In this document: piece after piece, positions 1 to 64,000 of the stretch
How positions within the stretch are numbered: position 1 is the stretch's first letter
Layout: the number at the start of each line of letters is the position of its first letter
Source of the DNA: Bacteroidota bacterium
Lineage (GTDB): Bacteria > Bacteroidota > Bacteroidia > B-17B0 > Aurantibacillaceae
DNA length: 64,000 nt
Assembly (NCBI GenBank): GCA_030692515.1
Contig: JAUXZS010000025.1
Coordinates: forward strand, 1 to 64,000
Reading direction: 5' to 3'
The notes under the pieces: generated by a model
Databases searched by the model: none
Seen by the model: the letters and a program-made list of their open reading frames with translations, nothing else
Told to the model about the DNA's origin: nothing
Translations under genes and position numbers: made by a program

Positions 1-261
1 GGTAATTCCGTATTTTGAATTTACAAATTCACGTTTAAATAAAAACATCCCTACTTTATACTCTTCGCCATAAAGTCCCGAAGAAATAGCACGGTCTCTA
101 GCAGCCTTTTCATCAAAACCAGCCAAGGAATCAGCAGTAAATATATACGCATGCTTTGGCGGTTGGTTTTCTAATGTTTTGTTTGTTTGAGCATAACTTG
201 CTTGGCAAGCTACAATAAGCGCAATCACAAACAGTTTAATTGATTTTTGCATTTTTTTCAT
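1..261 (-). CDS. secreted protein of unknown function, N-terminal part only
   Basis: This reading frame is open from the ATG at 261 down to base 1 (87 codons) and runs off the window, so the C-terminus is missing. The product begins with a lysine-rich tip and a hydrophobic stretch ending in CQASYAQ, a normal signal peptide for export to the periplasm or beyond. A second ATG three codons inside is an alternative start. The visible mature part contains no motif I recognise. It is transcribed away from the DUF1415 gene at 457, and an inverted repeat lies just upstream of its start. Confidence 0.75.
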   Translation of the reverse strand, partial: MKKMQKSIKLFVIALIVACQASYAQTNKTLENQPPKHAYIFTADSLAGFDEKAARDRAISSGLYGEEYKVGMFLFKREFVNSKYGIT

Positions 262-266
262 GTTTT

Positions 267-316
267 GAAAATTGTATTTAACTTTTTAATTATTTTAACA
301 AAGAATTACAATTTTC
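267..316. repeat. 10-bp inverted repeat in a divergent intergenic region
   Basis: GAAAATTGTA at 267-276 is matched exactly by its reverse complement TACAATTTTC at 307-316, with 30 bases between. It lies immediately upstream of the leftward gene starting at 261 and within the 196-base gap before the rightward gene at 457. It could be an operator or a hairpin; no run of T follows that would make it a terminator. Confidence 0.4.
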
Positions 317-456
317 GTGCCAAACTCAAAAAAATGTTAAAATCTAAAGAAGATTTTTGTTTAATTTATGGATTAGATTTCAAGATTTTCTTGAATTGGC
401 AACCAATTCCAATTATTTTGCACAAATTTGCTAAATAAATTAAGAAATGTTAAATT

Positions 457-1002
457 TTGAGCGATTCAATAATAATAGACCAAACTCAAAAGTGGATTAA
501 ATCTGTTGTAATAGATTTAAATTTTTGCCCTTTTGCTGCAAAAGCCATGCTTAAAAAAAGTATTCATTATATTGTATTAAATAAAGCAGATTTTAAATCA
601 AGTTTGGAAGCTTTAAATAATGAAATTCAATACTTAAACGAAAACCAAGAGGCTGAAACTAGTTTTATTATTTTTCCAAATAATTTTACTGATTTTGAAG
701 AATATTTAGATTTAATATATAAAGCTGAGGAGTTTTTGGAAATGGAGGGGTATGAAGGCGTTTACCAACTGGCAAGTTTTCATCCTGATTATTGTTTTGA
801 AGGAAGTGAAACAACAGACGCTGCCAATTATACAAATCGTTCTGTTTTTCCCATGTTACATATACTCAGAGAAGATAGTATTACCAAAGCCATAGAGCTC
901 TATAAAAATCCAGAATTAATTCCCGAACACAATATAAAAGTAGCAAGAGAAAAAGGTCTGTTATATATGCAAATGCTTCGTAGCGCCTGTTTTAACAGTT
1001 AA
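457..1002 (+). CDS. DUF1415 family protein
   Basis: The 181-residue product looks like the DUF1415 family, small soluble proteins of unknown function. The family look comes from the N-terminal segment with the motif LNFCPFAAK (around residues 22-30) and the later LASFHPDYCFEG (about 105-116). The frame starts at TTG, giving MSDSII; the first in-frame ATG is about 30 codons in and would cut off the conserved LNFCPF motif, so TTG is preferred. The gene stands alone, converging on the leftward gene that ends at 1019. Family assignment is by recognition; no biochemical role is known to me. Confidence 0.75.
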   Translation: MSDSIIIDQTQKWIKSVVIDLNFCPFAAKAMLKKSIHYIVLNKADFKSSLEALNNEIQYLNENQEAETSFIIFPNNFTDFEEYLDLIYKAEEFLEMEGYEGVYQLASFHPDYCFEGSETTDAANYTNRSVFPMLHILREDSITKAIELYKNPELIPEHNIKVAREKGLLYMQMLRSACFNS

Positions 1003-1018
1003 AATTTCATTAAAAAAT

Positions 1019-1321
1019 TTATTTATTTTCTCTAAGATGTTTGTCTAGTACAAAAGTTCCAAAGGGTAGGAGAGAAGCAATGAAAGCAAATGCTACTTTT
1101 TTAAATGACCAATTACAACGCTTCCATATTATTAAAAGCAAGATGATATAACTGATAAATAAAATACCATGAATCCAACCAGTATATTTTACCGCAAACT
1201 CATATCCGAATTTATACTTTAAGGGCATTGCAATACATAAAAGCACTAAATACGAAACACCTTCTAATAGTGCTATTAGTCTAAATATTCCCAAGCTTGA
1301 TACTAAATATTGTTTTAACAT
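1019..1321 (-). CDS. DUF3817-type small integral membrane protein
   Basis: A 100-residue, strongly hydrophobic protein with about three membrane segments (roughly residues 8-32, 45-64 and 72-92). The layout, with an early LLEGVSY segment, a central GWIHG motif and a C-terminal LLPFGTFVLD, fits the DUF3817 family of small membrane proteins. No enzymatic residues are apparent and the function is unknown. It is a single gene: the DUF1415 gene converges from the left 16 bases away, and the kinase gene to the right is on the same strand with its end 68 bases upstream of this start. Confidence 0.65.
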   Translation of the reverse strand: MLKQYLVSSLGIFRLIALLEGVSYLVLLCIAMPLKYKFGYEFAVKYTGWIHGILFISYIILLLIIWKRCNWSFKKVAFAFIASLLPFGTFVLDKHLRENK

Positions 1322-1389
1322 AAAAACGATTATAATTTACTACAGTTTTAATTAAAAATAAATAAGATAATTATTCCGCTAAAGGGTAA

Positions 1390-2823
1390 TTAAGACTCTT
1401 TACTAGAATTTTTAAAAACAAATGTAAACGAACTTCCTTTAGTTTTATTAATTATTAATTTAGCATCAATTTGGTCAGCTAAAAGGTGTATTAGTTGTAT
1501 TCCAAAACTTTCTTTTTCATTTTTAATAAAATTTTCCGGTAAACCTTGTCCGTTATCTGAAATTGTTAGTGAATTATTTTTAAACGAAATAGAAATTTCT
1601 CCTTTGTTTTTTGGAAAAGCATATTTAAATGAATTGCTAATTATTTCATTCAAAATTAATCCAATCGGAATCATTTTGTCAATTTCAAACGAAAAATCTT
1701 TTGGAATCGAAAGCTTTAATTTTATCAAACTTTTATTGTACGTGCTTTTTAATTGGTTAAAAATTGAAGTAGAATACTTTGACAAATTGATATCACTAAA
1801 GTTGGAAGTGGCATAGAGCATCTCATGAATCAATGACATTGAGATAATTCGATTCTGACTTTCGGCAACTAATTCTGAAAAATGAATATTATTTTCTTGT
1901 TCAGCATGTAATCTTAATAAACTTGTAATTATTTGAAGATTGTTTTTTACTCTATGATGAACTTCTTTTAATAGCGTTTCTTTTTCTTTAACAGCATTAT
2001 TTAGTTTCTCCTCAATTTTTTTTCTTTCAAAAAATAAAGGCACATCGTATTTTCTTATACGTTTGTATTTTATTGATTCTTTTTCCAGATATTCGTTTAT
2101 TTTATTTGGAGGTGCCATTATAAAGGTGCAATTTTTATCCCCTTTTGCGCGGCACGTAATTTCAACAGCGGTTAAATTAATACCAAAACTTTCTTCGCAC
2201 CAACCCGATGAATATCCTGCATTCATAGTACAAACAGGAAAATTCGCTTTTTCTTTTGATTTTATCCAGGAGTCTGCTTCAAAAGATGAAGGATGATTAT
2301 ATTTCAGAAAAAAATTATTATCCGGACTTGGTTTGCTTTCCTTCAAAATATCAACAAACGCCCATCCCATGTATGCAAAGTGTACAGGGCCCGCAGATAA
2401 TTTTGAAATTGGGTCTTTTAATTTCATTTTATCATGAAAATTTTTGGCGTCTTGAATGCCAATTAAATGTGCCATATCAAACAATAAATTTCGCCCAATT
2501 TTTACAGCTTCAGGTAAGGGTCTGTCCGCGTATAATTTAATTATGTTTTTAAAAAAATCGTTTGCTAAGGATTCAGCTCTCATTAAAATGTAACGTTGTC
2601 CGTTAACTTCAATTTTAGCCAAACTAGGATTTGCTTTAAAAGATTCGAAATGCTTTTTTACGGTTAATGAAGCTTTATCAAAAAGAGGTTTAATTTTTTT
2701 TGGAACTTTTACGGTAGGTTTGTTAGTGTAAAAAACCTCAGTTTTGTTTTTTAAAATTAAATTCTCTTTTTCGAGTTCCTTAATTCTTTTTTTTAAATTT
2801 TCTATGGATTGGTTTACGTTCAA
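1390..2823 (-). CDS. V4R-domain sensor histidine kinase (HisKA_2 type)
   Basis: A 477-residue cytoplasmic sensor kinase with no membrane segment. Residues 1-25 are predicted coiled coil. Residues about 60-250 resemble a V4R (4-vinyl-reductase-like) small-molecule-binding domain: GYSSGWCEESFG followed by a cysteine-containing ITCRAKGDKNCTF segment. The dimerisation domain carries HHRVKNNLQ (near residue 290), the phospho-acceptor motif of HisKA_2 kinases. The ATPase domain shows the N box LNEIISNSFKYAF and the G1 box SDNGQGLP. HisKA_2 kinases often work with stand-alone receivers, and no response regulator is adjacent, so it is an orphan here. The V4R ligand is unknown; the cysteines could hold a metal. 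Confidence 0.8.
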   Translation of the reverse strand: MNVNQSIENLKKRIKELEKENLILKNKTEVFYTNKPTVKVPKKIKPLFDKASLTVKKHFESFKANPSLAKIEVNGQRYILMRAESLANDFFKNIIKLYADRPLPEAVKIGRNLLFDMAHLIGIQDAKNFHDKMKLKDPISKLSAGPVHFAYMGWAFVDILKESKPSPDNNFFLKYNHPSSFEADSWIKSKEKANFPVCTMNAGYSSGWCEESFGINLTAVEITCRAKGDKNCTFIMAPPNKINEYLEKESIKYKRIRKYDVPLFFERKKIEEKLNNAVKEKETLLKEVHHRVKNNLQIITSLLRLHAEQENNIHFSELVAESQNRIISMSLIHEMLYATSNFSDINLSKYSTSIFNQLKSTYNKSLIKLKLSIPKDFSFEIDKMIPIGLILNEIISNSFKYAFPKNKGEISISFKNNSLTISDNGQGLPENFIKNEKESFGIQLIHLLADQIDAKLIINKTKGSSFTFVFKNSSKES

Positions 2824-2873
2824 GTTGTAATTTGATACATGAAATTAAGAATATATTATGAATTACCTATAAT

Positions 2874-2906
2874 AAAAAAGGCAAATCACTTAGATTTGCC
2901 TTTTTT
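2874..2906 (-). terminator. intrinsic terminator after the Deg protease gene
   Basis: A perfect hairpin: AAAAAAGGCAAATC at 2874-2887, a five-base loop, and GATTTGCCTTTTTT at 2893-2906. Read leftward it follows the stop of the protease gene by 20 bases and ends in a T run, so it should terminate that transcript; the symmetry means it could work on the other strand too. Confidence 0.85.
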
Positions 2907-2926
2907 AAATTTATGAAACAATTAAT

Positions 2927-4387
2927 TTACAATGAAAAACCATAATAGGCTCGAGCCCCATTTGGATAAAACCCTTCAATTAAAACTGTGCCCGATTTAT
3001 TTTCAAGTAAATTAGTTATATCTTGAATATTACTTACTTTTTTCTTATCAATGCTAGTTATAATAAAACCTTCTTTAATTCCAATCTGAGCAAATTTTCC
3101 ATCTATAAGTTTTTTAATTTTAACGCCGTTGTTTATTCTTAATTTTGCTAATTCGCCAGCGCTCATTTCTTCAAAACTTGCGCCTAAAGCCGAAAACGAT
3201 TTTTTAATTAACTCACTTTTTTTAATTAAGGTTGTTGTATTGTCTAAGCTCTTTAAAATTACTTCTCTATTCATTTCTTTATTATTACGAATGGTTACAA
3301 TATTAACTTTATCACCCGGACGGTACTTGCTCAATTGCTCCTGTAATTCACTTACGCTACCCACTTGTGTAGCTTCAATTTTAGTAATCACGTCACCTTC
3401 TTGAATACCTGCATCTTCTGCACTTCCACCAGAAGTTACAGCGCTAACATAAACTCCTTTTAAGAGTTTAATGTTTTTGTCTGCAGAAAATTTAGCGTCT
3501 AAGTCTCTTATGCTTACTCCAAAATAAGCCCTTTGTACCATGCCAAATTCTACCAAATCACCAACAATTTTTTTAACAATATTTACTGGCACCGCAAAAG
3601 AATAGCCTTGATAAGCGCCATTGTTAGAGGCTATTGCTGTGTTAATACCTATTAACTCACCATTTGTTGTTACAAGCGCCCCTCCGCTATTACCCGGATT
3701 TACGGCGGCATCGGTTTGAATAAAGGATTCTATTGGACGTTTATTTACATCCAAAATATTACTTCTTCCTTTAGCGCTTATAATTCCCGCGGTAACAGTA
3801 CTTTCAAGATTAAACGGATTTCCAACCGCTAAAACCCATTCTCCAACTTTAACTAATTCGCTATTACCGTAGGTTAAAAAAGGAAGATTTTTTTCTTTGA
3901 TTCTTATTAGCGCAACATCAGTACTGGCATCCGCTCCAATTAATTCTCCTATATAGGTTCTTCTATCATTTAAAACCACTTCTATTTTATCTGCGCCTGC
4001 AACTACATGATTATTGGTTACGATATAGCCGTCGTCACTTATAATTACGCCACTTCCGCTACCTTCTTGATTATAATTTTGCTGCCTTTTTTGGGGGCCA
4101 TAAAACCATTCGGCAAAAGGATCGTAATTTAAATTACTTACTTGTTCGCTAATTGTTTTAATATGAACAACGGCATTTACAGATTTTTCGGCGGCGTTTG
4201 TAAAGTCATTGTTAAAAGATGAACTTTGGTTTGCTGATAAATTTGCTAAAGTAACATTTTGATGACTAAACGGTTTTGTTATTTGGTTTGTGTTATTTTT
4301 ATCATACGAATAAAAATAACGAGCGGTTGATAAGGCTATTAATCCCCCTAAACACGCTACAAAAAGGGTTGAGAGTAATTTTTTCAT
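2927..4387 (-). CDS. htrA: Deg/HtrA family periplasmic serine protease
   Basis: A 486-residue envelope quality-control protease. Residues 1-22 form a signal or membrane anchor. The trypsin-like domain has the full catalytic triad: His127 in TNNHVVAG, Asp157 in DASTDVAL, Ser234 in NPGNSGGAL. A PDZ domain follows at about 290-385, and the C-terminal 90 residues look like a second, diverged PDZ, giving the usual Deg length. Deg proteases degrade or refold misfolded periplasmic proteins. The gene is alone in its transcript: a hairpin terminator lies 20 bases past the stop, and the gene on the other side is divergent with a 124-base gap. The DegP/DegQ/DegS subtype cannot be decided from the sequence. 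Confidence 0.93.
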   Translation of the reverse strand: MKKLLSTLFVACLGGLIALSTARYFYSYDKNNTNQITKPFSHQNVTLANLSANQSSSFNNDFTNAAEKSVNAVVHIKTISEQVSNLNYDPFAEWFYGPQKRQQNYNQEGSGSGVIISDDGYIVTNNHVVAGADKIEVVLNDRRTYIGELIGADASTDVALIRIKEKNLPFLTYGNSELVKVGEWVLAVGNPFNLESTVTAGIISAKGRSNILDVNKRPIESFIQTDAAVNPGNSGGALVTTNGELIGINTAIASNNGAYQGYSFAVPVNIVKKIVGDLVEFGMVQRAYFGVSIRDLDAKFSADKNIKLLKGVYVSAVTSGGSAEDAGIQEGDVITKIEATQVGSVSELQEQLSKYRPGDKVNIVTIRNNKEMNREVILKSLDNTTTLIKKSELIKKSFSALGASFEEMSAGELAKLRINNGVKIKKLIDGKFAQIGIKEGFIITSIDKKKVSNIQDITNLLENKSGTVLIEGFYPNGARAYYGFSL

Positions 4388-4511
4388 TGCTTTTTATTTT
4401 TATGTTTTTATTTTAAACGTAAAATTAATATCGTTGTTACATTTTTGGTTTCTTTTTAACAAACCTTAACCAGACACCAAAAAAATTCACTAAATTTACT
4501 CTTGAATTTAA

Positions 4512-5144
4512 ATGAGATTTACGCGTAAAATACCCACTTTCGTTTTTGGTTTATCAATTGGTCTTTTGGTAGGGGTTGGTTTTTTTGTTTTTAAAATAAA
4601 TGATATTTTCAATAAAATGAAAGATTCTGCTAAATCTCAAATTACTGTTATTGAGCAACCAATTAAAAATAGTAGTAAAGAGGAAGCTGAAAAAAATAAA
4701 AATAAAGAACGTTTTAAAATTAATTTACACAAAACTAATAAGGTAAATTATTCCGAAGCAGATAGTTTGATTAAGGATAATTCTGAAATAAACATTGCAA
4801 CCGATGAATTATTATCTATAAAAAATGTAAAAATTATAAGAATTAGTCCAACGTTTCCTAATAATGATTCTTTGGTGGCTGATATTGCCGGAGTAAAAAC
4901 AAATAATTCAGATCTTTATTTTGTTGAATTCTGGAAAACGCCTCTGAATACAAAGGGCTATCGTTTTTCTAAAAATAAAATATTATTGTATGGCTTTGTT
5001 GATTATAATAATGTAACACTATATGAGTTAGATAATTCGTATTATATTAAAGCCTCCGACAAAGTATACAAAATTTTTTACGGCGCAGACTTTAAGTCGC
5101 TTGAAAGAGTTGTAGATTCAGAGTTATTAGCAAAAATTAATTAA
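4512..5144 (+). CDS. single-pass membrane protein of unknown function
   Basis: A 210-residue protein with a basic start, one membrane helix (about residues 10-28), a lysine/glutamate-rich linker (about 35-75) and a C-terminal domain of roughly 120 residues rich in beta-forming residues. I do not recognise the family. The arrangement suggests a membrane-anchored periplasmic domain. It is the first gene of the rightward run that includes dapF (6-base gap to the dapF start) and continues through mltG, so a link to envelope biogenesis is plausible by context only. Confidence 0.65.
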   Translation: MRFTRKIPTFVFGLSIGLLVGVGFFVFKINDIFNKMKDSAKSQITVIEQPIKNSSKEEAEKNKNKERFKINLHKTNKVNYSEADSLIKDNSEINIATDELLSIKNVKIIRISPTFPNNDSLVADIAGVKTNNSDLYFVEFWKTPLNTKGYRFSKNKILLYGFVDYNNVTLYELDNSYYIKASDKVYKIFYGADFKSLERVVDSELLAKIN

Positions 5145-5150
5145 TTTATT

Positions 5151-5936
5151 ATGCAGCTTTCATTTTATAAATACCAAGGAACAGGTAATGATTTTATTTT
5201 GTTAGATAATCGATTAAATACTATTTCATTAACTACAGAGCAAATAAGTTTTCTTTGTAATCGTCGTTTTGGTATTGGTGCCGATGGATTAATGTTGCTT
5301 AAACTAGAGCCGGGCTTTGATTTTAAAATGGTGTATTATAATAGCGATGGAAATCCAAGCAGTATGTGTGGTAATGGAGGAAGGTGTATTACTGCATTCG
5401 CAAAACATTTAGGTGTAATAGAAAATGCTGCTAAATTTTTGGCGATTGATGGATCGCATGAAGCAACAATTGATGAAAATGAAATTGTTTCCTTAAAAAT
5501 GCAAGATGTAAAAAATATTGAGGAAGGAGAGGATTATTTTTACTTAAATACTGGTTCACCGCATTATGTAAAAACTGTTAGCGATGTTGAGAGTATTGAT
5601 GTTAAAAGTTTAGGCGCATCAATAAGAAACAATGACCGCTTTAAAGAAGAGGGAACAAACGTAAATTTTATTGAGCGTCACGAGGATAATTTGTTTGTGC
5701 GTACTTATGAAAGAGGCGTAGAAGATGAAACATTTTCTTGCGGAACGGGTGTTACAGCAGCAGCATTGGTTGCTGCGATAAAAGGTATTGCCAATGGAAA
5801 AAATAATTGTCTCGTAAAAACTTTAGGTGGCGATTTAGAAGTTAAATTTGAAAGAGTGCTTGAGCAAAATTTTTATAACATTTGGCTTATTGGGCCTGCT
5901 GAATTTGTTTTTAATGGTGTAATTAATATTAAGTGA
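5151..5936 (+). CDS. dapF: diaminopimelate epimerase
   Basis: Converts LL- to meso-diaminopimelate in the lysine pathway, supplying the cross-linking residue of peptidoglycan. Both catalytic cysteines are present: Cys73 in MCGNGGRC and Cys197 in TFSCGTGV, with the expected N-terminal KYQGTGNDF motif. At 261 residues it is close to the usual family length and appears intact. The stop overlaps the GTG start of the next gene (GTGA), indicating translational coupling. The same transcript ends with mltG, another peptidoglycan gene, which supports a cell-wall operon. Confidence 0.96.
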   Translation: MQLSFYKYQGTGNDFILLDNRLNTISLTTEQISFLCNRRFGIGADGLMLLKLEPGFDFKMVYYNSDGNPSSMCGNGGRCITAFAKHLGVIENAAKFLAIDGSHEATIDENEIVSLKMQDVKNIEEGEDYFYLNTGSPHYVKTVSDVESIDVKSLGASIRNNDRFKEEGTNVNFIERHEDNLFVRTYERGVEDETFSCGTGVTAAALVAAIKGIANGKNNCLVKTLGGDLEVKFERVLEQNFYNIWLIGPAEFVFNGVINIK

Positions 5937-6490
5937 TAAGCGAAACTGTGCAAATAGAGGTTAAAACCGTTTTGTTTAATCCCGAATTTTTAAACAAAAA
6001 TTCTTGGCTGGTTATATTACATGCAAATAGAATCCCTCCACATGTAGGTTTGTTAATTAATGGAAATTATAATTCGTTAACTATAAAAGGTCATGAATTA
6101 AATGTTAATCCTGAGGCATTATTAAAAATCATTTCTCAAAAAAAAATTGAAAGTATATTTATTAGAATTAAACATCACCCTGTTTTTAGTTTAGACTATC
6201 AGCTAGAAATTCTTCAGGAAACAATCAAAAAATTTGAACAAGTAAAACAATTCCACGCAACATGTTTAACCCCTATTAAACTTTTTTTTGAAGAATTTTA
6301 CGCCATAAATTTCATCGAAGAAGAATTATTTTACGACTTCATGAAACGCTTACAATCTAATTCATATTTGGAAAATGCAAGTTCTTTAAATTTCGAATTG
6401 ACTAAAAACACCTTAGAGCTGTCTTTTTATTCTTCAGAACAACTGAACGAAAAAATAATAACCGAACGTTTACCATACTATAAAGATTAA
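5933..6490 (+). CDS. conserved hypothetical protein, coupled to dapF
   Basis: A 185-residue soluble protein without signal peptide or membrane helix. I do not recognise a family. A distinctive segment near residues 29-55 reads NRIPPHVGLLINGNYNSL, followed by an Ile/Lys-rich middle and an acidic C-terminal half. The start is GTG, overlapping the dapF stop; the stop shares a base with the ATG of the acetyltransferase gene (TAATG). Such double overlap argues that the frame is real and co-translated with its neighbours. Function unknown. Confidence 0.7.
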   Translation: MISETVQIEVKTVLFNPEFLNKNSWLVILHANRIPPHVGLLINGNYNSLTIKGHELNVNPEALLKIISQKKIESIFIRIKHHPVFSLDYQLEILQETIKKFEQVKQFHATCLTPIKLFFEEFYAINFIEEELFYDFMKRLQSNSYLENASSLNFELTKNTLELSFYSSEQLNEKIITERLPYYKD

Positions 6491-7020
6491 TGTTTTTAAA
6501 AGGAGATAATATTTCAATAAGAGCTCTTGAGCCAACAGATGCTGTTTTACTTTATCAGTGGGAAAACAATCAAACCTTATGGGAAGTAAGCAATACACAA
6601 ACGCCTTTTTCAAAAGCGGTTTTGGATGAGTTTGTAAATACAGCTTATCAAGATATTTACACCAATAAACAATTACGTTTAATGGTTTGTAAGGCTGATA
6701 ATAATGAAACAATCGGGGTAATTGATCTTTTTGAATTTGACCCCCAACATGCTCGTTGTGGATTGGGGATTTATATTAACGAAAAATACAGAGGGAATGG
6801 ATTTGCGGTAGAATGTATACAGCTAATTAAAACCTATGTTTTTTTTACTTTACATTTAAAACAAATTTATGTTCATGTTAATCAATCTAACGAAGCAAGT
6901 CTTTCTTTATTTGAAAAAGCAGGATTCGAAAAAAGTGGTTTAAAAAAGAGTTGGCATAAAAATGGAATTAACTCTTACGAAGATGTTTGGTTTTTGCAAT
7001 TAATAAATAAGGGTGAATAA
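6490..7020 (+). CDS. GNAT family N-acetyltransferase (RimJ/RimL/SpeG-like)
   Basis: A 176-residue acetyl-CoA-dependent acyltransferase. The start MFLKGDNISIRALEPTD is typical of the RimJ/SpeG branch, and the acetyl-CoA pyrophosphate loop is visible as YRGNGFAVE after a GLGIYI strand. The C-terminal LFEKAGFEKSG is the usual GNAT strand-helix end. The substrate (polyamine, ribosomal protein N-terminus or small metabolite) cannot be assigned. The gene is coupled on both sides: TAATG with the upstream gene and an 8-base overlap with the cytochrome gene. Confidence 0.85.
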   Translation: MFLKGDNISIRALEPTDAVLLYQWENNQTLWEVSNTQTPFSKAVLDEFVNTAYQDIYTNKQLRLMVCKADNNETIGVIDLFEFDPQHARCGLGIYINEKYRGNGFAVECIQLIKTYVFFTLHLKQIYVHVNQSNEASLSLFEKAGFEKSGLKKSWHKNGINSYEDVWFLQLINKGE

Positions 7021-9064
7021 AAAAACTCACATAATTCTTTCGGTTTCTATTGCTTTAATTGGGTTACTTAAATTTTGTGATTTTCCTGATAAAAAAAAAC
7101 CAATTGATACTCCACAAAAAGACACTTTAGTTTACCTCAATCATTCCGATTCTGCAAAATTTGTTGGTATGAACACCTGTAAACTTTGCCACCAAAACAT
7201 TTACAACTCGTTTATAAAAACCGGGATGGGCAAATCTCTCAATATCGCTACGAAACAAAAATCATCCGCCGATTTTTCAAATGCTAAAATTTACGATAAG
7301 TTTTCTAACATGCATTATAATGCTTTTTGGAAAAATGATAGTTTATTTTTTAATGAATATCGGTTAAAAAAAAAGGATACAATTCATTCGCGTACCGAGC
7401 AAGTTAATTTTATTATTGGTTCGGGTCAACACACTAATTCGCATTTGCAAAGTGTTAATGGTTATTTCAATCAAATGCCAATGACTTATTACACTCAAAA
7501 AAAACATTGGGATTTACCACCGGGTTTCGAAAATGGATTTAATACTCATTTTAATCGTAAAATTGGTTTGGAGTGTATGAGTTGTCATAATGGTTATCCA
7601 AATTTTGTGCTTGGCTCAGAAAATAAATATAATAGTATTCCAACCGGTATTGATTGTGAACGCTGTCATGGTCCGGGAAGTATTCATGTTGGCCAAAGGC
7701 AATTGGGAAACAATGTAGATACTTCAAAATTTATTGATTACTCAATTGTAAATCCCGCGAAATTATCTATTGATAGACAGTTTGACTTATGCCAACGCTG
7801 CCACCTACAAGGCAATGCAGTTTTAAAAGAAGAAAAATCTTTTTATGATTTTAAGCCCGGACAAAAATTGAGCGATTTTATTTCTGTTTTTTTACCTAAA
7901 TATAAAAATGGCGATGAAGATTTTATTATGGCGTCACATGCCGATAGATTAAAGCAAAGTGCATGTTTTATAAAATCGTATGAAAAGGTGGAGAGTAAAA
8001 ATTCTTTAAAACCTTATAAAGAAGCTTTAACTTGTATTACATGTCACAATCCACATGTGAGTGTAAAAGAAACCAATAAAAACGTGTTTAATGATGCTTG
8101 CAATAATTGTCATAAAGCCAATGGCAAATCTGAAACTTTATGCAGCGAAAGTTCTGTAGTATTATCAAGAAATACTAGGCCGGGCCATGCTCCTGCAAAA
8201 TTTTCAGATTGCGTTTCTTGCCACATGCCTTCATCTGGTTCAATTGATATTCCTCATGTTACGGTGCACGACCACTATATTCGAAAACCAATTTCAAAAA
8301 AAGAAAGAGATAAAATAAAAACCTTTATTGGTTTGTATTCTATTAACGAAAAAAATCCAAGCGCTCTTACTAAAGCTCAGGCATATATCAATCAATACGA
8401 TAAATTTGAACAAAATAGTTCTTTTTTAGATTCAGCTTCTAGTTTATTAAAAGATAAAAGCGCAGATGATCTTTTTGAAAACGTAAGGGCGTTAATACAA
8501 TTAAATTTTATAAAACAAAATTTTACTAAGGTAATTGAGTATGTAAATAAAATTGGCGAACAACGTTGTTACAATATTTTGCTTACTAAAAAGTCTTATG
8601 ATAATACTGATGCATGGACGTGTTATAGAATTGCGGAGTCTTATTATTACACAAATAATTTACCAGCGTCAATAAAATGGTTTAAACAATCTGTAAATCT
8701 TGCCCCATTTAATTTGGAGTTTAGAAATAAATTAGGTTCAACTTTGGCAGCTTTAAAAAACTATAAGGATGCGATAGAACAATTTAATTTTGTTATTAAA
8801 GAAAACCCTAAACATGTTTCGGCGCTTACTAATTTAGGATTTGTTAAATTAAGTCAAGGAGAGAAATCCGAGGCGCTTGGTCTATATAAAAAAGCTCAAA
8901 AATTAGACCCTGACTATGAACCTTTATTATTAAATTTGGCAGGCTATTATGCTTACATGAAAGATAAAAATGTCGCGAAAAAATATTTAGAAATTATTTT
9001 AAAGAAAAACCCGGATAATCTTAAAGCAAAAAGAGCATTAGAACAAGTTGAGCGTTTATTATGA
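7013..9064 (+). CDS. seven-haem cytochrome c with C-terminal TPR domain
   Basis: A 683-residue exported redox protein. An N-terminal hydrophobic segment acts as signal or anchor. Seven CxxCH haem c sites are visible: CKLCH, CMSCH, CERCH, CQRCH, CITCH, CNNCH and CVSCH, all before about residue 410. The last 250 residues are helical TPR repeats. The architecture resembles cytochrome c-554/multihaem cytochromes fused to TPRs seen in Bacteroidota, whose electron partner is generally unknown. The start is GTG inside the end of the acetyltransferase gene. Its stop overlaps the mltG start (ATGA), so it is co-translated with a peptidoglycan enzyme, an odd pairing. No cytochrome maturation genes are in the window. 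Confidence 0.88.
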   Translation: MNKKTHIILSVSIALIGLLKFCDFPDKKKPIDTPQKDTLVYLNHSDSAKFVGMNTCKLCHQNIYNSFIKTGMGKSLNIATKQKSSADFSNAKIYDKFSNMHYNAFWKNDSLFFNEYRLKKKDTIHSRTEQVNFIIGSGQHTNSHLQSVNGYFNQMPMTYYTQKKHWDLPPGFENGFNTHFNRKIGLECMSCHNGYPNFVLGSENKYNSIPTGIDCERCHGPGSIHVGQRQLGNNVDTSKFIDYSIVNPAKLSIDRQFDLCQRCHLQGNAVLKEEKSFYDFKPGQKLSDFISVFLPKYKNGDEDFIMASHADRLKQSACFIKSYEKVESKNSLKPYKEALTCITCHNPHVSVKETNKNVFNDACNNCHKANGKSETLCSESSVVLSRNTRPGHAPAKFSDCVSCHMPSSGSIDIPHVTVHDHYIRKPISKKERDKIKTFIGLYSINEKNPSALTKAQAYINQYDKFEQNSSFLDSASSLLKDKSADDLFENVRALIQLNFIKQNFTKVIEYVNKIGEQRCYNILLTKKSYDNTDAWTCYRIAESYYYTNNLPASIKWFKQSVNLAPFNLEFRNKLGSTLAALKNYKDAIEQFNFVIKENPKHVSALTNLGFVKLSQGEKSEALGLYKKAQKLDPDYEPLLLNLAGYYAYMKDKNVAKKYLEIILKKNPDNLKAKRALEQVERLL

Positions 9065-10104
9065 GTAAAAAATTTAGAAGTAAAATAGTTAGTTTGATTG
9101 TTTTTGCATTGCTTATTTATGCTGGCTATTTTATTTATCAAAAATTTATTACGGGTACCATTCATTTAAAAAATAAAAATTACACTTATATTTTTATTGA
9201 TTCTAACGATACATTTGAGGATGTAATTAATGATATTAATTCAGAAAATATTATTGATGATGTAAGTGCTTTTGAATGGTTGGCAAAAAAGATGGATTTA
9301 GATAAAAACATTCATCCAGGAAAATACCGAATTAATAATGGCATGACAAAACGCCAAATAATTAATTTAATTAAATACAATAAACAGGAGAAAATTAAGC
9401 TGACATTAAATTCGCAAATCCATACACTGGATGAATTTGTAACTTATGTAAGCGATAAATTAGAATTAAATGAAGATGAATTGCAAAATTATTTAACCGA
9501 TGAAAAAAAACTATATGAAGATTTTAAATTAGACCCCGACAATAGTTTTGCATTAGTTGTGCCCGGGGTTTATGAGGTAGGTTGGGCAATTAGCGCGAAT
9601 GATTTTTTCGCGAAACTAAAGGAGAAATACAAATCTATTTGGAATGAAACGAGAGTTGCCCAAGCAAAAAAAATAGGATTTTCTATTCCAGAAGTCATGA
9701 CGTTAGCTTCTATTACACAATCTGAAAGTGGTATTAAGAGTGAGCAAGAAAAAATTGCTTCTGTATATATTAATCGTTTAAATAAAGACATGTTATTGCA
9801 GGCCGACCCAACATTAAAATTCGCTAACAAAAATTTTGATGTGCAAAGAGTTTTAGCGGTTGATAAAGAAATAGATTCTCCTTACAATACATATAAATAT
9901 AAAGGATTGCCTCCTGGTCCAATTTGCCTTGTTTCTATCCAAGCTATTGATGCTGTATTAAATCATACTAAACATAATTTTATTTTCTTTTGCGCCAAGC
10001 CAGAATTAAATGGCTTTTCTGATTTTTCAGTAAGTTATGAGCAACATCAAAAGTATGCTGCAGCCTACCAAAAGGCAATGAATAAAAGGGGTATTAATAG
10101 ATAA
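9061..10104 (+). CDS. mltG: endolytic transglycosylase MltG (YceG-like)
   Basis: A 347-residue inner-membrane enzyme that cleaves nascent glycan strands and is thought to set their length. One membrane helix lies at about residues 9-27; the LysM-like subdomain follows; the catalytic YceG domain has SITQSESG (217-224), YINRLNKDMLLQADPT and YNTYKYKGLPPGPI. In most family members the first position of the EKE-type motif is Glu; here it is Gln220, while Glu222 is kept as the likely general acid. It is the last gene of the dapF run and overlaps the cytochrome gene by four bases. Confidence 0.92.
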   Translation: MSKKFRSKIVSLIVFALLIYAGYFIYQKFITGTIHLKNKNYTYIFIDSNDTFEDVINDINSENIIDDVSAFEWLAKKMDLDKNIHPGKYRINNGMTKRQIINLIKYNKQEKIKLTLNSQIHTLDEFVTYVSDKLELNEDELQNYLTDEKKLYEDFKLDPDNSFALVVPGVYEVGWAISANDFFAKLKEKYKSIWNETRVAQAKKIGFSIPEVMTLASITQSESGIKSEQEKIASVYINRLNKDMLLQADPTLKFANKNFDVQRVLAVDKEIDSPYNTYKYKGLPPGPICLVSIQAIDAVLNHTKHNFIFFCAKPELNGFSDFSVSYEQHQKYAAAYQKAMNKRGINR

Positions 10105-10181
10105 TAATTAGTATTTTTGAAAAGCCTATAGTTAAAGAAGAGTTAAGTGAATTTTTAATTTAATTGTTACCCAAATTTTTT

Positions 10182-11177
10182 ATGGATAGTAAAACTGAAG
10201 AGAAGATAAAATTATTAGCTGAAAAATATGCTCAAACGGGGCAGGATATCAATGGCTACTTAGATGGTTTATTGTTATCGAATTATTTAACTTATTGGGA
10301 TTATACGCAGGTAGAAACCCTGTTAACACTTCAACATCCAAAAACAGATTTTCCGGATGAGATGATATTTATTATGTATCATCAAATTACAGAACTCTAT
10401 TTTAAATTAGCATTACACGAATTAGAACAAATTGGCAATAACGGTCCGGATATTTTACCTAATGGACAGTTAGTTGGTAATAAAGAAAAGTTAGAGACCG
10501 ATTTTTTTATCGAAAGAGTAGGGCGCATAAACAGATATTTTGAATCTCTTACCAAATCATTTGAAATTATGATTAATGGCATGGAGAAAGAACAGTTTTT
10601 GCGTTATCGTATGGCTTTACTTCCTGCAAGCGGATTTCAGAGCGCTCAATACAGAAAGATTGAAATTTGTTCTACCGATTTTTTTAATTTAGTTGATAAG
10701 GATGTTAGACCAACTTTAAGGGAGAAAAATCCAAGCATTGAGGAAATGTTTGATAATATTTATTGGAACAAAGGCGCAACAGAATTAAGTACCGGCAAAA
10801 AAACATTAACGCTTTTGCAATTTGAAAAAAAATACGGTAAAGAATTTATTAAGCTTGCCCATGAATACAAATCAAAAAATGTGTGGGCAAAATATAAATC
10901 TTTGTCTGATGAAGATCGAAAAAACACTAAATTAATCAATGCACTTAAAGAATTAGATGTAAATGTAAACATCAATTGGCCTTTAGTGCATTATAAATCT
11001 GCAGTGCAATATTTACAGCAAAATACAGAAGATATTTCTGCTACTGGTGGAACAAACTGGCAAAAATATTTACCACCACGTTTTCAAAAAAGAATTTTTT
11101 ATCCTGAAATTTGGACAGCCGCAGAGGTGGATGATTGGGGTAAAGGTTGGGTTGTAACAAATGTATTTAAGAGTTAA
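10182..11177 (+). CDS. kynA: tryptophan 2,3-dioxygenase family protein
   Basis: Haem enzyme that opens the indole ring of tryptophan to give N-formylkynurenine. Family motifs are GYLDGLLL, MYHQITELYFK, the substrate-site ASGFQSAQYR and the late TGGTNWQKYL. I start it at ATG 10182; a TTG six codons earlier (10164) is in frame but adds only LPKFF. Product length is 331 residues, as usual. TATTTTTG at 10112-10119 matches the -7 element of Bacteroidota promoters. A cyclase-family hydrolase at 37238 could supply the next step, but the two are 26 kb apart. Confidence 0.9.
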   Translation: MDSKTEEKIKLLAEKYAQTGQDINGYLDGLLLSNYLTYWDYTQVETLLTLQHPKTDFPDEMIFIMYHQITELYFKLALHELEQIGNNGPDILPNGQLVGNKEKLETDFFIERVGRINRYFESLTKSFEIMINGMEKEQFLRYRMALLPASGFQSAQYRKIEICSTDFFNLVDKDVRPTLREKNPSIEEMFDNIYWNKGATELSTGKKTLTLLQFEKKYGKEFIKLAHEYKSKNVWAKYKSLSDEDRKNTKLINALKELDVNVNINWPLVHYKSAVQYLQQNTEDISATGGTNWQKYLPPRFQKRIFYPEIWTAAEVDDWGKGWVVTNVFKS

Positions 11178-11205
11178 CTAAATTATAAACTCTAAAAAAA
11201 ATTAA

Positions 11206-12111
11206 ATGTCGATACAAGTAAATAATATCACTAAGTTATACGGTAACCAAAAAGCTTTAAATAATATTTCGTTTGAAGTAGGTAGCAATGAAATTGTTGG
11301 TTTTTTAGGGCCAAATGGTGCGGGTAAAAGTACCATGATGAAAATTTTAACTTGTTATATTCCACCAAGTGAAGGGACAGCAAAAGTTTGTGGTTTTGAT
11401 ATTAATACTCAAAGTATTGAAGTAAGAAAACAAATTGGTTATTTGCCAGAGCATAATCCACTTTATTTGGACATGTATGTGAAAGAGTTTTTGGAATTTG
11501 TTGGCGGCATTTATAAAATAAAAAATATTAAGTCGCGTGTAAAAGATATGATTGAGATGACTGGATTACAAATTGAGCAAAATAAAAAAATTGGTGCTCT
11601 TAGTAAAGGTTATCGTCAAAGGGTTGGTTTAGCGCAGGCAATTATTCACGACCCAAAAGTTTTAATTATGGATGAGCCCACAACGGGTTTAGATCCAAAT
11701 CAATTAGAGGAAATTAGAGGATTGATTAAAGCTTTAGGGAAAGAAAAAACTGTAATGTTAAGTACTCATATCATGCAAGAAGTAGAAGCTATTTGCGATA
11801 GAGTGATTATTATTAATAAGGGTGAGATTGTAGCTAACGATGAAACAAAAAATCTTCAAAAAAATACGACGAAACAAATTATTACTGTAGAGTTTGATAA
11901 AGAAGTTTCTGAGAAATTAATTCAGAAAATAAATAACATTGATGGCGTAAAATTTTTACAAGGCAATACATGGTTGTTATCGTCTACTTCTAAAGACGAT
12001 GTACGTAAAGATATTTTTAATTTTGCTGTTGCAAATAATTTAAGCGTGTTAACTTTAAATAAAGAAGAGCAAAAAATGGAAGATGTTTTTAAAGAGCTAA
12101 CGAAGAAATAA
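11206..12111 (+). CDS. gldA: gliding-type ABC transporter ATPase GldA
   Basis: A 301-residue ATPase subunit of an ABC exporter. It has the Walker A GPNGAGKST (residues 35-43), the signature LSKGYRQRVGL, Walker B VLIMDEPTTGLDP and the switch STHIM. The stretch GYLPEHNPLYLDMYV is characteristic of GldA, which with GldF and GldG forms a transporter needed for gliding motility in Flavobacterium johnsoniae. No gldF/gldG permease genes follow; in F. johnsoniae gldA is likewise unlinked. It lies 28 bases after kynA and is followed by a repeat-rich gene-free stretch. Confidence 0.85.
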   Translation: MSIQVNNITKLYGNQKALNNISFEVGSNEIVGFLGPNGAGKSTMMKILTCYIPPSEGTAKVCGFDINTQSIEVRKQIGYLPEHNPLYLDMYVKEFLEFVGGIYKIKNIKSRVKDMIEMTGLQIEQNKKIGALSKGYRQRVGLAQAIIHDPKVLIMDEPTTGLDPNQLEEIRGLIKALGKEKTVMLSTHIMQEVEAICDRVIIINKGEIVANDETKNLQKNTTKQIITVEFDKEVSEKLIQKINNIDGVKFLQGNTWLLSSTSKDDVRKDIFNFAVANNLSVLTLNKEEQKMEDVFKELTKK

Positions 12112-12178
12112 AAATAAAAGCCCCTCTCTTATCTCCCCAAGGGGAGAAGATAGAACATATCCATTAAAGATCATTCAT

Positions 12179-12325
12179 TCATCTAGAAATTACAAAGCGT
12201 TTAGAAGCACTTAAAATATTGTTATTCCAACGATAGGAGGAATCGGAATTATTTAGATCTCTCGTTCCTCGAGATGACAGTCTTAAAGTGTAAATCCCAG
12301 TTTGAAATTCACTAATATTTAGCCA
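12179..12325 (-). pseudogene. remnant of a T9SS type A C-terminal sorting domain
   Basis: Read leftward, this segment encodes NISEFQTGIYTLRL, an insert beginning SSRGTRDLNNSD, and the end KRFVISR followed by TGA. It matches residue for residue, with a few changes, the end of the intact gene at 12607-13392 (NMNEFQNGIYTLKL ... KRFVISR, stop TAA). A TGA stop lies just upstream of the homologous part (about 12343), and nothing resembling the rest of the gene follows. So only the last ~45 codons survive. The preserved frame suggests either recent decay or duplication of the 3' end alone. Confidence 0.8.
12220..12279 (-). repeat. palindromic MITE-like element, copy in the remnant (60 bp)
   Basis: The segment runs from TGTTAT to ATGACA and contains CTCTCGTTCCTCGAGATGACA-like and GGAGGAATC-like halves. 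It corresponds to the 57-bp element at 12648-12704 with one extra codon. The type, short inverted ends around GATTCCTCC and CTCGAGGAACGAG blocks, is one I associate with repeats scattered through Bacteroidota genomes. Confidence 0.6.
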
Positions 12326-12413
12326 TTCCTCAAAAACTCAAATAATAAAATAGATTTTGTAGGCGCGCAGGTTTTCTACGGAATGCTATTTTGATTTTTT
12401 GAAGAGGTAGTTG

Positions 12414-12560
12414 CTGTCTAAACTCTGCGGTTAGTTGGTTCAGCATACAGACAATAGTTTAGACAGACAACGGTTTTATTTTGGCTGCCTCTAAATCGCC
12501 AAAATAAAAACATCCTACAAAAGATCAAAAGCGTTTTGGTTACTTTTGCGCGTCAAAAGT
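12414..12560. repeat. three consecutive inverted repeats (structured intergenic element)
   Basis: First: CTGTCTAAACT 12414-12424 with AGTTTAGACAG 12456-12466, 11 bp perfect. Second: TTTTATTTTGGC 12474-12485 with GCCAAAATAAAA 12498-12509, 12 bp perfect. Third: ACTTTTG 12542-12548 with CAAAAGT 12554-12560, 7 bp perfect around CGCGT. All three lie within 150 bases in a gene-free stretch. The transcribed form would fold into three stems. This may be an interspersed repeat or a structured RNA; no promoter or T run clearly supports an RNA gene. Confidence 0.6.
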
Positions 12561-12606
12561 GACAAGAAAATGCCGAAAAAAAATTAATCTGTTATAAATA
12601 TTTTGA

Positions 12607-13392
12607 TTATCTAGAAATTACAAAGCGTTTAGTAGCGCTTAAGATATTGTCATTCCGACGATAGGAGGAATCTGAATTAAGATCTCTCGTTCCTCGAGAT
12701 GACAGTTTTAAAGTGTAAATCCCATTCTGAAATTCATTCATGTTAATTGTTGTTTTATTAGAATTGTAATCCAAATCTATTTCCTTTACTTCCTGCCCTA
12801 TACTATTTATAATTTCTGCTTTTGTAAATTCTTTTTCATCCGATGCAAACTCAACGTTTAGTCTTTCGTCAACGGGATTGGGATAAATTTCAAAAATAGA
12901 AGTGTTTGCTTTAGTTTCTTTTATTCCGTTTGGTGCGCAGTTAACGGTTGGGAATGATATTGAAGTACATGAATATGTGTTAACCCCAGGTGAATTATCT
13001 ATAATTATCGCACCTGGCTCATAATAAACATGCACGCCATTATTGTTTGTGTTTGATGTAAAAATGATTGTTGCATTGTTTTTTACAAAGTAAACTTCGT
13101 AATAAGCACACGCCCAAGAATTTGTTATCAATGTTGAACTTGGACTTACAAAAGCAGTTCTGCATACAAATGGACCTTGGGTTACATTTGAAGTGTCATA
13201 AACTATTGTATTTGGCCCGCACAAGAACATGCCGGAAAAACTTGTTAAAGTAGAAGTGATGTTTGTTATAGTGTTTGAGTAAAAAATTGAATTGATATTC
13301 GTTGTTGACTGATTACAACCTAGGGAAGGCGTTTGCGAAACAATTCTAAAAACGATAAGAAACAAAACAACTATAAACTTGATTTTCCTCAT
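12607..13392 (-). CDS. secreted protein with T9SS type A sorting domain interrupted by a repeat
   Basis: Starting at the ATG at 13392 (261 residues), the product has a clear signal peptide MRKIKFIVVLFLIVF. A further ATG 12 codons upstream would bury the signal peptide and is rejected. The central region is beta-rich with scattered cysteines and resembles pectate-lyase-like secreted repeats only loosely. The C-terminal ~85 residues are a T9SS type A domain (IYPNPVDERLNVEF, then NGIYTLKLS and the final KRFVISR), which targets proteins through the type IX system to the cell surface. A 19-codon segment (SSRGTRDLNSD..., 12648-12704) is inserted in frame before the last strand. The substrate or role of the mature domain is unknown. 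Confidence 0.8.
   Translation of the reverse strand: MRKIKFIVVLFLIVFRIVSQTPSLGCNQSTTNINSIFYSNTITNITSTLTSFSGMFLCGPNTIVYDTSNVTQGPFVCRTAFVSPSSTLITNSWACAYYEVYFVKNNATIIFTSNTNNNGVHVYYEPGAIIIDNSPGVNTYSCTSISFPTVNCAPNGIKETKANTSIFEIYPNPVDERLNVEFASDEKEFTKAEIINSIGQEVKEIDLDYNSNKTTINMNEFQNGIYTLKLSSRGTRDLNSDSSYRRNDNILSATKRFVISR
12648..12704 (-). repeat. palindromic MITE-like element inserted in frame in a T9SS domain (57 bp)
   Basis: The element starts TGTCAT and ends ATGACA (6-bp inverted ends), is exactly 19 codons long and lies inside the coding frame of the T9SS type A gene. Its coding-strand order is TGTCATCTCGAGGAACGAG, then a GATTCCTCC block, then the terminal ATGACA. A diverged copy is at 12220-12279. 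Confidence 0.7.
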
Positions 13393-13508
13393 TTCTATTA
13401 AAGATAAACTTTTAACGGCGATTAACAAAATTACTTACTAGAATTTAAATGCGAAGAAAAAATTTTGAGCGATGAAAAGAAATAAAACGAGTATGCCTTA
13501 ATAAAAAT

Positions 13509-13544
13509 AATCCGTGAATATCTGTAAAATCTGTTTTATCTGTG
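13509..13544. repeat. 9-bp-period repeat, four units
   Basis: Four successive nonamers, AATCCGTGA, ATATCTGTA, AAATCTGTT and TTATCTGTG, lie in the gap between the T9SS protein gene and the anti-sigma-like gene (13393-13557). A related three-unit array is at 38111-38137. I see no gene or promoter in this gap. Confidence 0.6.
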
Positions 13545-13557
13545 TTCCATCACGTTA

Positions 13558-14889
13558 CTATGGTCTATACAAAACCTTATAAGTAAACTCGCTTTTTTTG
13601 GTTGGACTAACAAAGAAATTAAACTTATTAAGCGATTTTAAAATCTTAGTTACCTCTTCTTTTTGTTTTTTAGTTAAATCATAAGAATTTATGAATTCAA
13701 CTTTTTGTACTTCTTTCTTTTCATTTACAAAAAGCGTTGCATCAAATTTTTGATTTAAATTTTGCTCTATTAATTTTTCTTTAAGGTCTTTTGTAATAGC
13801 AGCTTCGCCACCAGAATAATAACAATTAATAAAATTATTCTCGCCTTTTTTATCTTCCACTTCTGCAACAGTAACTTCTTCTGTCTCTAGGGATTTGGTG
13901 GTTGATTTTGGAGAACCTGGTTTATTATCAATAGTTTCTGGTCCTGCAGCAGTTGAATTACTTTGTTTAGCGCGACTTTTAGCAGATTTTTCTTTTGCCT
14001 TGGTTTCTTCTCTGTTAGTTGCAACTGTTGCATTATTGCCAAGGGCAACTTGATTTAAATTTTTTTCAGAGTCTCCGTCTTTGTTTTTGTAATCATTTCT
14101 ATCGAGTTTAGTACCTTTTCCAGATGCTATTTCATCTGCTGGTAAAGATTCGGATTGAGAAACCTTTTGAGTTTGGACAGGTGCAGCAACAGTTGTTTGC
14201 GCTTTAAACAAATCGCTTTCCTTATCTTTTAAATTACCTTTTTTTGCAAGATCATCAGAGGATGTTGTTTGGTCGCTTTGTGTATGCGTACCCCATCCAA
14301 GTTTACCAGCTTCGTTTTTTCTTTCTGTTTTTTCTAGTTCAGATTTTCCTTCAGCACTTTGTTCATTATTAGGAGAGGCTGCTACAATCATTCTCGCGTT
14401 TGGTTTTTGCCCTTCCTTACTAACTTTTGTCTCTAGATTGCTTATTATATCATCGCTTTCTGCAGCTTTTTGTTTTTCTAAAACATCTTTTGCAGGAGCG
14501 CTATCAGTAATTATCTTTTCTAATGGCAACAATGCCCCTTCTTTTAATTCTCCACCAGTTTCGGGTAAGCTTTCTTTTTGTGTATCAGTAATTGCCAAAT
14601 TATTATTTTTGTTTGTGTCGTTTATTACAAACAAAGTACTTAAGCCTATTATTAATGCTAAGCCTGCAGCAGCCAACCAATAAATTTTTGGATTATTTTT
14701 TTCTTCTTTATTAAATAATTCTTTATTAATGCGCGCATCTAAATTGGCTTTTAAATCAAAAGCTTCTTTTTCAGATTCAAGCATATTAAAACCGACCATA
14801 GCTTCTTTTTCAAAATCATCGAGATTTTGTTCGTCTGCTTTAGCCTTATTAAAAAGATTATCTAAATTATTATTTATTGGGGTCTTCAT
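13558..14889 (-). CDS. membrane partner of the ECF sigma factor (anti-sigma-like), function unproven
   Basis: A 443-residue protein encoded directly after the sigma factor and overlapping its end by 20 bases. Residues 1-65 are an acidic cytoplasmic segment, a membrane helix lies at about 70-87 (IYWLAAAGLALIIGL), then comes a ~250-residue low-complexity linker rich in Lys, Glu, Ser, Ala and Thr, and a compact C-terminal domain of ~95 residues (from FINCYYSGGEAAI) that looks like a TonB-C-type fold. The topology and gene order fit an anti-sigma factor with a periplasmic sensor, but no standard anti-sigma domain is visible, so the role is inferred from context. Confidence 0.65.
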   Translation of the reverse strand: MKTPINNNLDNLFNKAKADEQNLDDFEKEAMVGFNMLESEKEAFDLKANLDARINKELFNKEEKNNPKIYWLAAAGLALIIGLSTLFVINDTNKNNNLAITDTQKESLPETGGELKEGALLPLEKIITDSAPAKDVLEKQKAAESDDIISNLETKVSKEGQKPNARMIVAASPNNEQSAEGKSELEKTERKNEAGKLGWGTHTQSDQTTSSDDLAKKGNLKDKESDLFKAQTTVAAPVQTQKVSQSESLPADEIASGKGTKLDRNDYKNKDGDSEKNLNQVALGNNATVATNREETKAKEKSAKSRAKQSNSTAAGPETIDNKPGSPKSTTKSLETEEVTVAEVEDKKGENNFINCYYSGGEAAITKDLKEKLIEQNLNQKFDATLFVNEKKEVQKVEFINSYDLTKKQKEEVTKILKSLNKFNFFVSPTKKSEFTYKVLYRP

Positions 14890-15457
14890 TAATTAGTATT
14901 TCCATTTTTAATTTTAAGTTTCTTTTTCCGTTTTGAATATGACTTTTAACTTCGTTTGCAGTATAACCTGTTATATCAACTATTTCAACATAAGATTTAT
15001 TTTTTAAATAAAACAAGTCAATACATTTTTTCTGGTCGATATTTAAAAGCTCCAAAGCCTGTTCCATTATTGTAATTTGTTTCTCTTTTTCATTTAGATG
15101 CTCCGGAGTCGAAAAATCCATAATTAAATGAACATTATCTTTTAATTCGAGTTCTTTTTTTAGCATACTTTGCCTTTTGCGGAGCTCCATTAAGCAAAAG
15201 TTTTTGCTATAAACGTATAACCAGCTTTTAAAAAACTCTACTTTATGCTTTTTTAAATCTTTTAATAAGCCTGTAAATATCTGAATTACTGCATCTTGCG
15301 CCTCATCTTTGTTTTTAAGGTATTTTATGCATAAACCCAATACTAAATGACCGTAGCGTTCATAAAGGATTCCAACGATGTTATTATCCTCTTTTTCTAA
15401 AAAAGTGTTAATTAAATCGGTATCAGATAAGTTGCTGTATTTCTTAGTGTCACTCAA
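14870..15457 (-). CDS. ECF-type RNA polymerase sigma factor
   Basis: A 195-residue sigma-70 family protein of the extracytoplasmic-function class. Region 2 spans about residues 20-95 (YERYGHLVLGLCIKYL, then DEAQDAVIQIF for core binding and -10 recognition). Region 4 lies at about 135-190 with a helix-turn-helix (KSYVEIVDITGYTANEVKSH). The start is TTG, giving MSDTKK. It is co-transcribed with the membrane protein at 13558 and divergent from the YfiR/SpoIIE cluster, sharing the 119-base intergenic region 15458-15576. The signal it answers to is unknown. Confidence 0.88.
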   Translation of the reverse strand: MSDTKKYSNLSDTDLINTFLEKEDNNIVGILYERYGHLVLGLCIKYLKNKDEAQDAVIQIFTGLLKDLKKHKVEFFKSWLYVYSKNFCLMELRKRQSMLKKELELKDNVHLIMDFSTPEHLNEKEKQITIMEQALELLNIDQKKCIDLFYLKNKSYVEIVDITGYTANEVKSHIQNGKRNLKLKMEILINEDPNK

Positions 15458-15500
15458 TTACGATACTATTTTATGGCTTATTTATTAAAATAACAATAAA

Positions 15501-15528
15501 TGCTTTTAAAAAGCAAACATTATATTTG
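15501..15528 (+). promoter_or_regulatory. probable promoter and palindromic operator for the YfiR cluster
   Basis: TATATTTG at 15521-15528 is an exact match to the TAnnTTTG -7 element of Bacteroidota. Immediately upstream is the palindrome TGCTTTT-A-AAAAGCA at 15501-15515, where a regulator could bind both for this cluster and for the divergent sigma gene. No good -33 TTTG is seen at the right spacing. Confidence 0.45.
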
Positions 15529-15576
15529 TAAATTAGATAAAATTTTACAAAACTGGCTAAAAGTTTTAAATATTGG

Positions 15577-16080
15577 GTGTTAATTTTCTGTGCAATTTCG
15601 TTAAGATTTCAGCAGCCATCTAATTATGATACAAATTCAAAATTTAAAGCCGTTTTCATTTATAATTTCACGCGATATTTTGAATGGTCGGAAAAGAAAA
15701 AAGCCGACAACTTTGTGATTTATGTAGTTGGTAAAAATGAAAATTTAATTACCGAATTAAAAACACTTGCCAGTAAAAAAAAGGTAGGTAATCAAGACAT
15801 TGAAATAAAAAATTCTTACGCTTTTGATCCAGGCATTTCATCCAACATTACTTATTTATTATCCGATGTTTCAAAATCTATAAAGGAGGTAACTTCTTTA
15901 AGTAAATCAAAAAGCACATTGGTAGTGTGCGAGAGTCCTAATGCTTGTAAAGCGGGGTCGAGTATAAATTTTGTGGTTGTTGAAAATAAATTAAAATTTG
16001 AGTATAGTAAAAATAATGCAGTAAAAGCTGGATTAAAAACAAACGATGATATAAAAGCTTTAGCAATTAATATTGAATAA
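15577..16080 (+). CDS. YfiR family protein (DUF4154)
   Basis: A protein of about 167 residues resembling YfiR, the periplasmic regulator that represses the membrane diguanylate cyclase YfiN in Pseudomonas. Family signs are KFKAVFIYNFTRYFEW near the mature N-terminus and VYVVGKNE; late features are the VCES/CKAGSSINFV strand. I give the GTG start at 15577, which yields a short hydrophobic leader (MLIFCAISL). The frame is open back to 15541 and a CTG at 15553 would give a longer, more basic signal peptide, so the start is uncertain. It is followed at once by a TPR protein and a HAMP-SpoIIE phosphatase; no GGDEF protein is near. Confidence 0.75.
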   Translation: MLIFCAISLRFQQPSNYDTNSKFKAVFIYNFTRYFEWSEKKKADNFVIYVVGKNENLITELKTLASKKKVGNQDIEIKNSYAFDPGISSNITYLLSDVSKSIKEVTSLSKSKSTLVVCESPNACKAGSSINFVVVENKLKFEYSKNNAVKAGLKTNDDIKALAINIE

Positions 16081-16096
16081 TATTAAAAAGAAGAAA

Positions 16097-16999
16097 ATGA
16101 ACAAATGGCGCCAAATAGTTAAAACTTTTACATACAGCATACTTATGCTGTGTTATGTAAATAGTTTTGCGCAGAATGATAAGCTTAATCGAGCTCAACA
16201 ATTGCTGCAAACAAAAAATGCCGATTTAGCAAAACTGGCTATTGATAGTGTTATTCTGCATCCAGAAACAAAAAGTGATTTTGTAAGCTGGACTACCCGC
16301 GCATATATTTATTTCGAAATTTATAAACGTAATGATAAACAAAAACTTTATTCTCCGTTAAGAGATACAATTATTTCGTCGCTTATAATTTCAAATTCTT
16401 TAAAACCCGACGAAACTTTTACAATTAATAACAAAAAATTACTTTCAAATATTGCCGCAGGATATTTTAATCTTTCTAAAGTGTTATTAATGGATTCTTT
16501 AAATTACAAAAACAGCGCGCTTGCATATAGTAAATTTAAAGAGATATTTGTTTTAACAGAACCGGGAACAAATTTTAATTCAAGAGATATTGAATATAAT
16601 TTAGCTGTTGGTAGTTTATATTCTGATGTATTTAATAAGGATAATAAGAACACGGAAGCTCAAGAAATTGCTAAACTAACCTTATTAAAGGTGCTTGATA
16701 TTCAACCAGAAAATCCATCTGCCAATATTAATTTAGGTATTATGTATTATAATCAAGCTGTTAATCTTGGTAAAGGTTTAGATTACGGCGCAGATTTTTC
16801 TCAAATAGATGTAGTGCAAGAAAACATCATCAAGTTAGCTAAGCAAGCAGAACAATTTATTATTAAAGTTTATAAGGTTGATAATAAAAATTTAAAAGCT
16901 GTTGAAGGTCTTCATAGTATTTATAAAATGCTTAACAACAAACCAAAAGAAGATGAGTTTAAGAAGAAGTGTAAAGAGTTAAATATTAAAATAGACTAA
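16097..16999 (+). CDS. exported TPR-repeat protein
   Basis: From the ATG at 16097 the product is 300 residues with a signal peptide ending near YVNSFAQ, followed by helical TPR-like repeats through the whole chain (for example NPSANINLGIMYYNQAVNLG). An in-frame TTG at 16073 overlaps the YfiR gene and would add eight mostly lysine residues before the signal peptide; ATG is preferred because AAAAAGAAGAAA precedes it. TPR domains mediate protein contacts. Its position between a YfiR-like protein and a membrane phosphatase, sharing one base with the latter's start (TAATG), suggests a periplasmic bridge in one signalling unit. Confidence 0.75.
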   Translation: MNKWRQIVKTFTYSILMLCYVNSFAQNDKLNRAQQLLQTKNADLAKLAIDSVILHPETKSDFVSWTTRAYIYFEIYKRNDKQKLYSPLRDTIISSLIISNSLKPDETFTINNKKLLSNIAAGYFNLSKVLLMDSLNYKNSALAYSKFKEIFVLTEPGTNFNSRDIEYNLAVGSLYSDVFNKDNKNTEAQEIAKLTLLKVLDIQPENPSANINLGIMYYNQAVNLGKGLDYGADFSQIDVVQENIIKLAKQAEQFIIKVYKVDNKNLKAVEGLHSIYKMLNNKPKEDEFKKKCKELNIKID

Positions 17000-18780
17000 T
17001 GGCAATTAGATTCACGATAGGAAGAAAAATTGGATTAGGATTTGGTTTATTTATTGTTTTAACAATGGTGGCATTTATCTTAACCGTTTTAACTGTAAAT
17101 GACAGTAAAAAGCAAACTGAAACAGTTGTTGGTCAGGTAGCGCCAAGCGTTGCCGAATTAAAAGAACTGAATTTATTATTACAGCGTTCACACACCAATG
17201 TTTCAAAATGGTTTTATAACAAAAGTTTTAATGATATTGAATTTAGAGATGAATTAAAAAATATTATTCGTGTAGAATATCCTGAAAAGAAAAAATTATT
17301 ACAAGCACTATCTTCAACCTGGTCGCAGGACGAAAAAACACAACTGAAAGTAATTTTTGGTAGGGTAGAAACTTTATTTAAAGTGTATCAAAACGAAATT
17401 ATTAGCCAATTAAATTCATTACAAGCATACGAAGACCCAAATATTTATATGATGGCACGTTTGCCGTATGAAGACTCCGAAGTAAATATTAAAACTATTT
17501 ATCGTAATCTTAACTCACTAATTGCATTTAAGCAAGAAGCTGCTGAGACGGTTAAAGATAACATGTTTAAATCATTTAATTTTTTAAATAGATTCGTTCA
17601 GTTATTAGGGATTACACTTGTAGTTGGTGGTATTATGATTGCATTATACACTACGAGATCGATTACAAAACCGATTAAAGTGTTAAAGAAAATGTTACTG
17701 TCGATGGGTTTAGGAATACTTCCAAAAGAGAGGATTCAACCAAGTAGTGATGAAGTTGGTGAAATGGGTATTGCGTTAAACGAATTAATTCAATCGATGC
17801 AGGAAACTACAAAGTTCGCCAAAGAAACAGGTGCCGGGAAATTTGACGCAAATTTTAAGCCTTTAAGTAAGGACGATAGTTTAGGACAAGCTTTATTGAA
17901 AATGCGTGATGATTTGGCTGAGAACGAAAGAAGTTTGGAGCGTAAAGTGAATGAGCGAACAGAAGAAGTTGTTCGTCAAAAATCTGAAATCGAAAATAAA
18001 AACGAGGAGTTACAAATATTATACAAACAAGTAACCGATAGTATTCATTACGCTAAACGAATTCAAGAAGCAATTTTACCACCGCAAAGTTTAATAAATA
18101 GAGTTTTGCCGAATTCTTTTGTATTATTCAAGCCAAAAGATATTGTTAGCGGTGATTTTTATTGGATAGAGAAAAAAAATAACACCACCTATTTTGCGGC
18201 TGTAGATTGCACTGGGCATGGAGTTCCGGGAGCTTTTATGAGTTTAGTTGGACATAATATTTTGAAAGATATTTTAAATAATACCGAGGTTATTAAGCCT
18301 TCCGAAATTTTGGATAAGTTGCGTGATGGGGTTATTAATACACTGCATATTAATAGCTCAGGAACCCAATCAAAAGATGGCATGGATATAACTTTGTGTT
18401 GTATTAATTTTGATACTCTGGAGCTTCAGTACGCCGCTGCCTATAACCCTTTGTATATAGTTAGAGGAGGAGAATTAATTATTCATCCGGCAAATAAATT
18501 TCCTATTGGCGCATTTGTTGGAGAAAAACAAAATTTTGATAACATTACTTTGCAATTAAAAAAGAACGATCAAATTTATATATACAGCGATGGTTACGCC
18601 GATCAATTTGGAGGCCCAAGAGGTAAAAAATTTATGGTTGGTAATTTTAGGAAATTGTTAACCAAGATTGCTGATAAACCTATTCACGAACAGCTTAATT
18701 TTTTGGAATCTACTTTGACCAATTGGCAAGGAGAATTAGAGCAAGTTGATGATGTACTTATTATTGGATTGAAAATTTAA
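16999..18780 (+). CDS. membrane sensor with tandem HAMP and SpoIIE/PP2C phosphatase domain
   Basis: A 593-residue transmembrane signalling protein. One helix lies at about residues 13-31 and a second near 198-217, enclosing a helical periplasmic sensor region of ~165 residues. A HAMP domain follows (TRSITKPIKVL, then SSDEVGEMGIAL), with a second HAMP-like unit (PLSKDDSLGQALLKM), a coiled coil (~315-350) and a C-terminal PP2C-like SpoIIE phosphatase. Metal-site motifs are SGDFYW, DCTGHGVPGAF and a terminal QVDDVLIIG. Such phosphatases dephosphorylate serine/threonine-phosphorylated STAS partners; no STAS protein is in the window. The gene ends a three-gene run with YfiR and TPR genes. Confidence 0.85.
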   Translation: MAIRFTIGRKIGLGFGLFIVLTMVAFILTVLTVNDSKKQTETVVGQVAPSVAELKELNLLLQRSHTNVSKWFYNKSFNDIEFRDELKNIIRVEYPEKKKLLQALSSTWSQDEKTQLKVIFGRVETLFKVYQNEIISQLNSLQAYEDPNIYMMARLPYEDSEVNIKTIYRNLNSLIAFKQEAAETVKDNMFKSFNFLNRFVQLLGITLVVGGIMIALYTTRSITKPIKVLKKMLLSMGLGILPKERIQPSSDEVGEMGIALNELIQSMQETTKFAKETGAGKFDANFKPLSKDDSLGQALLKMRDDLAENERSLERKVNERTEEVVRQKSEIENKNEELQILYKQVTDSIHYAKRIQEAILPPQSLINRVLPNSFVLFKPKDIVSGDFYWIEKKNNTTYFAAVDCTGHGVPGAFMSLVGHNILKDILNNTEVIKPSEILDKLRDGVINTLHINSSGTQSKDGMDITLCCINFDTLELQYAAAYNPLYIVRGGELIIHPANKFPIGAFVGEKQNFDNITLQLKKNDQIYIYSDGYADQFGGPRGKKFMVGNFRKLLTKIADKPIHEQLNFLESTLTNWQGELEQVDDVLIIGLKI

Positions 18781-18793
18781 TGTAAAAAATTAT

Positions 18794-20323
18794 ATGAAGA
18801 GTTTAGTGTGTTTTACAGTGTTTTATTTTTACCTAACGTTTTTAGGTTTGGCGCAAACAGAAATGAATTATTATAAATCTTATACCGCTGATATTGGAAT
18901 TTCCGCTACAAGTATTAAGACGTTAACGGCAAAAACATTTAGTTTAAGTGCTCCTATATATGATTATCAATCCGACACGACTTCTAATCAATTAATTTTT
19001 TCTACAAGAAGAAAAGATCCTTCGGGTAGGTTATATGTTAACAAAGGATTTATTGCCGGCTTAAATTGTTCGAGCGACTCAATAAATTGGTTATATGAAA
19101 GTTTACGTTTTGATTTGAGTTTAACAGATGATTTTTTGCTTTTTTCAAACGAAACTAAAACTAGCCGTTATGATAAAAAACATGGTTTTGAGGTTTACGA
19201 TTTTACAGATAGGATAGTATATACTCTGCCTAAGAATAATACAGGATTAACATATCAAAATCCTAAAGATGTTAATGAATTAAGTTGTGTTAGTTTATTA
19301 AATGGTGATGTGTTTTGGAAAGCTCTTATACCGCGGAAAGAAAATTGGATGGATGTAAAATATTTAAACGACACTACTCTTATTATAGCTGCAAATGGTG
19401 TACATGCTATTAATATAAATAGAGGTTTAATTTGGTCTCATAATTTAAATACTGCCGAGAAAAATCAAAAAACGCTAGTTTATTCGGTAATTAATAATAC
19501 CAATGTTGAGAAAATTACAGAATCCTATAAAACTACTACTGAGGATAATTTGTTAAGTCAGCTAGGGTCTAATATTCTTATAGATGGTGATGTGATTTAT
19601 TTTGCCGGAAAAGAAAAAGCAATTGCAATAAAAACAAATGGAGAGGTATTATGGGAATTAGATTTAAAGACTTTGCCAATTTCAAAAATGATTTTAACTA
19701 AAAGTGGTTCTGCGGTTACATTAATTAATTTGGGTTTGAGTTTATTTAAAGATCACTATGTGTTGTATGGTAAACCATTTGTAATGAATATCGATGCTGC
19801 TACTGGTAAAATTAATTCGCAAAGTAAATATACATCTTCTGAAAACTTAATTGATTTTTTATCTCAAAAAAATTCTTATTTATTAGCAGATAAAAAAAAT
19901 ATTATTCAAACCAATTCTAATAATGAGTCATTTGAAACTATTATTCCGCTTAACGACCATCGTTATGGCCGGTTTCTGGAATTTATTAATGGAGATGAGT
20001 ATTATGTGGAAAAAGAGGGCTATTATGTTCCATTAAATTTTATCAATGATAATGTTGTTTACTTTAAAACAGAAAACAATAAAGTTTATGGAGTTGATAA
20101 AGTAGATGTACAATACGAGTACCATTTTACTGAATTGTTTAAAAGAGATAAAGTGTTTAAAGGTAAAACAGTAATTTTTAATTATAAAAAGACATATGTT
20201 ATAAATAAAAATTTTGAGTTATTAGCTACAATTAATTTGGTTGAAAAAAGTATTCTTATGGGAAATAAGTTGTATTTTTTAGGCGGTAATATATTGAGTA
20301 TTTTAGACCTTAACGATTTATAA
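18794..20323 (+). CDS. exported PQQ-like beta-propeller protein
   Basis: A 509-residue protein with a signal peptide (residues 1-21, ending LGLAQ). The body is a repeat of beta strands with pyrrolo-quinoline-quinone-like blade signatures such as NGDVFWKALI, NRGLIWSHNL, NGEVLWELDL and DAATGKI. No haem site or obvious catalytic residues are seen. It starts 14 bases after the SpoIIE gene and may belong to the same transcript. It could be a periplasmic scaffold or sensor; the ligand is unknown. Confidence 0.7.
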   Translation: MKSLVCFTVFYFYLTFLGLAQTEMNYYKSYTADIGISATSIKTLTAKTFSLSAPIYDYQSDTTSNQLIFSTRRKDPSGRLYVNKGFIAGLNCSSDSINWLYESLRFDLSLTDDFLLFSNETKTSRYDKKHGFEVYDFTDRIVYTLPKNNTGLTYQNPKDVNELSCVSLLNGDVFWKALIPRKENWMDVKYLNDTTLIIAANGVHAININRGLIWSHNLNTAEKNQKTLVYSVINNTNVEKITESYKTTTEDNLLSQLGSNILIDGDVIYFAGKEKAIAIKTNGEVLWELDLKTLPISKMILTKSGSAVTLINLGLSLFKDHYVLYGKPFVMNIDAATGKINSQSKYTSSENLIDFLSQKNSYLLADKKNIIQTNSNNESFETIIPLNDHRYGRFLEFINGDEYYVEKEGYYVPLNFINDNVVYFKTENNKVYGVDKVDVQYEYHFTELFKRDKVFKGKTVIFNYKKTYVINKNFELLATINLVEKSILMGNKLYFLGGNILSILDLNDL

Positions 20324-20327
20324 AAAA

Positions 20328-20750
20328 TCAATTTTCAAACTCTTCTATTAATTGACGCCATTTTAATGGCATTTCGATGCTTGTTTTGTTTAGGTAATTC
20401 ATAGATACTAAAACGCCTATGCCATTAGCACATTCAATAAATTCTTGACCAATTTTTTTTACTAGAGAATTTTTTATAGTAATACTTTTTGTGCCAATTT
20501 TTATTATTTTGGTAAAACAAAATATTTCATCTGTAAGGTAAATCGGAGTGATATGATCAATCTCTGTTCTTGCAATTACAAAACCACTATTTTGCCAGTT
20601 GATATGCTTGTTTAAAACTTGATTAAAATACTTTACTCTTCCCAACTCAAAATAACTCAAAAAACAAGCGTTATTTACATGGTCTAATCTATCAATATCA
20701 ATAAACCTAATCTGTATTGGAATAACATGTTTGTAATCTTTATACTCCAT
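20328..20750 (-). CDS. acyl-CoA thioesterase of the 4HBT hot-dog family
   Basis: A 140-residue single hot-dog-fold thioesterase related to YbgC/FadM. The active-site region reads RFIDIDRLDHVNNACFLSYFE, with the conserved Asp and HVNN motif; the central helix and VIARTEIDHITPIYL strand follow. These enzymes hydrolyse acyl-CoA thioesters. The start codon overlaps the stop of the polyprenyl synthase gene (TAATG), so the pair is co-translated. The substrate is undetermined. Confidence 0.85.
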   Translation of the reverse strand: MEYKDYKHVIPIQIRFIDIDRLDHVNNACFLSYFELGRVKYFNQVLNKHINWQNSGFVIARTEIDHITPIYLTDEIFCFTKIIKIGTKSITIKNSLVKKIGQEFIECANGIGVLVSMNYLNKTSIEMPLKWRQLIEEFEN

Positions 20751-21730
20751 TATACCTGACGCTTTAAAAGTTCTTTCGCAAATTGTTTTAAGTTTTCTTT
20801 TTTTGAATTACTAGCAGATACTTTTGACAAGTAATCGATGGCAATTTGGGTGTGTTTATCTGCTTCTTGTTGACACAATTCTTTAATGTTTAATTCAGTG
20901 TATATAGCCAAAATAGTTTCAATCTTTTTAGAATTATCTTTTTCTTTTAATGATTTGGTAATTTCTTTTTTCTGTTTTTCATTTGCTAACTCTAAAGCTT
21001 TTAATAGTAAGAATGTTTTTTTATTTGCAATAATATCTCCACCAATTTGTTTACCAAATTTTTCAGAATCTTGAGCAAATGCATCAAGCAAATCATCCAA
21101 TAGTTGAAAGCCAATTCCTAAATGTTTACCAAATAAAAATAAATTAGTTTGATCCTCTTCTGAAGCATTAGCATTAATAGCCCCCATTTTTAAACTGCAA
21201 CCTAAAAGCACCGCAGTTTTATTGGTAATCATCTGAATATAATCATCAACCGAAACATTTTTTTGGTTTTCAAAATTCATGTCGTATTGCTGACCCTCAC
21301 AAACTTCAATCGCTGTTTTATTAAATAAAATAGAAAGTTTTTTAAATTCTTTAAAATCATAATTTTCTAAAACTTGCGATGCTTTCACTAACATAACATC
21401 ACCACTTAAAATGGCAATATTTGTATTCCATTTAATATGAACTGTTTCTTTATTTCTTCTTAAAGGTGCAGCATCAAGAATATCATCATGCATCAACGAA
21501 AAATTGTGAAATAATTCAACTGCGAGGGCAGAATTCAAAGCATGCTTAGGGTCTTTATCAAAAAGATCACAGGCTATTAATGATAACAGCGGACGCAATC
21601 TTTTACCTCCAAGAGATAAAATATAATTTTCGGGTTCGTAAAGTTCCTTAGGCGATTTAGAACTTAAAGTTGATTTATAACCTTCTAAATGTTTTAAAAA
21701 AAGTTCGAGAAGTAATTGATAATTTTTCAC
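20750..21730 (-). CDS. polyprenyl diphosphate synthase
   Basis: A 326-residue trans-isoprenyl diphosphate synthase. The first aspartate-rich motif is DDILD (residues 82-86) followed by the diphosphate-binding RRN; the second is LLDDLLDAF (around 215). GGKRLRP at about 41-47 binds substrate. The enzymes extend allylic diphosphates with isopentenyl diphosphate to make C15-C40 chains for quinones or carotenoids. The chain length cannot be read with confidence here. It sits between rfbA and the thioesterase; both spacings are tight. Confidence 0.92.
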   Translation of the reverse strand: MKNYQLLLELFLKHLEGYKSTLSSKSPKELYEPENYILSLGGKRLRPLLSLIACDLFDKDPKHALNSALAVELFHNFSLMHDDILDAAPLRRNKETVHIKWNTNIAILSGDVMLVKASQVLENYDFKEFKKLSILFNKTAIEVCEGQQYDMNFENQKNVSVDDYIQMITNKTAVLLGCSLKMGAINANASEEDQTNLFLFGKHLGIGFQLLDDLLDAFAQDSEKFGKQIGGDIIANKKTFLLLKALELANEKQKKEITKSLKEKDNSKKIETILAIYTELNIKELCQQEADKHTQIAIDYLSKVSASNSKKENLKQFAKELLKRQV

Positions 21731-21738
21731 GAAAAAAA

Positions 21739-22605
21739 TTAAGAGTTTTTTGCAAGATCTAGTAAATATGTACCATAACCACTTTTTATTAAAGGCGAGG
21801 CTACTTTTATTAATTGTTCTTTATTTATGTAGCCCATTTTAAATGCTACTTCTTCAATACATCCAATTTTTAAACCTTGTCGCTCTTCAATTACATGCAC
21901 AAATTGGCCCGCTTGCATCAATGAAGCAAAAGTTCCTGTATCTAACCAAGCTGTACCTCTATCCATGATTGACACCTTTAGCTTACCGTCTTTTAAATAT
22001 TCCTTATTAACATCAGTAATTTCATATTCGCCACGTGGACTAGGCTTTAAATTTTTTGCAATTTCAACTACGGTATTGTCATAAAAATATAATCCTGGCA
22101 CTGCGTAATTTGATTTTGGTTCTTTAGGTTTTTCTTCAATTGAAAGAACTTTATTTGATTTATCAAATTCCACTACACCATAACGTTCTGGATCACTAAC
22201 ATGATAAGCAAACACAACTCCACCTTCAGGATTGCTAATTTGTTTTAAGGTTCTGCCTAAGCCAACACCATAAAAAATATTATCTCCTAATATTAAAGCA
22301 ACCTTATCTTTACCAATAAATTTTTCACCTAACACAAATGCTTGAGCTAAACCATTAGGTACTTCTTGAACGAGGTAGGTGAATTTGCAGCCAATATTTT
22401 CGCCAGTGCCTAAAAGTTTTTCAAAATGAGGCAAATCATGAGGCGTAGAAATTATTAAAATTTCGTTTATCCCGGCCATCATTAACACAGATAGTGGATA
22501 ATAAATCATGGGTTTATCATAAATTGGCATCATTTGTTTACTCATTGCCAAAGTAAGTGGGTGTAAACGAGTGCCAGATCCGCCAGCTAAAATTATTCCT
22601 TTCAT
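21739..22605 (-). CDS. rfbA: glucose-1-phosphate thymidylyltransferase
   Basis: Makes dTDP-glucose from dTTP and glucose-1-phosphate, the first step of dTDP-rhamnose synthesis for surface polysaccharide. The N-terminal nucleotide-binding motif [15 protein letters not shown] and [17 protein letters not shown] are diagnostic, and the product is 288 residues from the ATG at 22605, standard for RfbA. An in-frame ATG ten codons upstream would add a non-conserved leader. The other rml genes (rfbB, rfbC, rfbD) are not in the window. The gene is 9 bases upstream of the polyprenyl synthase and probably co-transcribed. Confidence 0.95.
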
Positions 22606-22679
22606 TAGTTTAAATTTCTGGATTGAAAGATACAATTTTTTTAATTTTCTAACTATAATTGGTACTTTTAATTATAATA

Positions 22680-23279
22680 ATGACTAAAAGCTTTAAAATA
22701 ACATCATTCTGCCTTCTTTATTTGTTATTTTCATTTAAGCAGGATTCTACTTTTTTTCAAAAATTAGTAATTCAGGCAATTAGTCAAACAAAATTTAAAG
22801 TAACATATGTTCCTGCCTATGTTCAAATAAAATATCCTAACGGCGACGTTCCTTCTAATACTGGTGTTTGTACAGATTTAGTAATTAGAAGTTATAGGGC
22901 AGTTGGTATAGATTTGCAAAAGGAGGTTCATGAAGATATGGTTAAGAATTTTAAGAATTATCCAAAACTTTGGAAGCTTAAATCGCCGGACTCAAACATC
23001 GATCACAGGCGGGTGCCTAACCTAATGACTTATTTTAAAAACAAGAAAGCTGAATTACTAATTTCAGATAATCCTGAAGATTATAAACCAGGGGATATTG
23101 TTACATGGAATCTCCAAAATAAAAAGGTTGTAAGTGGTATAACCCATATTGGTATTGTAATTGATCAAAAATCAAAGGATAGTAAACGCTTTTTGATTGC
23201 TCATAACATCGGAAACGGTAATGTTATTGAAGATATGTTGTTTAAGTATACAATTATTGGGCATTTTCGGTATAAATAA
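22680..23279 (+). CDS. DUF1287 family exported protein
   Basis: A 199-residue product from the ATG at 22680, which is followed by a short signal peptide (FCLLYLLFSF). The core motif TGVCTDLVIRSYR with the nearby Cys and a later GDIVTWNL, HIGIVID and HN segments are typical of DUF1287, a family structurally related to NlpC/P60-type cysteine hydrolases. The Cys/His arrangement suggests a peptidase or amidase acting in the envelope, but the substrate is unknown. It is divergent from rfbA with a 74-base gap. Confidence 0.78.
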   Translation: MTKSFKITSFCLLYLLFSFKQDSTFFQKLVIQAISQTKFKVTYVPAYVQIKYPNGDVPSNTGVCTDLVIRSYRAVGIDLQKEVHEDMVKNFKNYPKLWKLKSPDSNIDHRRVPNLMTYFKNKKAELLISDNPEDYKPGDIVTWNLQNKKVVSGITHIGIVIDQKSKDSKRFLIAHNIGNGNVIEDMLFKYTIIGHFRYK

Positions 23280-23442
23280 AGAATAATATCTAAAAAAAAT
23301 ACCAATTTTAGATTGTATTTGACTGAGTAAAGCTATCTTTCTAATTATTGAAAAAGCGTAGATTCTGGGCGTATATCTCTACTTTTGGTTTGGAAATAGT
23401 GAATTGTTTTGGATTCAAAATAATTGAAAAAAAGTATAACAA

Positions 23443-23919
23443 ATGAAAAAAATAACGTTAATATTCGTCCTAGCTTTAATTTTGCATGGGATTTCTTTTA
23501 GGGCTCAAAATCCAACTTACAACCAATTGGTTTCTATTATTAATACTAAAATGCCAGGATTAGATGCGTCTAATAAGTTAATTGCTTTTCAAGTATGGTC
23601 TACGACTGACGTAAAGAGTAGGGATGCGAATAAGGAATTTGATAGATTATATACAATTTATGAAAATGTAAAGTTTAAAGATGCACATAAAGGAACTATT
23701 GTAATTAGCTGCAATATAGATGATGTTACTCTTGGAAATATTACTTCCACTAAAGATGGTATTAAAAAAGTAATCTCAATAAACAAATCAGAATTTAGCT
23801 TTTTAAATAGTCTTACATCAGGAACTAATTTGATGTATAATAACAACACGATTAAGGTTTATGAAAATTTACCTACTGAAAAAATTTGGAATTCTTACAC
23901 TCAGCTTATTATTCGTTAA
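23443..23919 (+). CDS. secreted redoxin-like protein lacking the CxxC motif
   Basis: A 158-residue protein with a signal peptide (MKKITLIFVLALILHGISF). The segment KLIAFQVWSTTDVKSRDANKE followed by TIVISCNIDD matches the strand-helix-strand pattern of thioredoxin-like proteins (vvFWATWCxPCrxE ... vvVigVn.D) but with the redox cysteines replaced. The assignment is from pattern only. It ends two bases before the start of the first giant Ig-like protein, so the two are very likely co-transcribed, and it may assist that protein or be an unrelated cargo. Confidence 0.6.
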   Translation: MKKITLIFVLALILHGISFRAQNPTYNQLVSIINTKMPGLDASNKLIAFQVWSTTDVKSRDANKEFDRLYTIYENVKFKDAHKGTIVISCNIDDVTLGNITSTKDGIKKVISINKSEFSFLNSLTSGTNLMYNNNTIKVYENLPTEKIWNSYTQLIIR

Positions 23920-23921
23920 TC

Positions 23922-26900
23922 ATGAAAAATAGATTTTTGAAAATTATAGCCATTTCAATCTTGATGTTTTCGGGATTAAGCAACGTTTATTCACAAAGCG
24001 CAGCTGCATGTAATAACGCGCAAAATATTTGTAACAATCCAAGTTTTCCAATGACGGTTGGCGGTACTGGATTAACGGGATTAGCCGCAGGGCCGTCAAT
24101 TAGCAATCCATTCACCAACCCGCAAGGCGTTAATGCAGGATGTATGTTTGCGAATTCGCCTGGACCAAATTGGATGATATTAACAGTAAGTAGTTCTGGT
24201 ATGTTAGGTTTTTCATTTGGAGCCGTTGGTAGCGCTAACCCTCAATTATGTTTTTATGATTGGATTATGTGGCCTTATACACCAACATCTTGTGCTGGCA
24301 TTTTTGCAAATACTCAGCCGCCCACAGCGTGTAATTGGAATTGTACCTCTACCGGAGGAACGGGAATGGGTAACCCAACTCCAGGTGCAACTGCTTGTAA
24401 TTTTCAGCCATCTATACCGGTTACCGCGGGTCAACAATTTGTTATTTTGTTTTCTAATTATTGCGGTGTTAATGGTAATGTTACAATTGCAAATAATGGA
24501 ACTGCCGGTTTAACTTGCAGTCCAATGTTGGTGCCTAGTGCAACAGCCTGTCCGAATCAAGCTGCAGTTGTTACTGCTACATGGAATGGTGTTTCAAACA
24601 TTTCTTATACTATCAATCCAGGTAACGTAGTTCAAACAAGCCCTAATTTTACAGTTAGTTCTCCAGTAAGTACAACTTATACAGTTTTAGCGCAAGCAAC
24701 AAATACAAGCAACTCGGTTATTAATACTCAAACTACTTTTTCATTAACAATTAGTCCAAATACTACATTGGCAATTACAAACCCAACCTACTATTGTAGT
24801 GGTTCTAATGTTACTTTTACTGTTAATCCTGCCGGCGCAACTGCATATAGTGTTGACATTCCGGCTGTTGGCACCCAGACTTTCGCTAACAGTCCAATAA
24901 GTATTCCAGGTTTATCAACTCCTTCAACTGTAGTTGCCTATTCAATAACTGCCACGTATAGCACAGGCTGTATTGGAACTGGAACAACCGCTGTAGCAAT
25001 AGCACCCAATTATTCAATAACGGTAAATACAACAAGTAATGTTTGTCAAGGAGATTTGGTTAATCTCACCGCTTCACTACCTACAGCTACGGCATATGCT
25101 TGGTCTGGACCAAATGCATTTTCATCAAACACTCAAAACCCTAATATCCCTAATATTCAACAATCCTCCTCGGGAGTGTATACTGTAAGTTCTAATATTA
25201 TTTTTAATGGTATTCAGTGCCCTAGAGTAAATACAACTTCAGTTAGTGTTGTGCCAATAAATACTATAAATGTTACTCCTAATTTTACTCTTTGTCAGGG
25301 AGGTACTTTAAACTTAAATGCTAATGCGAGTGGGGCGGTTTCCTATTCTTGGAATGGACCACCGGCATTTAATTCTTTGGTTCAAAACCCTACGCTTACT
25401 AATATGATGCCTACACAATCAGGTAATTATGATGTAACTGCATTTTTTACGGATGGTGTAAAAACTTGTTCGAGCACTGCAATTTCAAACGTTTCAGTAG
25501 TCCCAACTTTTCCGGTAGCCGTTACAGTTCCAAATAATATTTGCCAATATACAACGGCAAACATTAGCGCCTTGGCTCCTACTGCAATTGGTTATTCATG
25601 GGTGGGGCCAAATAACTTTACTTCTAATTTACAAGCTACTTCAATTACAAGTATTATGCCTGTAGCTTCAGGAATGTATTTTTCAACCGCAACTTTTGCG
25701 ATAGGTACAGTTAGTTGTACAATTACGGGTTCTAATCAAATTAATGTTGTACCCGTTAATCCGGTAATTGTTACGCCTACAGTTAGTGTTTGCGAGCCAA
25801 GCAATGTTCAATTATCAGCAAGTTCAAATGGTGCAGCAACTTATTCTTGGACAGGGCCAAATAATTATACAGCTTTATATGCTAATCCTACAATGTATTT
25901 TGCAACCCCTAGTTTAACTGGTGTTTATACCGTTGTTACTTCTTATAATAATGGCGCTTTAACTTGTTATAACTCTAACACAACACAGGTAACAGTTAAT
26001 CCAAAATTAACATTTACGTTAGATGCATATAAGCAAATGTGTTATAATACACTATTGAATGTTAATGGTCCTGTTGGTGCAACTTCATATTCTTGGACTA
26101 GTTCAACAGGCTTTACATCTAATAGCCAAAACTTAACAATACCTGGTATTCAGCCTAACCAATCTGGAACATATACTTTAAATGTTTCATTAGGGCCATG
26201 TATATCAACCCAAAAAATTCAAATTGATGTATTAACACCACTTGCATTTACATTAACTCCAGAAAGCAGAACGATTTGTAGAGGGGATAGTGTTAAGTTG
26301 GTTGCGGGTTCTATTGGCGGAAGTCAGAACTACGCTTATGTTTGGACTCCAGGAGTGTTTTTAGGATCACCAACAGGAAGCGTTCAATATGGGCACCCAA
26401 TTGGAACAACAATATACAATCTTGCAGGATATGATATTGCTTGTCCTAATTACACTGTGTTTCATACGTTTACGGTTCAAGTTAATCAGCCGCCAATGCC
26501 GGATTTACAATTAGAAAAAGCACAAGGCTGCCAACCGTTATGTTTATTTTACGATACAAAAACTCAAAACGAAGCGGCAATAACAACTTACAATTTTGGA
26601 GGAACTCAAATTATGCAGGCAGATAGTTTTTATTATTGTCTTGATCAACCTGGAACCTATAATTTAAAAATTACTTCTTTAGGAAAAAATGGCTGTTCTG
26701 GTGTGTATGACTTTCCTGTGCCAATTGTTGTTTTTCCAAAACCACAGTCGGATTTTGATTGGACTCCAGATGTTGTTACAACTAGTAATAATCAAGTTAC
26801 TTTTAATCCAACTGCTAAATATGGCCCAATTACAAGTCTTAATTGGATGTTTACCGGAACTGGAATTGATCGTTATGATACAACAGACACACAAACACCA

Positions 26901-27287
26901 CAGCGTGTTTTTGAAAATACCGGTAAGTTTCCGGTTATGTTAGTTCAAAGAACTGATAAGGGATGTATTGATACCGTAATTAAAATTATCGAAGTAATTG
27001 ACGACTTTAATGTTTACATTCCAAATGCATTTACACCAAATGGTGATGGATTAAATGATGTGTTCTTAGTTAAAGGATTAGGCTTTAAATTAGAAGGTTT
27101 TAGCATGGAAATATTTGATCGTTGGGGAAATGCTTTATTCTTTAGCAAAGATCTTACAAAAGGCTGGGATGGAACAGTAAAATCTGTTCAATCGCAAGAT
27201 GGTGTTTATATATACAAAATAAAGGCTGTTGGCGCTAATGGCGAAGGTCGCAAGGAATATGTAGGTCATGTAACGTTAATGAAATAA
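23922..27287 (+). CDS. giant Ig-like repeat protein 1 with T9SS type B sorting domain
   Basis: From the ATG at 23922 the product is 1121 residues with a signal peptide ending NVYSQ. Residues ~20-190 form a cysteine-rich N-terminal domain (CNNAQNICNNP, GCMF, CNWNCTSTGGTGMG) shared with the third paralogue. Four or more Ig-like modules of ~82 residues follow, each with the W.GP. motif (for example YSWNGPPAFNS) and one cysteine near the start. Then comes a PKD-like part, and the last ~95 residues are a gliding-type C-terminal sorting domain (YIPNAFTPNGDGLNDVF, IFDRWGNALF, KGWDGTV, DGVYIYKI). These steer export through T9SS and surface anchoring. It has its own hairpin terminator. Confidence 0.9.
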   Translation: MKNRFLKIIAISILMFSGLSNVYSQSAAACNNAQNICNNPSFPMTVGGTGLTGLAAGPSISNPFTNPQGVNAGCMFANSPGPNWMILTVSSSGMLGFSFGAVGSANPQLCFYDWIMWPYTPTSCAGIFANTQPPTACNWNCTSTGGTGMGNPTPGATACNFQPSIPVTAGQQFVILFSNYCGVNGNVTIANNGTAGLTCSPMLVPSATACPNQAAVVTATWNGVSNISYTINPGNVVQTSPNFTVSSPVSTTYTVLAQATNTSNSVINTQTTFSLTISPNTTLAITNPTYYCSGSNVTFTVNPAGATAYSVDIPAVGTQTFANSPISIPGLSTPSTVVAYSITATYSTGCIGTGTTAVAIAPNYSITVNTTSNVCQGDLVNLTASLPTATAYAWSGPNAFSSNTQNPNIPNIQQSSSGVYTVSSNIIFNGIQCPRVNTTSVSVVPINTINVTPNFTLCQGGTLNLNANASGAVSYSWNGPPAFNSLVQNPTLTNMMPTQSGNYDVTAFFTDGVKTCSSTAISNVSVVPTFPVAVTVPNNICQYTTANISALAPTAIGYSWVGPNNFTSNLQATSITSIMPVASGMYFSTATFAIGTVSCTITGSNQINVVPVNPVIVTPTVSVCEPSNVQLSASSNGAATYSWTGPNNYTALYANPTMYFATPSLTGVYTVVTSYNNGALTCYNSNTTQVTVNPKLTFTLDAYKQMCYNTLLNVNGPVGATSYSWTSSTGFTSNSQNLTIPGIQPNQSGTYTLNVSLGPCISTQKIQIDVLTPLAFTLTPESRTICRGDSVKLVAGSIGGSQNYAYVWTPGVFLGSPTGSVQYGHPIGTTIYNLAGYDIACPNYTVFHTFTVQVNQPPMPDLQLEKAQGCQPLCLFYDTKTQNEAAITTYNFGGTQIMQADSFYYCLDQPGTYNLKITSLGKNGCSGVYDFPVPIVVFPKPQSDFDWTPDVVTTSNNQVTFNPTAKYGPITSLNWMFTGTGIDRYDTTDTQTPQRVFENTGKFPVMLVQRTDKGCIDTVIKIIEVIDDFNVYIPNAFTPNGDGLNDVFLVKGLGFKLEGFSMEIFDRWGNALFFSKDLTKGWDGTVKSVQSQDGVYIYKIKAVGANGEGRKEYVGHVTLMK

Positions 27288-27313
27288 TTATAAAAATAAA
27301 ATTATAAAAAGAG

Positions 27314-27344
27314 CCCATTGCTTATAAAGCAGTGGGTTTTTTTT
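27314..27344 (+). terminator. intrinsic terminator after Ig-like protein 1
   Basis: CCCATTGCT and AGCAGTGGG (one G-T pair) form a 9-bp stem between 27314 and 27336 with a four-to-five-base loop, followed by eight T at 27337-27344. It lies 26 bases after the stop. Confidence 0.85.
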
Positions 27345-27516
27345 GTTTCAACCAACAAAATCCTAGCTCTGAAAGTTTTTAATTCAAGTTTAGGGTTATC
27401 AAAATCGATTTAGGTGAAATAGGACATTAGATACTTCGTGAAGCACACGATAAAATGAGCGAATAGTTTTGGAGTTCTAATTGATTACTTTAATTTTATA
27501 TAAATCTATTTCACAA

Positions 27517-30500
27517 ATGAAAAACACATTAAAATTCCTATTTATTTGTTTATTTATTAATCAAACATTAATATCACAAGTAAATGTTTTACCTGCTAAT
27601 CACATACCCGGTACTACTTGCACAAATTGTGTTTGGACAACACCTACACCTACAACGGTGGGTGGGCCAAAAGGGAGTTCAAATAACAGTGTTATGAATG
27701 GTAACGGCTCAATCGCAACAACATATACACAAACAGCCTGTGGTTTAGGTTATACTCAAGTTTCAGCACGTTTACATAAAAGAGTATTTGGTGGTGTTCC
27801 TCCGGGTACCGGTACAACACAACCTTGTCCAATAGTAGTTGCAGGGATACCTGCCGGTGCTATTATTCAAGCGGCATTTTTATATGCTGGCGGTGGTGGT
27901 GCTACAGGAAGTGGAAATTTTAACGCTACTATAGTAAATCCTTCGGCTGTTAGTACAGTTTTTGCTATGACTCAAATTGGTTTTCATACTGATAAATGTT
28001 GGGGATATGGTGGTACCTGGACTTCTCGTGCTAACGTTACCGCAGCTATAACCGGAAATGGAACTTATACTCTTTCTGGATGTCCGGTAATGCCTCAAAC
28101 TCCTTCAAAAGACACTGATGGCGCAACTTTGTTTATAGTTTATGTCGACCCAGCTTTAAATGTTACCGGAAGTATTGTTATTGCTGATGGTTGTCAGGTA
28201 GGTGTTGGTGGAACAGTTAATAGTGTTATTTCGGGATTCAATGTTTGTGGTAACCCTACTATGACTCAAAACTTTATGGTAGTTGGTGATTTACAAAAAA
28301 TTTCTGCTCCAAACATCAGAATGAATAGCTTAGTTAATAATGCAACTTATCCTGTTGCCAGCCAACAAGTTTGGGATTATATTGCTGCCCCGGGTGGCCC
28401 TGCAGTTAATGGTCAGACAACTGCTAATTATGGTCTTACTAGTGGAGGCGATTGTTATTCTATTAACATGGCTGGTATGTTTTATCAAACCGGCCCTTGC
28501 TTAACTGTTACTGCGGCTAGCACTCCTTCATGTCCAACTTCAAATGCAACTGTTACTGTTTTAGGCGGAAATCCTGCATATACATATACTTGGACACCGA
28601 CTGGCCAAAATACGCAAGTTGCCACTGGTCTTGCATCCGGCACATATACAGTAAATGTTGCAGATAATCTTGGCTGTAAAACAGGAACAGCAGTAGTTTC
28701 TGTTACAACAACGCCTCTTGACCCAATCACTATTACTGGCGGTACTATTTGTACAGGTAGTAGTGTGAATTTAACGGCAAATGGCGCGCCAACCTATACT
28801 TGGGCTCCACCAGCAACATTAAATACAACGGTTGGTGCAAATGTTACTGCTAATCCACTTTCGACTACTATTTATTCTGTATCTTTTACTAATACAGCAG
28901 GTTGTGTAGGCACTCAAACTACTGAAGTAATTGTAAACCCGACACCTACGATATCGTCAGTATCCAACACTGGCCCTGTTTGTCAGGGTGTGGCGGTAAC
29001 TCTTTCGGTAAACACAAGTGTTGCGGGACTAACAACCTATTCTTGGATTGGGCCTAATGGATTTAATTCAAATATGCAAAATCCAATTATTGCTAGCGCA
29101 ATTCCAAATAATACAGGAACTTATTCGGTAACCGTTGTTAATACATTTACAAATGGTGGAGTGTGCCAAACTGTTGGCTCAACAAATCTTGGTGTTGTGC
29201 CGGTAGCTCAAGTAGTTGTTACACCCAGCTTTACGCTTTGTCAGGGAGCTACTTTAAATTTAGTTTCTGGAGCCTCTGGGGCAACGTCTTATTCATGGAC
29301 AGGGCCTGCGCCCTACACGTCTGGTTTGCAAAACCCTAGTATTTCTAATTTAATGCCATTAAACTCCGGTGATTATAGTGTTACAGCATATTACACAAGC
29401 CCTGCAACCACATTAATTTGCACGTCCGAAGCCGTGAGTAATGTATCAGTTGTTGCAACTTCTCCTGTTGTGGTAACTATGCCAAACAATCTTTGTCAAT
29501 ATGCAACAGCTAACATTAGCGCGCTAGCGCCTGGTGCCATTGGTTATTCATGGAGCGGACCTAATAATTTTAGTTCAAATACGCAAGCTGTTGTGATACC
29601 AAACATCCAACCAAACGGTACTGGAAGTTATTTCGCAACTGCTATGTTTGCAATTGGAACTGTAAGTTGTACTACTATTGGTTCAAACCAATTATCAATT
29701 GTTCCAGTGAATCCTGTTATTGTTACACCAACAGTAACTGTTTGTGAGCCAGGTAATGCTTCTTTAAACTCTAGCTCACAAGGTGCTGCAACTTATTTAT
29801 GGTCTGGCCCGAATAGTTATACTTCAAATTCTGCTAATAACACCATTTATTTCGCTACACCTTCTGCATCTGGAATTTATACAGTTTCTACGTCATACAA
29901 TAATGGTTCGTTTACTTGTTACAATTCAAATACTGTGCAATTAACGGTTAATCCAATAATTACATTCACATTAGATGCATACAGACAAATGTGCTACAAT
30001 ACTTTTTTAAATGTAAATGGACCTCCAGGTGCAACTAGTTATTCTTGGACAAGTTCGACGGGTTATACTGCTAATACACAAAACTTAACTATTCCAAGTA
30101 TTCAACCAAGTCAGGCAGGAACTTATACTTTAAATGTTCAATTAGGACCATGTATTACAACACAAAAAATAATTATTGATGTGTTAACACCTCTTGCTTA
30201 TACCTTAACGCCTCAAAATCAAACTATTTGTAAAGGTGATAGCGTCAAACTTATTGTTGGCTCAACTGGTGGAAGTCAGAATTACGCTTACGTTTGGACT
30301 CCTGGAGTATTTTTAGGTTCTCCTACAGGAAGTGTTCAATATGGCCATCCGTTAGGAACAACTATTTATAACCTAGCGGGCTATGATATTGCGTGTCCTC
30401 ACTACACGGTGTTTTATACTTTTACTGTGCAAGTTAATCAACCCCCAATGCCAGACTTACAATTAGATAAGGCACAAGGCTGTCAACCGTTATGTTTATT

Positions 30501-31239
30501 TTACAATACAAAAACACAAAATGAATCGGCTGTTACGACCTTTGATTTTGGAGGGGGACTCACTATGCAATCTGATAGTTTTTATTATTGTTTAAACGAA
30601 CCGGGAACATATAATTTAAAAATATCTTCTCTGGGTAAAAATGGATGTAAAGGTATTTATGATTATCCTGTGCCAATTGTGGTTTTCCCAAAAGCACACT
30701 CTGATTTTAATTGGACTCCGGATATTGTAACAACTAGCGATAATCAAGTTACCTTTAATCCTACTCATCAATACGGTCCTATTACAAGTATTAATTGGAT
30801 GTTTTCAGGAACAGGAATTGATGGTTATGATACTACAAACATAGAACACCCACAACGTATTTTTGAAACACCAGGAAAATACCCAATTTTATTAATTCAA
30901 AGAACAGATAAGGGTTGTATTGACACTGTTGTGAAATTCCTTGAAATAATCGAAGACTTTAATGTATTTATTCCTAATACATTTACACCAAATGGAGATG
31001 GAAATAATGACGTTTTTAATATTAAAGGTTTAGGCTTAAAAGCAACAGGTTATAGTATGGAAATATTTGATCGTTGGGGACATTCAATGTATGCAACAAA
31101 GGATGTAACTAAAGGATGGGATGGCACAGTGAAGGGTCAGACAGCTCAAGATGGCGTTTATATTTATAAAATTTATGCAGTTGGTGCAAACGGAGAAGGA
31201 AAGAAAGAATATATAGGCCATGTAACATTAATGAAATAA
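27517..31239 (+). CDS. giant Ig-like repeat protein 2 with T9SS type B sorting domain
   Basis: From the ATG at 27517 the product is 1240 residues with a signal peptide ending INQTLISQ. The N-terminal ~300 residues differ from the two flanking paralogues: ARLHKRVFGG, AAFLYAGGGGATG, VTAAITGNGTYTLSG and DGATLFIVYVDPALN resemble the DUF3344 type of secreted domain. A region like a T-rich Ig linker follows (about 330-420), then four Ig-like modules with the W.GP. motif, a PKD-like section and a type B sorting domain (FIPNTFTPNGDGNNDVF) almost identical to that of protein 1. The shared C-terminal half shows gene duplication with exchange of the N-terminal domain. Confidence 0.9.
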   Translation: MKNTLKFLFICLFINQTLISQVNVLPANHIPGTTCTNCVWTTPTPTTVGGPKGSSNNSVMNGNGSIATTYTQTACGLGYTQVSARLHKRVFGGVPPGTGTTQPCPIVVAGIPAGAIIQAAFLYAGGGGATGSGNFNATIVNPSAVSTVFAMTQIGFHTDKCWGYGGTWTSRANVTAAITGNGTYTLSGCPVMPQTPSKDTDGATLFIVYVDPALNVTGSIVIADGCQVGVGGTVNSVISGFNVCGNPTMTQNFMVVGDLQKISAPNIRMNSLVNNATYPVASQQVWDYIAAPGGPAVNGQTTANYGLTSGGDCYSINMAGMFYQTGPCLTVTAASTPSCPTSNATVTVLGGNPAYTYTWTPTGQNTQVATGLASGTYTVNVADNLGCKTGTAVVSVTTTPLDPITITGGTICTGSSVNLTANGAPTYTWAPPATLNTTVGANVTANPLSTTIYSVSFTNTAGCVGTQTTEVIVNPTPTISSVSNTGPVCQGVAVTLSVNTSVAGLTTYSWIGPNGFNSNMQNPIIASAIPNNTGTYSVTVVNTFTNGGVCQTVGSTNLGVVPVAQVVVTPSFTLCQGATLNLVSGASGATSYSWTGPAPYTSGLQNPSISNLMPLNSGDYSVTAYYTSPATTLICTSEAVSNVSVVATSPVVVTMPNNLCQYATANISALAPGAIGYSWSGPNNFSSNTQAVVIPNIQPNGTGSYFATAMFAIGTVSCTTIGSNQLSIVPVNPVIVTPTVTVCEPGNASLNSSSQGAATYLWSGPNSYTSNSANNTIYFATPSASGIYTVSTSYNNGSFTCYNSNTVQLTVNPIITFTLDAYRQMCYNTFLNVNGPPGATSYSWTSSTGYTANTQNLTIPSIQPSQAGTYTLNVQLGPCITTQKIIIDVLTPLAYTLTPQNQTICKGDSVKLIVGSTGGSQNYAYVWTPGVFLGSPTGSVQYGHPLGTTIYNLAGYDIACPHYTVFYTFTVQVNQPPMPDLQLDKAQGCQPLCLFYNTKTQNESAVTTFDFGGGLTMQSDSFYYCLNEPGTYNLKISSLGKNGCKGIYDYPVPIVVFPKAHSDFNWTPDIVTTSDNQVTFNPTHQYGPITSINWMFSGTGIDGYDTTNIEHPQRIFETPGKYPILLIQRTDKGCIDTVVKFLEIIEDFNVFIPNTFTPNGDGNNDVFNIKGLGLKATGYSMEIFDRWGHSMYATKDVTKGWDGTVKGQTAQDGVYIYKIYAVGANGEGKKEYIGHVTLMK

Positions 31240-31263
31240 TTATTTTGAAATTAATTCTTAATA

Positions 31264-31294
31264 AATCCCTCTGTAGAAATACGGGGGGATTTTT
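31264..31294 (+). terminator. intrinsic terminator after Ig-like protein 2
   Basis: AATCCCTCTGT at 31264-31274 pairs with ACGGGGGGATT at 31281-31291 (11 bp with two G-T pairs), followed by a T run. It begins 25 bases after the stop. Confidence 0.8.
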
Positions 31295-31471
31295 GTTTAA
31301 ATAACATAAATTAATGTATTTTTTTGGAACAATTACTTAGTAAATGATAACGATTAATTATTGAATACATCGGCATTTTGCCTTAAAATTAGTACCTTCA
31401 GACTCGAGAAAAAAAGAATATTTTATTAAACTTTTTGTTTCAAAAACACTTAAAAAATTATTTTGCCGAAA

Positions 31472-34400
31472 ATGAGTAAAAGTAATTTTAAAAAAATATT
31501 TTTAATAATTGCCTTATTTATTATTTGGGAAAGAAATTACTATTGTCAAAATGCAGCAGTTTGTAACAGTGCTCAAAATCTATGCACAAATGCACTTTTT
31601 AGTTTTACAGCAAGTTCAGGAACGGGATTGACACCAGGTTTAAATATTAGCAATCCGTTATCAAATCCTCAAGCGGTAAATGCTGGTTGTATGTTTACAA
31701 ATGTGGCAAACCCGCAATGGTTATTGTTAAATATTACAAGCTCAGGAAACTTAGCTTTCTCGTTTGGTGAATTTGGATCTGCATTTCCGCAAGCGGGAAA
31801 TTATGATTGGATTATGTGGCCATATACTCCAAGTACCTGTGTTGATATTTTTAATAATACGCTGCCTCCTGTTGCATGTAATTGGAATTGCACTGGTTCT
31901 GGCGGTACAGGAATGGGGCCTGTTCCAGTTGGAGCAACATTTTGTAATTATCAACCGTCAATTCCTGTAGTTCAAGGGCAACAATATATCATATTAATTA
32001 CCAATCCAAGTGGCGTAAATACCAACGTTTCTTTTTCTAGCACAGGAAGTGCAGGAGTATCCTGTAATCCATTAAATTACCCAAACCTTACAGCATGTCC
32101 CGGTCAGTTAGCTGTTTTTACAGGAACTTGGGTTAATGCCTCATCTGGTAGTTATACCCTTTATCCTGGAACAATTGTTCAAACCAACCCTTCTTTTACT
32201 GTTAGTTCTTTAGTGAATCAAGTTTATACTGTTACAGCACAAGGCTTAAATTCTTCTTTAGCCCCAATCGCCGACCAAACTACTTTTACATTAACAATTA
32301 ATCCTGTTATTCCAATTTCGATTTCAACACCAACAAATTTTTGTTACGGAAGTAATGCTACTTTTACAATAAACCCATCAGTAGGAGGAACTTTTAGTGT
32401 TACGGGGCCCGGCTATCCACAAACAATTTTCCCCACAACAAGTATTTCTATTTCAAATATTACAACACCAAATATTGGAACGTTTTCTGTTATTGCTAAC
32501 TATACCAACGGTTGCACCGGCACTCAAACAACTGCTGTAAATGTGGCTCCAAATAATTCAATTGCAATAAATACAAGCAGTAATGTTTGCCAAGGAGGCA
32601 CAATAAATTTAACCTCTGCAATGCCAACAGCCACTGCATATTCTTGGTCAGGACCGAACGCCTTTGCTTCTAATTTACAAAATCCATCTATTACTAGTAT
32701 TCTTCCAGCGTCGAGTGGCATTTATACCGTAAGTTCTAATATTAATTTTAATGGTATTGCCTGTCCAAAAACTAACACTACTCAGATTGACGTTGTTGCA
32801 ACTGGCACTATTGCTGTTACTCCAAATTTCACATTGTGTGAAGGCTCCAATTTAAATTTAACTTCTTCCGCGTTGGGTGCAGTTTCTTATTCCTGGAATG
32901 GACCAAATGCTTATGCATCTTCAGCGCAGAATCCAACTAAAATTTCTATTATACCAAACGAAGCCGGAAATTATAGCGTGGTTGCCTATTTTACTAACGG
33001 TATTTTAACCTGCACTACCGGAGCTGTGTCAAACGTTTCAGTTGTTGCTACTTCTACTGTAAATGTTGTTGTTCCTTCTAATATTTGCCAAAACGCAACC
33101 GCTAATTTATCTTCAAATGCAGTTGGTGCACTATCTTATTCTTGGTCTGGCCCAAATGCTTTTTCTTCAAATATTGCTTCGCCATCAATTTTAAATATTC
33201 AAACTAACGGCTCCGGTACTTACTCTTCAACCGCAACTTTTGCGATAGGAACTGTGAGCTGTACTACAACAGGAACGAATCAAATAAGTGTTGTGGGAAC
33301 TAATACCGTTTTAGTTACGCCAAATTTTACTTTGTGTGAAGCATCCAATTTAAATTTAACTTCAAGTGCGCTTGGCGCGGTTTCTTATTCATGGAACGGA
33401 CCAGGAGCCTACAACTCAGTTTCTCAAAATCCAACAATTAACGGCATTATTCCAACTGGTGCTGGTAATTATACTGCTATTGCTTTTTTTACTAACGGTG
33501 TTTTAACTTGCACCACTGATGCTGTTTCAAATGTTTCAGTTGTTGCTACTTCTACTGTAAATGTTGTTGTTCCTACTAATATTTGCCAAAACGCAACCGC
33601 AAATTTATCTGCGAGTGCAACAGGGGCTTTGGCTTTCTCTTGGTCTGGACCAAACGCATTTTCATCTAACATTGCCGCCCCAACAATTACCAATATACAA
33701 CCTAACGGTTCTGGAATTTATACATCAACTGCAACATTTGCAATTGGAACGGTAAGTTGTACAACAACTGGCACTAATCAAATTAGTGTTGTTACTACTA
33801 ACACCGTTGCAGTTACACCCAATTTTACATTATGTGAAGGCGCTAATTTAAATTTAACGTCTAGTGCGCTTGGTGCCGTTTCTTATTCTTGGAATGGACC
33901 CGGAGCATTTAACTCAGGTTCTCAAAACCCAACAATTAATGGTATTGTTCCCGCAACAGCCGGAAACTACACCGCAATTGCTTTTTTTACGAATGGTATT
34001 TTAACCTGTACAACCAATGCCGTTTCTAATGTTTCTGTAGTTGCAACACCAACAATTACTGTTACAGCCCCGGCCAATATTTGTCAAAATGCCACAGCTA
34101 ATTTGTCTGCAAATGCTTTGGGTGCAATTTCATATTCTTGGTCTGGTCCTAATGCTTTTACTTCAGCTATCGCAGCACCATCCATAGTTAATATACAAAC
34201 TAACGGCGCCGGCATTTATACAACAACTGCAATGTTTTCGATAGGAACGGTTAGTTGTACTAACACAACTACTAATCAAATTAATGTTGTAGGAACAAAC
34301 ACAATAAATGTTACACCAACCTTTACGATTTGTGAAAATGCAAATTTAAATTTAGTTTCAAATGCATTATCCGCAGTTTCTTATTCATGGAATGGCCCTG

Positions 34401-36325
34401 GCGGATATACATCGGCAATTCAAAATCCAACTGTTATAGCTGTAAATCCATCTGGTGCAGGGGATTATACAGCAACCGCTTTTTTCTCGAACGGTAACAT
34501 TACATGTACAACAAGTGCGGTTTCAAATGTATCTGTTGTTGCAACACCGGCAGTAAATGTAATTGTTCCAGCAAATATTTGTCAAAATGCAACCGCAAAT
34601 ATTTCTACAAATGCAGTTGGTGGTATTTCATATTTGTGGAGTGGGCCGAATGGTTTCTCGTCTAATTTGGCCTCTACATCAATTGGTAACATTCAAACAA
34701 ATGCGGCGGGTATATATACTTCAACGGCAATGTTTTCTATTGGAACGGTGAGTTGCACCAATACAGGGACTAACCAAATTAATGTGGTGGCAATTAATTC
34801 TATTTCTATCAATCCGGTGATGAACGGTTGTGCGCTGCAATCTAATGTTTTACAAGCAAATTCTTTAGGAGCTGTTTCATATTTATGGAATGGTCCAAAT
34901 AGTTTTACTGCATCTGTGGCTAATCCAACTTTATTGAATACACCGCTAACTGCTTCTGGATTTTACACCGTTACAGCATTTTATACAAATGGGGTTTTAA
35001 CTTGTACTAATTCAGGCGTATTAAATTTGATTGTTAATCCAGTAGTTAGTTTCACTTTACCGGCAAGCGAATTTATTTGTTATAATTCTGTTTTAAATAT
35101 TCCGGGGCCCGCCGGGGCAACTTCGTATACATGGGAAAATTCTGGTGGAGTGGTTTCAAACGCTCAAAATTTATCGCTGTCAAATGTTACTTCAAATCAG
35201 GCTGGAACCTATAGTTTAACTGCGGCTATTGGTTTTTGTAAAACTACGCAAACAACATTTGTAACAGTTTCTTCACCAATTAAATATTTATATGTACCAC
35301 AAAATATATCTATTTGTAGAGGAGATAGCATAAAGCTAAATGTAGCAGCCTATAACGCAAGTGGAAATTACGCTTATGTTTGGAATCCTGCTGTATTCTT
35401 AAGCTCATCTACTGGCAGTATTCAAACCGCTGCGCCAGTAGGAACAACTATATATAACGTTTCGGCTTATGATATTGCATGTCCTAATTATACAATTGCA
35501 CACACATTTACGGTTACCGTTAAGCAGCCCCCACTACCAGAATTATATTTAGATAATACTATTGGCTGCGAACCTTTTTGTGCTACTTATAATTCCAATC
35601 TTGGTGCTGGCGCTTCGTCCGTTGTTTATGATTTCGGCGGCATTAATCAAATTACTGGAGATAATTTTAATTATTGTATTAATGAACCGGGAACCTATGA
35701 GCTTAATATCCTAACTGTTGGTGTAAATGGATGCTCTGGTAAATATAAATATATTGATCCCATTATAGTTTACCCCAAGCCCCACGCAGATTTTAGTTAT
35801 TTACCTGAAATTCCTACAATAACAAATAATAAGGTTGTTTTTATTCCTACTGAATTATATGGCCCAATTATTTCACGTAGTTGGTCGTTTACAGGAACTG
35901 GAATTACAGGAATGGACACTTCCGGTTTGAGATACCCAACACGTTTTTATGAGAACACAGGAAAATTTGCAACAATGCTTATTACAACAACTGATAAGGG
36001 TTGCGTAGATACTGTTTTTAAATTAGTTGAGATAATTGATGATATGAGTGTATACATTCCAAATACTTTTACTCCTAATGGTGATGGAAAGAACGAACTT
36101 TTTATTGCACAAGGTATTGGTTTTTCAAAAGATGATTTTATAATGGAAATATTTGCAAGTAATGGTAATCAAATTTATTTCTCAAGAGATTTTAGCAGGG
36201 GTTGGGATGGCACCATAAAAGGACAGATGGCTGAGGTTGGAACTTATATTTATAAAATTAAGGTTAAAGGAACTCATGGTGAGGGCTACAAAGAATATGT
36301 AGGTTATGTTAATCTCATAAAATAA
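31472..36325 (+). CDS. giant Ig-like repeat protein 3 with expanded tandem modules, T9SS type B
   Basis: From the ATG at 31472 the product is 1617 residues; a TTG three codons upstream is possible. The signal peptide (IFLIIALFIIWERNYYCQ) is followed by the same cysteine-rich N-terminal domain as protein 1 (CNSAQNLCTNA, CNWNCTGSGGTGMG). About ten Ig-like modules follow. Two subtypes alternate, one starting VTPNFTLCE and the other VPxNICQNATANL, making 166-residue pairs. Four pairs repeat with exactly 498-bp spacing. A PKD-like part and a type B sorting domain (YIPNTFTPNGDGKNELF) end the chain. The architecture suggests a long surface stalk or adhesin; ligands are unknown. Confidence 0.9.
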   Translation: MSKSNFKKIFLIIALFIIWERNYYCQNAAVCNSAQNLCTNALFSFTASSGTGLTPGLNISNPLSNPQAVNAGCMFTNVANPQWLLLNITSSGNLAFSFGEFGSAFPQAGNYDWIMWPYTPSTCVDIFNNTLPPVACNWNCTGSGGTGMGPVPVGATFCNYQPSIPVVQGQQYIILITNPSGVNTNVSFSSTGSAGVSCNPLNYPNLTACPGQLAVFTGTWVNASSGSYTLYPGTIVQTNPSFTVSSLVNQVYTVTAQGLNSSLAPIADQTTFTLTINPVIPISISTPTNFCYGSNATFTINPSVGGTFSVTGPGYPQTIFPTTSISISNITTPNIGTFSVIANYTNGCTGTQTTAVNVAPNNSIAINTSSNVCQGGTINLTSAMPTATAYSWSGPNAFASNLQNPSITSILPASSGIYTVSSNINFNGIACPKTNTTQIDVVATGTIAVTPNFTLCEGSNLNLTSSALGAVSYSWNGPNAYASSAQNPTKISIIPNEAGNYSVVAYFTNGILTCTTGAVSNVSVVATSTVNVVVPSNICQNATANLSSNAVGALSYSWSGPNAFSSNIASPSILNIQTNGSGTYSSTATFAIGTVSCTTTGTNQISVVGTNTVLVTPNFTLCEASNLNLTSSALGAVSYSWNGPGAYNSVSQNPTINGIIPTGAGNYTAIAFFTNGVLTCTTDAVSNVSVVATSTVNVVVPTNICQNATANLSASATGALAFSWSGPNAFSSNIAAPTITNIQPNGSGIYTSTATFAIGTVSCTTTGTNQISVVTTNTVAVTPNFTLCEGANLNLTSSALGAVSYSWNGPGAFNSGSQNPTINGIVPATAGNYTAIAFFTNGILTCTTNAVSNVSVVATPTITVTAPANICQNATANLSANALGAISYSWSGPNAFTSAIAAPSIVNIQTNGAGIYTTTAMFSIGTVSCTNTTTNQINVVGTNTINVTPTFTICENANLNLVSNALSAVSYSWNGPGGYTSAIQNPTVIAVNPSGAGDYTATAFFSNGNITCTTSAVSNVSVVATPAVNVIVPANICQNATANISTNAVGGISYLWSGPNGFSSNLASTSIGNIQTNAAGIYTSTAMFSIGTVSCTNTGTNQINVVAINSISINPVMNGCALQSNVLQANSLGAVSYLWNGPNSFTASVANPTLLNTPLTASGFYTVTAFYTNGVLTCTNSGVLNLIVNPVVSFTLPASEFICYNSVLNIPGPAGATSYTWENSGGVVSNAQNLSLSNVTSNQAGTYSLTAAIGFCKTTQTTFVTVSSPIKYLYVPQNISICRGDSIKLNVAAYNASGNYAYVWNPAVFLSSSTGSIQTAAPVGTTIYNVSAYDIACPNYTIAHTFTVTVKQPPLPELYLDNTIGCEPFCATYNSNLGAGASSVVYDFGGINQITGDNFNYCINEPGTYELNILTVGVNGCSGKYKYIDPIIVYPKPHADFSYLPEIPTITNNKVVFIPTELYGPIISRSWSFTGTGITGMDTSGLRYPTRFYENTGKFATMLITTTDKGCVDTVFKLVEIIDDMSVYIPNTFTPNGDGKNELFIAQGIGFSKDDFIMEIFASNGNQIYFSRDFSRGWDGTIKGQMAEVGTYIYKIKVKGTHGEGYKEYVGYVNLIK
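32807..34798 (+). repeat. four tandem 498-bp repeats encoding paired Ig-like modules
   Basis: Equivalent codons (the Thr before the VTPNFT or VTPTFT motif) begin at 32807, 33305, 33803 and 34301; a more diverged fifth start lies at 34799. The spacing is 498 bp each time, or 166 codons. The nucleotide match between units around 33041 and 33539 is close, including synonymous sites, which points to recent unequal duplication or gene conversion. The same 498-bp spacing separates the matching modules in protein 1 (25263 and 25761), and 504 bp in protein 2 (29209 and 29713). Confidence 0.9.
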
Positions 36326-36348
36326 CCAAAAACTAAAAACTTTTCATA

Positions 36349-36380
36349 AATCCTTCTCGGTTTAACCGCGAGGGATTTTT
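36349..36380 (+). terminator. intrinsic terminator after Ig-like protein 3
   Basis: AATCCTTCTCGG at 36349-36360 pairs with CCGCGAGGGATT at 36366-36377 with one mismatch and one G-T pair, followed by T residues. It resembles in base composition the terminator after protein 2. Confidence 0.8.
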
Positions 36381-36405
36381 ATTTTTGTACAATATATAAT
36401 TTACT

Positions 36406-37200
36406 ATGCAGCAGTATCATCAATTAATGCAACATGTTTTAGATGTTGGCGCACAAAAAACCGATAGAACAGGGACAGGAACAATAAGTGTTTTTGGCTA
36501 TCAAATGCGTTTTAATTTGCAAGATGGATTTCCGTTATGCACAACAAAAAAATTACATACTAAAAGCATTATTCATGAATTACTTTGGTTTTTACAGGGC
36601 GATACAAATATTAAATATTTAAAAGATAATGGTGTAAGTATTTGGGATGATTGGGCAGATGAAAATGGAAACCTTGGTCCAGTGTATGGTTACCAATGGC
36701 GCAATTGGCCAACACCTAATGGCGGACATATTGATCAAATTACTCAGGTAATTGAAATGATTAAAAAAAATCCCGACTCTCGCAGATTAATTGTTAGCGC
36801 TTGGAATGTTGCAGATATTAATAATATGAAGTTGCCACCATGCCACGCTTTTTTTCAGTTTTATGTTGCCGATGGAAAATTAAGCTGTCAGTTATACCAA
36901 CGCAGTGCCGATATTTTTTTAGGTGTTCCTTTTAATATTGCTTCCTATGCGTTGTTAACAATGATGGTGGCGCAGGTGTGTAATTTAGAAGTAGGGGAAT
37001 TTATTCATACACTTGGCGATGCTCACTTATATTCGAATCATATTGAGCAAGCTAAATTGCAATTGTCTCGTGAGTTAAGACCATTACCAATTTTAAAAAT
37101 TAATCCCGATGTAAAATCTATTTTTGATTTTAAGTTTGAAGATTTTTCTTTAGAAAATTACGATCCGCATCCACATATTAAGGCCGCAGTAGCAGTTTAA
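36406..37200 (+). CDS. thyA: thymidylate synthase
   Basis: Methylates dUMP to dTMP with methylenetetrahydrofolate. The 264-residue length and motifs match ThyA exactly: DRTGTGT near the start, the catalytic Cys146 in [27 protein letters not shown] and the C-terminal [10 protein letters not shown]. The gene starts shortly after the terminator of the Ig-like gene, so it has its own promoter in a very short space. A heptanucleotide array begins at the base after its stop and leads directly into the next gene. Confidence 0.97.
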
Positions 37201-37235
37201 AATCTTAAATCTAAAACCTCAAATCTGAAATCAAA
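37201..37235 (+). repeat. five-unit heptanucleotide array filling the thyA-downstream junction
   Basis: AATCTTA, AATCTAA, AACCTCA, AATCTGA and AATCAAA follow one another without a gap from the first base after the thyA stop; two bases then separate it from the ATG at 37238. An array of the same period and position is at 42059-42093. Confidence 0.75.
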
Positions 37236-37237
37236 AG

Positions 37238-37990
37238 ATGATCGCAACCATTTTTCATCAAGGAAAAGAATACAGAATAGATTTTTTTAAACCAATAGAT
37301 ATTTCTATTCCACTGCATACCGGCTCTGATTGTGTAAGCGCTTGGTATGTTGAGCCCATGAAATTAGAGCCGGTTGTTATGGGAAATTGGATTGGAGATG
37401 TTACTCAAGGCGGAAGCGTCAACTTCAGAACCGTTACCTTTAATCCGCATGGTAATGGCACACATACTGAATGTGTTGGACATATTAGCAAAGAATTTTA
37501 TACCATCAACAAAAACCTTGAGCGCTTTATGTTTGTTGCTGAGGTAATTACTGTTTTGCCAGAGCAATTAGAGAATGGAGATTTTGTCATCTCTCGCAAA
37601 GCTTTAGAAGTTTTATTAAAAGATTGTGGTAAGCCTGAAGCTGTAGTAATTCGTACGTTGGGGAATGGTATCAATAAAATGCATGCTCACTATAGCAATA
37701 CCAACCCGCCTTATGTTTTAAAAGAAGCTATAGAATTTTTAAATGAATTAGGCGTAATGCATTTATTAATTGATATGCCAAGTATTGATAAAGAACAAGA
37801 CGAAGGTAAATTAGAAGCACATCATACCTTTTGGAATTACCCAAACAATACTCAATTACACAAAACAATTACCGAATTTATTTATGTGCCTAACGAAGTT
37901 TATGATGGCACGTATATTTTAAATTTACAAATTGCCCCCTTCGAGAACGATGCTAGTCCTAGTAAGCCAGTGTTGTATAAAGTTGTTTGA
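37238..37990 (+). CDS. cyclase-family metal-dependent hydrolase (kynurenine formamidase-like)
   Basis: A 250-residue member of the cyclase family, which includes bacterial kynurenine formamidase KynB. The metal-site signature is HGNGTHTECVGHI near residues 70-82, corresponding to the HxGTHxDxxxH motif of KynB, here with Glu-Cys in place of Asp-x. In KynB the reaction is hydrolysis of N-formylkynurenine, the product of the tryptophan dioxygenase encoded at 10182. Other family members act on other cyclic amides or esters, so the substrate is open. The upstream junction with thyA is a heptamer array. Confidence 0.75.
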   Translation: MIATIFHQGKEYRIDFFKPIDISIPLHTGSDCVSAWYVEPMKLEPVVMGNWIGDVTQGGSVNFRTVTFNPHGNGTHTECVGHISKEFYTINKNLERFMFVAEVITVLPEQLENGDFVISRKALEVLLKDCGKPEAVVIRTLGNGINKMHAHYSNTNPPYVLKEAIEFLNELGVMHLLIDMPSIDKEQDEGKLEAHHTFWNYPNNTQLHKTITEFIYVPNEVYDGTYILNLQIAPFENDASPSKPVLYKVV

Positions 37991-37994
37991 TTTT

Positions 37995-38138
37995 GCCGCA
38001 GATTACAAAGATAATAGTAGTAACTTGAATTGTTTTTATCTTTAGATTTTAAACACCTTTAACAGAGGATATTATTCGCTCATCAAATTTGAAAATCTTT
38101 CTTAATAAAAAATCCGTGCAATCCGCGTAATCTGCGGC
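37995..38138. repeat. 12-bp inverted repeat flanking a 9-bp-period array
   Basis: GCCGCAGATTAC at 37995-38006 is exactly inverted as GTAATCTGCGGC at 38127-38138, spanning most of the gap between two convergent genes. The right arm is the end of three nonamers AATCCGTGC, AATCCGCGT and AATCTGCGG (38111-38137), related to the array at 13509. Confidence 0.65.
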
Positions 38139-38156
38139 TCTTATTTAAACGGAGTG

Positions 38157-39107
38157 TTATTTCTTCTTCAGAAACCGTGCATCGGTTAAACTTAACATAA
38201 AATTTTCAAGATCTTTTTTTTCTGTTTCAGTTAAGCCTAAAGGCTTATTCATAATAGTATCGCGATTAATACTTCCCTTTACAAATTTATCGGGTTGGTC
38301 GTAATGTTCAATTACTTCCATTAGGGTTTTAAACATGCCATTATGCATATAGGGTGCTGTCATCGCAATATTGCGCAAGCCGGGTATTTTAAAGGACCCC
38401 AAGTCTTTCGCTTTTCCACTAATTTCAATTCTGCCTTTATCTTTCAATTCTTTATCATTATACAAACCAATATTTTTAAATTGGTCGTTACCACTAAAAT
38501 CTACACCAAAATGACAATCAAAACATTTTGCTTTACCATTAAATAAATTTAATCCGCGTTTTGCACTCTCCGAAAATAAAGTGGTGTCGTCGCCATTCAT
38601 GTAATGGTCAAAGGCGCTATTATTTGTTTCTAGAGTTTTTTCAAAAGCAGATAAAGCCTTTGCTAATAATTCTGGATTAGGTTGTTTGCCATAAATACTA
38701 ACAAACGCATTTCTATATTTTTCGGTTTTAATTAAACGCCTAATCGCAAGCGAAATTGGAAAATCCATTTCCACAGGATTTTCTATTGGACCAAGCGCTT
38801 GTTCTTCCAGTGTTTCAGCGCGACCATCCCAAAAATAGGAATTCCTTTCTGTTTGATTCATAGAAGAAGGAGTGTTTCTGCCACCTTTTTGATGATAGAT
38901 ACCAACGCTAACGGGCATATTATCTGCAAAAGCAAATTCCGGTTTATGGCAGCTAGCACAGCTAATAGTGCTATCACGCGATAATATTGGATCAAAATAT
39001 AAAGCTTCACCTAGCTGCGCTTCTGTGCCAAATATTTTTTCTGTTTTATTATTTGAACATGAAAAGAGAAGAAGTAAAGCGGGTATTAAAAAGTGTGAAG
39101 TTTTCAT
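38157..39107 (-). CDS. dihaem cytochrome c peroxidase (CcpA/MauG family), lipoprotein
   Basis: A 316-residue periplasmic enzyme that reduces hydrogen peroxide using c-type haems. The start is a lipoprotein signal with Cys in LLLFSCSNN. Two haem c sites are present: CASCH (about residue 50) and CFDCH (about 197). Family motifs GLNLFNGKAKC, APYMHNGMFKTLMEVIEHYD and RNTPSSMN are seen. It stands alone, convergent with the hydrolase gene. A TAAATTTG box read leftward at 39183-39176 may be its promoter. Confidence 0.93.
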   Translation of the reverse strand: MKTSHFLIPALLLLFSCSNNKTEKIFGTEAQLGEALYFDPILSRDSTISCASCHKPEFAFADNMPVSVGIYHQKGGRNTPSSMNQTERNSYFWDGRAETLEEQALGPIENPVEMDFPISLAIRRLIKTEKYRNAFVSIYGKQPNPELLAKALSAFEKTLETNNSAFDHYMNGDDTTLFSESAKRGLNLFNGKAKCFDCHFGVDFSGNDQFKNIGLYNDKELKDKGRIEISGKAKDLGSFKIPGLRNIAMTAPYMHNGMFKTLMEVIEHYDQPDKFVKGSINRDTIMNKPLGLTETEKKDLENFMLSLTDARFLKKK

Positions 39108-39175
39108 GTTTTTTAAGAGTCTTAATTATTAGTTTGGCTAAAATTTAGATATATTTAAAGATTATAATTTCGACG

Positions 39176-39183
39176 CAAATTTA
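39176..39183 (-). promoter_or_regulatory. possible -7 element for the peroxidase gene
   Basis: Read on the minus strand the bases are TAAATTTG, an exact match to TAnnTTTG, about 68 bases upstream of the ATG at 39107. The -33 TTTG is not at the usual distance, so the call is weak. Confidence 0.3.
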
Positions 39184-39220
39184 TTTTAAAAATTCAAAAA
39201 AAACTTGGTTTTAACGTTTA

Positions 39221-40195
39221 ATGGATAATTTATCACAAGATAGCACTAAAAGAGAATTGCCCTTTAATAATTTGTATTTATTATCTGGTTTAGTTACAGG
39301 GTACAATGCTTTTTGGATGTACTCGTTTACAATTTTATTATTAATGGTTGGTTATCTTGGTTTTGGATCTATTTTAACAATGCCTTTAGTTTCAAGAGCT
39401 CTCGAAAGTGGTTATACCATTCAACAATTGGGAGCCGACTCAAGTTTGTTGTTTAATTCTGAAATTGTTAACCTCGATAGGAATTTTATTTTGCTTACTC
39501 AATTCGGACTTTTTGTTTTTGCAGCAATTGGTTTTTTAATTGGATTAAAATATATTCATAAAAAAACCATAACAAGTATCTTAACAGGCTTTCAAAAATT
39601 TAGATTTAAGCGCTTTTGGTTTGGATTTTTTGTTTGGGCGGCTTTATTAGTGATAGTTGTATTGGCTCAATATATTTTTAATACTGGTAGTTTGACAATT
39701 AATTTTAATGTTTCTGGATTTTTAATTTCTTTGTTATTGATGCTTGTGTTTATGCCAATTCAAACGGGTATTGAAGAAGTTATTTTTAGAGGATATTTGA
39801 TACAAGGCCTATCTCAAGTTTTTAAAAATGGCATCTTCCCTTTAGTAATTACTTCTATTTTATTTGGTTTAGCGCATATGAGTAATCCCGAAGTGGCTGC
39901 TTATGGTTGGCCAATAATGTTAACGTATTTTGTTGCCTTTGCGTTATTTATGGGCTCACTTACGCTTTTAGATGAAGGATTAGAATTGGCTTTTGGTATT
40001 CATTTTGCAAATAATCTAATTAGCAGCGTGCTTATAAATGAGCCAAATTCTGTTATTAAAACTTATTCTGTTTTTGAAGCTAAAACAAGTAACCCTTATG
40101 CCGAAATTGTATTATGGTTTTGTATGGCGCTAATAACCTTTGCAATTTTTTGGCTAAAGTACCGCTGGACTAATTTTAAATTAATATTAAAATAA
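39221..40195 (+). CDS. CPBP family intramembrane glutamic protease (CAAX/Abi)
   Basis: A 324-residue multi-pass membrane protein with about eight hydrophobic segments. The C-terminal half has the three CPBP motifs: IEEVIFRG (EExxxR), FGLAHMS and GIHFANN. In eukaryotes the family removes CAAX tails; bacterial members have diverse or unknown roles, including bacteriocin self-protection. It is followed after five bases by the M61 protease gene, forming a two-protease unit, and then by the PorE-like gene. The substrate is unknown. Confidence 0.85.
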   Translation: MDNLSQDSTKRELPFNNLYLLSGLVTGYNAFWMYSFTILLLMVGYLGFGSILTMPLVSRALESGYTIQQLGADSSLLFNSEIVNLDRNFILLTQFGLFVFAAIGFLIGLKYIHKKTITSILTGFQKFRFKRFWFGFFVWAALLVIVVLAQYIFNTGSLTINFNVSGFLISLLLMLVFMPIQTGIEEVIFRGYLIQGLSQVFKNGIFPLVITSILFGLAHMSNPEVAAYGWPIMLTYFVAFALFMGSLTLLDEGLELAFGIHFANNLISSVLINEPNSVIKTYSVFEAKTSNPYAEIVLWFCMALITFAIFWLKYRWTNFKLILK

Positions 40196-40200
40196 ATTTT

Positions 40201-42057
40201 ATGAAAAATTTCTTCCTCGCGCTTTTGTTTTTGTTAAGTAACATTATTTTTGCAGATGACAACTACCGTTATTTTATAAACTTAAACAAGGTTATAAATG
40301 ACAAGGTGTCTGTACAATTAATTCCACCAACTTTAACTCAAAACGAAATCGAATTTTCATTTCCATCTATGGTTCCCGGAACTTATGAGGTTTATGACTT
40401 TGGAAGGTTTATTTCAAATTTTAAAGTAAGTGGTAAAAATGGCGCTATTATTAAAGTTTCTAAAGTGGATGTTAATACCTATAAAATTTCTCCTGCAAAT
40501 GAAATTGAGAAAATAACTTATGATGTTGATGATACTTGGGATAAAACAGATTTACCAAATACTAAAGATAAAGTTGTGTTTGAGCCGGGAGGAACAAATT
40601 TTGAAGACGGTAAAAACTTTTCAATTAACACGCATAGCATGTTTGGCTTTATTAAAGGACAATTAAATAAAAATTTCATTTTAGAATTTGAAAAACCAAA
40701 AGGTTATTATCCTGCAACTGGTTTGTCTGATATAAAATTTGGCGATACGAAAGATATCATTTCAGTTTTTGATTATCACGATTTGGTTGATTCGCCCATT
40801 ATGTATTCTCTGCCGGATACTTCTACTGTTTTGGTTGGCAATACAAAAGTTTTGGTGGGATGTTATTCGCCAAATAAAAAAATAACATCTCGTTTCATCG
40901 CTTCAACTTTAAAAGAATTATTAAATGCACAAAGAGAATATTTAGGAGGAGAGTTACCAGTAAGCAAATACGCTTTTTTATTTTATTTTATTGATAGAGC
41001 TACGCTTTCTGGCGCAAGTGGCGCTTTAGAACATTCATACTCTTCTTTTTATGTGTTGCCTGAATACGATAGTCTTTCTCTTCAGCAAGAGATTAGAGAC
41101 GTTGCAGCACATGAGTTTTTTCATATTGTAACGCCGTTAAATATTCATGCAAAAGAAATTGGAGATTTTGATTTTTCAAATCCTAAAATGAGCGAGCATT
41201 TATGGTTGTACGAAGGTATGACAGAATATGCTGCACATCATGCTCAAACAAAAGGAGGAATTACCGATATTGATAAGTTAATTAGTACTATGATGCAAAA
41301 GTATGAAAACAGTCTGGCTAGCTTTAACGACACTATGAGTTTTACTTATATGAGTAAACATGTGTTAGAAGAAAAAATTCATACTCAATATTCAAATGTA
41401 TATGAAAAAGGAGCTCTAATTGGAATGTGTTTAGATGTATTGTTGCGACATTATAGTGATGGAGACTATGGTACGCAAAATTTAATGAAAGACTTAGCAA
41501 CCAAATATGGTAAAAACAAATCTTTTAATGATGAAGACCTTTTTGCTGATATTGAAAAATTTACTTATCCTGAAATAGGAGAGTTTTTACGAAAGCATGT
41601 ATCTGGCAAAACACCGTTGCCAATGGAAGAGGTGTTAGATAAAATTGGCATTGATTTTGCTAAAGAAACTATAACCTATGAGTTTTCATTAGGAAATTCT
41701 GACCTTAATTATAATGAGAATACTAATCGATTATATGTAATTGGGATTGAAGAAATGGATGATTTTGGGAAAAAGATGGGCTTTAAAAATGGCGACGAGT
41801 TAAATAAAATAAATGGTAAGCAAATTAAAATAGAGTCCATTAAAGAAATAATTAATGATTATTACGATACAGTGAAGGAAGGAGATAAAGTTACAGTAGA
41901 AATATACAGACCTAAAGGAAAGAAAGGAAAGTATAAAATAAAAACTTTAAGCGCTGTTGCAAAAAAAAGCAAAACTGTACGCAAGAATCAAATTGCACTA
42001 AAACAAAAATTAAGCGACAAACAAAAACAAACTTTAAAGGCTTGGGTTGGCGTTTAG
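40201..42057 (+). CDS. M61 family metallopeptidase with C-terminal PDZ domain
   Basis: A 618-residue exported peptidase of the glycyl-aminopeptidase (M61) family. A signal peptide (FFLALLFLLSNIIFA) leads to an N-terminal beta domain. The zinc site is HEFFH, His304-Glu305-His308, in VAAHEFFHIVTPLNIH; a downstream Glu in YEGMTEY is the third ligand. Residues about 510-590 are a PDZ-like domain (NGDELNKINGKQI), usual for M61. Such enzymes act on peptides in the periplasm or at the surface. Five bases separate it from the CPBP gene; the gap to the next gene is a heptamer array. Confidence 0.88.
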   Translation: MKNFFLALLFLLSNIIFADDNYRYFINLNKVINDKVSVQLIPPTLTQNEIEFSFPSMVPGTYEVYDFGRFISNFKVSGKNGAIIKVSKVDVNTYKISPANEIEKITYDVDDTWDKTDLPNTKDKVVFEPGGTNFEDGKNFSINTHSMFGFIKGQLNKNFILEFEKPKGYYPATGLSDIKFGDTKDIISVFDYHDLVDSPIMYSLPDTSTVLVGNTKVLVGCYSPNKKITSRFIASTLKELLNAQREYLGGELPVSKYAFLFYFIDRATLSGASGALEHSYSSFYVLPEYDSLSLQQEIRDVAAHEFFHIVTPLNIHAKEIGDFDFSNPKMSEHLWLYEGMTEYAAHHAQTKGGITDIDKLISTMMQKYENSLASFNDTMSFTYMSKHVLEEKIHTQYSNVYEKGALIGMCLDVLLRHYSDGDYGTQNLMKDLATKYGKNKSFNDEDLFADIEKFTYPEIGEFLRKHVSGKTPLPMEEVLDKIGIDFAKETITYEFSLGNSDLNYNENTNRLYVIGIEEMDDFGKKMGFKNGDELNKINGKQIKIESIKEIINDYYDTVKEGDKVTVEIYRPKGKKGKYKIKTLSAVAKKSKTVRKNQIALKQKLSDKQKQTLKAWVGV

Positions 42058-42058
42058 A

Positions 42059-42093
42059 AGTTATAAATTTTGAATTATAAATTAAAAATTACA
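42059..42093 (+). repeat. five-unit heptanucleotide array before the PorE-like gene
   Basis: AGTTATA, AATTTTG, AATTATA, AATTAAA and AATTACA run from two bases after the M61 stop to three bases before the next ATG at 42096. Period, number of units and placement match the array at 37201-37235, although the base composition differs. Confidence 0.7.
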
Positions 42094-42095
42094 GT

Positions 42096-44072
42096 ATGAT
42101 TGTTTTAAGGAGGATATTAATAATTTGTTTAATCTTATTAGTTAATTTTAATACGGTTAACGCGCAGATGCCTCCGGGGCAATATACAAGTACTAATAAA
42201 AAGGCTATAAAGTATCTTGAAGTTGGTAAGGTTGCTTATGAGGCATATAAATTTGATGTTGCTGAAAAGAATTTTAATAAGGCAATTGAGGAAGATAAAA
42301 ATTTTATAGAAGCATACTTATTTCTGGCGCAATCTTATCAAGAAACAAATAAGCATGCAGAGGCAATTACCAATTTTAAAAAGGCAATAGAAATTAACCC
42401 TAAGTTTTTTCCGAATACTTTTTATTATATGTCGTTATCACAGTTGGCAATTGGTCAATATCAAGACGGTAAAACAAATTTAGAAACTTTTTTAAAGTTT
42501 GAGAGAATCAATCCTAATACAAAAGAGAGCGCTCAAAAATATTTAGCTAACGCTATTTTTGGAGCAGAGGCAGTAAAAAATCCTAAGCCTTTTAATCCAA
42601 TTAATGCAGGTCCGGGTATTAATACCGAGTATGGAGAATATTTCCCGGCAATTACTGGCGACGGAAAGCAATTTTTATTTACACGCGGATTACCGAGAGA
42701 AGGCATGCCAGGATTTTTTAACGAAGATTTTTTTACGAGTAATAATAACAATAATACTTGGCAAACAGCCCTGCCAATTTCTATCATTAATAGTTATGGA
42801 AATGAAGGAGCGCCTTCTCTTTCCGCAGATGGTAACATAATGTTTTTTGCTTCTTGTAGCGATGCAACTGGTGACTATGGTTCTCCAGATAGAAAAGGTT
42901 TTGGCAGTTGTGATATTTTTTATTCTCAAAAAGTAAATGGTAAATGGACAAAACCACACAATGCTGGCCCAGTAATTAATACAGCAAATTTTGAATCGCA
43001 GCCAAGTTTTAGTAGTGATGGCAAAGAATTATATTTTGTAAGAGGCGTCCTACACCGTGGTGCTGCAAAAGAATATGACATTTATGTTAGCAAAATTTCT
43101 GATAACGGAAAATTTTTGCCACCTGTAAAATTAGGGCCAAATATTAATACGCCACAAATGGAGGAATCTGTTTTTATTCATCCTGATAACATGACACTTT
43201 ATTTTAGTAGCGCAGGACATCCAGGTATGGGAGGCTTAGATATTTTCATGAGTAAACGTCAACCTAACGGGGAGTGGGGCAAAGCAATAAATTTAGGATA
43301 CCCTATAAACACATTTAATGACGAAAATAGTTTACTAGTAAATCCAGGTGGTAAAATTGCCTATTTTGCAAGTAACAAAGCGGGTGGTTATGGTGATTTG
43401 GATATTTATCAATTTGATTTGCCGGAGGAATTAAGACCGGAAAAAATTACCTACGTAAAAGGAAAAATTTATAATTCTAAAACTAAAGAAACTTTGGAGG
43501 CTAATTTTGAATTAGTGGATTTAGAAACGCAACAATCAGTTACAAGGTCTTACAGCCAAAAAAACGGGGAATTTTTTGTTACACTTACAGCAAATAAAAA
43601 TTATTTAGTGAATGTAAATAAAGATGGGTTTTTGTTTTACAGCGATAATTTTAGTTTAAAAGGCAAAGAAACAGATTTCGCAAAACCTTTTCTTTTAGAT
43701 ATTCCCTTAGACCCTATCGATACAGGAAGCGTTGTTGAATTAAGAAATGTATTTTTTGATGTGAATAAGTCTGATTTAAAACCAGAAAGTAAAGCGGAGC
43801 TCGAAAAACTAGGTGACTTTTTAATTAAAAATCCAAGTTTAAAAATTGAGTTAGGTGGACATACTGATAGCGATGGTATAAGAAAAAACAACATTACATT
43901 ATCCGAAAATAGAGCTAAAGCAGTGTATGATTATTTAATTGCAACTAGTAAAATTTCTGCAGCAAGGTTAAGCTATAAAGGTTATGCCGATTTAAAACCA
44001 AAAGTTAAAAATGATACTCCCGAAAATAAAGCTAAGAATAGGAGAACCGAATTTAAAGTTTTAGCAAAATAA
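42096..44072 (+). CDS. porE: PorE-like protein: TPR, beta-propeller, CRD and OmpA domains
   Basis: A 658-residue exported protein. After a signal peptide ending TVNAQ come TPR repeats (about 30-140), a PD40-type beta-propeller (about 170-440, blades such as GEGAPSLSADGN and SFSSDGKELYFVRG), a carboxypeptidase-regulatory-like domain (about 450-525) and an OmpA peptidoglycan-binding domain (about 550-655, GGHTDSDGIRKNN and NRRTEFKVL). This is the layout of PorE of the type IX secretion system in Porphyromonas gingivalis, which links the machine to peptidoglycan. No lipobox cysteine follows the signal peptide, unlike that lipoprotein, and other OmpA-PD40 paralogues exist, so porE is a best guess. 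Confidence 0.7.
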   Translation: MIVLRRILIICLILLVNFNTVNAQMPPGQYTSTNKKAIKYLEVGKVAYEAYKFDVAEKNFNKAIEEDKNFIEAYLFLAQSYQETNKHAEAITNFKKAIEINPKFFPNTFYYMSLSQLAIGQYQDGKTNLETFLKFERINPNTKESAQKYLANAIFGAEAVKNPKPFNPINAGPGINTEYGEYFPAITGDGKQFLFTRGLPREGMPGFFNEDFFTSNNNNNTWQTALPISIINSYGNEGAPSLSADGNIMFFASCSDATGDYGSPDRKGFGSCDIFYSQKVNGKWTKPHNAGPVINTANFESQPSFSSDGKELYFVRGVLHRGAAKEYDIYVSKISDNGKFLPPVKLGPNINTPQMEESVFIHPDNMTLYFSSAGHPGMGGLDIFMSKRQPNGEWGKAINLGYPINTFNDENSLLVNPGGKIAYFASNKAGGYGDLDIYQFDLPEELRPEKITYVKGKIYNSKTKETLEANFELVDLETQQSVTRSYSQKNGEFFVTLTANKNYLVNVNKDGFLFYSDNFSLKGKETDFAKPFLLDIPLDPIDTGSVVELRNVFFDVNKSDLKPESKAELEKLGDFLIKNPSLKIELGGHTDSDGIRKNNITLSENRAKAVYDYLIATSKISAARLSYKGYADLKPKVKNDTPENKAKNRRTEFKVLAK

Positions 44073-44101
44073 TTTTGTATTTTTATTTAAGATTAATTTA
44101 T

Positions 44102-44788
44102 ATGAAAAAAATTTATTTAAGTAGTTTATTCTTTGCTTTATCAATAGCGTTTAATGCTCAATCATTTTACAAGGATGCCCTGATAACTGAAGTTGGAACT
44201 GGTTTTGAAATATATAATACTACACTAAACCTTAGAATAAAGGATCCTAACCGAACCAGAGACACAAGTTACACTGATAAGGCGGCAAACACTAATTTTG
44301 GTTTGGCTGCTGAGTATGGTTTGCATAAGCGTTTTGGTGTAGGCTTTCGGTTCAAAACAAATAAGTACATTACTTCAAGAGATTCTGCAACAAAAATTAA
44401 ACCCGATGTTAGAACAAACGATTTTGTTGTTGTACTAAATTATCATCCGATAGTAAAAAAGAATTTTGATTTAGTATTAGGTGCTGATGTTGGCTATTCT
44501 ACTTTTAAATATAAAGCCAACGATAGTTTAAATTTGATACTTTCTGGAGGTGGTAGTTATATTTCATTATATGTTAATCCTAGAATTTATTTTGGCAAAT
44601 TTGGAATAAACTTTAAGTTATATGCTCCTTTTACCAATTACAATAGTTTAACTACCAACAACGATGATTTTAATAAATACATTGCTATTACTAAATGGAA
44701 AGGTCAGGGTTTTGGAATGGGTTTTGGTATACAGTACCGTTTCATGAAAAATAAAGAAGACGAAAAACCTGCGCCGACGACTAACTAA
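44102..44788 (+). CDS. outer-membrane beta-barrel-like protein
   Basis: From the ATG at 44102 the product is 228 residues with a signal peptide (MKKIYLSSLFFALSIAFNAQ) and alternating hydrophobic/polar strands ending in FGMGFGIQYRFM, typical of a small outer-membrane barrel. An upstream in-frame ATG at 44075 adds nine residues and is rejected because it spoils the signal peptide. The gene begins 29 bases after the PorE-like gene. This may be a partner of that protein, but the family is not recognised. Its end overlaps the asnB end by eight bases on the opposite strand. Confidence 0.65.
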   Translation: MKKIYLSSLFFALSIAFNAQSFYKDALITEVGTGFEIYNTTLNLRIKDPNRTRDTSYTDKAANTNFGLAAEYGLHKRFGVGFRFKTNKYITSRDSATKIKPDVRTNDFVVVLNYHPIVKKNFDLVLGADVGYSTFKYKANDSLNLILSGGGSYISLYVNPRIYFGKFGINFKLYAPFTNYNSLTTNNDDFNKYIAITKWKGQGFGMGFGIQYRFMKNKEDEKPAPTTN

Positions 44789-46694
44789 ACAGTTTTTTCC
44801 ATCGGCTTAAAACAAATAGTTTAAATAATAATTTGTTTTGAAATGAATTATTTAAATCAGATTTATCAAGCATTTCATTATTTATAAATTCAAAATTTGC
44901 CGCCTTAATTTCTGTTAGCAATTGTGGTCTTAGTTTTTGCATCCATTGTTGCATTGGCGTTTCAAAACCTTTTTTATCGTAACGCTTATAAATTTCTTCT
45001 GGTAATTTATTTTTTACGGCTTCTCTCAATAAGTATTTAGAGACACCATTTTTTATTTTTTTGTTACCATTAAATGAAAATAATAAATTAATTAATTCTA
45101 TATCATCGGCAAACGGTGTTCTACTTTCAACGCTATGCCACATTCCGCATCTGTCTTCGCACTTTAAAAATGATTTTAAGCGCGTATGATAAATATCGTC
45201 AACCAGTTGCTCGTTTACAGAATTAAAATATACTGAAGGGTTTTTTATTTGTTGAGATTTCAAAAAATTTGCGTTAAAAAATAAATCAAACTCTTTTGCT
45301 TTAAGATAATTTTTTTGTTTAATTTTTTCTTTTAAATAAAACTGTAAAGGATTTGGAATTGTTTTTTTGCTACTTAAAATTTCATTTAATCCTGTCATAT
45401 AATGACCTTGAGAAAATAAATTATTCCATTTTGCTAAAAAGTGATGATGATAACCAGCAAATAATTCATCTGCACCTTGCCCATCTAAAACAACTTTGAT
45501 ATTATTTTTTTTAGCCAACTCCATTACTTTGTATTGCGCATAAGTGCTGGTGTCCCAGATTGGCACGTCTTGTGAATAAATTAAAGCATCCACCTCTTCC
45601 AAAAAACCTTCAAGGCTTGGTTCAACTTTAAAATGTTTAGCGTTAATTTTTTTCGCTACAGAATCAGCAAAGTGTTCCTCGTTGATACTTTGGTTTTTAA
45701 AAATAGAAGTAAAGCAATACAGTGGTTGTTTTGTAATTTCTGAAATTGTAACGGCTAAAGCGCTACTATCAATCCCACCACTTAAACAAGTTCCAACTTC
45801 CACATCGCTTCTAAGCCTTAATTTTACTGCGTTTTCGAAGGCTTCAGAAATTTTATCAATCAATTCTTTTTCAGATAAGTTATCGTTATTTAAATTGATG
45901 TGATCAGTTAAATTATAATAAGTGTTGATTTTAATGTTTTTTGTTTTTAAATCAAACACCAAATTATTGCCAGGAAATAACTCACTCACTCCATCAAAAA
46001 AATTATTGGTTTCTGTTTCTAATAATCCATTTATTAAAAAATTGTGTAAAGCTTTTTGGTTAATGATTGGACTAATTAAACCGCTTTTCACAAAAGCTTT
46101 TTGTTCGCTTGCAAATGATAAAAATTCTTTATTATCAATATAATAAAAAGGTTTTACTCCTAGTCGGTCGCGTGATGCAAAGCAAATTTGTTTTTCGCTA
46201 TCGTAAATGCAAAAAGCCCACATGCCATTAAATTTTCCGACGCAATCAAAACCCCATTCTTTGTAAGCTGCAAGAACCACTTCCGTATCGCTTTCAGAAA
46301 CAAAGGAATGTCCAAGTTTTAATAAGTCTTTTTTTATTTCAATGTAATTATAAATTTCGCCATTAAAGGTTATCCATGTTTTTTCGTTAGCGCTGCACAT
46401 TGGCTGGTGTCCGGTTTCACTGAGGTCTATTATTGACAATCTTCTATGACCAAATGCTAAAAAAGAATTTGTAGTTGCGTTTTCAATGGATGTTTTGGGA
46501 ATATAATTTAAATCTGTGCGCTGATATTTTTTTTGTAGAGAACTGAAGTAGGGTGTAATTATTTCGTCGTTAGCAATTATAAAACCTTCGCCATCAGGAC
46601 CACGGTGACTAATGGCGTCAGTCATTAAAACGATTTTTTTGTTTAAATCAAAATTAGCCTTTTGTTTTAAAATTATACCAGCAATACCACACAT
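44781..46694 (-). CDS. asnB: asparagine synthase (glutamine-hydrolysing)
   Basis: A 637-residue two-domain enzyme. Cys2 of MCGIAGI is the N-terminal nucleophile of the glutaminase domain; HRRLSIIDLS and FNGEIYNY follow. The C-terminal synthase domain has the ATP-pyrophosphatase loop SGGIDSS and GQGADELFAGY. Length and start fit the family. AsnB-type enzymes in Bacteroidota also modify cell-surface polysaccharides or peptides, so the product could be asparagine or an amidated surface compound. The TM2 gene lies 12 bases upstream. Confidence 0.93.
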   Translation of the reverse strand: MCGIAGIILKQKANFDLNKKIVLMTDAISHRGPDGEGFIIANDEIITPYFSSLQKKYQRTDLNYIPKTSIENATTNSFLAFGHRRLSIIDLSETGHQPMCSANEKTWITFNGEIYNYIEIKKDLLKLGHSFVSESDTEVVLAAYKEWGFDCVGKFNGMWAFCIYDSEKQICFASRDRLGVKPFYYIDNKEFLSFASEQKAFVKSGLISPIINQKALHNFLINGLLETETNNFFDGVSELFPGNNLVFDLKTKNIKINTYYNLTDHINLNNDNLSEKELIDKISEAFENAVKLRLRSDVEVGTCLSGGIDSSALAVTISEITKQPLYCFTSIFKNQSINEEHFADSVAKKINAKHFKVEPSLEGFLEEVDALIYSQDVPIWDTSTYAQYKVMELAKKNNIKVVLDGQGADELFAGYHHHFLAKWNNLFSQGHYMTGLNEILSSKKTIPNPLQFYLKEKIKQKNYLKAKEFDLFFNANFLKSQQIKNPSVYFNSVNEQLVDDIYHTRLKSFLKCEDRCGMWHSVESRTPFADDIELINLLFSFNGNKKIKNGVSKYLLREAVKNKLPEEIYKRYDKKGFETPMQQWMQKLRPQLLTEIKAANFEFINNEMLDKSDLNNSFQNKLLFKLFVLSRWKKLFS

Positions 46695-46706
46695 AATAAC
46701 TGCAGA

Positions 46707-47141
46707 TTAATTAACCCACATGAATACTTTTTTATTATTAATATATCTTGCTTCATCTTTATCTAAAATTAACACACAAAAATCTATAAATGGTAATATC
46801 CCAAAAATGCCCCCTAAACTTGCAATGTAAGCAATGGGCACATAAGGGGCGGTTCCTAAATATATTCTATGTAAACCAACAATACCAAAAGGAAAAGGAA
46901 ACGCCAAAATTGCTGCCGTTATTCTTTTATTCTTTTTTTGTTTTGCTTTAAACAAATGTAATAACGGATTAGGCCGATTTTTATTTTCAATTGTTGAATA
47001 ATTAATGTTCGAAGAGCAAGAATCAATTATTTCATTGTCTGCATTTAAAAAATAGATTTTTTGGTTAGTTGACTCTAAACCAAATCCATTCTTTTGAAGA
47101 AAAAGAAAGCATAGTGCTATAAAAAGGCCTTTTAAACTCAT
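46707..47141 (-). CDS. TM2 domain-containing membrane protein
   Basis: A 144-residue protein with a signal-like N-terminus and a C-terminal TM2 domain: two hydrophobic helices (AAILAFPFPFGIVGLHRIYLG, then IAYIASLGGIFGILPFIDF) joined by a short turn. TM2 proteins are widespread, of unclear function. Within the mature N-terminal part is SNINYSTIE with no other motif. It is co-oriented with asnB and upstream of it. Confidence 0.75.
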   Translation of the reverse strand: MSLKGLFIALCFLFLQKNGFGLESTNQKIYFLNADNEIIDSCSSNINYSTIENKNRPNPLLHLFKAKQKKNKRITAAILAFPFPFGIVGLHRIYLGTAPYVPIAYIASLGGIFGILPFIDFCVLILDKDEARYINNKKVFMWVN

Positions 47142-47228
47142 TAATTAGGAATAAGTTAAAATTCGTAATAAAATCGTTTGATAAAGAGGTATTTTAAACA
47201 AAAAATGAACAATTTTTGTTAACTTAAC

Positions 47229-47262
47229 TTGTTTCATAGCTAGCTCAGTTTTGCTATATTTA
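47229..47262 (+). promoter_or_regulatory. probable promoter of glmM
   Basis: TTGT at 47229-47232 and TATATTTA at 47255-47262 resemble the Bacteroidota -33/-7 pair (TTTG ... TAnnTTTG) with a 22-base spacer. Transcription would start about 16 bases before the glmM GTG. Confidence 0.4.
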
Positions 47263-47282
47263 CAACTCAAAATTTTATTATT

Positions 47283-48680
47283 GTGACCCTTATAAAAAGT
47301 ATTTCAGGAATCAGAGGCACCATTGGCGGAAAACCCGATGATGGACTAACACCATTAGATATCGTTAAGTTTACATCAGCCTATGGTAGTTGGATTTTAA
47401 ATAACCAATCAACCCGTGAGAATATTACGGTAATTATTGGACGCGATGCAAGAATTAGTGGTGCAATGGTTTCTAGTATAGTTACTGGGACTTTAATTGG
47501 CTTAGGTATTAATGTGGTTGATCTTGGTTTAAGCACCACGCCAACTGTTGAAATGGCAGTTACAGAATTAAAAGCTCATGGCGGTATAATTCTTACGGCC
47601 AGTCATAATCCAAAACAATGGAATGCTCTAAAACTTTTGAATGAAAAAGGTGAATTTATTAGCGAAGCTAATGGGCAAGAAATTTTGGAACTTGCAAAAA
47701 ATTCAGATTTCACCTATGCTGAAGTAAATAAATTAGGAACTTATAGTATTAACAATGATTTTATTGAAATTCATTTCAAAAAAATTATTGATTTGCCTTA
47801 TGTAGATATTTCTGCCATTGAAAAGGCAAATTTTTCTATTGTATTAGATGGTATAAATTCTAGTGGCGGAATTATTGTCCCTGCATTGCTAAAAAAATTA
47901 GGCGTTAAAAATATTACTGTTATTCATGGAGAACCAACGGGTGATTTTGCACATAACCCAGAACCGTTACCTGAACATTTAATAGACTTGAGTAAAGCTG
48001 TTGTAAAACAAAACGCAAACTTGGGAATTAGCGTTGATCCGGATGTTGATCGCTTAGCCTTTGTTTGTGAGGATGGAGAAATGTTTGGAGAGGAATATAC
48101 TTTAGTAGCAGTTGCGGATTATGTTTTACAAAAAAATAAAAAAGGAAATACAGTAAGTAATTTATCTAGTACCCGCGCATTAAGAGACGTTACAGAAGGT
48201 CAAGGCGGCTCCTATTCCGCATCTGCGGTGGGGGAGGTTAATGTTGTAAAAATGATGAAGGATACCAACGCTGTTATTGGAGGAGAAGGTAATGGGGGTA
48301 TTATTTTACCTGAATTACATTATGGTAGAGACGCTTTAGTTGGCATTGCGATTTTTTTAACGCATCTGGCAAAATATGGCAAAACGGTTTCTATGTTGCG
48401 AAAATCTTATCCTAATTATTTTATTTCAAAAAATAAAATTGAATTAACGCCTCAAATTGATGTTGATAAAGTTTTGTTGGATGTTTCAGAAAAATATAAG
48501 AAACAACCAATAAATACTATGGACGGCGTAAAAATTGAATTTGATAAAGAATGGGTTCATCTGCGCAAAAGCAACACAGAACCTATTATTAGAATTTATA
48601 GTGAAGGTCAATCTGCGGCTACAGCCGATAGTTTGGCTAACAAAATTATAACAGATATAAAGGAAATTATTAAAAGTTAA
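47283..48680 (+). CDS. glmM: phosphoglucosamine mutase
   Basis: Interconverts glucosamine-6-phosphate and glucosamine-1-phosphate on the way to UDP-GlcNAc for cell wall and polysaccharide. The phosphoserine is Ser107 in TASHNP, the metal loop DPDVDRLA and the sugar-binding GGEGNGG and RKSNTEPI motifs are present. Start is GTG. At 465 residues it is slightly longer than the E. coli enzyme, as usual in Bacteroidota. It heads a run with a cysteine desulfurase and frr, all rightward. Confidence 0.92.
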   Translation: MTLIKSISGIRGTIGGKPDDGLTPLDIVKFTSAYGSWILNNQSTRENITVIIGRDARISGAMVSSIVTGTLIGLGINVVDLGLSTTPTVEMAVTELKAHGGIILTASHNPKQWNALKLLNEKGEFISEANGQEILELAKNSDFTYAEVNKLGTYSINNDFIEIHFKKIIDLPYVDISAIEKANFSIVLDGINSSGGIIVPALLKKLGVKNITVIHGEPTGDFAHNPEPLPEHLIDLSKAVVKQNANLGISVDPDVDRLAFVCEDGEMFGEEYTLVAVADYVLQKNKKGNTVSNLSSTRALRDVTEGQGGSYSASAVGEVNVVKMMKDTNAVIGGEGNGGIILPELHYGRDALVGIAIFLTHLAKYGKTVSMLRKSYPNYFISKNKIELTPQIDVDKVLLDVSEKYKKQPINTMDGVKIEFDKEWVHLRKSNTEPIIRIYSEGQSAATADSLANKIITDIKEIIKS

Positions 48681-48690
48681 AATTGTATTA

Positions 48691-49830
48691 ATGAAAGTAT
48701 ATTTAGATAATGCTGCAACAACTAAATTAGACGAGACTGTTTTAAAAACAATGATGCCTCTTATGCTTGAAGATTTTGGAAATCCATCCTCTATTCATGC
48801 ATTTGGCAGGAAAACTCGTGCTGAAATTGAAAAAGCACGTAAAACAGTTGCCAAACTTTTGAATGTTACACCAGCAGAAATCTTTTTTACTTCAGGAGGA
48901 ACTGAAGCAGATAATATGGCCATCAACCAATCTATTACTACTTATGATATTAAACATGTTATATCAAGTGTAATTGAACATCATGCTGTTGAAACCACTT
49001 TAAAAATGCTCGAAAATGCTGGTAAGATAAAAGTGAGCTGGGTAAAATTAGATAAAAAAGGAAATGTAGATCTTGCAGATTTAGAGGAGTTATTGAAAAA
49101 CAATTCTCGAAGTTTAGTTTCATTAATGCATGCGAATAATGAATTGGGAACTTTATTACCTCTAAAAGAAGTTGGTGAGATTTGTGAAAAATATAATGCC
49201 ATTTTTCATAGTGATACTGTTCAAACAATGGGACATTATAAAATGGATTTACGTGATATAAAAGTTCATTTTGTTACTTGCGCCGCACATAAATTTCACG
49301 GACCAAAAGGCGTTGGATTTTTGTATATTAATCATCTTTCTAAAATTTCGCCATTTATTTATGGTGGTGCACAAGAACGCAATATGCGTGGCGGTACAGA
49401 AAATGTTTACGGAATTGTTGGTCTTGCAAAAGCCTTAGAAATTTGTTTTGATGAAATGGAACAACATCAAAAACATATAATGGAAATAAAAGATTATATG
49501 CGTGAGCAATTAATAAAAAATATTCCAGGTGTTGATTTTAATGGCGAAACTGCTCACGAAAAATCATTATATACAGTTTTAAATTGTTGTTTTCCAAATC
49601 ATCCTGATGCAGAGATGTTATTGTTTAATCTTGATATATTAGGCATTGCAGCAAGCGGTGGAAGCGCATGCAGCAGCGGAAGTAATCAAGGAAGTCATGT
49701 GTTGAGAGGCATTGGAGCCGATATGGAACGCCCCTCTGTGCGCTTTAGTTTTAGTAAATACACAACTAAAGAAGAAATTGATTTCGTGCTAAAAAATTTA
49801 ATAGACCTATTTAAAAACCAAGAAAAATAA
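48691..49830 (+). CDS. cysteine desulfurase (NifS/IscS family)
   Basis: A 379-residue pyridoxal-phosphate enzyme that removes sulfur from cysteine. The PLP lysine is Lys201 in AAHKFHGPKG and the catalytic cysteine is Cys327 in SGGSACSSG, both intact; MKVYLDNAATT and FTSGGTEADN are family motifs. It supplies sulfur for iron-sulfur clusters or thionucleosides; IscS and NifS-type paralogues cannot be separated here as no iscU or scaffold gene is adjacent. It starts 10 bases after glmM. Confidence 0.92.
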   Translation: MKVYLDNAATTKLDETVLKTMMPLMLEDFGNPSSIHAFGRKTRAEIEKARKTVAKLLNVTPAEIFFTSGGTEADNMAINQSITTYDIKHVISSVIEHHAVETTLKMLENAGKIKVSWVKLDKKGNVDLADLEELLKNNSRSLVSLMHANNELGTLLPLKEVGEICEKYNAIFHSDTVQTMGHYKMDLRDIKVHFVTCAAHKFHGPKGVGFLYINHLSKISPFIYGGAQERNMRGGTENVYGIVGLAKALEICFDEMEQHQKHIMEIKDYMREQLIKNIPGVDFNGETAHEKSLYTVLNCCFPNHPDAEMLLFNLDILGIAASGGSACSSGSNQGSHVLRGIGADMERPSVRFSFSKYTTKEEIDFVLKNLIDLFKNQEK

Positions 49831-49855
49831 TAAACTAAATTTAAAAATTATAAAA

Positions 49856-50416
49856 ATGAGCGACATAAATACAGTATTAGAAACGGCTAAAAACTCAATG
49901 GAAAAAGCCATTAGTCATTTAGAATCAGAACTTCAAAAAGTTAGAGCAGGCAAAGCTAGTCCAGCAATGCTTGAAAATATTATGGTGGATTATTATGGTA
50001 GTATGGTGCCACTTAGTAATACTGCAAGTGTAAACTCACAGGATTCACGAACATTAATTGTGCAGCCTTGGGAAAAATCCATGTTAACACCAATTGAAAA
50101 AGCAATTCAATCAGCTAATTTAGGTTTTAATCCTCAAAACGATGGTGTGATTATTCGTATTATGGTTCCGGCATTAACTGAGGAGAGAAGAAAACAATTA
50201 ACAAAAACTGCTAAAAGTTTTGGAGAAGATGCAAAGGTTGGTATCCGCACAGTTCGTAAAGATAGCATGGAGCAGATTAAAAAATTACAAAAAGATGGTT
50301 TGCCTGAAGATGAGGCAAAGAGTGGTGAAGCAAAAATACAAACTCTTACAGATGCTGCTTCAGTTAAAGTTGATAAACATATTGAACAAAAGGAAAAGGA
50401 AATAATGACGGTTTAG
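49856..50416 (+). CDS. frr: ribosome recycling factor
   Basis: Releases ribosomes from mRNA after termination together with EF-G. The 186-residue length and motifs VRAGKASPAML, MVDYYGS, VQPWEKSM, VPALTEERRKQL and VRKDSM are those of Frr. It ends the glmM run and is followed within 20 bases by a strong symmetrical terminator shared with the cold-shock gene coming from the right. Its separation from pyrH or tsf is not unusual outside Proteobacteria. Confidence 0.97.
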   Translation: MSDINTVLETAKNSMEKAISHLESELQKVRAGKASPAMLENIMVDYYGSMVPLSNTASVNSQDSRTLIVQPWEKSMLTPIEKAIQSANLGFNPQNDGVIIRIMVPALTEERRKQLTKTAKSFGEDAKVGIRTVRKDSMEQIKKLQKDGLPEDEAKSGEAKIQTLTDAASVKVDKHIEQKEKEIMTV

Positions 50417-50431
50417 AAAAACATTAAATAC

Positions 50432-50467
50432 AAAAAAAACCTCTCAGAATTCTGAGAGGTTTTTTTG
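50432..50467. terminator. bidirectional intrinsic terminator between frr and the cold-shock gene
   Basis: A perfect hairpin: AAAACCTCTCAGAA and TTCTGAGAGGTTTT meet at GAATTC, with A and T runs on either side. It can end frr transcription rightward and the cold-shock transcript leftward. Confidence 0.9.
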
Positions 50468-50542
50468 TTAATTAAAATTGTGTACTGATTTTATATATTT
50501 ATAATTTTTGTAATCGCAATTGTTTAATTAACTAAAAAAGAA

Positions 50543-50734
50543 TTACGCTAACTTAACGTTAACTGCATTTAATCCTTTTTTACCGTCTTCAATATCAAAC
50601 ACAACTTCGTCGTTCTCGCGAATTTCTTCTTTAATTCCCGATACGTGTACGAATACTTCTTTTCCAGATCCTTCAACTTTAATGAATCCGAATCCTTTTG
50701 TTTGGTTGAAAAACTTTACTGTTCCTTTTTCCAT
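50543..50734 (-). CDS. cspA: cold-shock protein (CspA family)
   Basis: A 63-residue single-stranded nucleic-acid binding protein of the cold-shock domain fold. RNP1 is KGFGFIKV and RNP2 is VFVHVS; the first strand is GTVKFFN. It acts as an RNA chaperone. The start is preceded by a very A-rich leader with three AAAAAAAT blocks rather than a Shine-Dalgarno sequence. A structured leader of about 100 bases precedes it (see the separate entry). Which of several Csp paralogues this is cannot be told. Confidence 0.95.
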   Translation of the reverse strand: MEKGTVKFFNQTKGFGFIKVEGSGKEVFVHVSGIKEEIRENDEVVFDIEDGKKGLNAVNVKLA

Positions 50735-50850
50735 TTTTTTATTTTTTTATTTTTTTCCCCTTTTTATTTTATTTAATTAAACAGTTTTGAGAAAAAGGGG
50801 CTGACCCAAACCTGCTTATGTCTTTATTATTAATTTAAATCTCAAACATA
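50735..50850 (-). promoter_or_regulatory. long structured leader and promoter of the cold-shock gene
   Basis: Read on the minus strand, TATGTTTG (at 50850-50843) matches TAnnTTTG, so transcription should begin near 50838, giving a leader of about 105 bases. Within it AAAAAGGGG and CCCCTTTTT (plus-strand 50792-50800 and 50757-50765) can form a 9-bp stem enclosing 26 bases. The ribosome-binding region after the stem is A-rich. Long structured leaders are usual for cold-induced csp genes. Confidence 0.5.
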
Positions 50851-51188
50851 AAATTTTCCCAAACGTATTTGCTCCTTGTTTAAAAATCCAATAAATTTTA
50901 AAATTAAACGAATTGCAAATGGAGGGGATTGTTGACTGTTTTGAAAAATTTAAATAGTTATTCGTTTTAAAGATTATACAAATATATATTGTAAAAAGGA
51001 CTGTTTTACATGCTTCAACTTAAAATACTGATAATCAACATATTAAAATTTATTTCATCAACAACAAATGACTTTTTTGGTAATTAGAATGTCGATTTGA
51101 AGCATTGAGAAATTATTTTTTTGCCAAGGAATTGCAATAGTTTAATTAGTATTTTTAATAAAGTTGAATAGATTTTAAAAAGTAAGCA
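50851..51188. other. 338-base gene-free stretch
   Basis: AT-rich sequence between the divergent cold-shock and membrane-protein genes. Apart from the promoter region of the cold-shock gene on its left edge, I see no ORF of interest, RNA gene or repeat in it. Confidence 0.5.
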
Positions 51189-51869
51189 ATGGAATTAATT
51201 TATAAAATAATTTTAATTACACATATTATTAATGGAGCAATTGCTCTTTTGACCGGATTATTAGCAATAATTTATAGAAACAAAGTAAAAATTCATAAAC
51301 CAATTGGTAAAATTTATTTTTGGGCAATGACTATTATTTTTTTCAGCGCTATTTATATGTCTGTTTATAAAACTAATATCTTTTTATTTTGCGTTTCATT
51401 TTTTACTTATTACGCTTGCTTAACTGCCTATCGCTCATTAAAATTAAAAAAATTACATGTAGATCAAAAACCACTTTGGTTTGACTGGGCAATAGAAGTG
51501 TTTTTTGGATTGATGCATCTTGGTTTTATTATTTTTGGACTTTTACTATTAAAAGGCCCAAATTTTTCTTTCGGTATTATAAGTTTGGTATTTGGAATTA
51601 TTGGTATTAGAAGTAATTATATTACCGTTAAAAGACTAAGAAAAAAATTAGTGTATAAGAATTATTGGCTATTAGCGCACATTGGAGGGATGTTAGGCAG
51701 TTATATAGGGACCATTACTGCATTTACAGTAAATAATCAACGCTCGATTCCTTTGCCAAATATAGTTTTATGGCTTGGACCAACAGTATTTTTAGTGCCC
51801 TTAATTATTTTTGAAATTAATAAAAATCAAAAAAAATCCGGAAGGCTTCAGGTACCGGCAAATAGATAA
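51189..51869 (+). CDS. multi-pass membrane protein (DUF2306-like)
   Basis: A 226-residue protein with about seven hydrophobic segments. The beginning (ILITHIINGAIALLTGLLAIIYR, followed by HKPIGKIYFWAM) has the pattern of DUF2306-type membrane proteins with early histidines (His and the RNKVKIHKPIGK segment). Function is unknown. It stands alone, divergent from the cold-shock gene. The C-terminus is charged and probably cytoplasmic. Confidence 0.65.
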   Translation: MELIYKIILITHIINGAIALLTGLLAIIYRNKVKIHKPIGKIYFWAMTIIFFSAIYMSVYKTNIFLFCVSFFTYYACLTAYRSLKLKKLHVDQKPLWFDWAIEVFFGLMHLGFIIFGLLLLKGPNFSFGIISLVFGIIGIRSNYITVKRLRKKLVYKNYWLLAHIGGMLGSYIGTITAFTVNNQRSIPLPNIVLWLGPTVFLVPLIIFEINKNQKKSGRLQVPANR

Positions 51870-52012
51870 TGGAGTTTATTTTTCAACTATTCTATTTTAA
51901 TTTTTCTGTATAAACAATTATCCAAATTTTAAAAATTAAGAATTTCTGTTAAACAATGCAAAAACTATTTTTATTCTAATCTATTTCTAATTTCTCGATA
52001 GTTGAAGTGTGA

Positions 52013-52020
52013 TACCTTTG
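52013..52020 (+). promoter_or_regulatory. TAnnTTTG box immediately before a small ORF
   Basis: TACCTTTG at 52013-52020 matches the -7 consensus exactly and is five bases from the ATG at 52025. Transcription would begin at or near that codon. No well-placed -33 box is evident. Confidence 0.35.
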
Positions 52021-52024
52021 TTTC

Positions 52025-52216
52025 ATGCCTAGGTTGATATTAAGCATTTTATTTTTGGTAATGTTTAACGTTGAGTTAAAGCCACAAGGTAATTCACTTG
52101 ATAAAGTTTATAACAATAAAAAATTTGAGTTTTTGGGAGATCATGAAGACTTAACTTTATACAAGAAAGTAAATTCTAATACGTATTATTTTAATACACT
52201 TCAAAAATTAAACTAA
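52025..52216 (+). CDS. small secreted protein of unknown function
   Basis: A 63-residue ORF with a hydrophobic start (LILSILFLVMFNV) that could be a signal peptide, followed by about 45 polar residues. It lies 40 bases before the OmpA-family gene and behind a -7-type promoter box. I do not recognise it. The short length leaves doubt; it may be a real small exported protein or a leader for the downstream gene. Confidence 0.4.
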   Translation: MPRLILSILFLVMFNVELKPQGNSLDKVYNNKKFEFLGDHEDLTLYKKVNSNTYYFNTLQKLN

Positions 52217-52256
52217 TTTTTTAAGGTTTTAATAGTTACATGCAAAAACAACAAAT

Positions 52257-53138
52257 ATGAAAAAAATAACTCTAATAATTTTAAGCTTCATTTTAAGCAC
52301 CGGATATTTAAGCAGTCAAACTAAATTTGAAAAATTTTTCTGGTCAAAAAAATATAAAGCCTCTTTAGCGGAAAGAGATAATTTATGCGCCGATAATAAA
52401 CAATTACGATTAGACACAACAGAACTTCGTAATTTAATAAGGGTAAAAAATAAAATTTACGATTCACTAACTGTTGCTTATAATAATTTAGATGCTTCTT
52501 ATAAGTCATTAGCTAATTCTACAGATAAAAAATTATCAGACTTAAATACAACTTTAGAAAATAAGTCGAAGGAACTAGAGAAAAAGGAAAAAAATTTAAA
52601 AGAAAAAGATCAAAAATTAAAGGAGTTGCAATCGCTTCTACAAAAGCAAGATTCAATTTTAAATGCCTTAAATAATACTATTAAAAATGCATTATTAGGA
52701 TTTAAATCTGATGAATTTGCCGTTGTGATGAAAAATGGTAAAGTATATGTATCCTTATCGGATAAACTTTTATTTAAATCGGGTAATGCCAGCGTAGAAG
52801 ATAAAGGTAAAGATGCAATTAAGAAATTATCGGAGGTATTAAATAAAAACACAGATATTGATATCGCAATAGAAGGCCACACAGATAATGTTCCAATTAA
52901 AACTGCGGTTTATAAGGATAATTGGGATTTAAGTGTGGCTCGTTCTACCAACATTGTAAGAATGATTTGTGATGAATTTGGAGTTGATTCTAAAAGAGTA
53001 ACCGCTTCGGGTAAAGGAGAATTTTTTCCTGTAGCAACCAACGAAACACCCGAAGGAAGAGCTAAAAACAGAAGGACTGAGATTGTGTTATCTCCAAAAT
53101 TGGAGGAATTATTTAAGCTACTTAATCCAAGTAAGTAA
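52257..53138 (+). CDS. OmpA-family protein with coiled coil (MotB-like C-terminus)
   Basis: A 293-residue exported protein. After a signal peptide (ILSFILSTGYLSSQ) comes a coiled coil (about 45-135, many Leu/Lys/Glu), then an OmpA-type peptidoglycan-binding domain (about 170-285) with EGHTDNVPIK, NRRTEIVL and ARSTNIVRM. Such proteins tether the envelope to the cell wall. The response regulator follows after 25 bases, so it may be part of the same transcription unit; whether it senses the envelope for that system is only suggested by place. Confidence 0.82.
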   Translation: MKKITLIILSFILSTGYLSSQTKFEKFFWSKKYKASLAERDNLCADNKQLRLDTTELRNLIRVKNKIYDSLTVAYNNLDASYKSLANSTDKKLSDLNTTLENKSKELEKKEKNLKEKDQKLKELQSLLQKQDSILNALNNTIKNALLGFKSDEFAVVMKNGKVYVSLSDKLLFKSGNASVEDKGKDAIKKLSEVLNKNTDIDIAIEGHTDNVPIKTAVYKDNWDLSVARSTNIVRMICDEFGVDSKRVTASGKGEFFPVATNETPEGRAKNRRTEIVLSPKLEELFKLLNPSK

Positions 53139-53163
53139 ATTGTTTTAATCTACTTTTTTTATC

Positions 53164-53841
53164 ATGAATATTTTAATAATAGAAGATGAACAAAAAGTAG
53201 CGGCTTTTATAAGAAAAGGGCTTGAGGTGAAAGGCTTTGAAGCAGAGATTGCCTATGATGGACAAATTGGATTGCGAATGGCGCAAAATCATGCCTACGA
53301 TTTAATTATTTTAGATGTTAATTTGCCAATTATTAATGGCTTTGAAGTTTGTAAACAGTTACGAGAAAGTAATATCAAAACACCCATCTTAATGTTAACA
53401 GCTTTAGGAACAACTAAGGATAAGGTGCTGGGTTTTGATTTAGGTGCTGATGATTATTTAGTAAAGCCATTTGAATTCGAAGAGTTGATGGCAAGAGTAA
53501 AGGCACTTATTAAGAGAGCAAAAGCTGCACCTTTTCTTCAAACAATATTAAAAGTAGCGGATCTTGAATTAAACTCGGATAGCAAGATTGTAACTCGGAA
53601 TGGAAAAATTATTGAATTAACAGCGAAAGAGTTTTTGTTGTTGGAGTATTTAATGCGTAATACCGGTAAAGTACTTTCAAGGTCAGATATAGCTGAAAAA
53701 ATCTGGGACATTTCTTTTGATACTGGAACAAATGTTATTGATTTATATATATATTATTTGAGAAAAAAAATTGACAAAGACTATACCCCTAAACTTATTC
53801 ACACACAAGTGGGCATGGGTTATGTATTAAAAGAAAAATAA
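53164..53841 (+). CDS. OmpR-family response regulator
   Basis: A 225-residue DNA-binding regulator. The receiver domain has Asp51 (IILDVNLP) as phospho-acceptor with the acidic pair near residue 7-8 and Lys about 101 in YLVKPFE. The winged-helix C-terminus is of the OmpR/PhoB type (ELTAKEFLLLEYLM). The kinase begins six bases after it. The pair sits directly upstream of the CzcCBA-like efflux genes, as is common for metal-responsive systems such as CzcRS or CopRS. Confidence 0.92.
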   Translation: MNILIIEDEQKVAAFIRKGLEVKGFEAEIAYDGQIGLRMAQNHAYDLIILDVNLPIINGFEVCKQLRESNIKTPILMLTALGTTKDKVLGFDLGADDYLVKPFEFEELMARVKALIKRAKAAPFLQTILKVADLELNSDSKIVTRNGKIIELTAKEFLLLEYLMRNTGKVLSRSDIAEKIWDISFDTGTNVIDLYIYYLRKKIDKDYTPKLIHTQVGMGYVLKEK

Positions 53842-53846
53842 TTGCT

Positions 53847-55208
53847 TTGAAAATCAGGACAAGAATAACACTTCAATTTTCTATAATAGTTTCTATTATT
53901 TTAATTGGATTTTCTTTTACAATTTATTTTTTGTTAAGCAATTTTAGGAATCAAGAATTTAACGACCGATTAAAGGATAAAGCCCTTACTACGGTAAAAC
54001 TACTTTCTGATGTTGACGAAGTAAATAATGAATTACTAAAAATCATTGATAGAAATATCGTTAATCCATTGCCTGAGGAAAAAGTTTTTATTTACGATTT
54101 TGAAGGCAAGTTGGTTTACTGTAGTTTAGAGATTGACGTTGATGAAATAGAAAAAAATATTTTAAATAAAATTCGTCTAGAAAAAGAAATTCAATTTGCT
54201 ACAAATGATAGAGAGTCGGTTGGAATTTTATTTGTTGGTAAATACGATACTTATATTGTTGTTGCCTCCGCGTTTGATAAATATGGATTGAGCAAACTCA
54301 ATTATTTGCGAATTGTACTTTTTGTCGGTATAATAATTTCAATTGTTTTAATTATTGTTATTGGTTTGTTTTTTTCCAAACAAGCGCTAAGCCCTATTTC
54401 AAACGTCGTAAACCAGATAGATAAAATTACTGCGTCTAATCTCAATTTAAGGGTTGATGAGGGAAACGCCAAAGATGAAATAGCACAATTAGCAATAAAA
54501 TTCAACAAAATGCTTGAAAGATTAGATGCAGCTTTCGAGACGCAACGTAGTTTTGTATCAAATGCATCACACGAATTAAGGACACCACTTACTGCCCTTA
54601 CTGGCCAACTTGAGGTAGCCTTAATGAATGAAGAAACAAACAATCCTTGGGAAGTATTGCGAACATTATTGAACGACATTAAACAGCTTAATAAATTATC
54701 AAATGGATTGCTTGATTTAGCACAAGCTAATCTAGATGTTTCTGAAATAAAATTAGAAGTAATACGAATTGATGAATTAATAGGTTTAGCAAGGGCAGAA
54801 TTAATAAAAAGAAATAAAAACTATAAGCTGGTATTAAATTTTGATGAATTCCCAGATGAAAAGTGGCTTACATTAAGGGCAAATGAACAATTATTAAAGT
54901 CGGCATTGGTTAATATAATGGAAAATGCTTGTAAGTATAGCAGTAATTTTACGGCTGAAATTACTTTAAAGTTTGACAATCAAAACATCTCGATTTCCAT
55001 CGCAGATAAAGGCATTGGAATTGAAGAAGCTGATTTGCAGAATATTTTTGAACCTTTTTTTCGTTCTCGAAATGCAAAGGTTTTTAGCGGACATGGAATT
55101 GGATTAACGCTCACTAAAAAAATAATAGAACTTCATAAAGGTAAAATAGTTGTGAATTCAAAACTCGGAGAGGGAACAGTTGTTACGGTTGTGATCCCAC
55201 ACTTATAA
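53847..55208 (+). CDS. sensor histidine kinase, partner of the OmpR-family regulator
   Basis: A 453-residue membrane kinase starting at TTG. Two membrane helices (about 8-30 and 152-174) enclose a ~120-residue periplasmic sensor. A HAMP domain follows (about 175-228), then the dimerisation domain with His242 in SNASHELRTP, the N box LVNIMENACKYS and the G boxes DKGIGIEE, FEPFF and GHGIGLTL. Its place before the efflux genes suggests metal sensing. No obvious metal-binding His/Met cluster is seen in the periplasmic part. Confidence 0.92.
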   Translation: MKIRTRITLQFSIIVSIILIGFSFTIYFLLSNFRNQEFNDRLKDKALTTVKLLSDVDEVNNELLKIIDRNIVNPLPEEKVFIYDFEGKLVYCSLEIDVDEIEKNILNKIRLEKEIQFATNDRESVGILFVGKYDTYIVVASAFDKYGLSKLNYLRIVLFVGIIISIVLIIVIGLFFSKQALSPISNVVNQIDKITASNLNLRVDEGNAKDEIAQLAIKFNKMLERLDAAFETQRSFVSNASHELRTPLTALTGQLEVALMNEETNNPWEVLRTLLNDIKQLNKLSNGLLDLAQANLDVSEIKLEVIRIDELIGLARAELIKRNKNYKLVLNFDEFPDEKWLTLRANEQLLKSALVNIMENACKYSSNFTAEITLKFDNQNISISIADKGIGIEEADLQNIFEPFFRSRNAKVFSGHGIGLTLTKKIIELHKGKIVVNSKLGEGTVVTVVIPHL

Positions 55209-55285
55209 TTCCTGAAATCTAATCTTATTCTAATACACCTCTAATTAGTTTCTAACTGTTGCAACCTAATTTTGTATTGTAAAAT

Positions 55286-56551
55286 ATGAAAACGGAAAAC
55301 AGTTTTTCTCTAATTTTGATTATTGCAATGCTCTTGTTTAATGGCACTGTCGCTAAAAGTCAGGATACCATTTTTTGTTCAATTGATAAAGCAGAAGAAT
55401 TATTTTTAAAAAAAAATCTTTTCTTATTAGCCGCCAAATGCAATATAGATAAAAATAATGCGCTAATTATTCAGTCTAAAGCTTATCCTAACCCTGTTTT
55501 TTCTGCAAATTTTAATGTATACGACCCCGAAAATGATATTTATTTTCACAACGATAAAACTGGGCAAAAAGATTTTATGTTTGAGCAGTTAATTGTTTTG
55601 GGCGGTAAGCGAAAAGCTAATATCGAAATTGCAAAAACAAATAAAGAACTAGCTGAGAATGAATTTTCCGATATTTTGAGAAACTTAAAATTTCAACTTC
55701 ATATTTCATTTTATAACATTTATCAGTATCAAAACAATGTAACAAAATATAATCAGCAACTTCTTCTATTAGACACGCTTATAAACTCTTATGAATTACA
55801 GGCAACTAAGGGAAATATTTCGTTAAAAGATGTCATAAGATTAAAATCAGTTTATCTAAAAATCAATAACGAAAGAGCTGAAAATATTCAAGCATTAAAT
55901 TCTGAAAATAAAAACATACAGCTTTTAATTCAAGAACAGGGGATTTTTTCTCCTATTGTGAATAATACTTTATTAGAAAGTTATACCAAACTTTTTTCTC
56001 TTGATGAGATAGAAACAAATGCGATAAATAAACGTCCAGATTTAATTATTGGAAATAAAATGGTTCATATGGCCGAATTAAATTTTAAGCTTCAGAAACG
56101 AACCGTAATTCCAGATGCCGTTTTTAATGTTTCTACAGACCAACGTGGAGGCGCGTTTATGAATCAAATAAACGCCGGAATTTCGTTACCGCTTCCATTA
56201 TGGAATACCAATAGAGGTAATATTAAGGCAGCAAAAATCGATATAAATTATAATAATTACCTATTTGATCAAAGAAAAAATGAAATTAAGGCCGAGGTTT
56301 TAGAAGCGTATCAAAATATGGACCGGAGTATCAAAGAATATAATAAATCAAAAAAATTATATAACAGTAATTTTGAAATGGTTTTTAAAAGCGTAAACGA
56401 AAATTTTTCCAAAAAAAATATTTCTATTATTGAATTTGTTGATTTTATTGAAGCATATAACGATGCTTTGAAAGAAATAGAGCGTATTAAAAGTCAAATT
56501 TCCATTAGTGCGGCTCAAATAAATTATGTTTCAGGAACAAATCTTTACTAA
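55286..56551 (+). CDS. czcC: outer-membrane efflux channel (TolC/CzcC family)
   Basis: A 421-residue TolC-type channel. After the signal peptide (LILIIAMLLFNGTVAKS) the sequence is long helical with the two-repeat pattern of outer-membrane efflux proteins (for example AKTNKELAENEF and VNENFSKKNISIIEF). It forms the exit duct for the adaptor and RND pump encoded next. The 26-base overlap of reading frame with the adaptor's first in-frame ATG is avoided by the later start used here. TAATTTTG at 55267-55274 could be its -7 element. Confidence 0.85.
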   Translation: MKTENSFSLILIIAMLLFNGTVAKSQDTIFCSIDKAEELFLKKNLFLLAAKCNIDKNNALIIQSKAYPNPVFSANFNVYDPENDIYFHNDKTGQKDFMFEQLIVLGGKRKANIEIAKTNKELAENEFSDILRNLKFQLHISFYNIYQYQNNVTKYNQQLLLLDTLINSYELQATKGNISLKDVIRLKSVYLKINNERAENIQALNSENKNIQLLIQEQGIFSPIVNNTLLESYTKLFSLDEIETNAINKRPDLIIGNKMVHMAELNFKLQKRTVIPDAVFNVSTDQRGGAFMNQINAGISLPLPLWNTNRGNIKAAKIDINYNNYLFDQRKNEIKAEVLEAYQNMDRSIKEYNKSKKLYNSNFEMVFKSVNENFSKKNISIIEFVDFIEAYNDALKEIERIKSQISISAAQINYVSGTNLY

Positions 56552-56570
56552 AAATAAAAGCCTACAGATT

Positions 56571-57653
56571 ATGCAAATTTTTAAATTTTTTATTATACCG
56601 GTACTAATAGCTTCTCTTTTTAGTTGCAAGTCAAAACCAACCGATACAGCTGTCGAAAAATTTACAATGACGGATACTATGATGAATAGATGTCATTTTT
56701 TAATTGTGAAAAAGGAGGCTGTTAAAAATCAATTAAAGTTATTTGGAAAAATTACTGCTGATAATAATAGGCTTGCCCAAGTTTATCCTATTATGGGTGG
56801 AAATGTTATACAGATAAACGTTGAGCTTGGTGATTATGTGAAACAAGGACAAGTTTTAGCCACTGTTAGAAGTGGTGATGTGGCGCAATTAAAAAAAGAA
56901 AAATTAGATGCCATTTCTGATTTAGCTTTAGCCGAAAAAAATCTTCAAGTTGCAAAAGATTTATATAGCGGCAAGTTAAATTCCGAAAAAGATGTAACCG
57001 CTTCAGAAAAAGAATTAGAAAAAGCAAAGGCTGAAGTGCAACGTATTAACGAAGTTTATTCCATTTTTCATTTAAGTGGTGGAACAATTTATGATATTAT
57101 CTCACCGATGGATGGATTTATTGTATTTAAAGATTTAAATCGAAATGAGTTATTGCGAAGTGATAAATCGGATATTATTTTTTCGATTGCACAAATAGAT
57201 GAGGTTTGGGCTGTTGCAAACGTAAATGAATCTGATATTTCTAAAATAAAAGTGGGTTACGATGCCAATGTGCAAACTATCGCCTATCCCAACGAGTCCT
57301 TTACGGGTAAAATCGACAAGGTTTTTAATGCTATTGACCCCGAAACCAAAGCAATGAAGGCAGTGGTTAAAATAAAAAATAGTGATTTAAAATTAAAGCC
57401 TGAAATGAATGCTACAATAAATTTAAATTTTTTAGAAGATAAACAACTTGTTGCTATTCCATCGTCAGCAATAATATTTGATAAAAATAAAAATTGGGTA
57501 ATGGTTTTTAAAAACAAATCTGATATTGAAACAAGACAAATAAAAATTCACAATCAGATTGAAGACATAGTATATATTGAAAGCGGTTTAACTGAAGGTG
57601 AAAAAATTATTTCTGAAAATGGTTTATTAATTTACGATGCTCTTAATGATTAA
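56571..57653 (+). CDS. czcB: RND efflux periplasmic adaptor, lipoprotein (CzcB/CusB-like)
   Basis: From the ATG at 56571 the product is 360 residues; an in-frame ATG at 56526 overlaps the channel gene and hides the signal. The lipobox is LIASLFSC, so it is an anchored lipoprotein. The barrel-sandwich motif IQINVELGDYVKQGQVLA, the helical hairpin and the second half VIPSSAIIF-type segments are those of the membrane-fusion family. It joins channel and pump. No His-rich N-terminal tail of the CzcB type is present. Confidence 0.85.
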   Translation: MQIFKFFIIPVLIASLFSCKSKPTDTAVEKFTMTDTMMNRCHFLIVKKEAVKNQLKLFGKITADNNRLAQVYPIMGGNVIQINVELGDYVKQGQVLATVRSGDVAQLKKEKLDAISDLALAEKNLQVAKDLYSGKLNSEKDVTASEKELEKAKAEVQRINEVYSIFHLSGGTIYDIISPMDGFIVFKDLNRNELLRSDKSDIIFSIAQIDEVWAVANVNESDISKIKVGYDANVQTIAYPNESFTGKIDKVFNAIDPETKAMKAVVKIKNSDLKLKPEMNATINLNFLEDKQLVAIPSSAIIFDKNKNWVMVFKNKSDIETRQIKIHNQIEDIVYIESGLTEGEKIISENGLLIYDALND

Positions 57654-57658
57654 CTAAA

Positions 57659-60600
57659 ATGAATAGATTTATTAAAAACATAATTAGTTTCTCTTTAAAA
57701 AATAAAGTATTTACTTTTTTTTGGGTTGGATTAATCGTAGTTGCTGGAATAATTAGTTATGCAAAAATTCCTATCGAAGCATTTCCAGACGTTACTAATA
57801 CTCAAATAATTATTGTTACTGAATGGAATGGTAGAAGTGCTGAGGAAGTAGAACGTTTCGTAACCACTCCTATTGAAATTGCAATGAATAGTGTGCAACG
57901 GAAAACGAATGTTCGTAGTATCACTATGTTTGGATTATCTGTTATTAAAATTATTTTTGAAGATGATGTTGAGGATTTTTTTGCTCGGCAACAAGTAAAT
58001 AATCAATTAAGAAATATTCAACTACCCGAAGAGGTTGAGCCAGATGTTCAACCACCTTACGGACCAACGGGCGAAATTTATAGGTATGTTTTAAAAAGTG
58101 ATAAGAGAGATACTCGCGATTTATTAACTATTCAAAATTGGGTTATTGATCGCCAATTAAGATCGGTTTCTGGGGTTGCCGACGTGGTTGCTTTTGGTGG
58201 TCAGGAAAAAATTTATGAATTATCGGTTGACCCAGTAAGATTAAAAAAATACGACCTTACTCCACTACAAGTTTACGAAGCTGTTACTAAAGCAAATTTA
58301 AATGTTGGAGGCGATGTTATTACAAAAAGCGGACAAGCATATGTGGTAAGAGGTTTAGGGTTATTGAATAGTATTAGTGATATTGAAAATACAATTGTAG
58401 CAGAATATAACGACAATCCCGTTCTGGTAAAAAACATAGCCAGAGTAGAAGAGAGTTCTGCTCCAAGAGTAGGTCAGGTTGGTTTAAATACACAAGACGA
58501 TGTTGTTGAAGGAATTGTAGTAATGAGGAAAGGGGAAAATCCGAGTAAAGTATTAGCAGCATTAAAAAATAAAATAAATGAATTAAATACTAAAACACTT
58601 CCTTCTGATGTTAAGATGGAAGCTTTTTACGATAGGGATAATCTCATGAGTTATTGCACTACAACTGTAATGCATAATTTGTTAGAAGGGATTATACTTG
58701 TTACTGTAATTGTTCTTCTATTTATGGCCGATTGGAGAACAACTTTAATTGTTTCTATTATTATTCCACTAGCCCTGTTATTTGCTTTTTTGTGTTTAAG
58801 TTTAAAAGGAATGAGCGCAAATTTACTTTCGTTGGGGGCGATAGATTTTGGAATAATTATTGACGGAGCAGTAGTTATGGTTGAAGGTTTATTTGTGGCA
58901 TTAGATCATTTAGCTCAAGAAAGAGGGATGGCAGCATTTAATAAATTAAGTAAACTCGGATTAATTAAAAAACAAGGTACACGCTTAGGCAAAGCAGTTT
59001 TTTTCTCTAAGCTTATTATTATTTCTGCGCTGTTACCAATTTTTTCTTTTCAAAAAGTTGAAGGTAAAATGTTTTCTCCTTTAGCATGGACTTTAGGATT
59101 TGCATTATTAGGCGCTTTATTATTTACCTTAACCTTAGTTCCGGTTTTATCATCAATATTATTAAAGAAAAATGTAAAAGAAAAACATAATCCATTTACA
59201 GAATTTTTTAATCGCTTAGTACTTCGTGGTTTTAGGAAAACTTTTATAAATAAAAAAGTAAGTGTAATTATTTCGTTATTAATTTTCGGTGCAACTATTT
59301 TTTCTACCAAATGGTTGGGTACAGAGTTTTTACCACAATTAAATGAAGGAGCTTTGTGGGTAGAAGCAAAAATGCCAATGAGTTATTCGTTGGATAAAAC
59401 TGTAGAAATGGTATCAACTTTGCGACACGAATTAATGACTTTTTCGGAAGTTAACGGCGTTTTATCTCAAACAGGAAGAAGTAATGATGGAACCGACCCT
59501 AGTGGTTTTTATTATGTTCAAATGCAAGTTAATTTAAAACATAAAGATGATTGGGAACGGAAAATAACAATGGACGGTTTAGTTGAGGAAATGGATAAAA
59601 AATTGAAAAATTTTCAGGGTATTGTTTATAATTATTCTCAACCGATAATTGATAACGTAGCAGAATCAGTGGCAGGTATTAATGCCTCAAATGCAATTAA
59701 AATTTATGGCGATGATTTAAACACTCTTGATGAATTAGCAAATAAAGTAATTGATCAGGTTAAAAATGTTGAGGGTATAAAAGATGTTGGAATATTAAGA
59801 AATTTAGGTCAGCCAGAAATAAGTGTTTTATTTGATGAAGAGAAAATGGCAATTTATGGTGTGCAAAAATCCGAAGCCCAAAGTTTAATTGAAATGGCAA
59901 TAGGAGGAAAAACTGCAACTCAAAAATATGAAGGTGAACGAAAATTTGATATTAGAGTAAGATATCAAAAAGATTATAGAAAAAACGAAGAAGATATTAT
60001 GAATTTAATGGTGCCCACACTAAGGGGCGGCTCCATCCCATTAAAAGAAATTGCGATTGTAAAAACTGTAACCGGGCCAGCATTTATCTATCGCGACAAT
60101 ACAAAACGATTTATCGGGGTAAAATTTTCAATACGCGAGCGGGATTTAGGAAGTACAATTGCAGATGCTCAACAAAAAGTAAACGCAAATATTAAATTAC
60201 CGGAGGGTTATGATATTGGTTGGACAGGTGAATTTGAAAATCAAGTAAGAGCAACACAACGTTTAACCGAAGTAGTTCCTATTAGTTTAATTTTGATTTT
60301 TGTTTTACTATTTATTATGTTCGGTAATATTAAAGATTCTTTACTTGTATTAGCTAATGTTCCATTTGCATTAATTGGTGGAATTATTGCCTTACATATT
60401 ACAGGTATGAATTTTGGTATTTCGGCAGGTGTTGGTTTTATCGCCTTGTTTGGAATTTGTATTCAAAACGGTGTTATTTTAATTTCAGAGTTTCAAAATA
60501 ATTTATCAAAGAAACTAGCACTTAATACTGCAATATTAAATGGTGTGCAAACAAGAACGCGACCAGTAATTATGACTGCTTTAATGGCGGCTATTGGATT

Positions 60601-60751
60601 GTTACCCGCAGCATTATCTAGTGGAATTGGTTCCGAATCTCAAAAACCCTTGGCAATAGTTATCATTGGAGGATTAATTACAGCAACTATTTTTACACTC
60701 TTAATATTCCCTATTTTTTATCATAAGTCTATTAGAGGAAAGCATGAATAG
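57659..60751 (+). CDS. czcA: heavy-metal RND efflux pump (CzcA-like)
   Basis: A 1030-residue inner-membrane proton-driven pump with 12 expected helices and two large periplasmic loops. The proton-relay motif in helix 4 is GAIDFGIIIDGAVVMVE with Asp396, Asp402 and Glu409. This DFG...DGA...E form is that of CzcA-type divalent-cation pumps (Asp402, Asp408 and Glu415 in CzcA) rather than the monovalent CusA type. Length and termini are intact. It ends a channel-adaptor-pump set with its two-component system just upstream, so export of Zn, Co or Cd is likely. The exact metal is unproven. Confidence 0.92.
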   Translation: MNRFIKNIISFSLKNKVFTFFWVGLIVVAGIISYAKIPIEAFPDVTNTQIIIVTEWNGRSAEEVERFVTTPIEIAMNSVQRKTNVRSITMFGLSVIKIIFEDDVEDFFARQQVNNQLRNIQLPEEVEPDVQPPYGPTGEIYRYVLKSDKRDTRDLLTIQNWVIDRQLRSVSGVADVVAFGGQEKIYELSVDPVRLKKYDLTPLQVYEAVTKANLNVGGDVITKSGQAYVVRGLGLLNSISDIENTIVAEYNDNPVLVKNIARVEESSAPRVGQVGLNTQDDVVEGIVVMRKGENPSKVLAALKNKINELNTKTLPSDVKMEAFYDRDNLMSYCTTTVMHNLLEGIILVTVIVLLFMADWRTTLIVSIIIPLALLFAFLCLSLKGMSANLLSLGAIDFGIIIDGAVVMVEGLFVALDHLAQERGMAAFNKLSKLGLIKKQGTRLGKAVFFSKLIIISALLPIFSFQKVEGKMFSPLAWTLGFALLGALLFTLTLVPVLSSILLKKNVKEKHNPFTEFFNRLVLRGFRKTFINKKVSVIISLLIFGATIFSTKWLGTEFLPQLNEGALWVEAKMPMSYSLDKTVEMVSTLRHELMTFSEVNGVLSQTGRSNDGTDPSGFYYVQMQVNLKHKDDWERKITMDGLVEEMDKKLKNFQGIVYNYSQPIIDNVAESVAGINASNAIKIYGDDLNTLDELANKVIDQVKNVEGIKDVGILRNLGQPEISVLFDEEKMAIYGVQKSEAQSLIEMAIGGKTATQKYEGERKFDIRVRYQKDYRKNEEDIMNLMVPTLRGGSIPLKEIAIVKTVTGPAFIYRDNTKRFIGVKFSIRERDLGSTIADAQQKVNANIKLPEGYDIGWTGEFENQVRATQRLTEVVPISLILIFVLLFIMFGNIKDSLLVLANVPFALIGGIIALHITGMNFGISAGVGFIALFGICIQNGVILISEFQNNLSKKLALNTAILNGVQTRTRPVIMTALMAAIGLLPAALSSGIGSESQKPLAIVIIGGLITATIFTLLIFPIFYHKSIRGKHE

Positions 60752-60884
60752 TAGTTTAAGACAAGTAAATAATTTTTGATGCTATAATTACCATTTTAAA
60801 TACTGACTGTTTATTAGATTTTGATTAAATAAAATAATGATGAAATCAAATGTTAGTTTTTTCCGTAAAAGTATATTAAGTAAA

Positions 60885-62117
60885 TTAATATTTTTTAAGG
60901 AGGTTTTTTATTGAAAGACCTTGAACTACAAGAGAAAATAAAACGATAGCATAAGTTATCACTAAAATTAATTGGCTGTGCTCCACTTTTTTATTTAATG
61001 ATAATGCCAGCGCTATTGAAATACCACCTCTTAACCCCCCCCACGTTAAAATACTTAAGCCTAATAATTTTTTTGGATCTTTTCTGTTGAAAAGTAAGAA
61101 AGTTGGCACTAAAGATATAAAGCGACTGCATAAAACAATAACGATAAAGAAAAGACTGATTAGAATATAGCCAGTTTTTAAAGGGATTAAAAAAACTTGT
61201 AAGCCTATTAAAACAAATAATATCGTGTTACAAATCTCATCAATAAGCTCCCAAAATTTATCTACATATTCTGCTGTTATGTCCGACATGGCTTTTTCTT
61301 TGCCCTTGTTGCCTATTATTAAGCCTGCTACAACCATAGCTAAAGGGCCAGAGGCATGAATAGTATTAGCAATTTGGTATCCGCCCATAACAAGCGCTAA
61401 AGAAATCAAAACTTCGGTTTGATAATGATCGATAGCTTTCATTAACAAAAATCCGATATAACCAATAATTAAACCGATGCCCAAACCACCAAACACTTCT
61501 AGTGAAAATACGTGAGCAAAGTTTAAGAATGTAAAACTATCAATTCCTGTTTGCGCTAATGAATATATAATTGTAAACACAACAACACCAACACCGTCAT
61601 TAAACAGAGATTCTCCAACTACTTCGACTTCGAGTTTTTTTGGGACACTATATTTTTTTAAAATTCCAATTACAGCAATAGGGTCGGTAGGGGATATTAA
61701 TGCCCCGAAAAGTAAACAAACAATATAATTTATTTCATATCCAAATATCGGAAAAACAAAATAGCCCGCAGTTGCAATTAAGAAAGTTGAAATCAAAACG
61801 CCAATGGTTGCATATGAAAGAACAGTTAAGCGAGCAATTTTAAGCTCTTTTAGTTTAATGTGTAAGGCACCTGCAAACAATAAAAAGCATAAAATAATAT
61901 CTAAAACAAAAGAGCTAAAATCGAACTCATTAAGTTGAGTTTTAATTTCTGGAGCAATGTCTGGATAAAAATGAAAAATTGCTTTTAAACTTAAACCTAT
62001 CGTTAAACTTAAAACCATCACTCCAATAGTAACAGGCAGTTTCAACCATTTATGGTTAATGAAACTTAAAAGTGAGGAGAGGCTTATAATTATAGATATA
62101 ATTGCAAAAACATTCAT
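60885..62117 (-). CDS. monovalent cation/proton antiporter (NhaP/CPA1)
   Basis: A 410-residue, 12-helix sodium or potassium/proton exchanger. CPA1 features are ISPTDPIAV with the conserved Asp, ESLFNDGVGVV with the conserved ND pair, and GGLRGGISIAL near the end. It lacks the long cytoplasmic tail of some relatives. It controls ion and pH balance. The gene is convergent with the efflux operon (133 bases apart). Confidence 0.9.
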   Translation of the reverse strand: MNVFAIISIIISLSSLLSFINHKWLKLPVTIGVMVLSLTIGLSLKAIFHFYPDIAPEIKTQLNEFDFSSFVLDIILCFLLFAGALHIKLKELKIARLTVLSYATIGVLISTFLIATAGYFVFPIFGYEINYIVCLLFGALISPTDPIAVIGILKKYSVPKKLEVEVVGESLFNDGVGVVVFTIIYSLAQTGIDSFTFLNFAHVFSLEVFGGLGIGLIIGYIGFLLMKAIDHYQTEVLISLALVMGGYQIANTIHASGPLAMVVAGLIIGNKGKEKAMSDITAEYVDKFWELIDEICNTILFVLIGLQVFLIPLKTGYILISLFFIVIVLCSRFISLVPTFLLFNRKDPKKLLGLSILTWGGLRGGISIALALSLNKKVEHSQLILVITYAIVLFSLVVQGLSIKNLLKKY

Positions 62118-62257
62118 TTCATAAATTTAGTCAAATTTATCAAATCCATGGGAATCTATAAAACCGCTAAAAGTGTTTTTCAGTCCGAAAAGTAGTGCGC
62201 TTGATAAGAAAAGTGATTGTGGCGTTTGACTAATTTAGGTAATTAATAAAAACAAAA

Positions 62258-62277
62258 AACCCGGAAAAATCCGGGTT
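62258..62277 (-). terminator. intrinsic terminator after the small protein at 62301
   Basis: AACCCGGA at 62258-62265 and TCCGGGTT at 62270-62277 form an 8-bp stem; read leftward, a run of T follows (A-rich on the plus strand before 62258). It should end the transcript of the leftward gene. Confidence 0.85.
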
Positions 62278-62300
62278 AAGAGATGTGTTTTTTGGTTTTA

Positions 62301-62711
62301 TTAAGCTTTGAAAAACTCTTTCACTTTAGCAACTATTTGGTTTGTTGTCATGCTATCAGATGTTTCTGTTGAAACTAGTTTCATATCGGTATGAGTTTTG
62401 CTACTTTCAATTTTATTCTGGAGTTTAGTTTTTGTTTCGGAAGGACCAAAAACATATAATTCTTTAGTTTCTTTTACTTCATCTAAAACATTTTGTAAAA
62501 AATCATTTAATTGATGTTTTCTTCTTTCGTCGAATTTTTTTTCGTTATTCATATGCTGGTTTCCAGAGAAATTTCCTTTATCACCTTCTTTTTCGTGGTA
62601 TATTCTATTTTCAATATTAGATTCTATTTCAGAAATAGTTTCATTTCCTGAATCGAGTTTTACAATTATGGCCTTTGAGCCATCTATCCAAATTCCTGTT
62701 TGTTTTTTCAT
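62301..62711 (-). CDS. small protein resembling eRF1/pelota-type (baeRF-like) proteins
   Basis: A 136-residue soluble protein. The start TGIWIDGSKAIIVKL and the pattern YVFGPSETKTKLQ followed by a conserved-looking C-terminal helix recall the eRF1/pelota superfamily and the bacterial relatives annotated as host-attachment or translational-machinery proteins. The likeness is weak and by eye only, so the function is open. A His/Asn/Lys-rich middle is probably disordered. It is in a leftward run with the zinc-ribbon protein and has its own terminator. Confidence 0.5.
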   Translation of the reverse strand: MKKQTGIWIDGSKAIIVKLDSGNETISEIESNIENRIYHEKEGDKGNFSGNQHMNNEKKFDERRKHQLNDFLQNVLDEVKETKELYVFGPSETKTKLQNKIESSKTHTDMKLVSTETSDSMTTNQIVAKVKEFFKA

Positions 62712-62741
62712 GAGTTTATTTTTTAGGTTTAATTTAATATT

Positions 62742-62945
62742 TTATGAACTTAGGCCAATTTCAACCCCTAATTTTTTTGCAATCTCCTTTACGAAAAATC
62801 CTAGGTCGTATTGATCTACCGCTCCAGCTACACACCCACATCCTGCGCATTGAATGAATACAACTTTTGTTTTTGAGTTTACAGGAAGATATTCTGCCAA
62901 TTCAAAATTTTCACCATCGCATTTGCAGCATTTAGATTTTGCCAT
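62742..62945 (-). CDS. small cysteine-rich (zinc-ribbon-like) protein
   Basis: A 67-residue protein with two cysteine groups, SKCCKC near the start and CAGCGC about 28 residues later, spaced as in zinc ribbons. No family is recognised. It lies 30 bases before the small protein at 62301 and is likely co-transcribed with it. It may bind a metal; DNA or RNA binding is a guess. Confidence 0.6.
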   Translation of the reverse strand: MAKSKCCKCDGENFELAEYLPVNSKTKVVFIQCAGCGCVAGAVDQYDLGFFVKEIAKKLGVEIGLSS

Positions 62946-62999
62946 TATTATAATTGTTTAATGTAATTTACTAAAGATAATTAATTACTTTCATTTAAT

Positions 63000-64000
63000 T
63001 TATTTTTCAATAAAAATTTTCACTTCATTTTCACTTAATCTTAATTTAAGCCAGTTTTCGGCTTTTTTAACATCTATAGGTTTCCCTTTTTTAAGGGGTT
63101 TAATATAAAGTATTACGACAGTATCAATAACATTGTTATGATTATACATTTGCGTTCCCGAAAGTGAGATTCTATCTTGATCTCCAAACAATGACTGAAA
63201 TTCTTCAATAATTTTTTGATTGTTTATATCTTCACTTTCATTAATGTTATATAATTTCTTCAAATTTTCCAACTCAATGGTTTTACTATTTAGCTCTTCT
63301 TGTTGTTTTTTAAATAAATCCTCAATAATACCAGATTTTAATTGATCTAAGTTTATCTCTTGTTTTTCATTAGTGCTATTAACGATTTCAATATTAGAAG
63401 ATTCTAAACCATACGAACTTTTATTAATTAATAAATTATTTACCGAAGAATCGTTGAGCTCTTCGCCCAATACATACAATTTTGCTTTTTTGCCATGAGC
63501 ATCAATCTGCGTATTTACAATAATTATGTTTTTACTTTTAATTTCCGCATTAATAAAATTTTGAATTTTTTGTTTGAAGAATTCCTCCCTTACAAATCTA
63601 TATGCCATAAAAATGCTTGGTAAAATTGTTAACAATGCAATTATGCCAACCCATTTTTGCACTTTTTTCTTTAGAAGGTCGTCTGTAAAAGCAATAGATT
63701 GAAATTTCAAAAATCGCGCCATTATAAAAGTTGCAATACTTATAAAAACACAATTAATAATGAACAAATAAAATGCACCAAAAAAATAATCCCAATGCCC
63801 TGTTCCTATACCATATCCTGCGGTACAAAGAGGAGGCATTAGGGCCGTTGCTATAGCAACACCAGGAATAACATTGCTAAACTTTTTCCTCGAGCTGGCA
63901 ACTATACCTGCCATACCTCCAAAAAAGGCAATCATTACATCCCATATTGTAGGAGTTGTTCTTGCTATGAGTTCAGGCTGGGCAATGCTCAGCGGTGAGA
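63000..64000 (-). CDS. DUF389 family membrane protein, 5' end outside the window
   Basis: The frame is open past the ATG at 63935 to the window edge at 64000 (SPLSIAQPELIARTTPTIWDV precedes), so the true start lies further right. The visible part has the DUF389 core: FFGGMAGIVASSRK, GVAIATALMPPLCTAG and GHWDYFFGAFYLF, with at least three or four membrane segments, then a C-terminal ~200-residue soluble region with a coiled coil. DUF389 proteins are membrane proteins of unclear function. The end is intact. Confidence 0.85.
   Translation of the reverse strand, partial: SPLSIAQPELIARTTPTIWDVMIAFFGGMAGIVASSRKKFSNVIPGVAIATALMPPLCTAGYGIGTGHWDYFFGAFYLFIINCVFISIATFIMARFLKFQSIAFTDDLLKKKVQKWVGIIALLTILPSIFMAYRFVREEFFKQKIQNFINAEIKSKNIIIVNTQIDAHGKKAKLYVLGEELNDSSVNNLLINKSSYGLESSNIEIVNSTNEKQEINLDQLKSGIIEDLFKKQQEELNSKTIELENLKKLYNINESEDINNQKIIEEFQSLFGDQDRISLSGTQMYNHNNVIDTVVILYIKPLKKGKPIDVKKAENWLKLRLSENEVKIFIEK

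Follow-up and report, generated by a model that had tools for sequence, protein, structure and literature searches.

The YfiR systems described so far act through c-di-GMP or, judging by sequence, through kinases and MCPs. In YfiBNR/HmsCDE, a DUF4154 periplasmic protein is encoded with a two-transmembrane HAMP protein, the GGDEF cyclase YfiN, whose PAS/CHASE8 domain is bound by YfiR, and with the OmpA-like YfiB. In the available part of PMC3375315, the YfiR-YfiN[PAS] core is treated as a module that can be joined to several outputs (GGDEF-EAL, HPT, histidine kinase and MCP). SiaABCD of Pseudomonas aeruginosa comprises the phosphatase SiaA, the kinase SiaB, SiaC and the cyclase SiaD, and no YfiR or TPR partner is described in the available part of PMC7647112. 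For RsbU/RssB-type phosphatases with coiled-coil linkers, the PP2C domain is driven via a helical linker, and sensors have been proposed to pass between phosphatases, kinases and cyclases (PMC12143880, partial text).

The locus reported here lies in a stretch of 64,000 nucleotides from a Bacteroidota bacterium (the window; contig JAUXZS010000025.1). A YfiR-like protein, an exported TPR protein and a membrane phosphatase are encoded together, and we refer to their genes as the trio. As in YfiBNR/HmsCDE, a DUF4154 protein is encoded with a two-transmembrane HAMP protein and Phe162 is conserved, but the output is PP2C instead of GGDEF, the receptor is a four-helix bundle without PAS/CHASE8, and a TPR protein (with a PQQ-like gene in part of the loci) takes the place of YfiB. 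With the modular systems the trio shares a YfiR joined to a non-cyclase output, although a phosphatase is not among the outputs named in the available part of PMC3375315. The TM-HAMP-PP2C architecture and the SiaB and SiaC families in the genome recall SiaABCD, while no GGDEF protein (SiaD) was found here and SiaB/SiaC are not beside the trio. A PP2C domain driven via a helical linker is likewise shared with RsbU/RssB-type phosphatases, from which the trio differs in its periplasmic YfiR input and TPR partner.

The literature search returned no paper joining YfiR with SpoIIE, or YfiR with Bacteroidetes and a phosphatase. An earlier note on this DNA knew of no description of a YfiR-type input with a PP2C output. 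Its novelty is weakened by the modularity of YfiR outputs, already known from the available part of PMC3375315; for the phosphatase output, the non-PAS receptor and the TPR partner no published case was found. The reading that we favour, with moderate confidence, is that the three genes form one transmembrane unit, in which YfiR and the TPR protein would control a SiaA-like phosphatase whose substrate is a SiaC-type protein. The wider proposal is evenly balanced in our judgement: a c-di-GMP-free branch in Bacteroidota, in which a YfiBNR-type periplasmic front end would be joined to a SiaA-SiaB-SiaC phospho-switch, with a TPR co-factor, a new non-PAS YfiR receptor, direct YfiR-phosphatase fusions and catalytic swaps under constant input.

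Layout and conservation of the operon

The trio forms a tight operon (15553-18780; Table 1). Pfam and model evidence bears out the kinds of protein that the earlier note had read in the three genes, with corrections to the YfiR start and the number of HAMP units. The overlap of frames, which amounts to the one base (16999) common to the TPR stop and the phosphatase ATG, and the divergent ECF sigma gene with its long membrane partner are confirmed as well.

Table 1. Features of the locus, with positions in the window
Feature	Positions	Strand	Basis
YfiR/HmsC-like periplasmic protein (DUF4154)	15553..16080	+	PF13689 2.4e-23, open frame; CTG start inferred
Exported TPR-type helical repeat protein	16097..16999	+	signal-like N-terminus, model, TPR_11 in homologues
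Membrane phosphatase: TM, periplasmic 4-helix bundle, TM, HAMP, coiled coil, SpoIIE/PP2C	16999..18780	+	Pfam, hydrophobic spans, model
Phosphatase HAMP domain, residues 218-268	17650..17802	+	Pfam
SpoIIE/PP2C catalytic domain, residues 395-592 as matched	18181..18774	+	Pfam, invariant Asp columns
Putative Bacteroidota-type -7 promoter element TATATTTG of operon	15521..15528	+	invariant in 10/10 aligned sequences
Optional fourth gene, exported PQQ/BamB-like propeller	18794..20323	+	PF13360 4.1e-4, below cut-off
Divergent ECF sigma factor gene, neighbour rather than part	14870..15457	-	TIGR02937 6.9e-22
Long membrane partner of ECF sigma gene, anti-sigma-like by position	13558..14889	-	no Pfam family above cut-off

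The YfiR-like protein belongs to DUF4154 by Pfam (83.2 bits, cut-off 24.9) and is the sole member in its genome; it falls below the NCBIfam equivalog cut-offs for sequest_YfiR (16.3 against 85 bits) and the TOL_0243 family (86.9 against 125). Its start is probably the in-frame CTG at 15553: all 10 aligned sequences keep this codon, unlike the GTG at 15577. Phe162 of YfiR, the central residue of a candidate YfiN-binding surface in the available part of PMC3375315, aligns with F141 of the window protein, which is kept in at least 90% of 20 homologues. The disulphide Cys145-Cys152 (numbering from the available part of PMC4655355) is not present in the window protein, where C124 corresponds to Cys145 but N131 to Cys152; this counts against the favoured reading. 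The TPR protein has a signal-like N-terminus ending in SFAQ and is modelled as a TPR-type array of 12 helices (pLDDT 92.7); TPR_11 is found in 40/64 homologues (E<=0.01), the window's own match being below the curated Pfam cut-off.

The palindrome at 15501-15515, to which the earlier note had drawn attention, is real (arms of 7 bp), but its exact left arm occurs in 0/9 aligned relatives and its candidacy as an operator was rejected. The conserved upstream element is TATATTTG, named a putative -7 element on the basis of TAnnTTTG, which we take to be the Bacteroidota -7 promoter consensus.

The gene order, whose conservation in other Bacteroidota had been proposed as a check, is shared by 38 of the 40 best-match loci from relatives (L032-L071, one per genome), 33 of them from the same genus and 5 from other families, and so goes beyond chance. 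Another 20 regions (L072-L091), chosen for their paralogues and fusions, contained one more trio (L088), which was later added to give 39/41. It was also kept in 75 of 80 named loci, the remaining five ending first; this set holds the best 80 of 224 when ranked by their likeness to the YfiRs of trios, so it is biased to trios, and it overlaps with the relatives' set. In four of the 75 (L139, L140, L158, L165) the contig ends after the sensor part, and in two (L160, L176) the phosphatase frame is split in two. The median gaps are 10-10.5 nt between YfiR and TPR and 2-9 nt between TPR and PP2C. Two exceptions, L070 (YfiR-TPR without an adjoining phosphatase) and L071 (without TPR), count against the reading as a unit.

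That the trio genes are co-transcribed neighbours without a common pathway would fit the conservation of several flanking genes within the genus. Nevertheless, the flanks vary (ECF, PQQ-like and ABC genes are partly lost) while the trio stays, other families included, and YfiR-PP2C fusions occur (see below); we consider this explanation very improbable. The ECF sigma gene, divergent and found in 27/39 scorable loci of relatives and 50/76 scorable named loci, was rejected as a system component. The PQQ-like gene adjoins the phosphatase in 21/37 and 20/66 scorable loci, respectively.

An even sampling across the phylum (24 of 296 genomes with YfiR) listed 30 matches. The flanks of 28 matches besides the window's own were read by eye, with the G067 match left out: 12 adjoin a kinase gene, 5 are fused to a kinase, one belongs to a trio (L236) and 10 show none of these. 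YfiR/CHASE8-HAMP-kinase neighbours and YfiR-kinase fusions were both seen. CHASE8 is kept in all four of the tested neighbouring kinases that gave a match (L231, L237, L245, L249), unlike in the trio receptor. With one trio in 28 loci, and mostly histidine kinases, the trio is a minority arrangement phylum-wide, which counts against the favoured reading.

The phosphatase and its likeness to SiaA

The window phosphatase matches SpoIIE in Pfam (2.4e-17) and lies just under the cut-offs for 4HB_MCP_1 (26.7 bits, cut-off 27) and HAMP (24.3 bits, cut-off 25); among its 62 homologues these families are found in 62, 32 and 61, respectively. Two hydrophobic spans near residues 17-35 and 199-217 indicate two transmembrane segments, and the periplasmic region between them is helical in the structure model. 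The earlier description of the phosphatase holds for SpoIIE and one HAMP unit; for the second HAMP, no Pfam match was obtained in 4/4 fragments of the region and HAMP_2 is matched in 2/62 homologues. The poly-HAMP reading was rejected, one HAMP being detectable by Pfam. A PAS-like/CHASE8 receptor is not indicated, since CHASE8 matched none of the 62 homologues at 0.01, and the lack of the domain that YfiR binds in YfiN counts against the favoured reading. In the PDB fold search the match list was filled by the PP2C domain, and relatives of the four-helix bundle itself were barely sampled.

Asp386, Asp403, Asp531 and Asp585 do not vary in 62/62 homologues; these are presumably the metal ligands of the PP2C active site, and the motifs of an active phosphatase are intact. 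Against solved structures, the PP2C domain matched SiaA (6K4E) at 8.7e-58 and SpoIIE at 4.3e-6 by sequence, and the fold comparison also placed SiaA 6K4E first (VIA Z 30.9, next 22.7; 30% identity). As modelled, the catalytic domain is therefore closest to SiaA-PP2C among solved structures. It does not reach the SiaA equivalog cut-off (NF038263, 700), its 216.4 bits being second of 46 matches in the genome. This family model is unspecific, with matches in 12/14 controls, none over the cut-off, which counts against the SiaA reading.

Candidate substrate and proposed signalling scheme

No GGDEF match at E<=0.001 was found in any of 60 genomes, the window's own included and some being incomplete drafts; the same search gave matches in 8/14 control genomes. 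The possibility, raised earlier, that YfiR pairs with a GGDEF protein elsewhere thus found no candidate, and the claim of a phosphatase output instead of a cyclase gains from operon conservation, natural YfiR-PP2C fusions and the missing GGDEF gene. Since no cyclase was found, the end output would be something other than c-di-GMP.

The genome holds 45 SpoIIE matches, 8 SiaC proteins and 7 DUF6272 (SiaB-family) domains in 5 frames. The SiaB and SiaC families are thus present in the genome and absent from this locus. The genome also has 11 HATPase_c_2 matches. Neither siaC nor siaB lies directly beside any trio in the fetched flanks, which counts against the favoured reading; only at L067 and L169 does one occur within ~3.5-4.2 kb, about as often as expected by chance on a hand estimate. 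The threonine of the SiaC phosphosite peptide LLYLNTSSIK (PMC7647112, partial text) is matched in 7/8 of the genome's SiaC proteins. SiaC occurs in 32/33 trio genomes of the genus, the exception (G005) being 73% complete; outside the genus it occurs in 6/6 trio genomes versus 8/17 others (one-sided Fisher 0.03 by hand, confounded by lineage).

SpoIIE-type phosphatases classically act on STAS anti-anti-sigma factors. Accordingly, the same YfiR/TPR/phosphatase unit could have an RsbV-like STAS substrate with an RsbW-like kinase, leading to sigma release. Five of the HATPase_c_2 matches are over the cut-off, one being a strong stand-alone protein (140 aa, 1.8e-26; the model also matches in 12/14 controls), and an ECF sigma gene is divergent at most loci. 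To our knowledge, however, ECF factors are usually not under the control of STAS partners; the catalytic domain resembles SiaA much more than it does SpoIIE or RsbU, and siaC often adjoins a phosphatase gene in this genome (4/8 directly beside a PP2C gene, one convergent). A STAS substrate therefore appears unlikely to us.

Under the favoured SiaC reading, the trio probably relays a signal inwards across the inner membrane to an intracellular protein phosphatase. YfiR and the TPR protein, in the periplasm, would jointly set the state of the four-helix-bundle receptor, which HAMP and the coiled coil would pass through the membrane to the SiaA-like PP2C domain. The latter may control dephosphorylation of a SiaC-family (STAS-like) switch protein at the conserved threonine, opposed by a SiaB-type kinase. 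Of this scheme, the computation itself shows the genes and their order, the exported and transmembrane layout, the intact phosphatase motifs, the fusions, the lack of a detectable GGDEF gene and the SiaB and SiaC families; contact of YfiR and the TPR protein with the receptor, the signal, the sign of control and SiaC as substrate are the parts that we infer. SiaC offers a testable substrate family, and through the trio the many orphan SpoIIE phosphatases in Bacteroidota become open to study. The 45 phosphatase matches in one genome count against pairing the trio phosphatase with a given SiaC.

YfiR-phosphatase fusions and catalytic swaps

All 14 YfiR matches with frames >500 aa in 60 relatives, from 11 genomes, are YfiR-TM-PP2C fusions. 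One fusion (L182) has siaC 10 nt downstream; further relatives of this case were not found, the family of its genome (G043) holding only G043. The conservation of YfiR in bacteria where no cyclase is detectable, together with its coupling to a phosphatase, suggests that it serves as a periplasmic adaptor of general use.

The fusions bear on a sub-model of our explanation drawn by analogy with YfiBNR (PMC2837407 and PMC4655355, available parts), in which YfiR would be a free repressor holding the phosphatase off and the TPR protein would replace YfiB, removing YfiR under envelope stress. It agrees with the conserved Phe of the binding surface and with the TPR gene accompanying YfiR in 40/41 relatives' loci examined and 80/80 named loci. 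Nevertheless, the tethered YfiR of the 14 fusions cannot be removed in this way, and neither is the TPR protein OmpA-like nor the receptor a PAS domain; we hold the sub-model as tentative and somewhat doubtful.

Catalytic domains are also exchanged. L118, L124 and L138 keep the input half, but from about residue 330 they have a different catalytic half, which resembles that of the fusion L072. In distance trees, YfiR and TPR at first appeared to follow the sensor more closely than the catalytic part; this difference was gone without the three swapped loci, and the correlation was rejected as proof of contact. The catalytic domain of L061 is divergent too, its best match (51%) being a TPR-TM-PP2C protein.

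The conserved operon

The window, whose nearest named records are Bacteroidota/Bacteroidia MAGs, belongs to a genome of 4.33 Mb in 68 contigs. Gene frames and Pfam searches reveal the succession of a DUF4154 (YfiR) protein, a helical repeat (TPR) protein and a membrane SpoIIE phosphatase on the plus strand. The YfiR scores 83.2 bits against the DUF4154 cut-off of 24.9, while one base, 16999, is common to the TPR stop and the phosphatase ATG. From its invariance in 10/10 aligned sequences, an in-frame CTG is the likeliest YfiR translation start. The element TATATTTG is also invariant across ten aligned sequences; the palindrome proposed in the earlier note for the promoter region shows no conservation across them.

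Coordinates of the trio and neighbouring features in the window
Feature	Position	Strand
ECF sigma factor gene (divergent)	14870-15457	-
TATATTTG	15521-15528	
CTG, putative YfiR start	15553-15555	+
YfiR (DUF4154) gene	15553-16080	+
TPR protein gene	16097-16999	+
SpoIIE/PP2C phosphatase gene	16999-18780	+
PQQ-like gene (optional)	18794-20323	+

The gene order, whose conservation the earlier note had left to be checked, is indeed kept in relatives. It was found on a single strand in 38/40 best-match YfiR loci (one locus per relative), the exceptions being L070, a YfiR-TPR pair with no adjoining phosphatase, and L071, which has no TPR gene. One additional trio, L088, came from 20 further regions (39/41 when pooled). 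In the relatives' set, leaving the own genome aside, 33 of 36 same-genus and 6 of 23 other-class genomes carry the trio. Among the named loci, which are the best 80 of 224 by similarity to trio YfiRs and hence biased to trios, TPR adjoins YfiR in 80/80 and the phosphatase or its start follows in 75/80, the other five sequences ending at most 139 bases past TPR. The flanks vary between loci: 27/39 (relatives) and 50/76 (named) scorable loci carry the divergent ECF gene, and 21/37 and 20/66, respectively, the PQQ-like gene. In an even phylum sample, 24/296 genomes carry YfiR, mostly adjoining or fused to a histidine kinase, with just one other trio. We are confident that these three genes form a genuine signalling unit that has been conserved.

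YfiR as the probable input of a phosphatase

All 14 YfiR frames longer than 500 aa in the 60 relatives (11 genomes) have a membrane span followed by a PP2C domain, and in L079, L085 and L089 a tandem YfiR pair precedes the span. TPR-TM-PP2C proteins were found in L084 (TPR and SpoIIE domains by Pfam) and L068 (recognised by eye). Thus, both small operon proteins have domain counterparts N-terminal on such phosphatases elsewhere. The five long YfiR frames found in the wider phylum sample are all kinase fusions rather than PP2C. Mainly on the basis of the fusions, it is likely that YfiR controls the phosphatase. Pairing of YfiR with a GGDEF protein elsewhere, the alternative raised earlier, found no support: GGDEF had no match in the own genome, nor in any of the 60 genomes of the relatives' set including it, several being incomplete drafts (60-100%), while the same search matched 8/14 control genomes.

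The outputs reported for YfiR systems are kinase, HPT, GGDEF-EAL and MCP, and the YfiR-YfiN[PAS] core was termed modular (PMC3375315). Phosphatase output, the feature of the trio, is unnamed among them in the portion of that article available, where the word occurs once, in a reference title. No description of a YfiR (DUF4154) system with phosphatase output was found in the open-licence papers searched, Bacteroidetes included. The trio is a new addition to the modular YfiR systems.

Phosphatase architecture and candidate substrate

Hydrophobic stretches occur twice in the phosphatase, around residues 17-35 and 199-217. Its model, with helices at 7-46, 49-73, 81-107, 110-135 and 147-237, suggests a helical periplasmic bundle leading through a long helix to the PP2C domain; packing between domains is uncertain (mean pLDDT 81.8, pTM 0.45). 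Pfam finds SpoIIE in 62/62, HAMP in 61/62 and 4HB_MCP_1 in 32/62 homologues, and CHASE8, at a threshold of 0.01, in 0/62. The second HAMP claimed in the earlier note gained no support from domain searches of homologues and fragments. The TPR protein is modelled as 12 helices (pLDDT 92.7); its PDB matches are mostly TPR proteins, with low fold-search TM-scores.

Comparison in 30-residue windows showed that the phosphatases of L138 and L147 are 73-97% identical before residue ~330 and 27-60% after it, where L138 becomes 80-100% identical to L124; the late parts of L138 and L124 share 60-90% identity with the YfiR-PP2C fusion L072. L138, L124 and L118 retain sensor and HAMP with an L072-like catalytic domain from about residue 330. 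This break indicates that the catalytic domain was exchanged while the input unit stayed constant, the junction falling within the coiled coil, matching the exchangeable-linker idea in the accessible part of PMC12143880. Chimeric assembly could produce such a swap in one MAG, yet the swapped type is common to three loci.

Among solved structures, the catalytic domain is closest to SiaA of Pseudomonas aeruginosa, whose phosphatase domain dephosphorylates Thr68 of SiaC, within the peptide LLYLNTSSIK, according to the part of PMC7647112 available. SiaC is carried by 50/60 genomes. In the own genome, a PP2C gene directly adjoins four of eight siaC genes (L191, L192, L195 and, convergently, L196), and a DUF6272 (SiaB-family) gene adjoins three (L189, L191, L196). 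In L182, 10 nt separate a YfiR-PP2C fusion from siaC downstream; in the fetched flanks, siaC is adjacent to none of the trios and absent around the other 13 fusions. SiaC is a plausible substrate, with the chances about even. The own genome has a very large SpoIIE phosphatase set (45 places, six in a run within contig C58:82816-92296), and one siaC with no phosphatase neighbour (L193:5986-6357) is flanked by genes for long, apparently exported proteins.

Other YfiR arrangements

A second arrangement was observed in L073, L075 and L084, where genes for a TonB-receptor-like protein (Plug domain by Pfam for L075) and YfiR diverge from that of a separate SpoIIE phosphatase of sensor type; by their spacing, L076, L077, L080 and L082 are similar. 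In L228 (5472-7469), a sensor with GAF and PAS, related to the trio's receptor, adjoins YfiR; no output domain was seen in its frame. CHASE8-HAMP histidine kinases adjoin YfiR in L231, L237, L245 and L249, with a TonB receptor gene (Pfam) upstream in L231, and YfiR-kinase fusions occur in L233 (by Pfam), L239, L240, L242 and L244.
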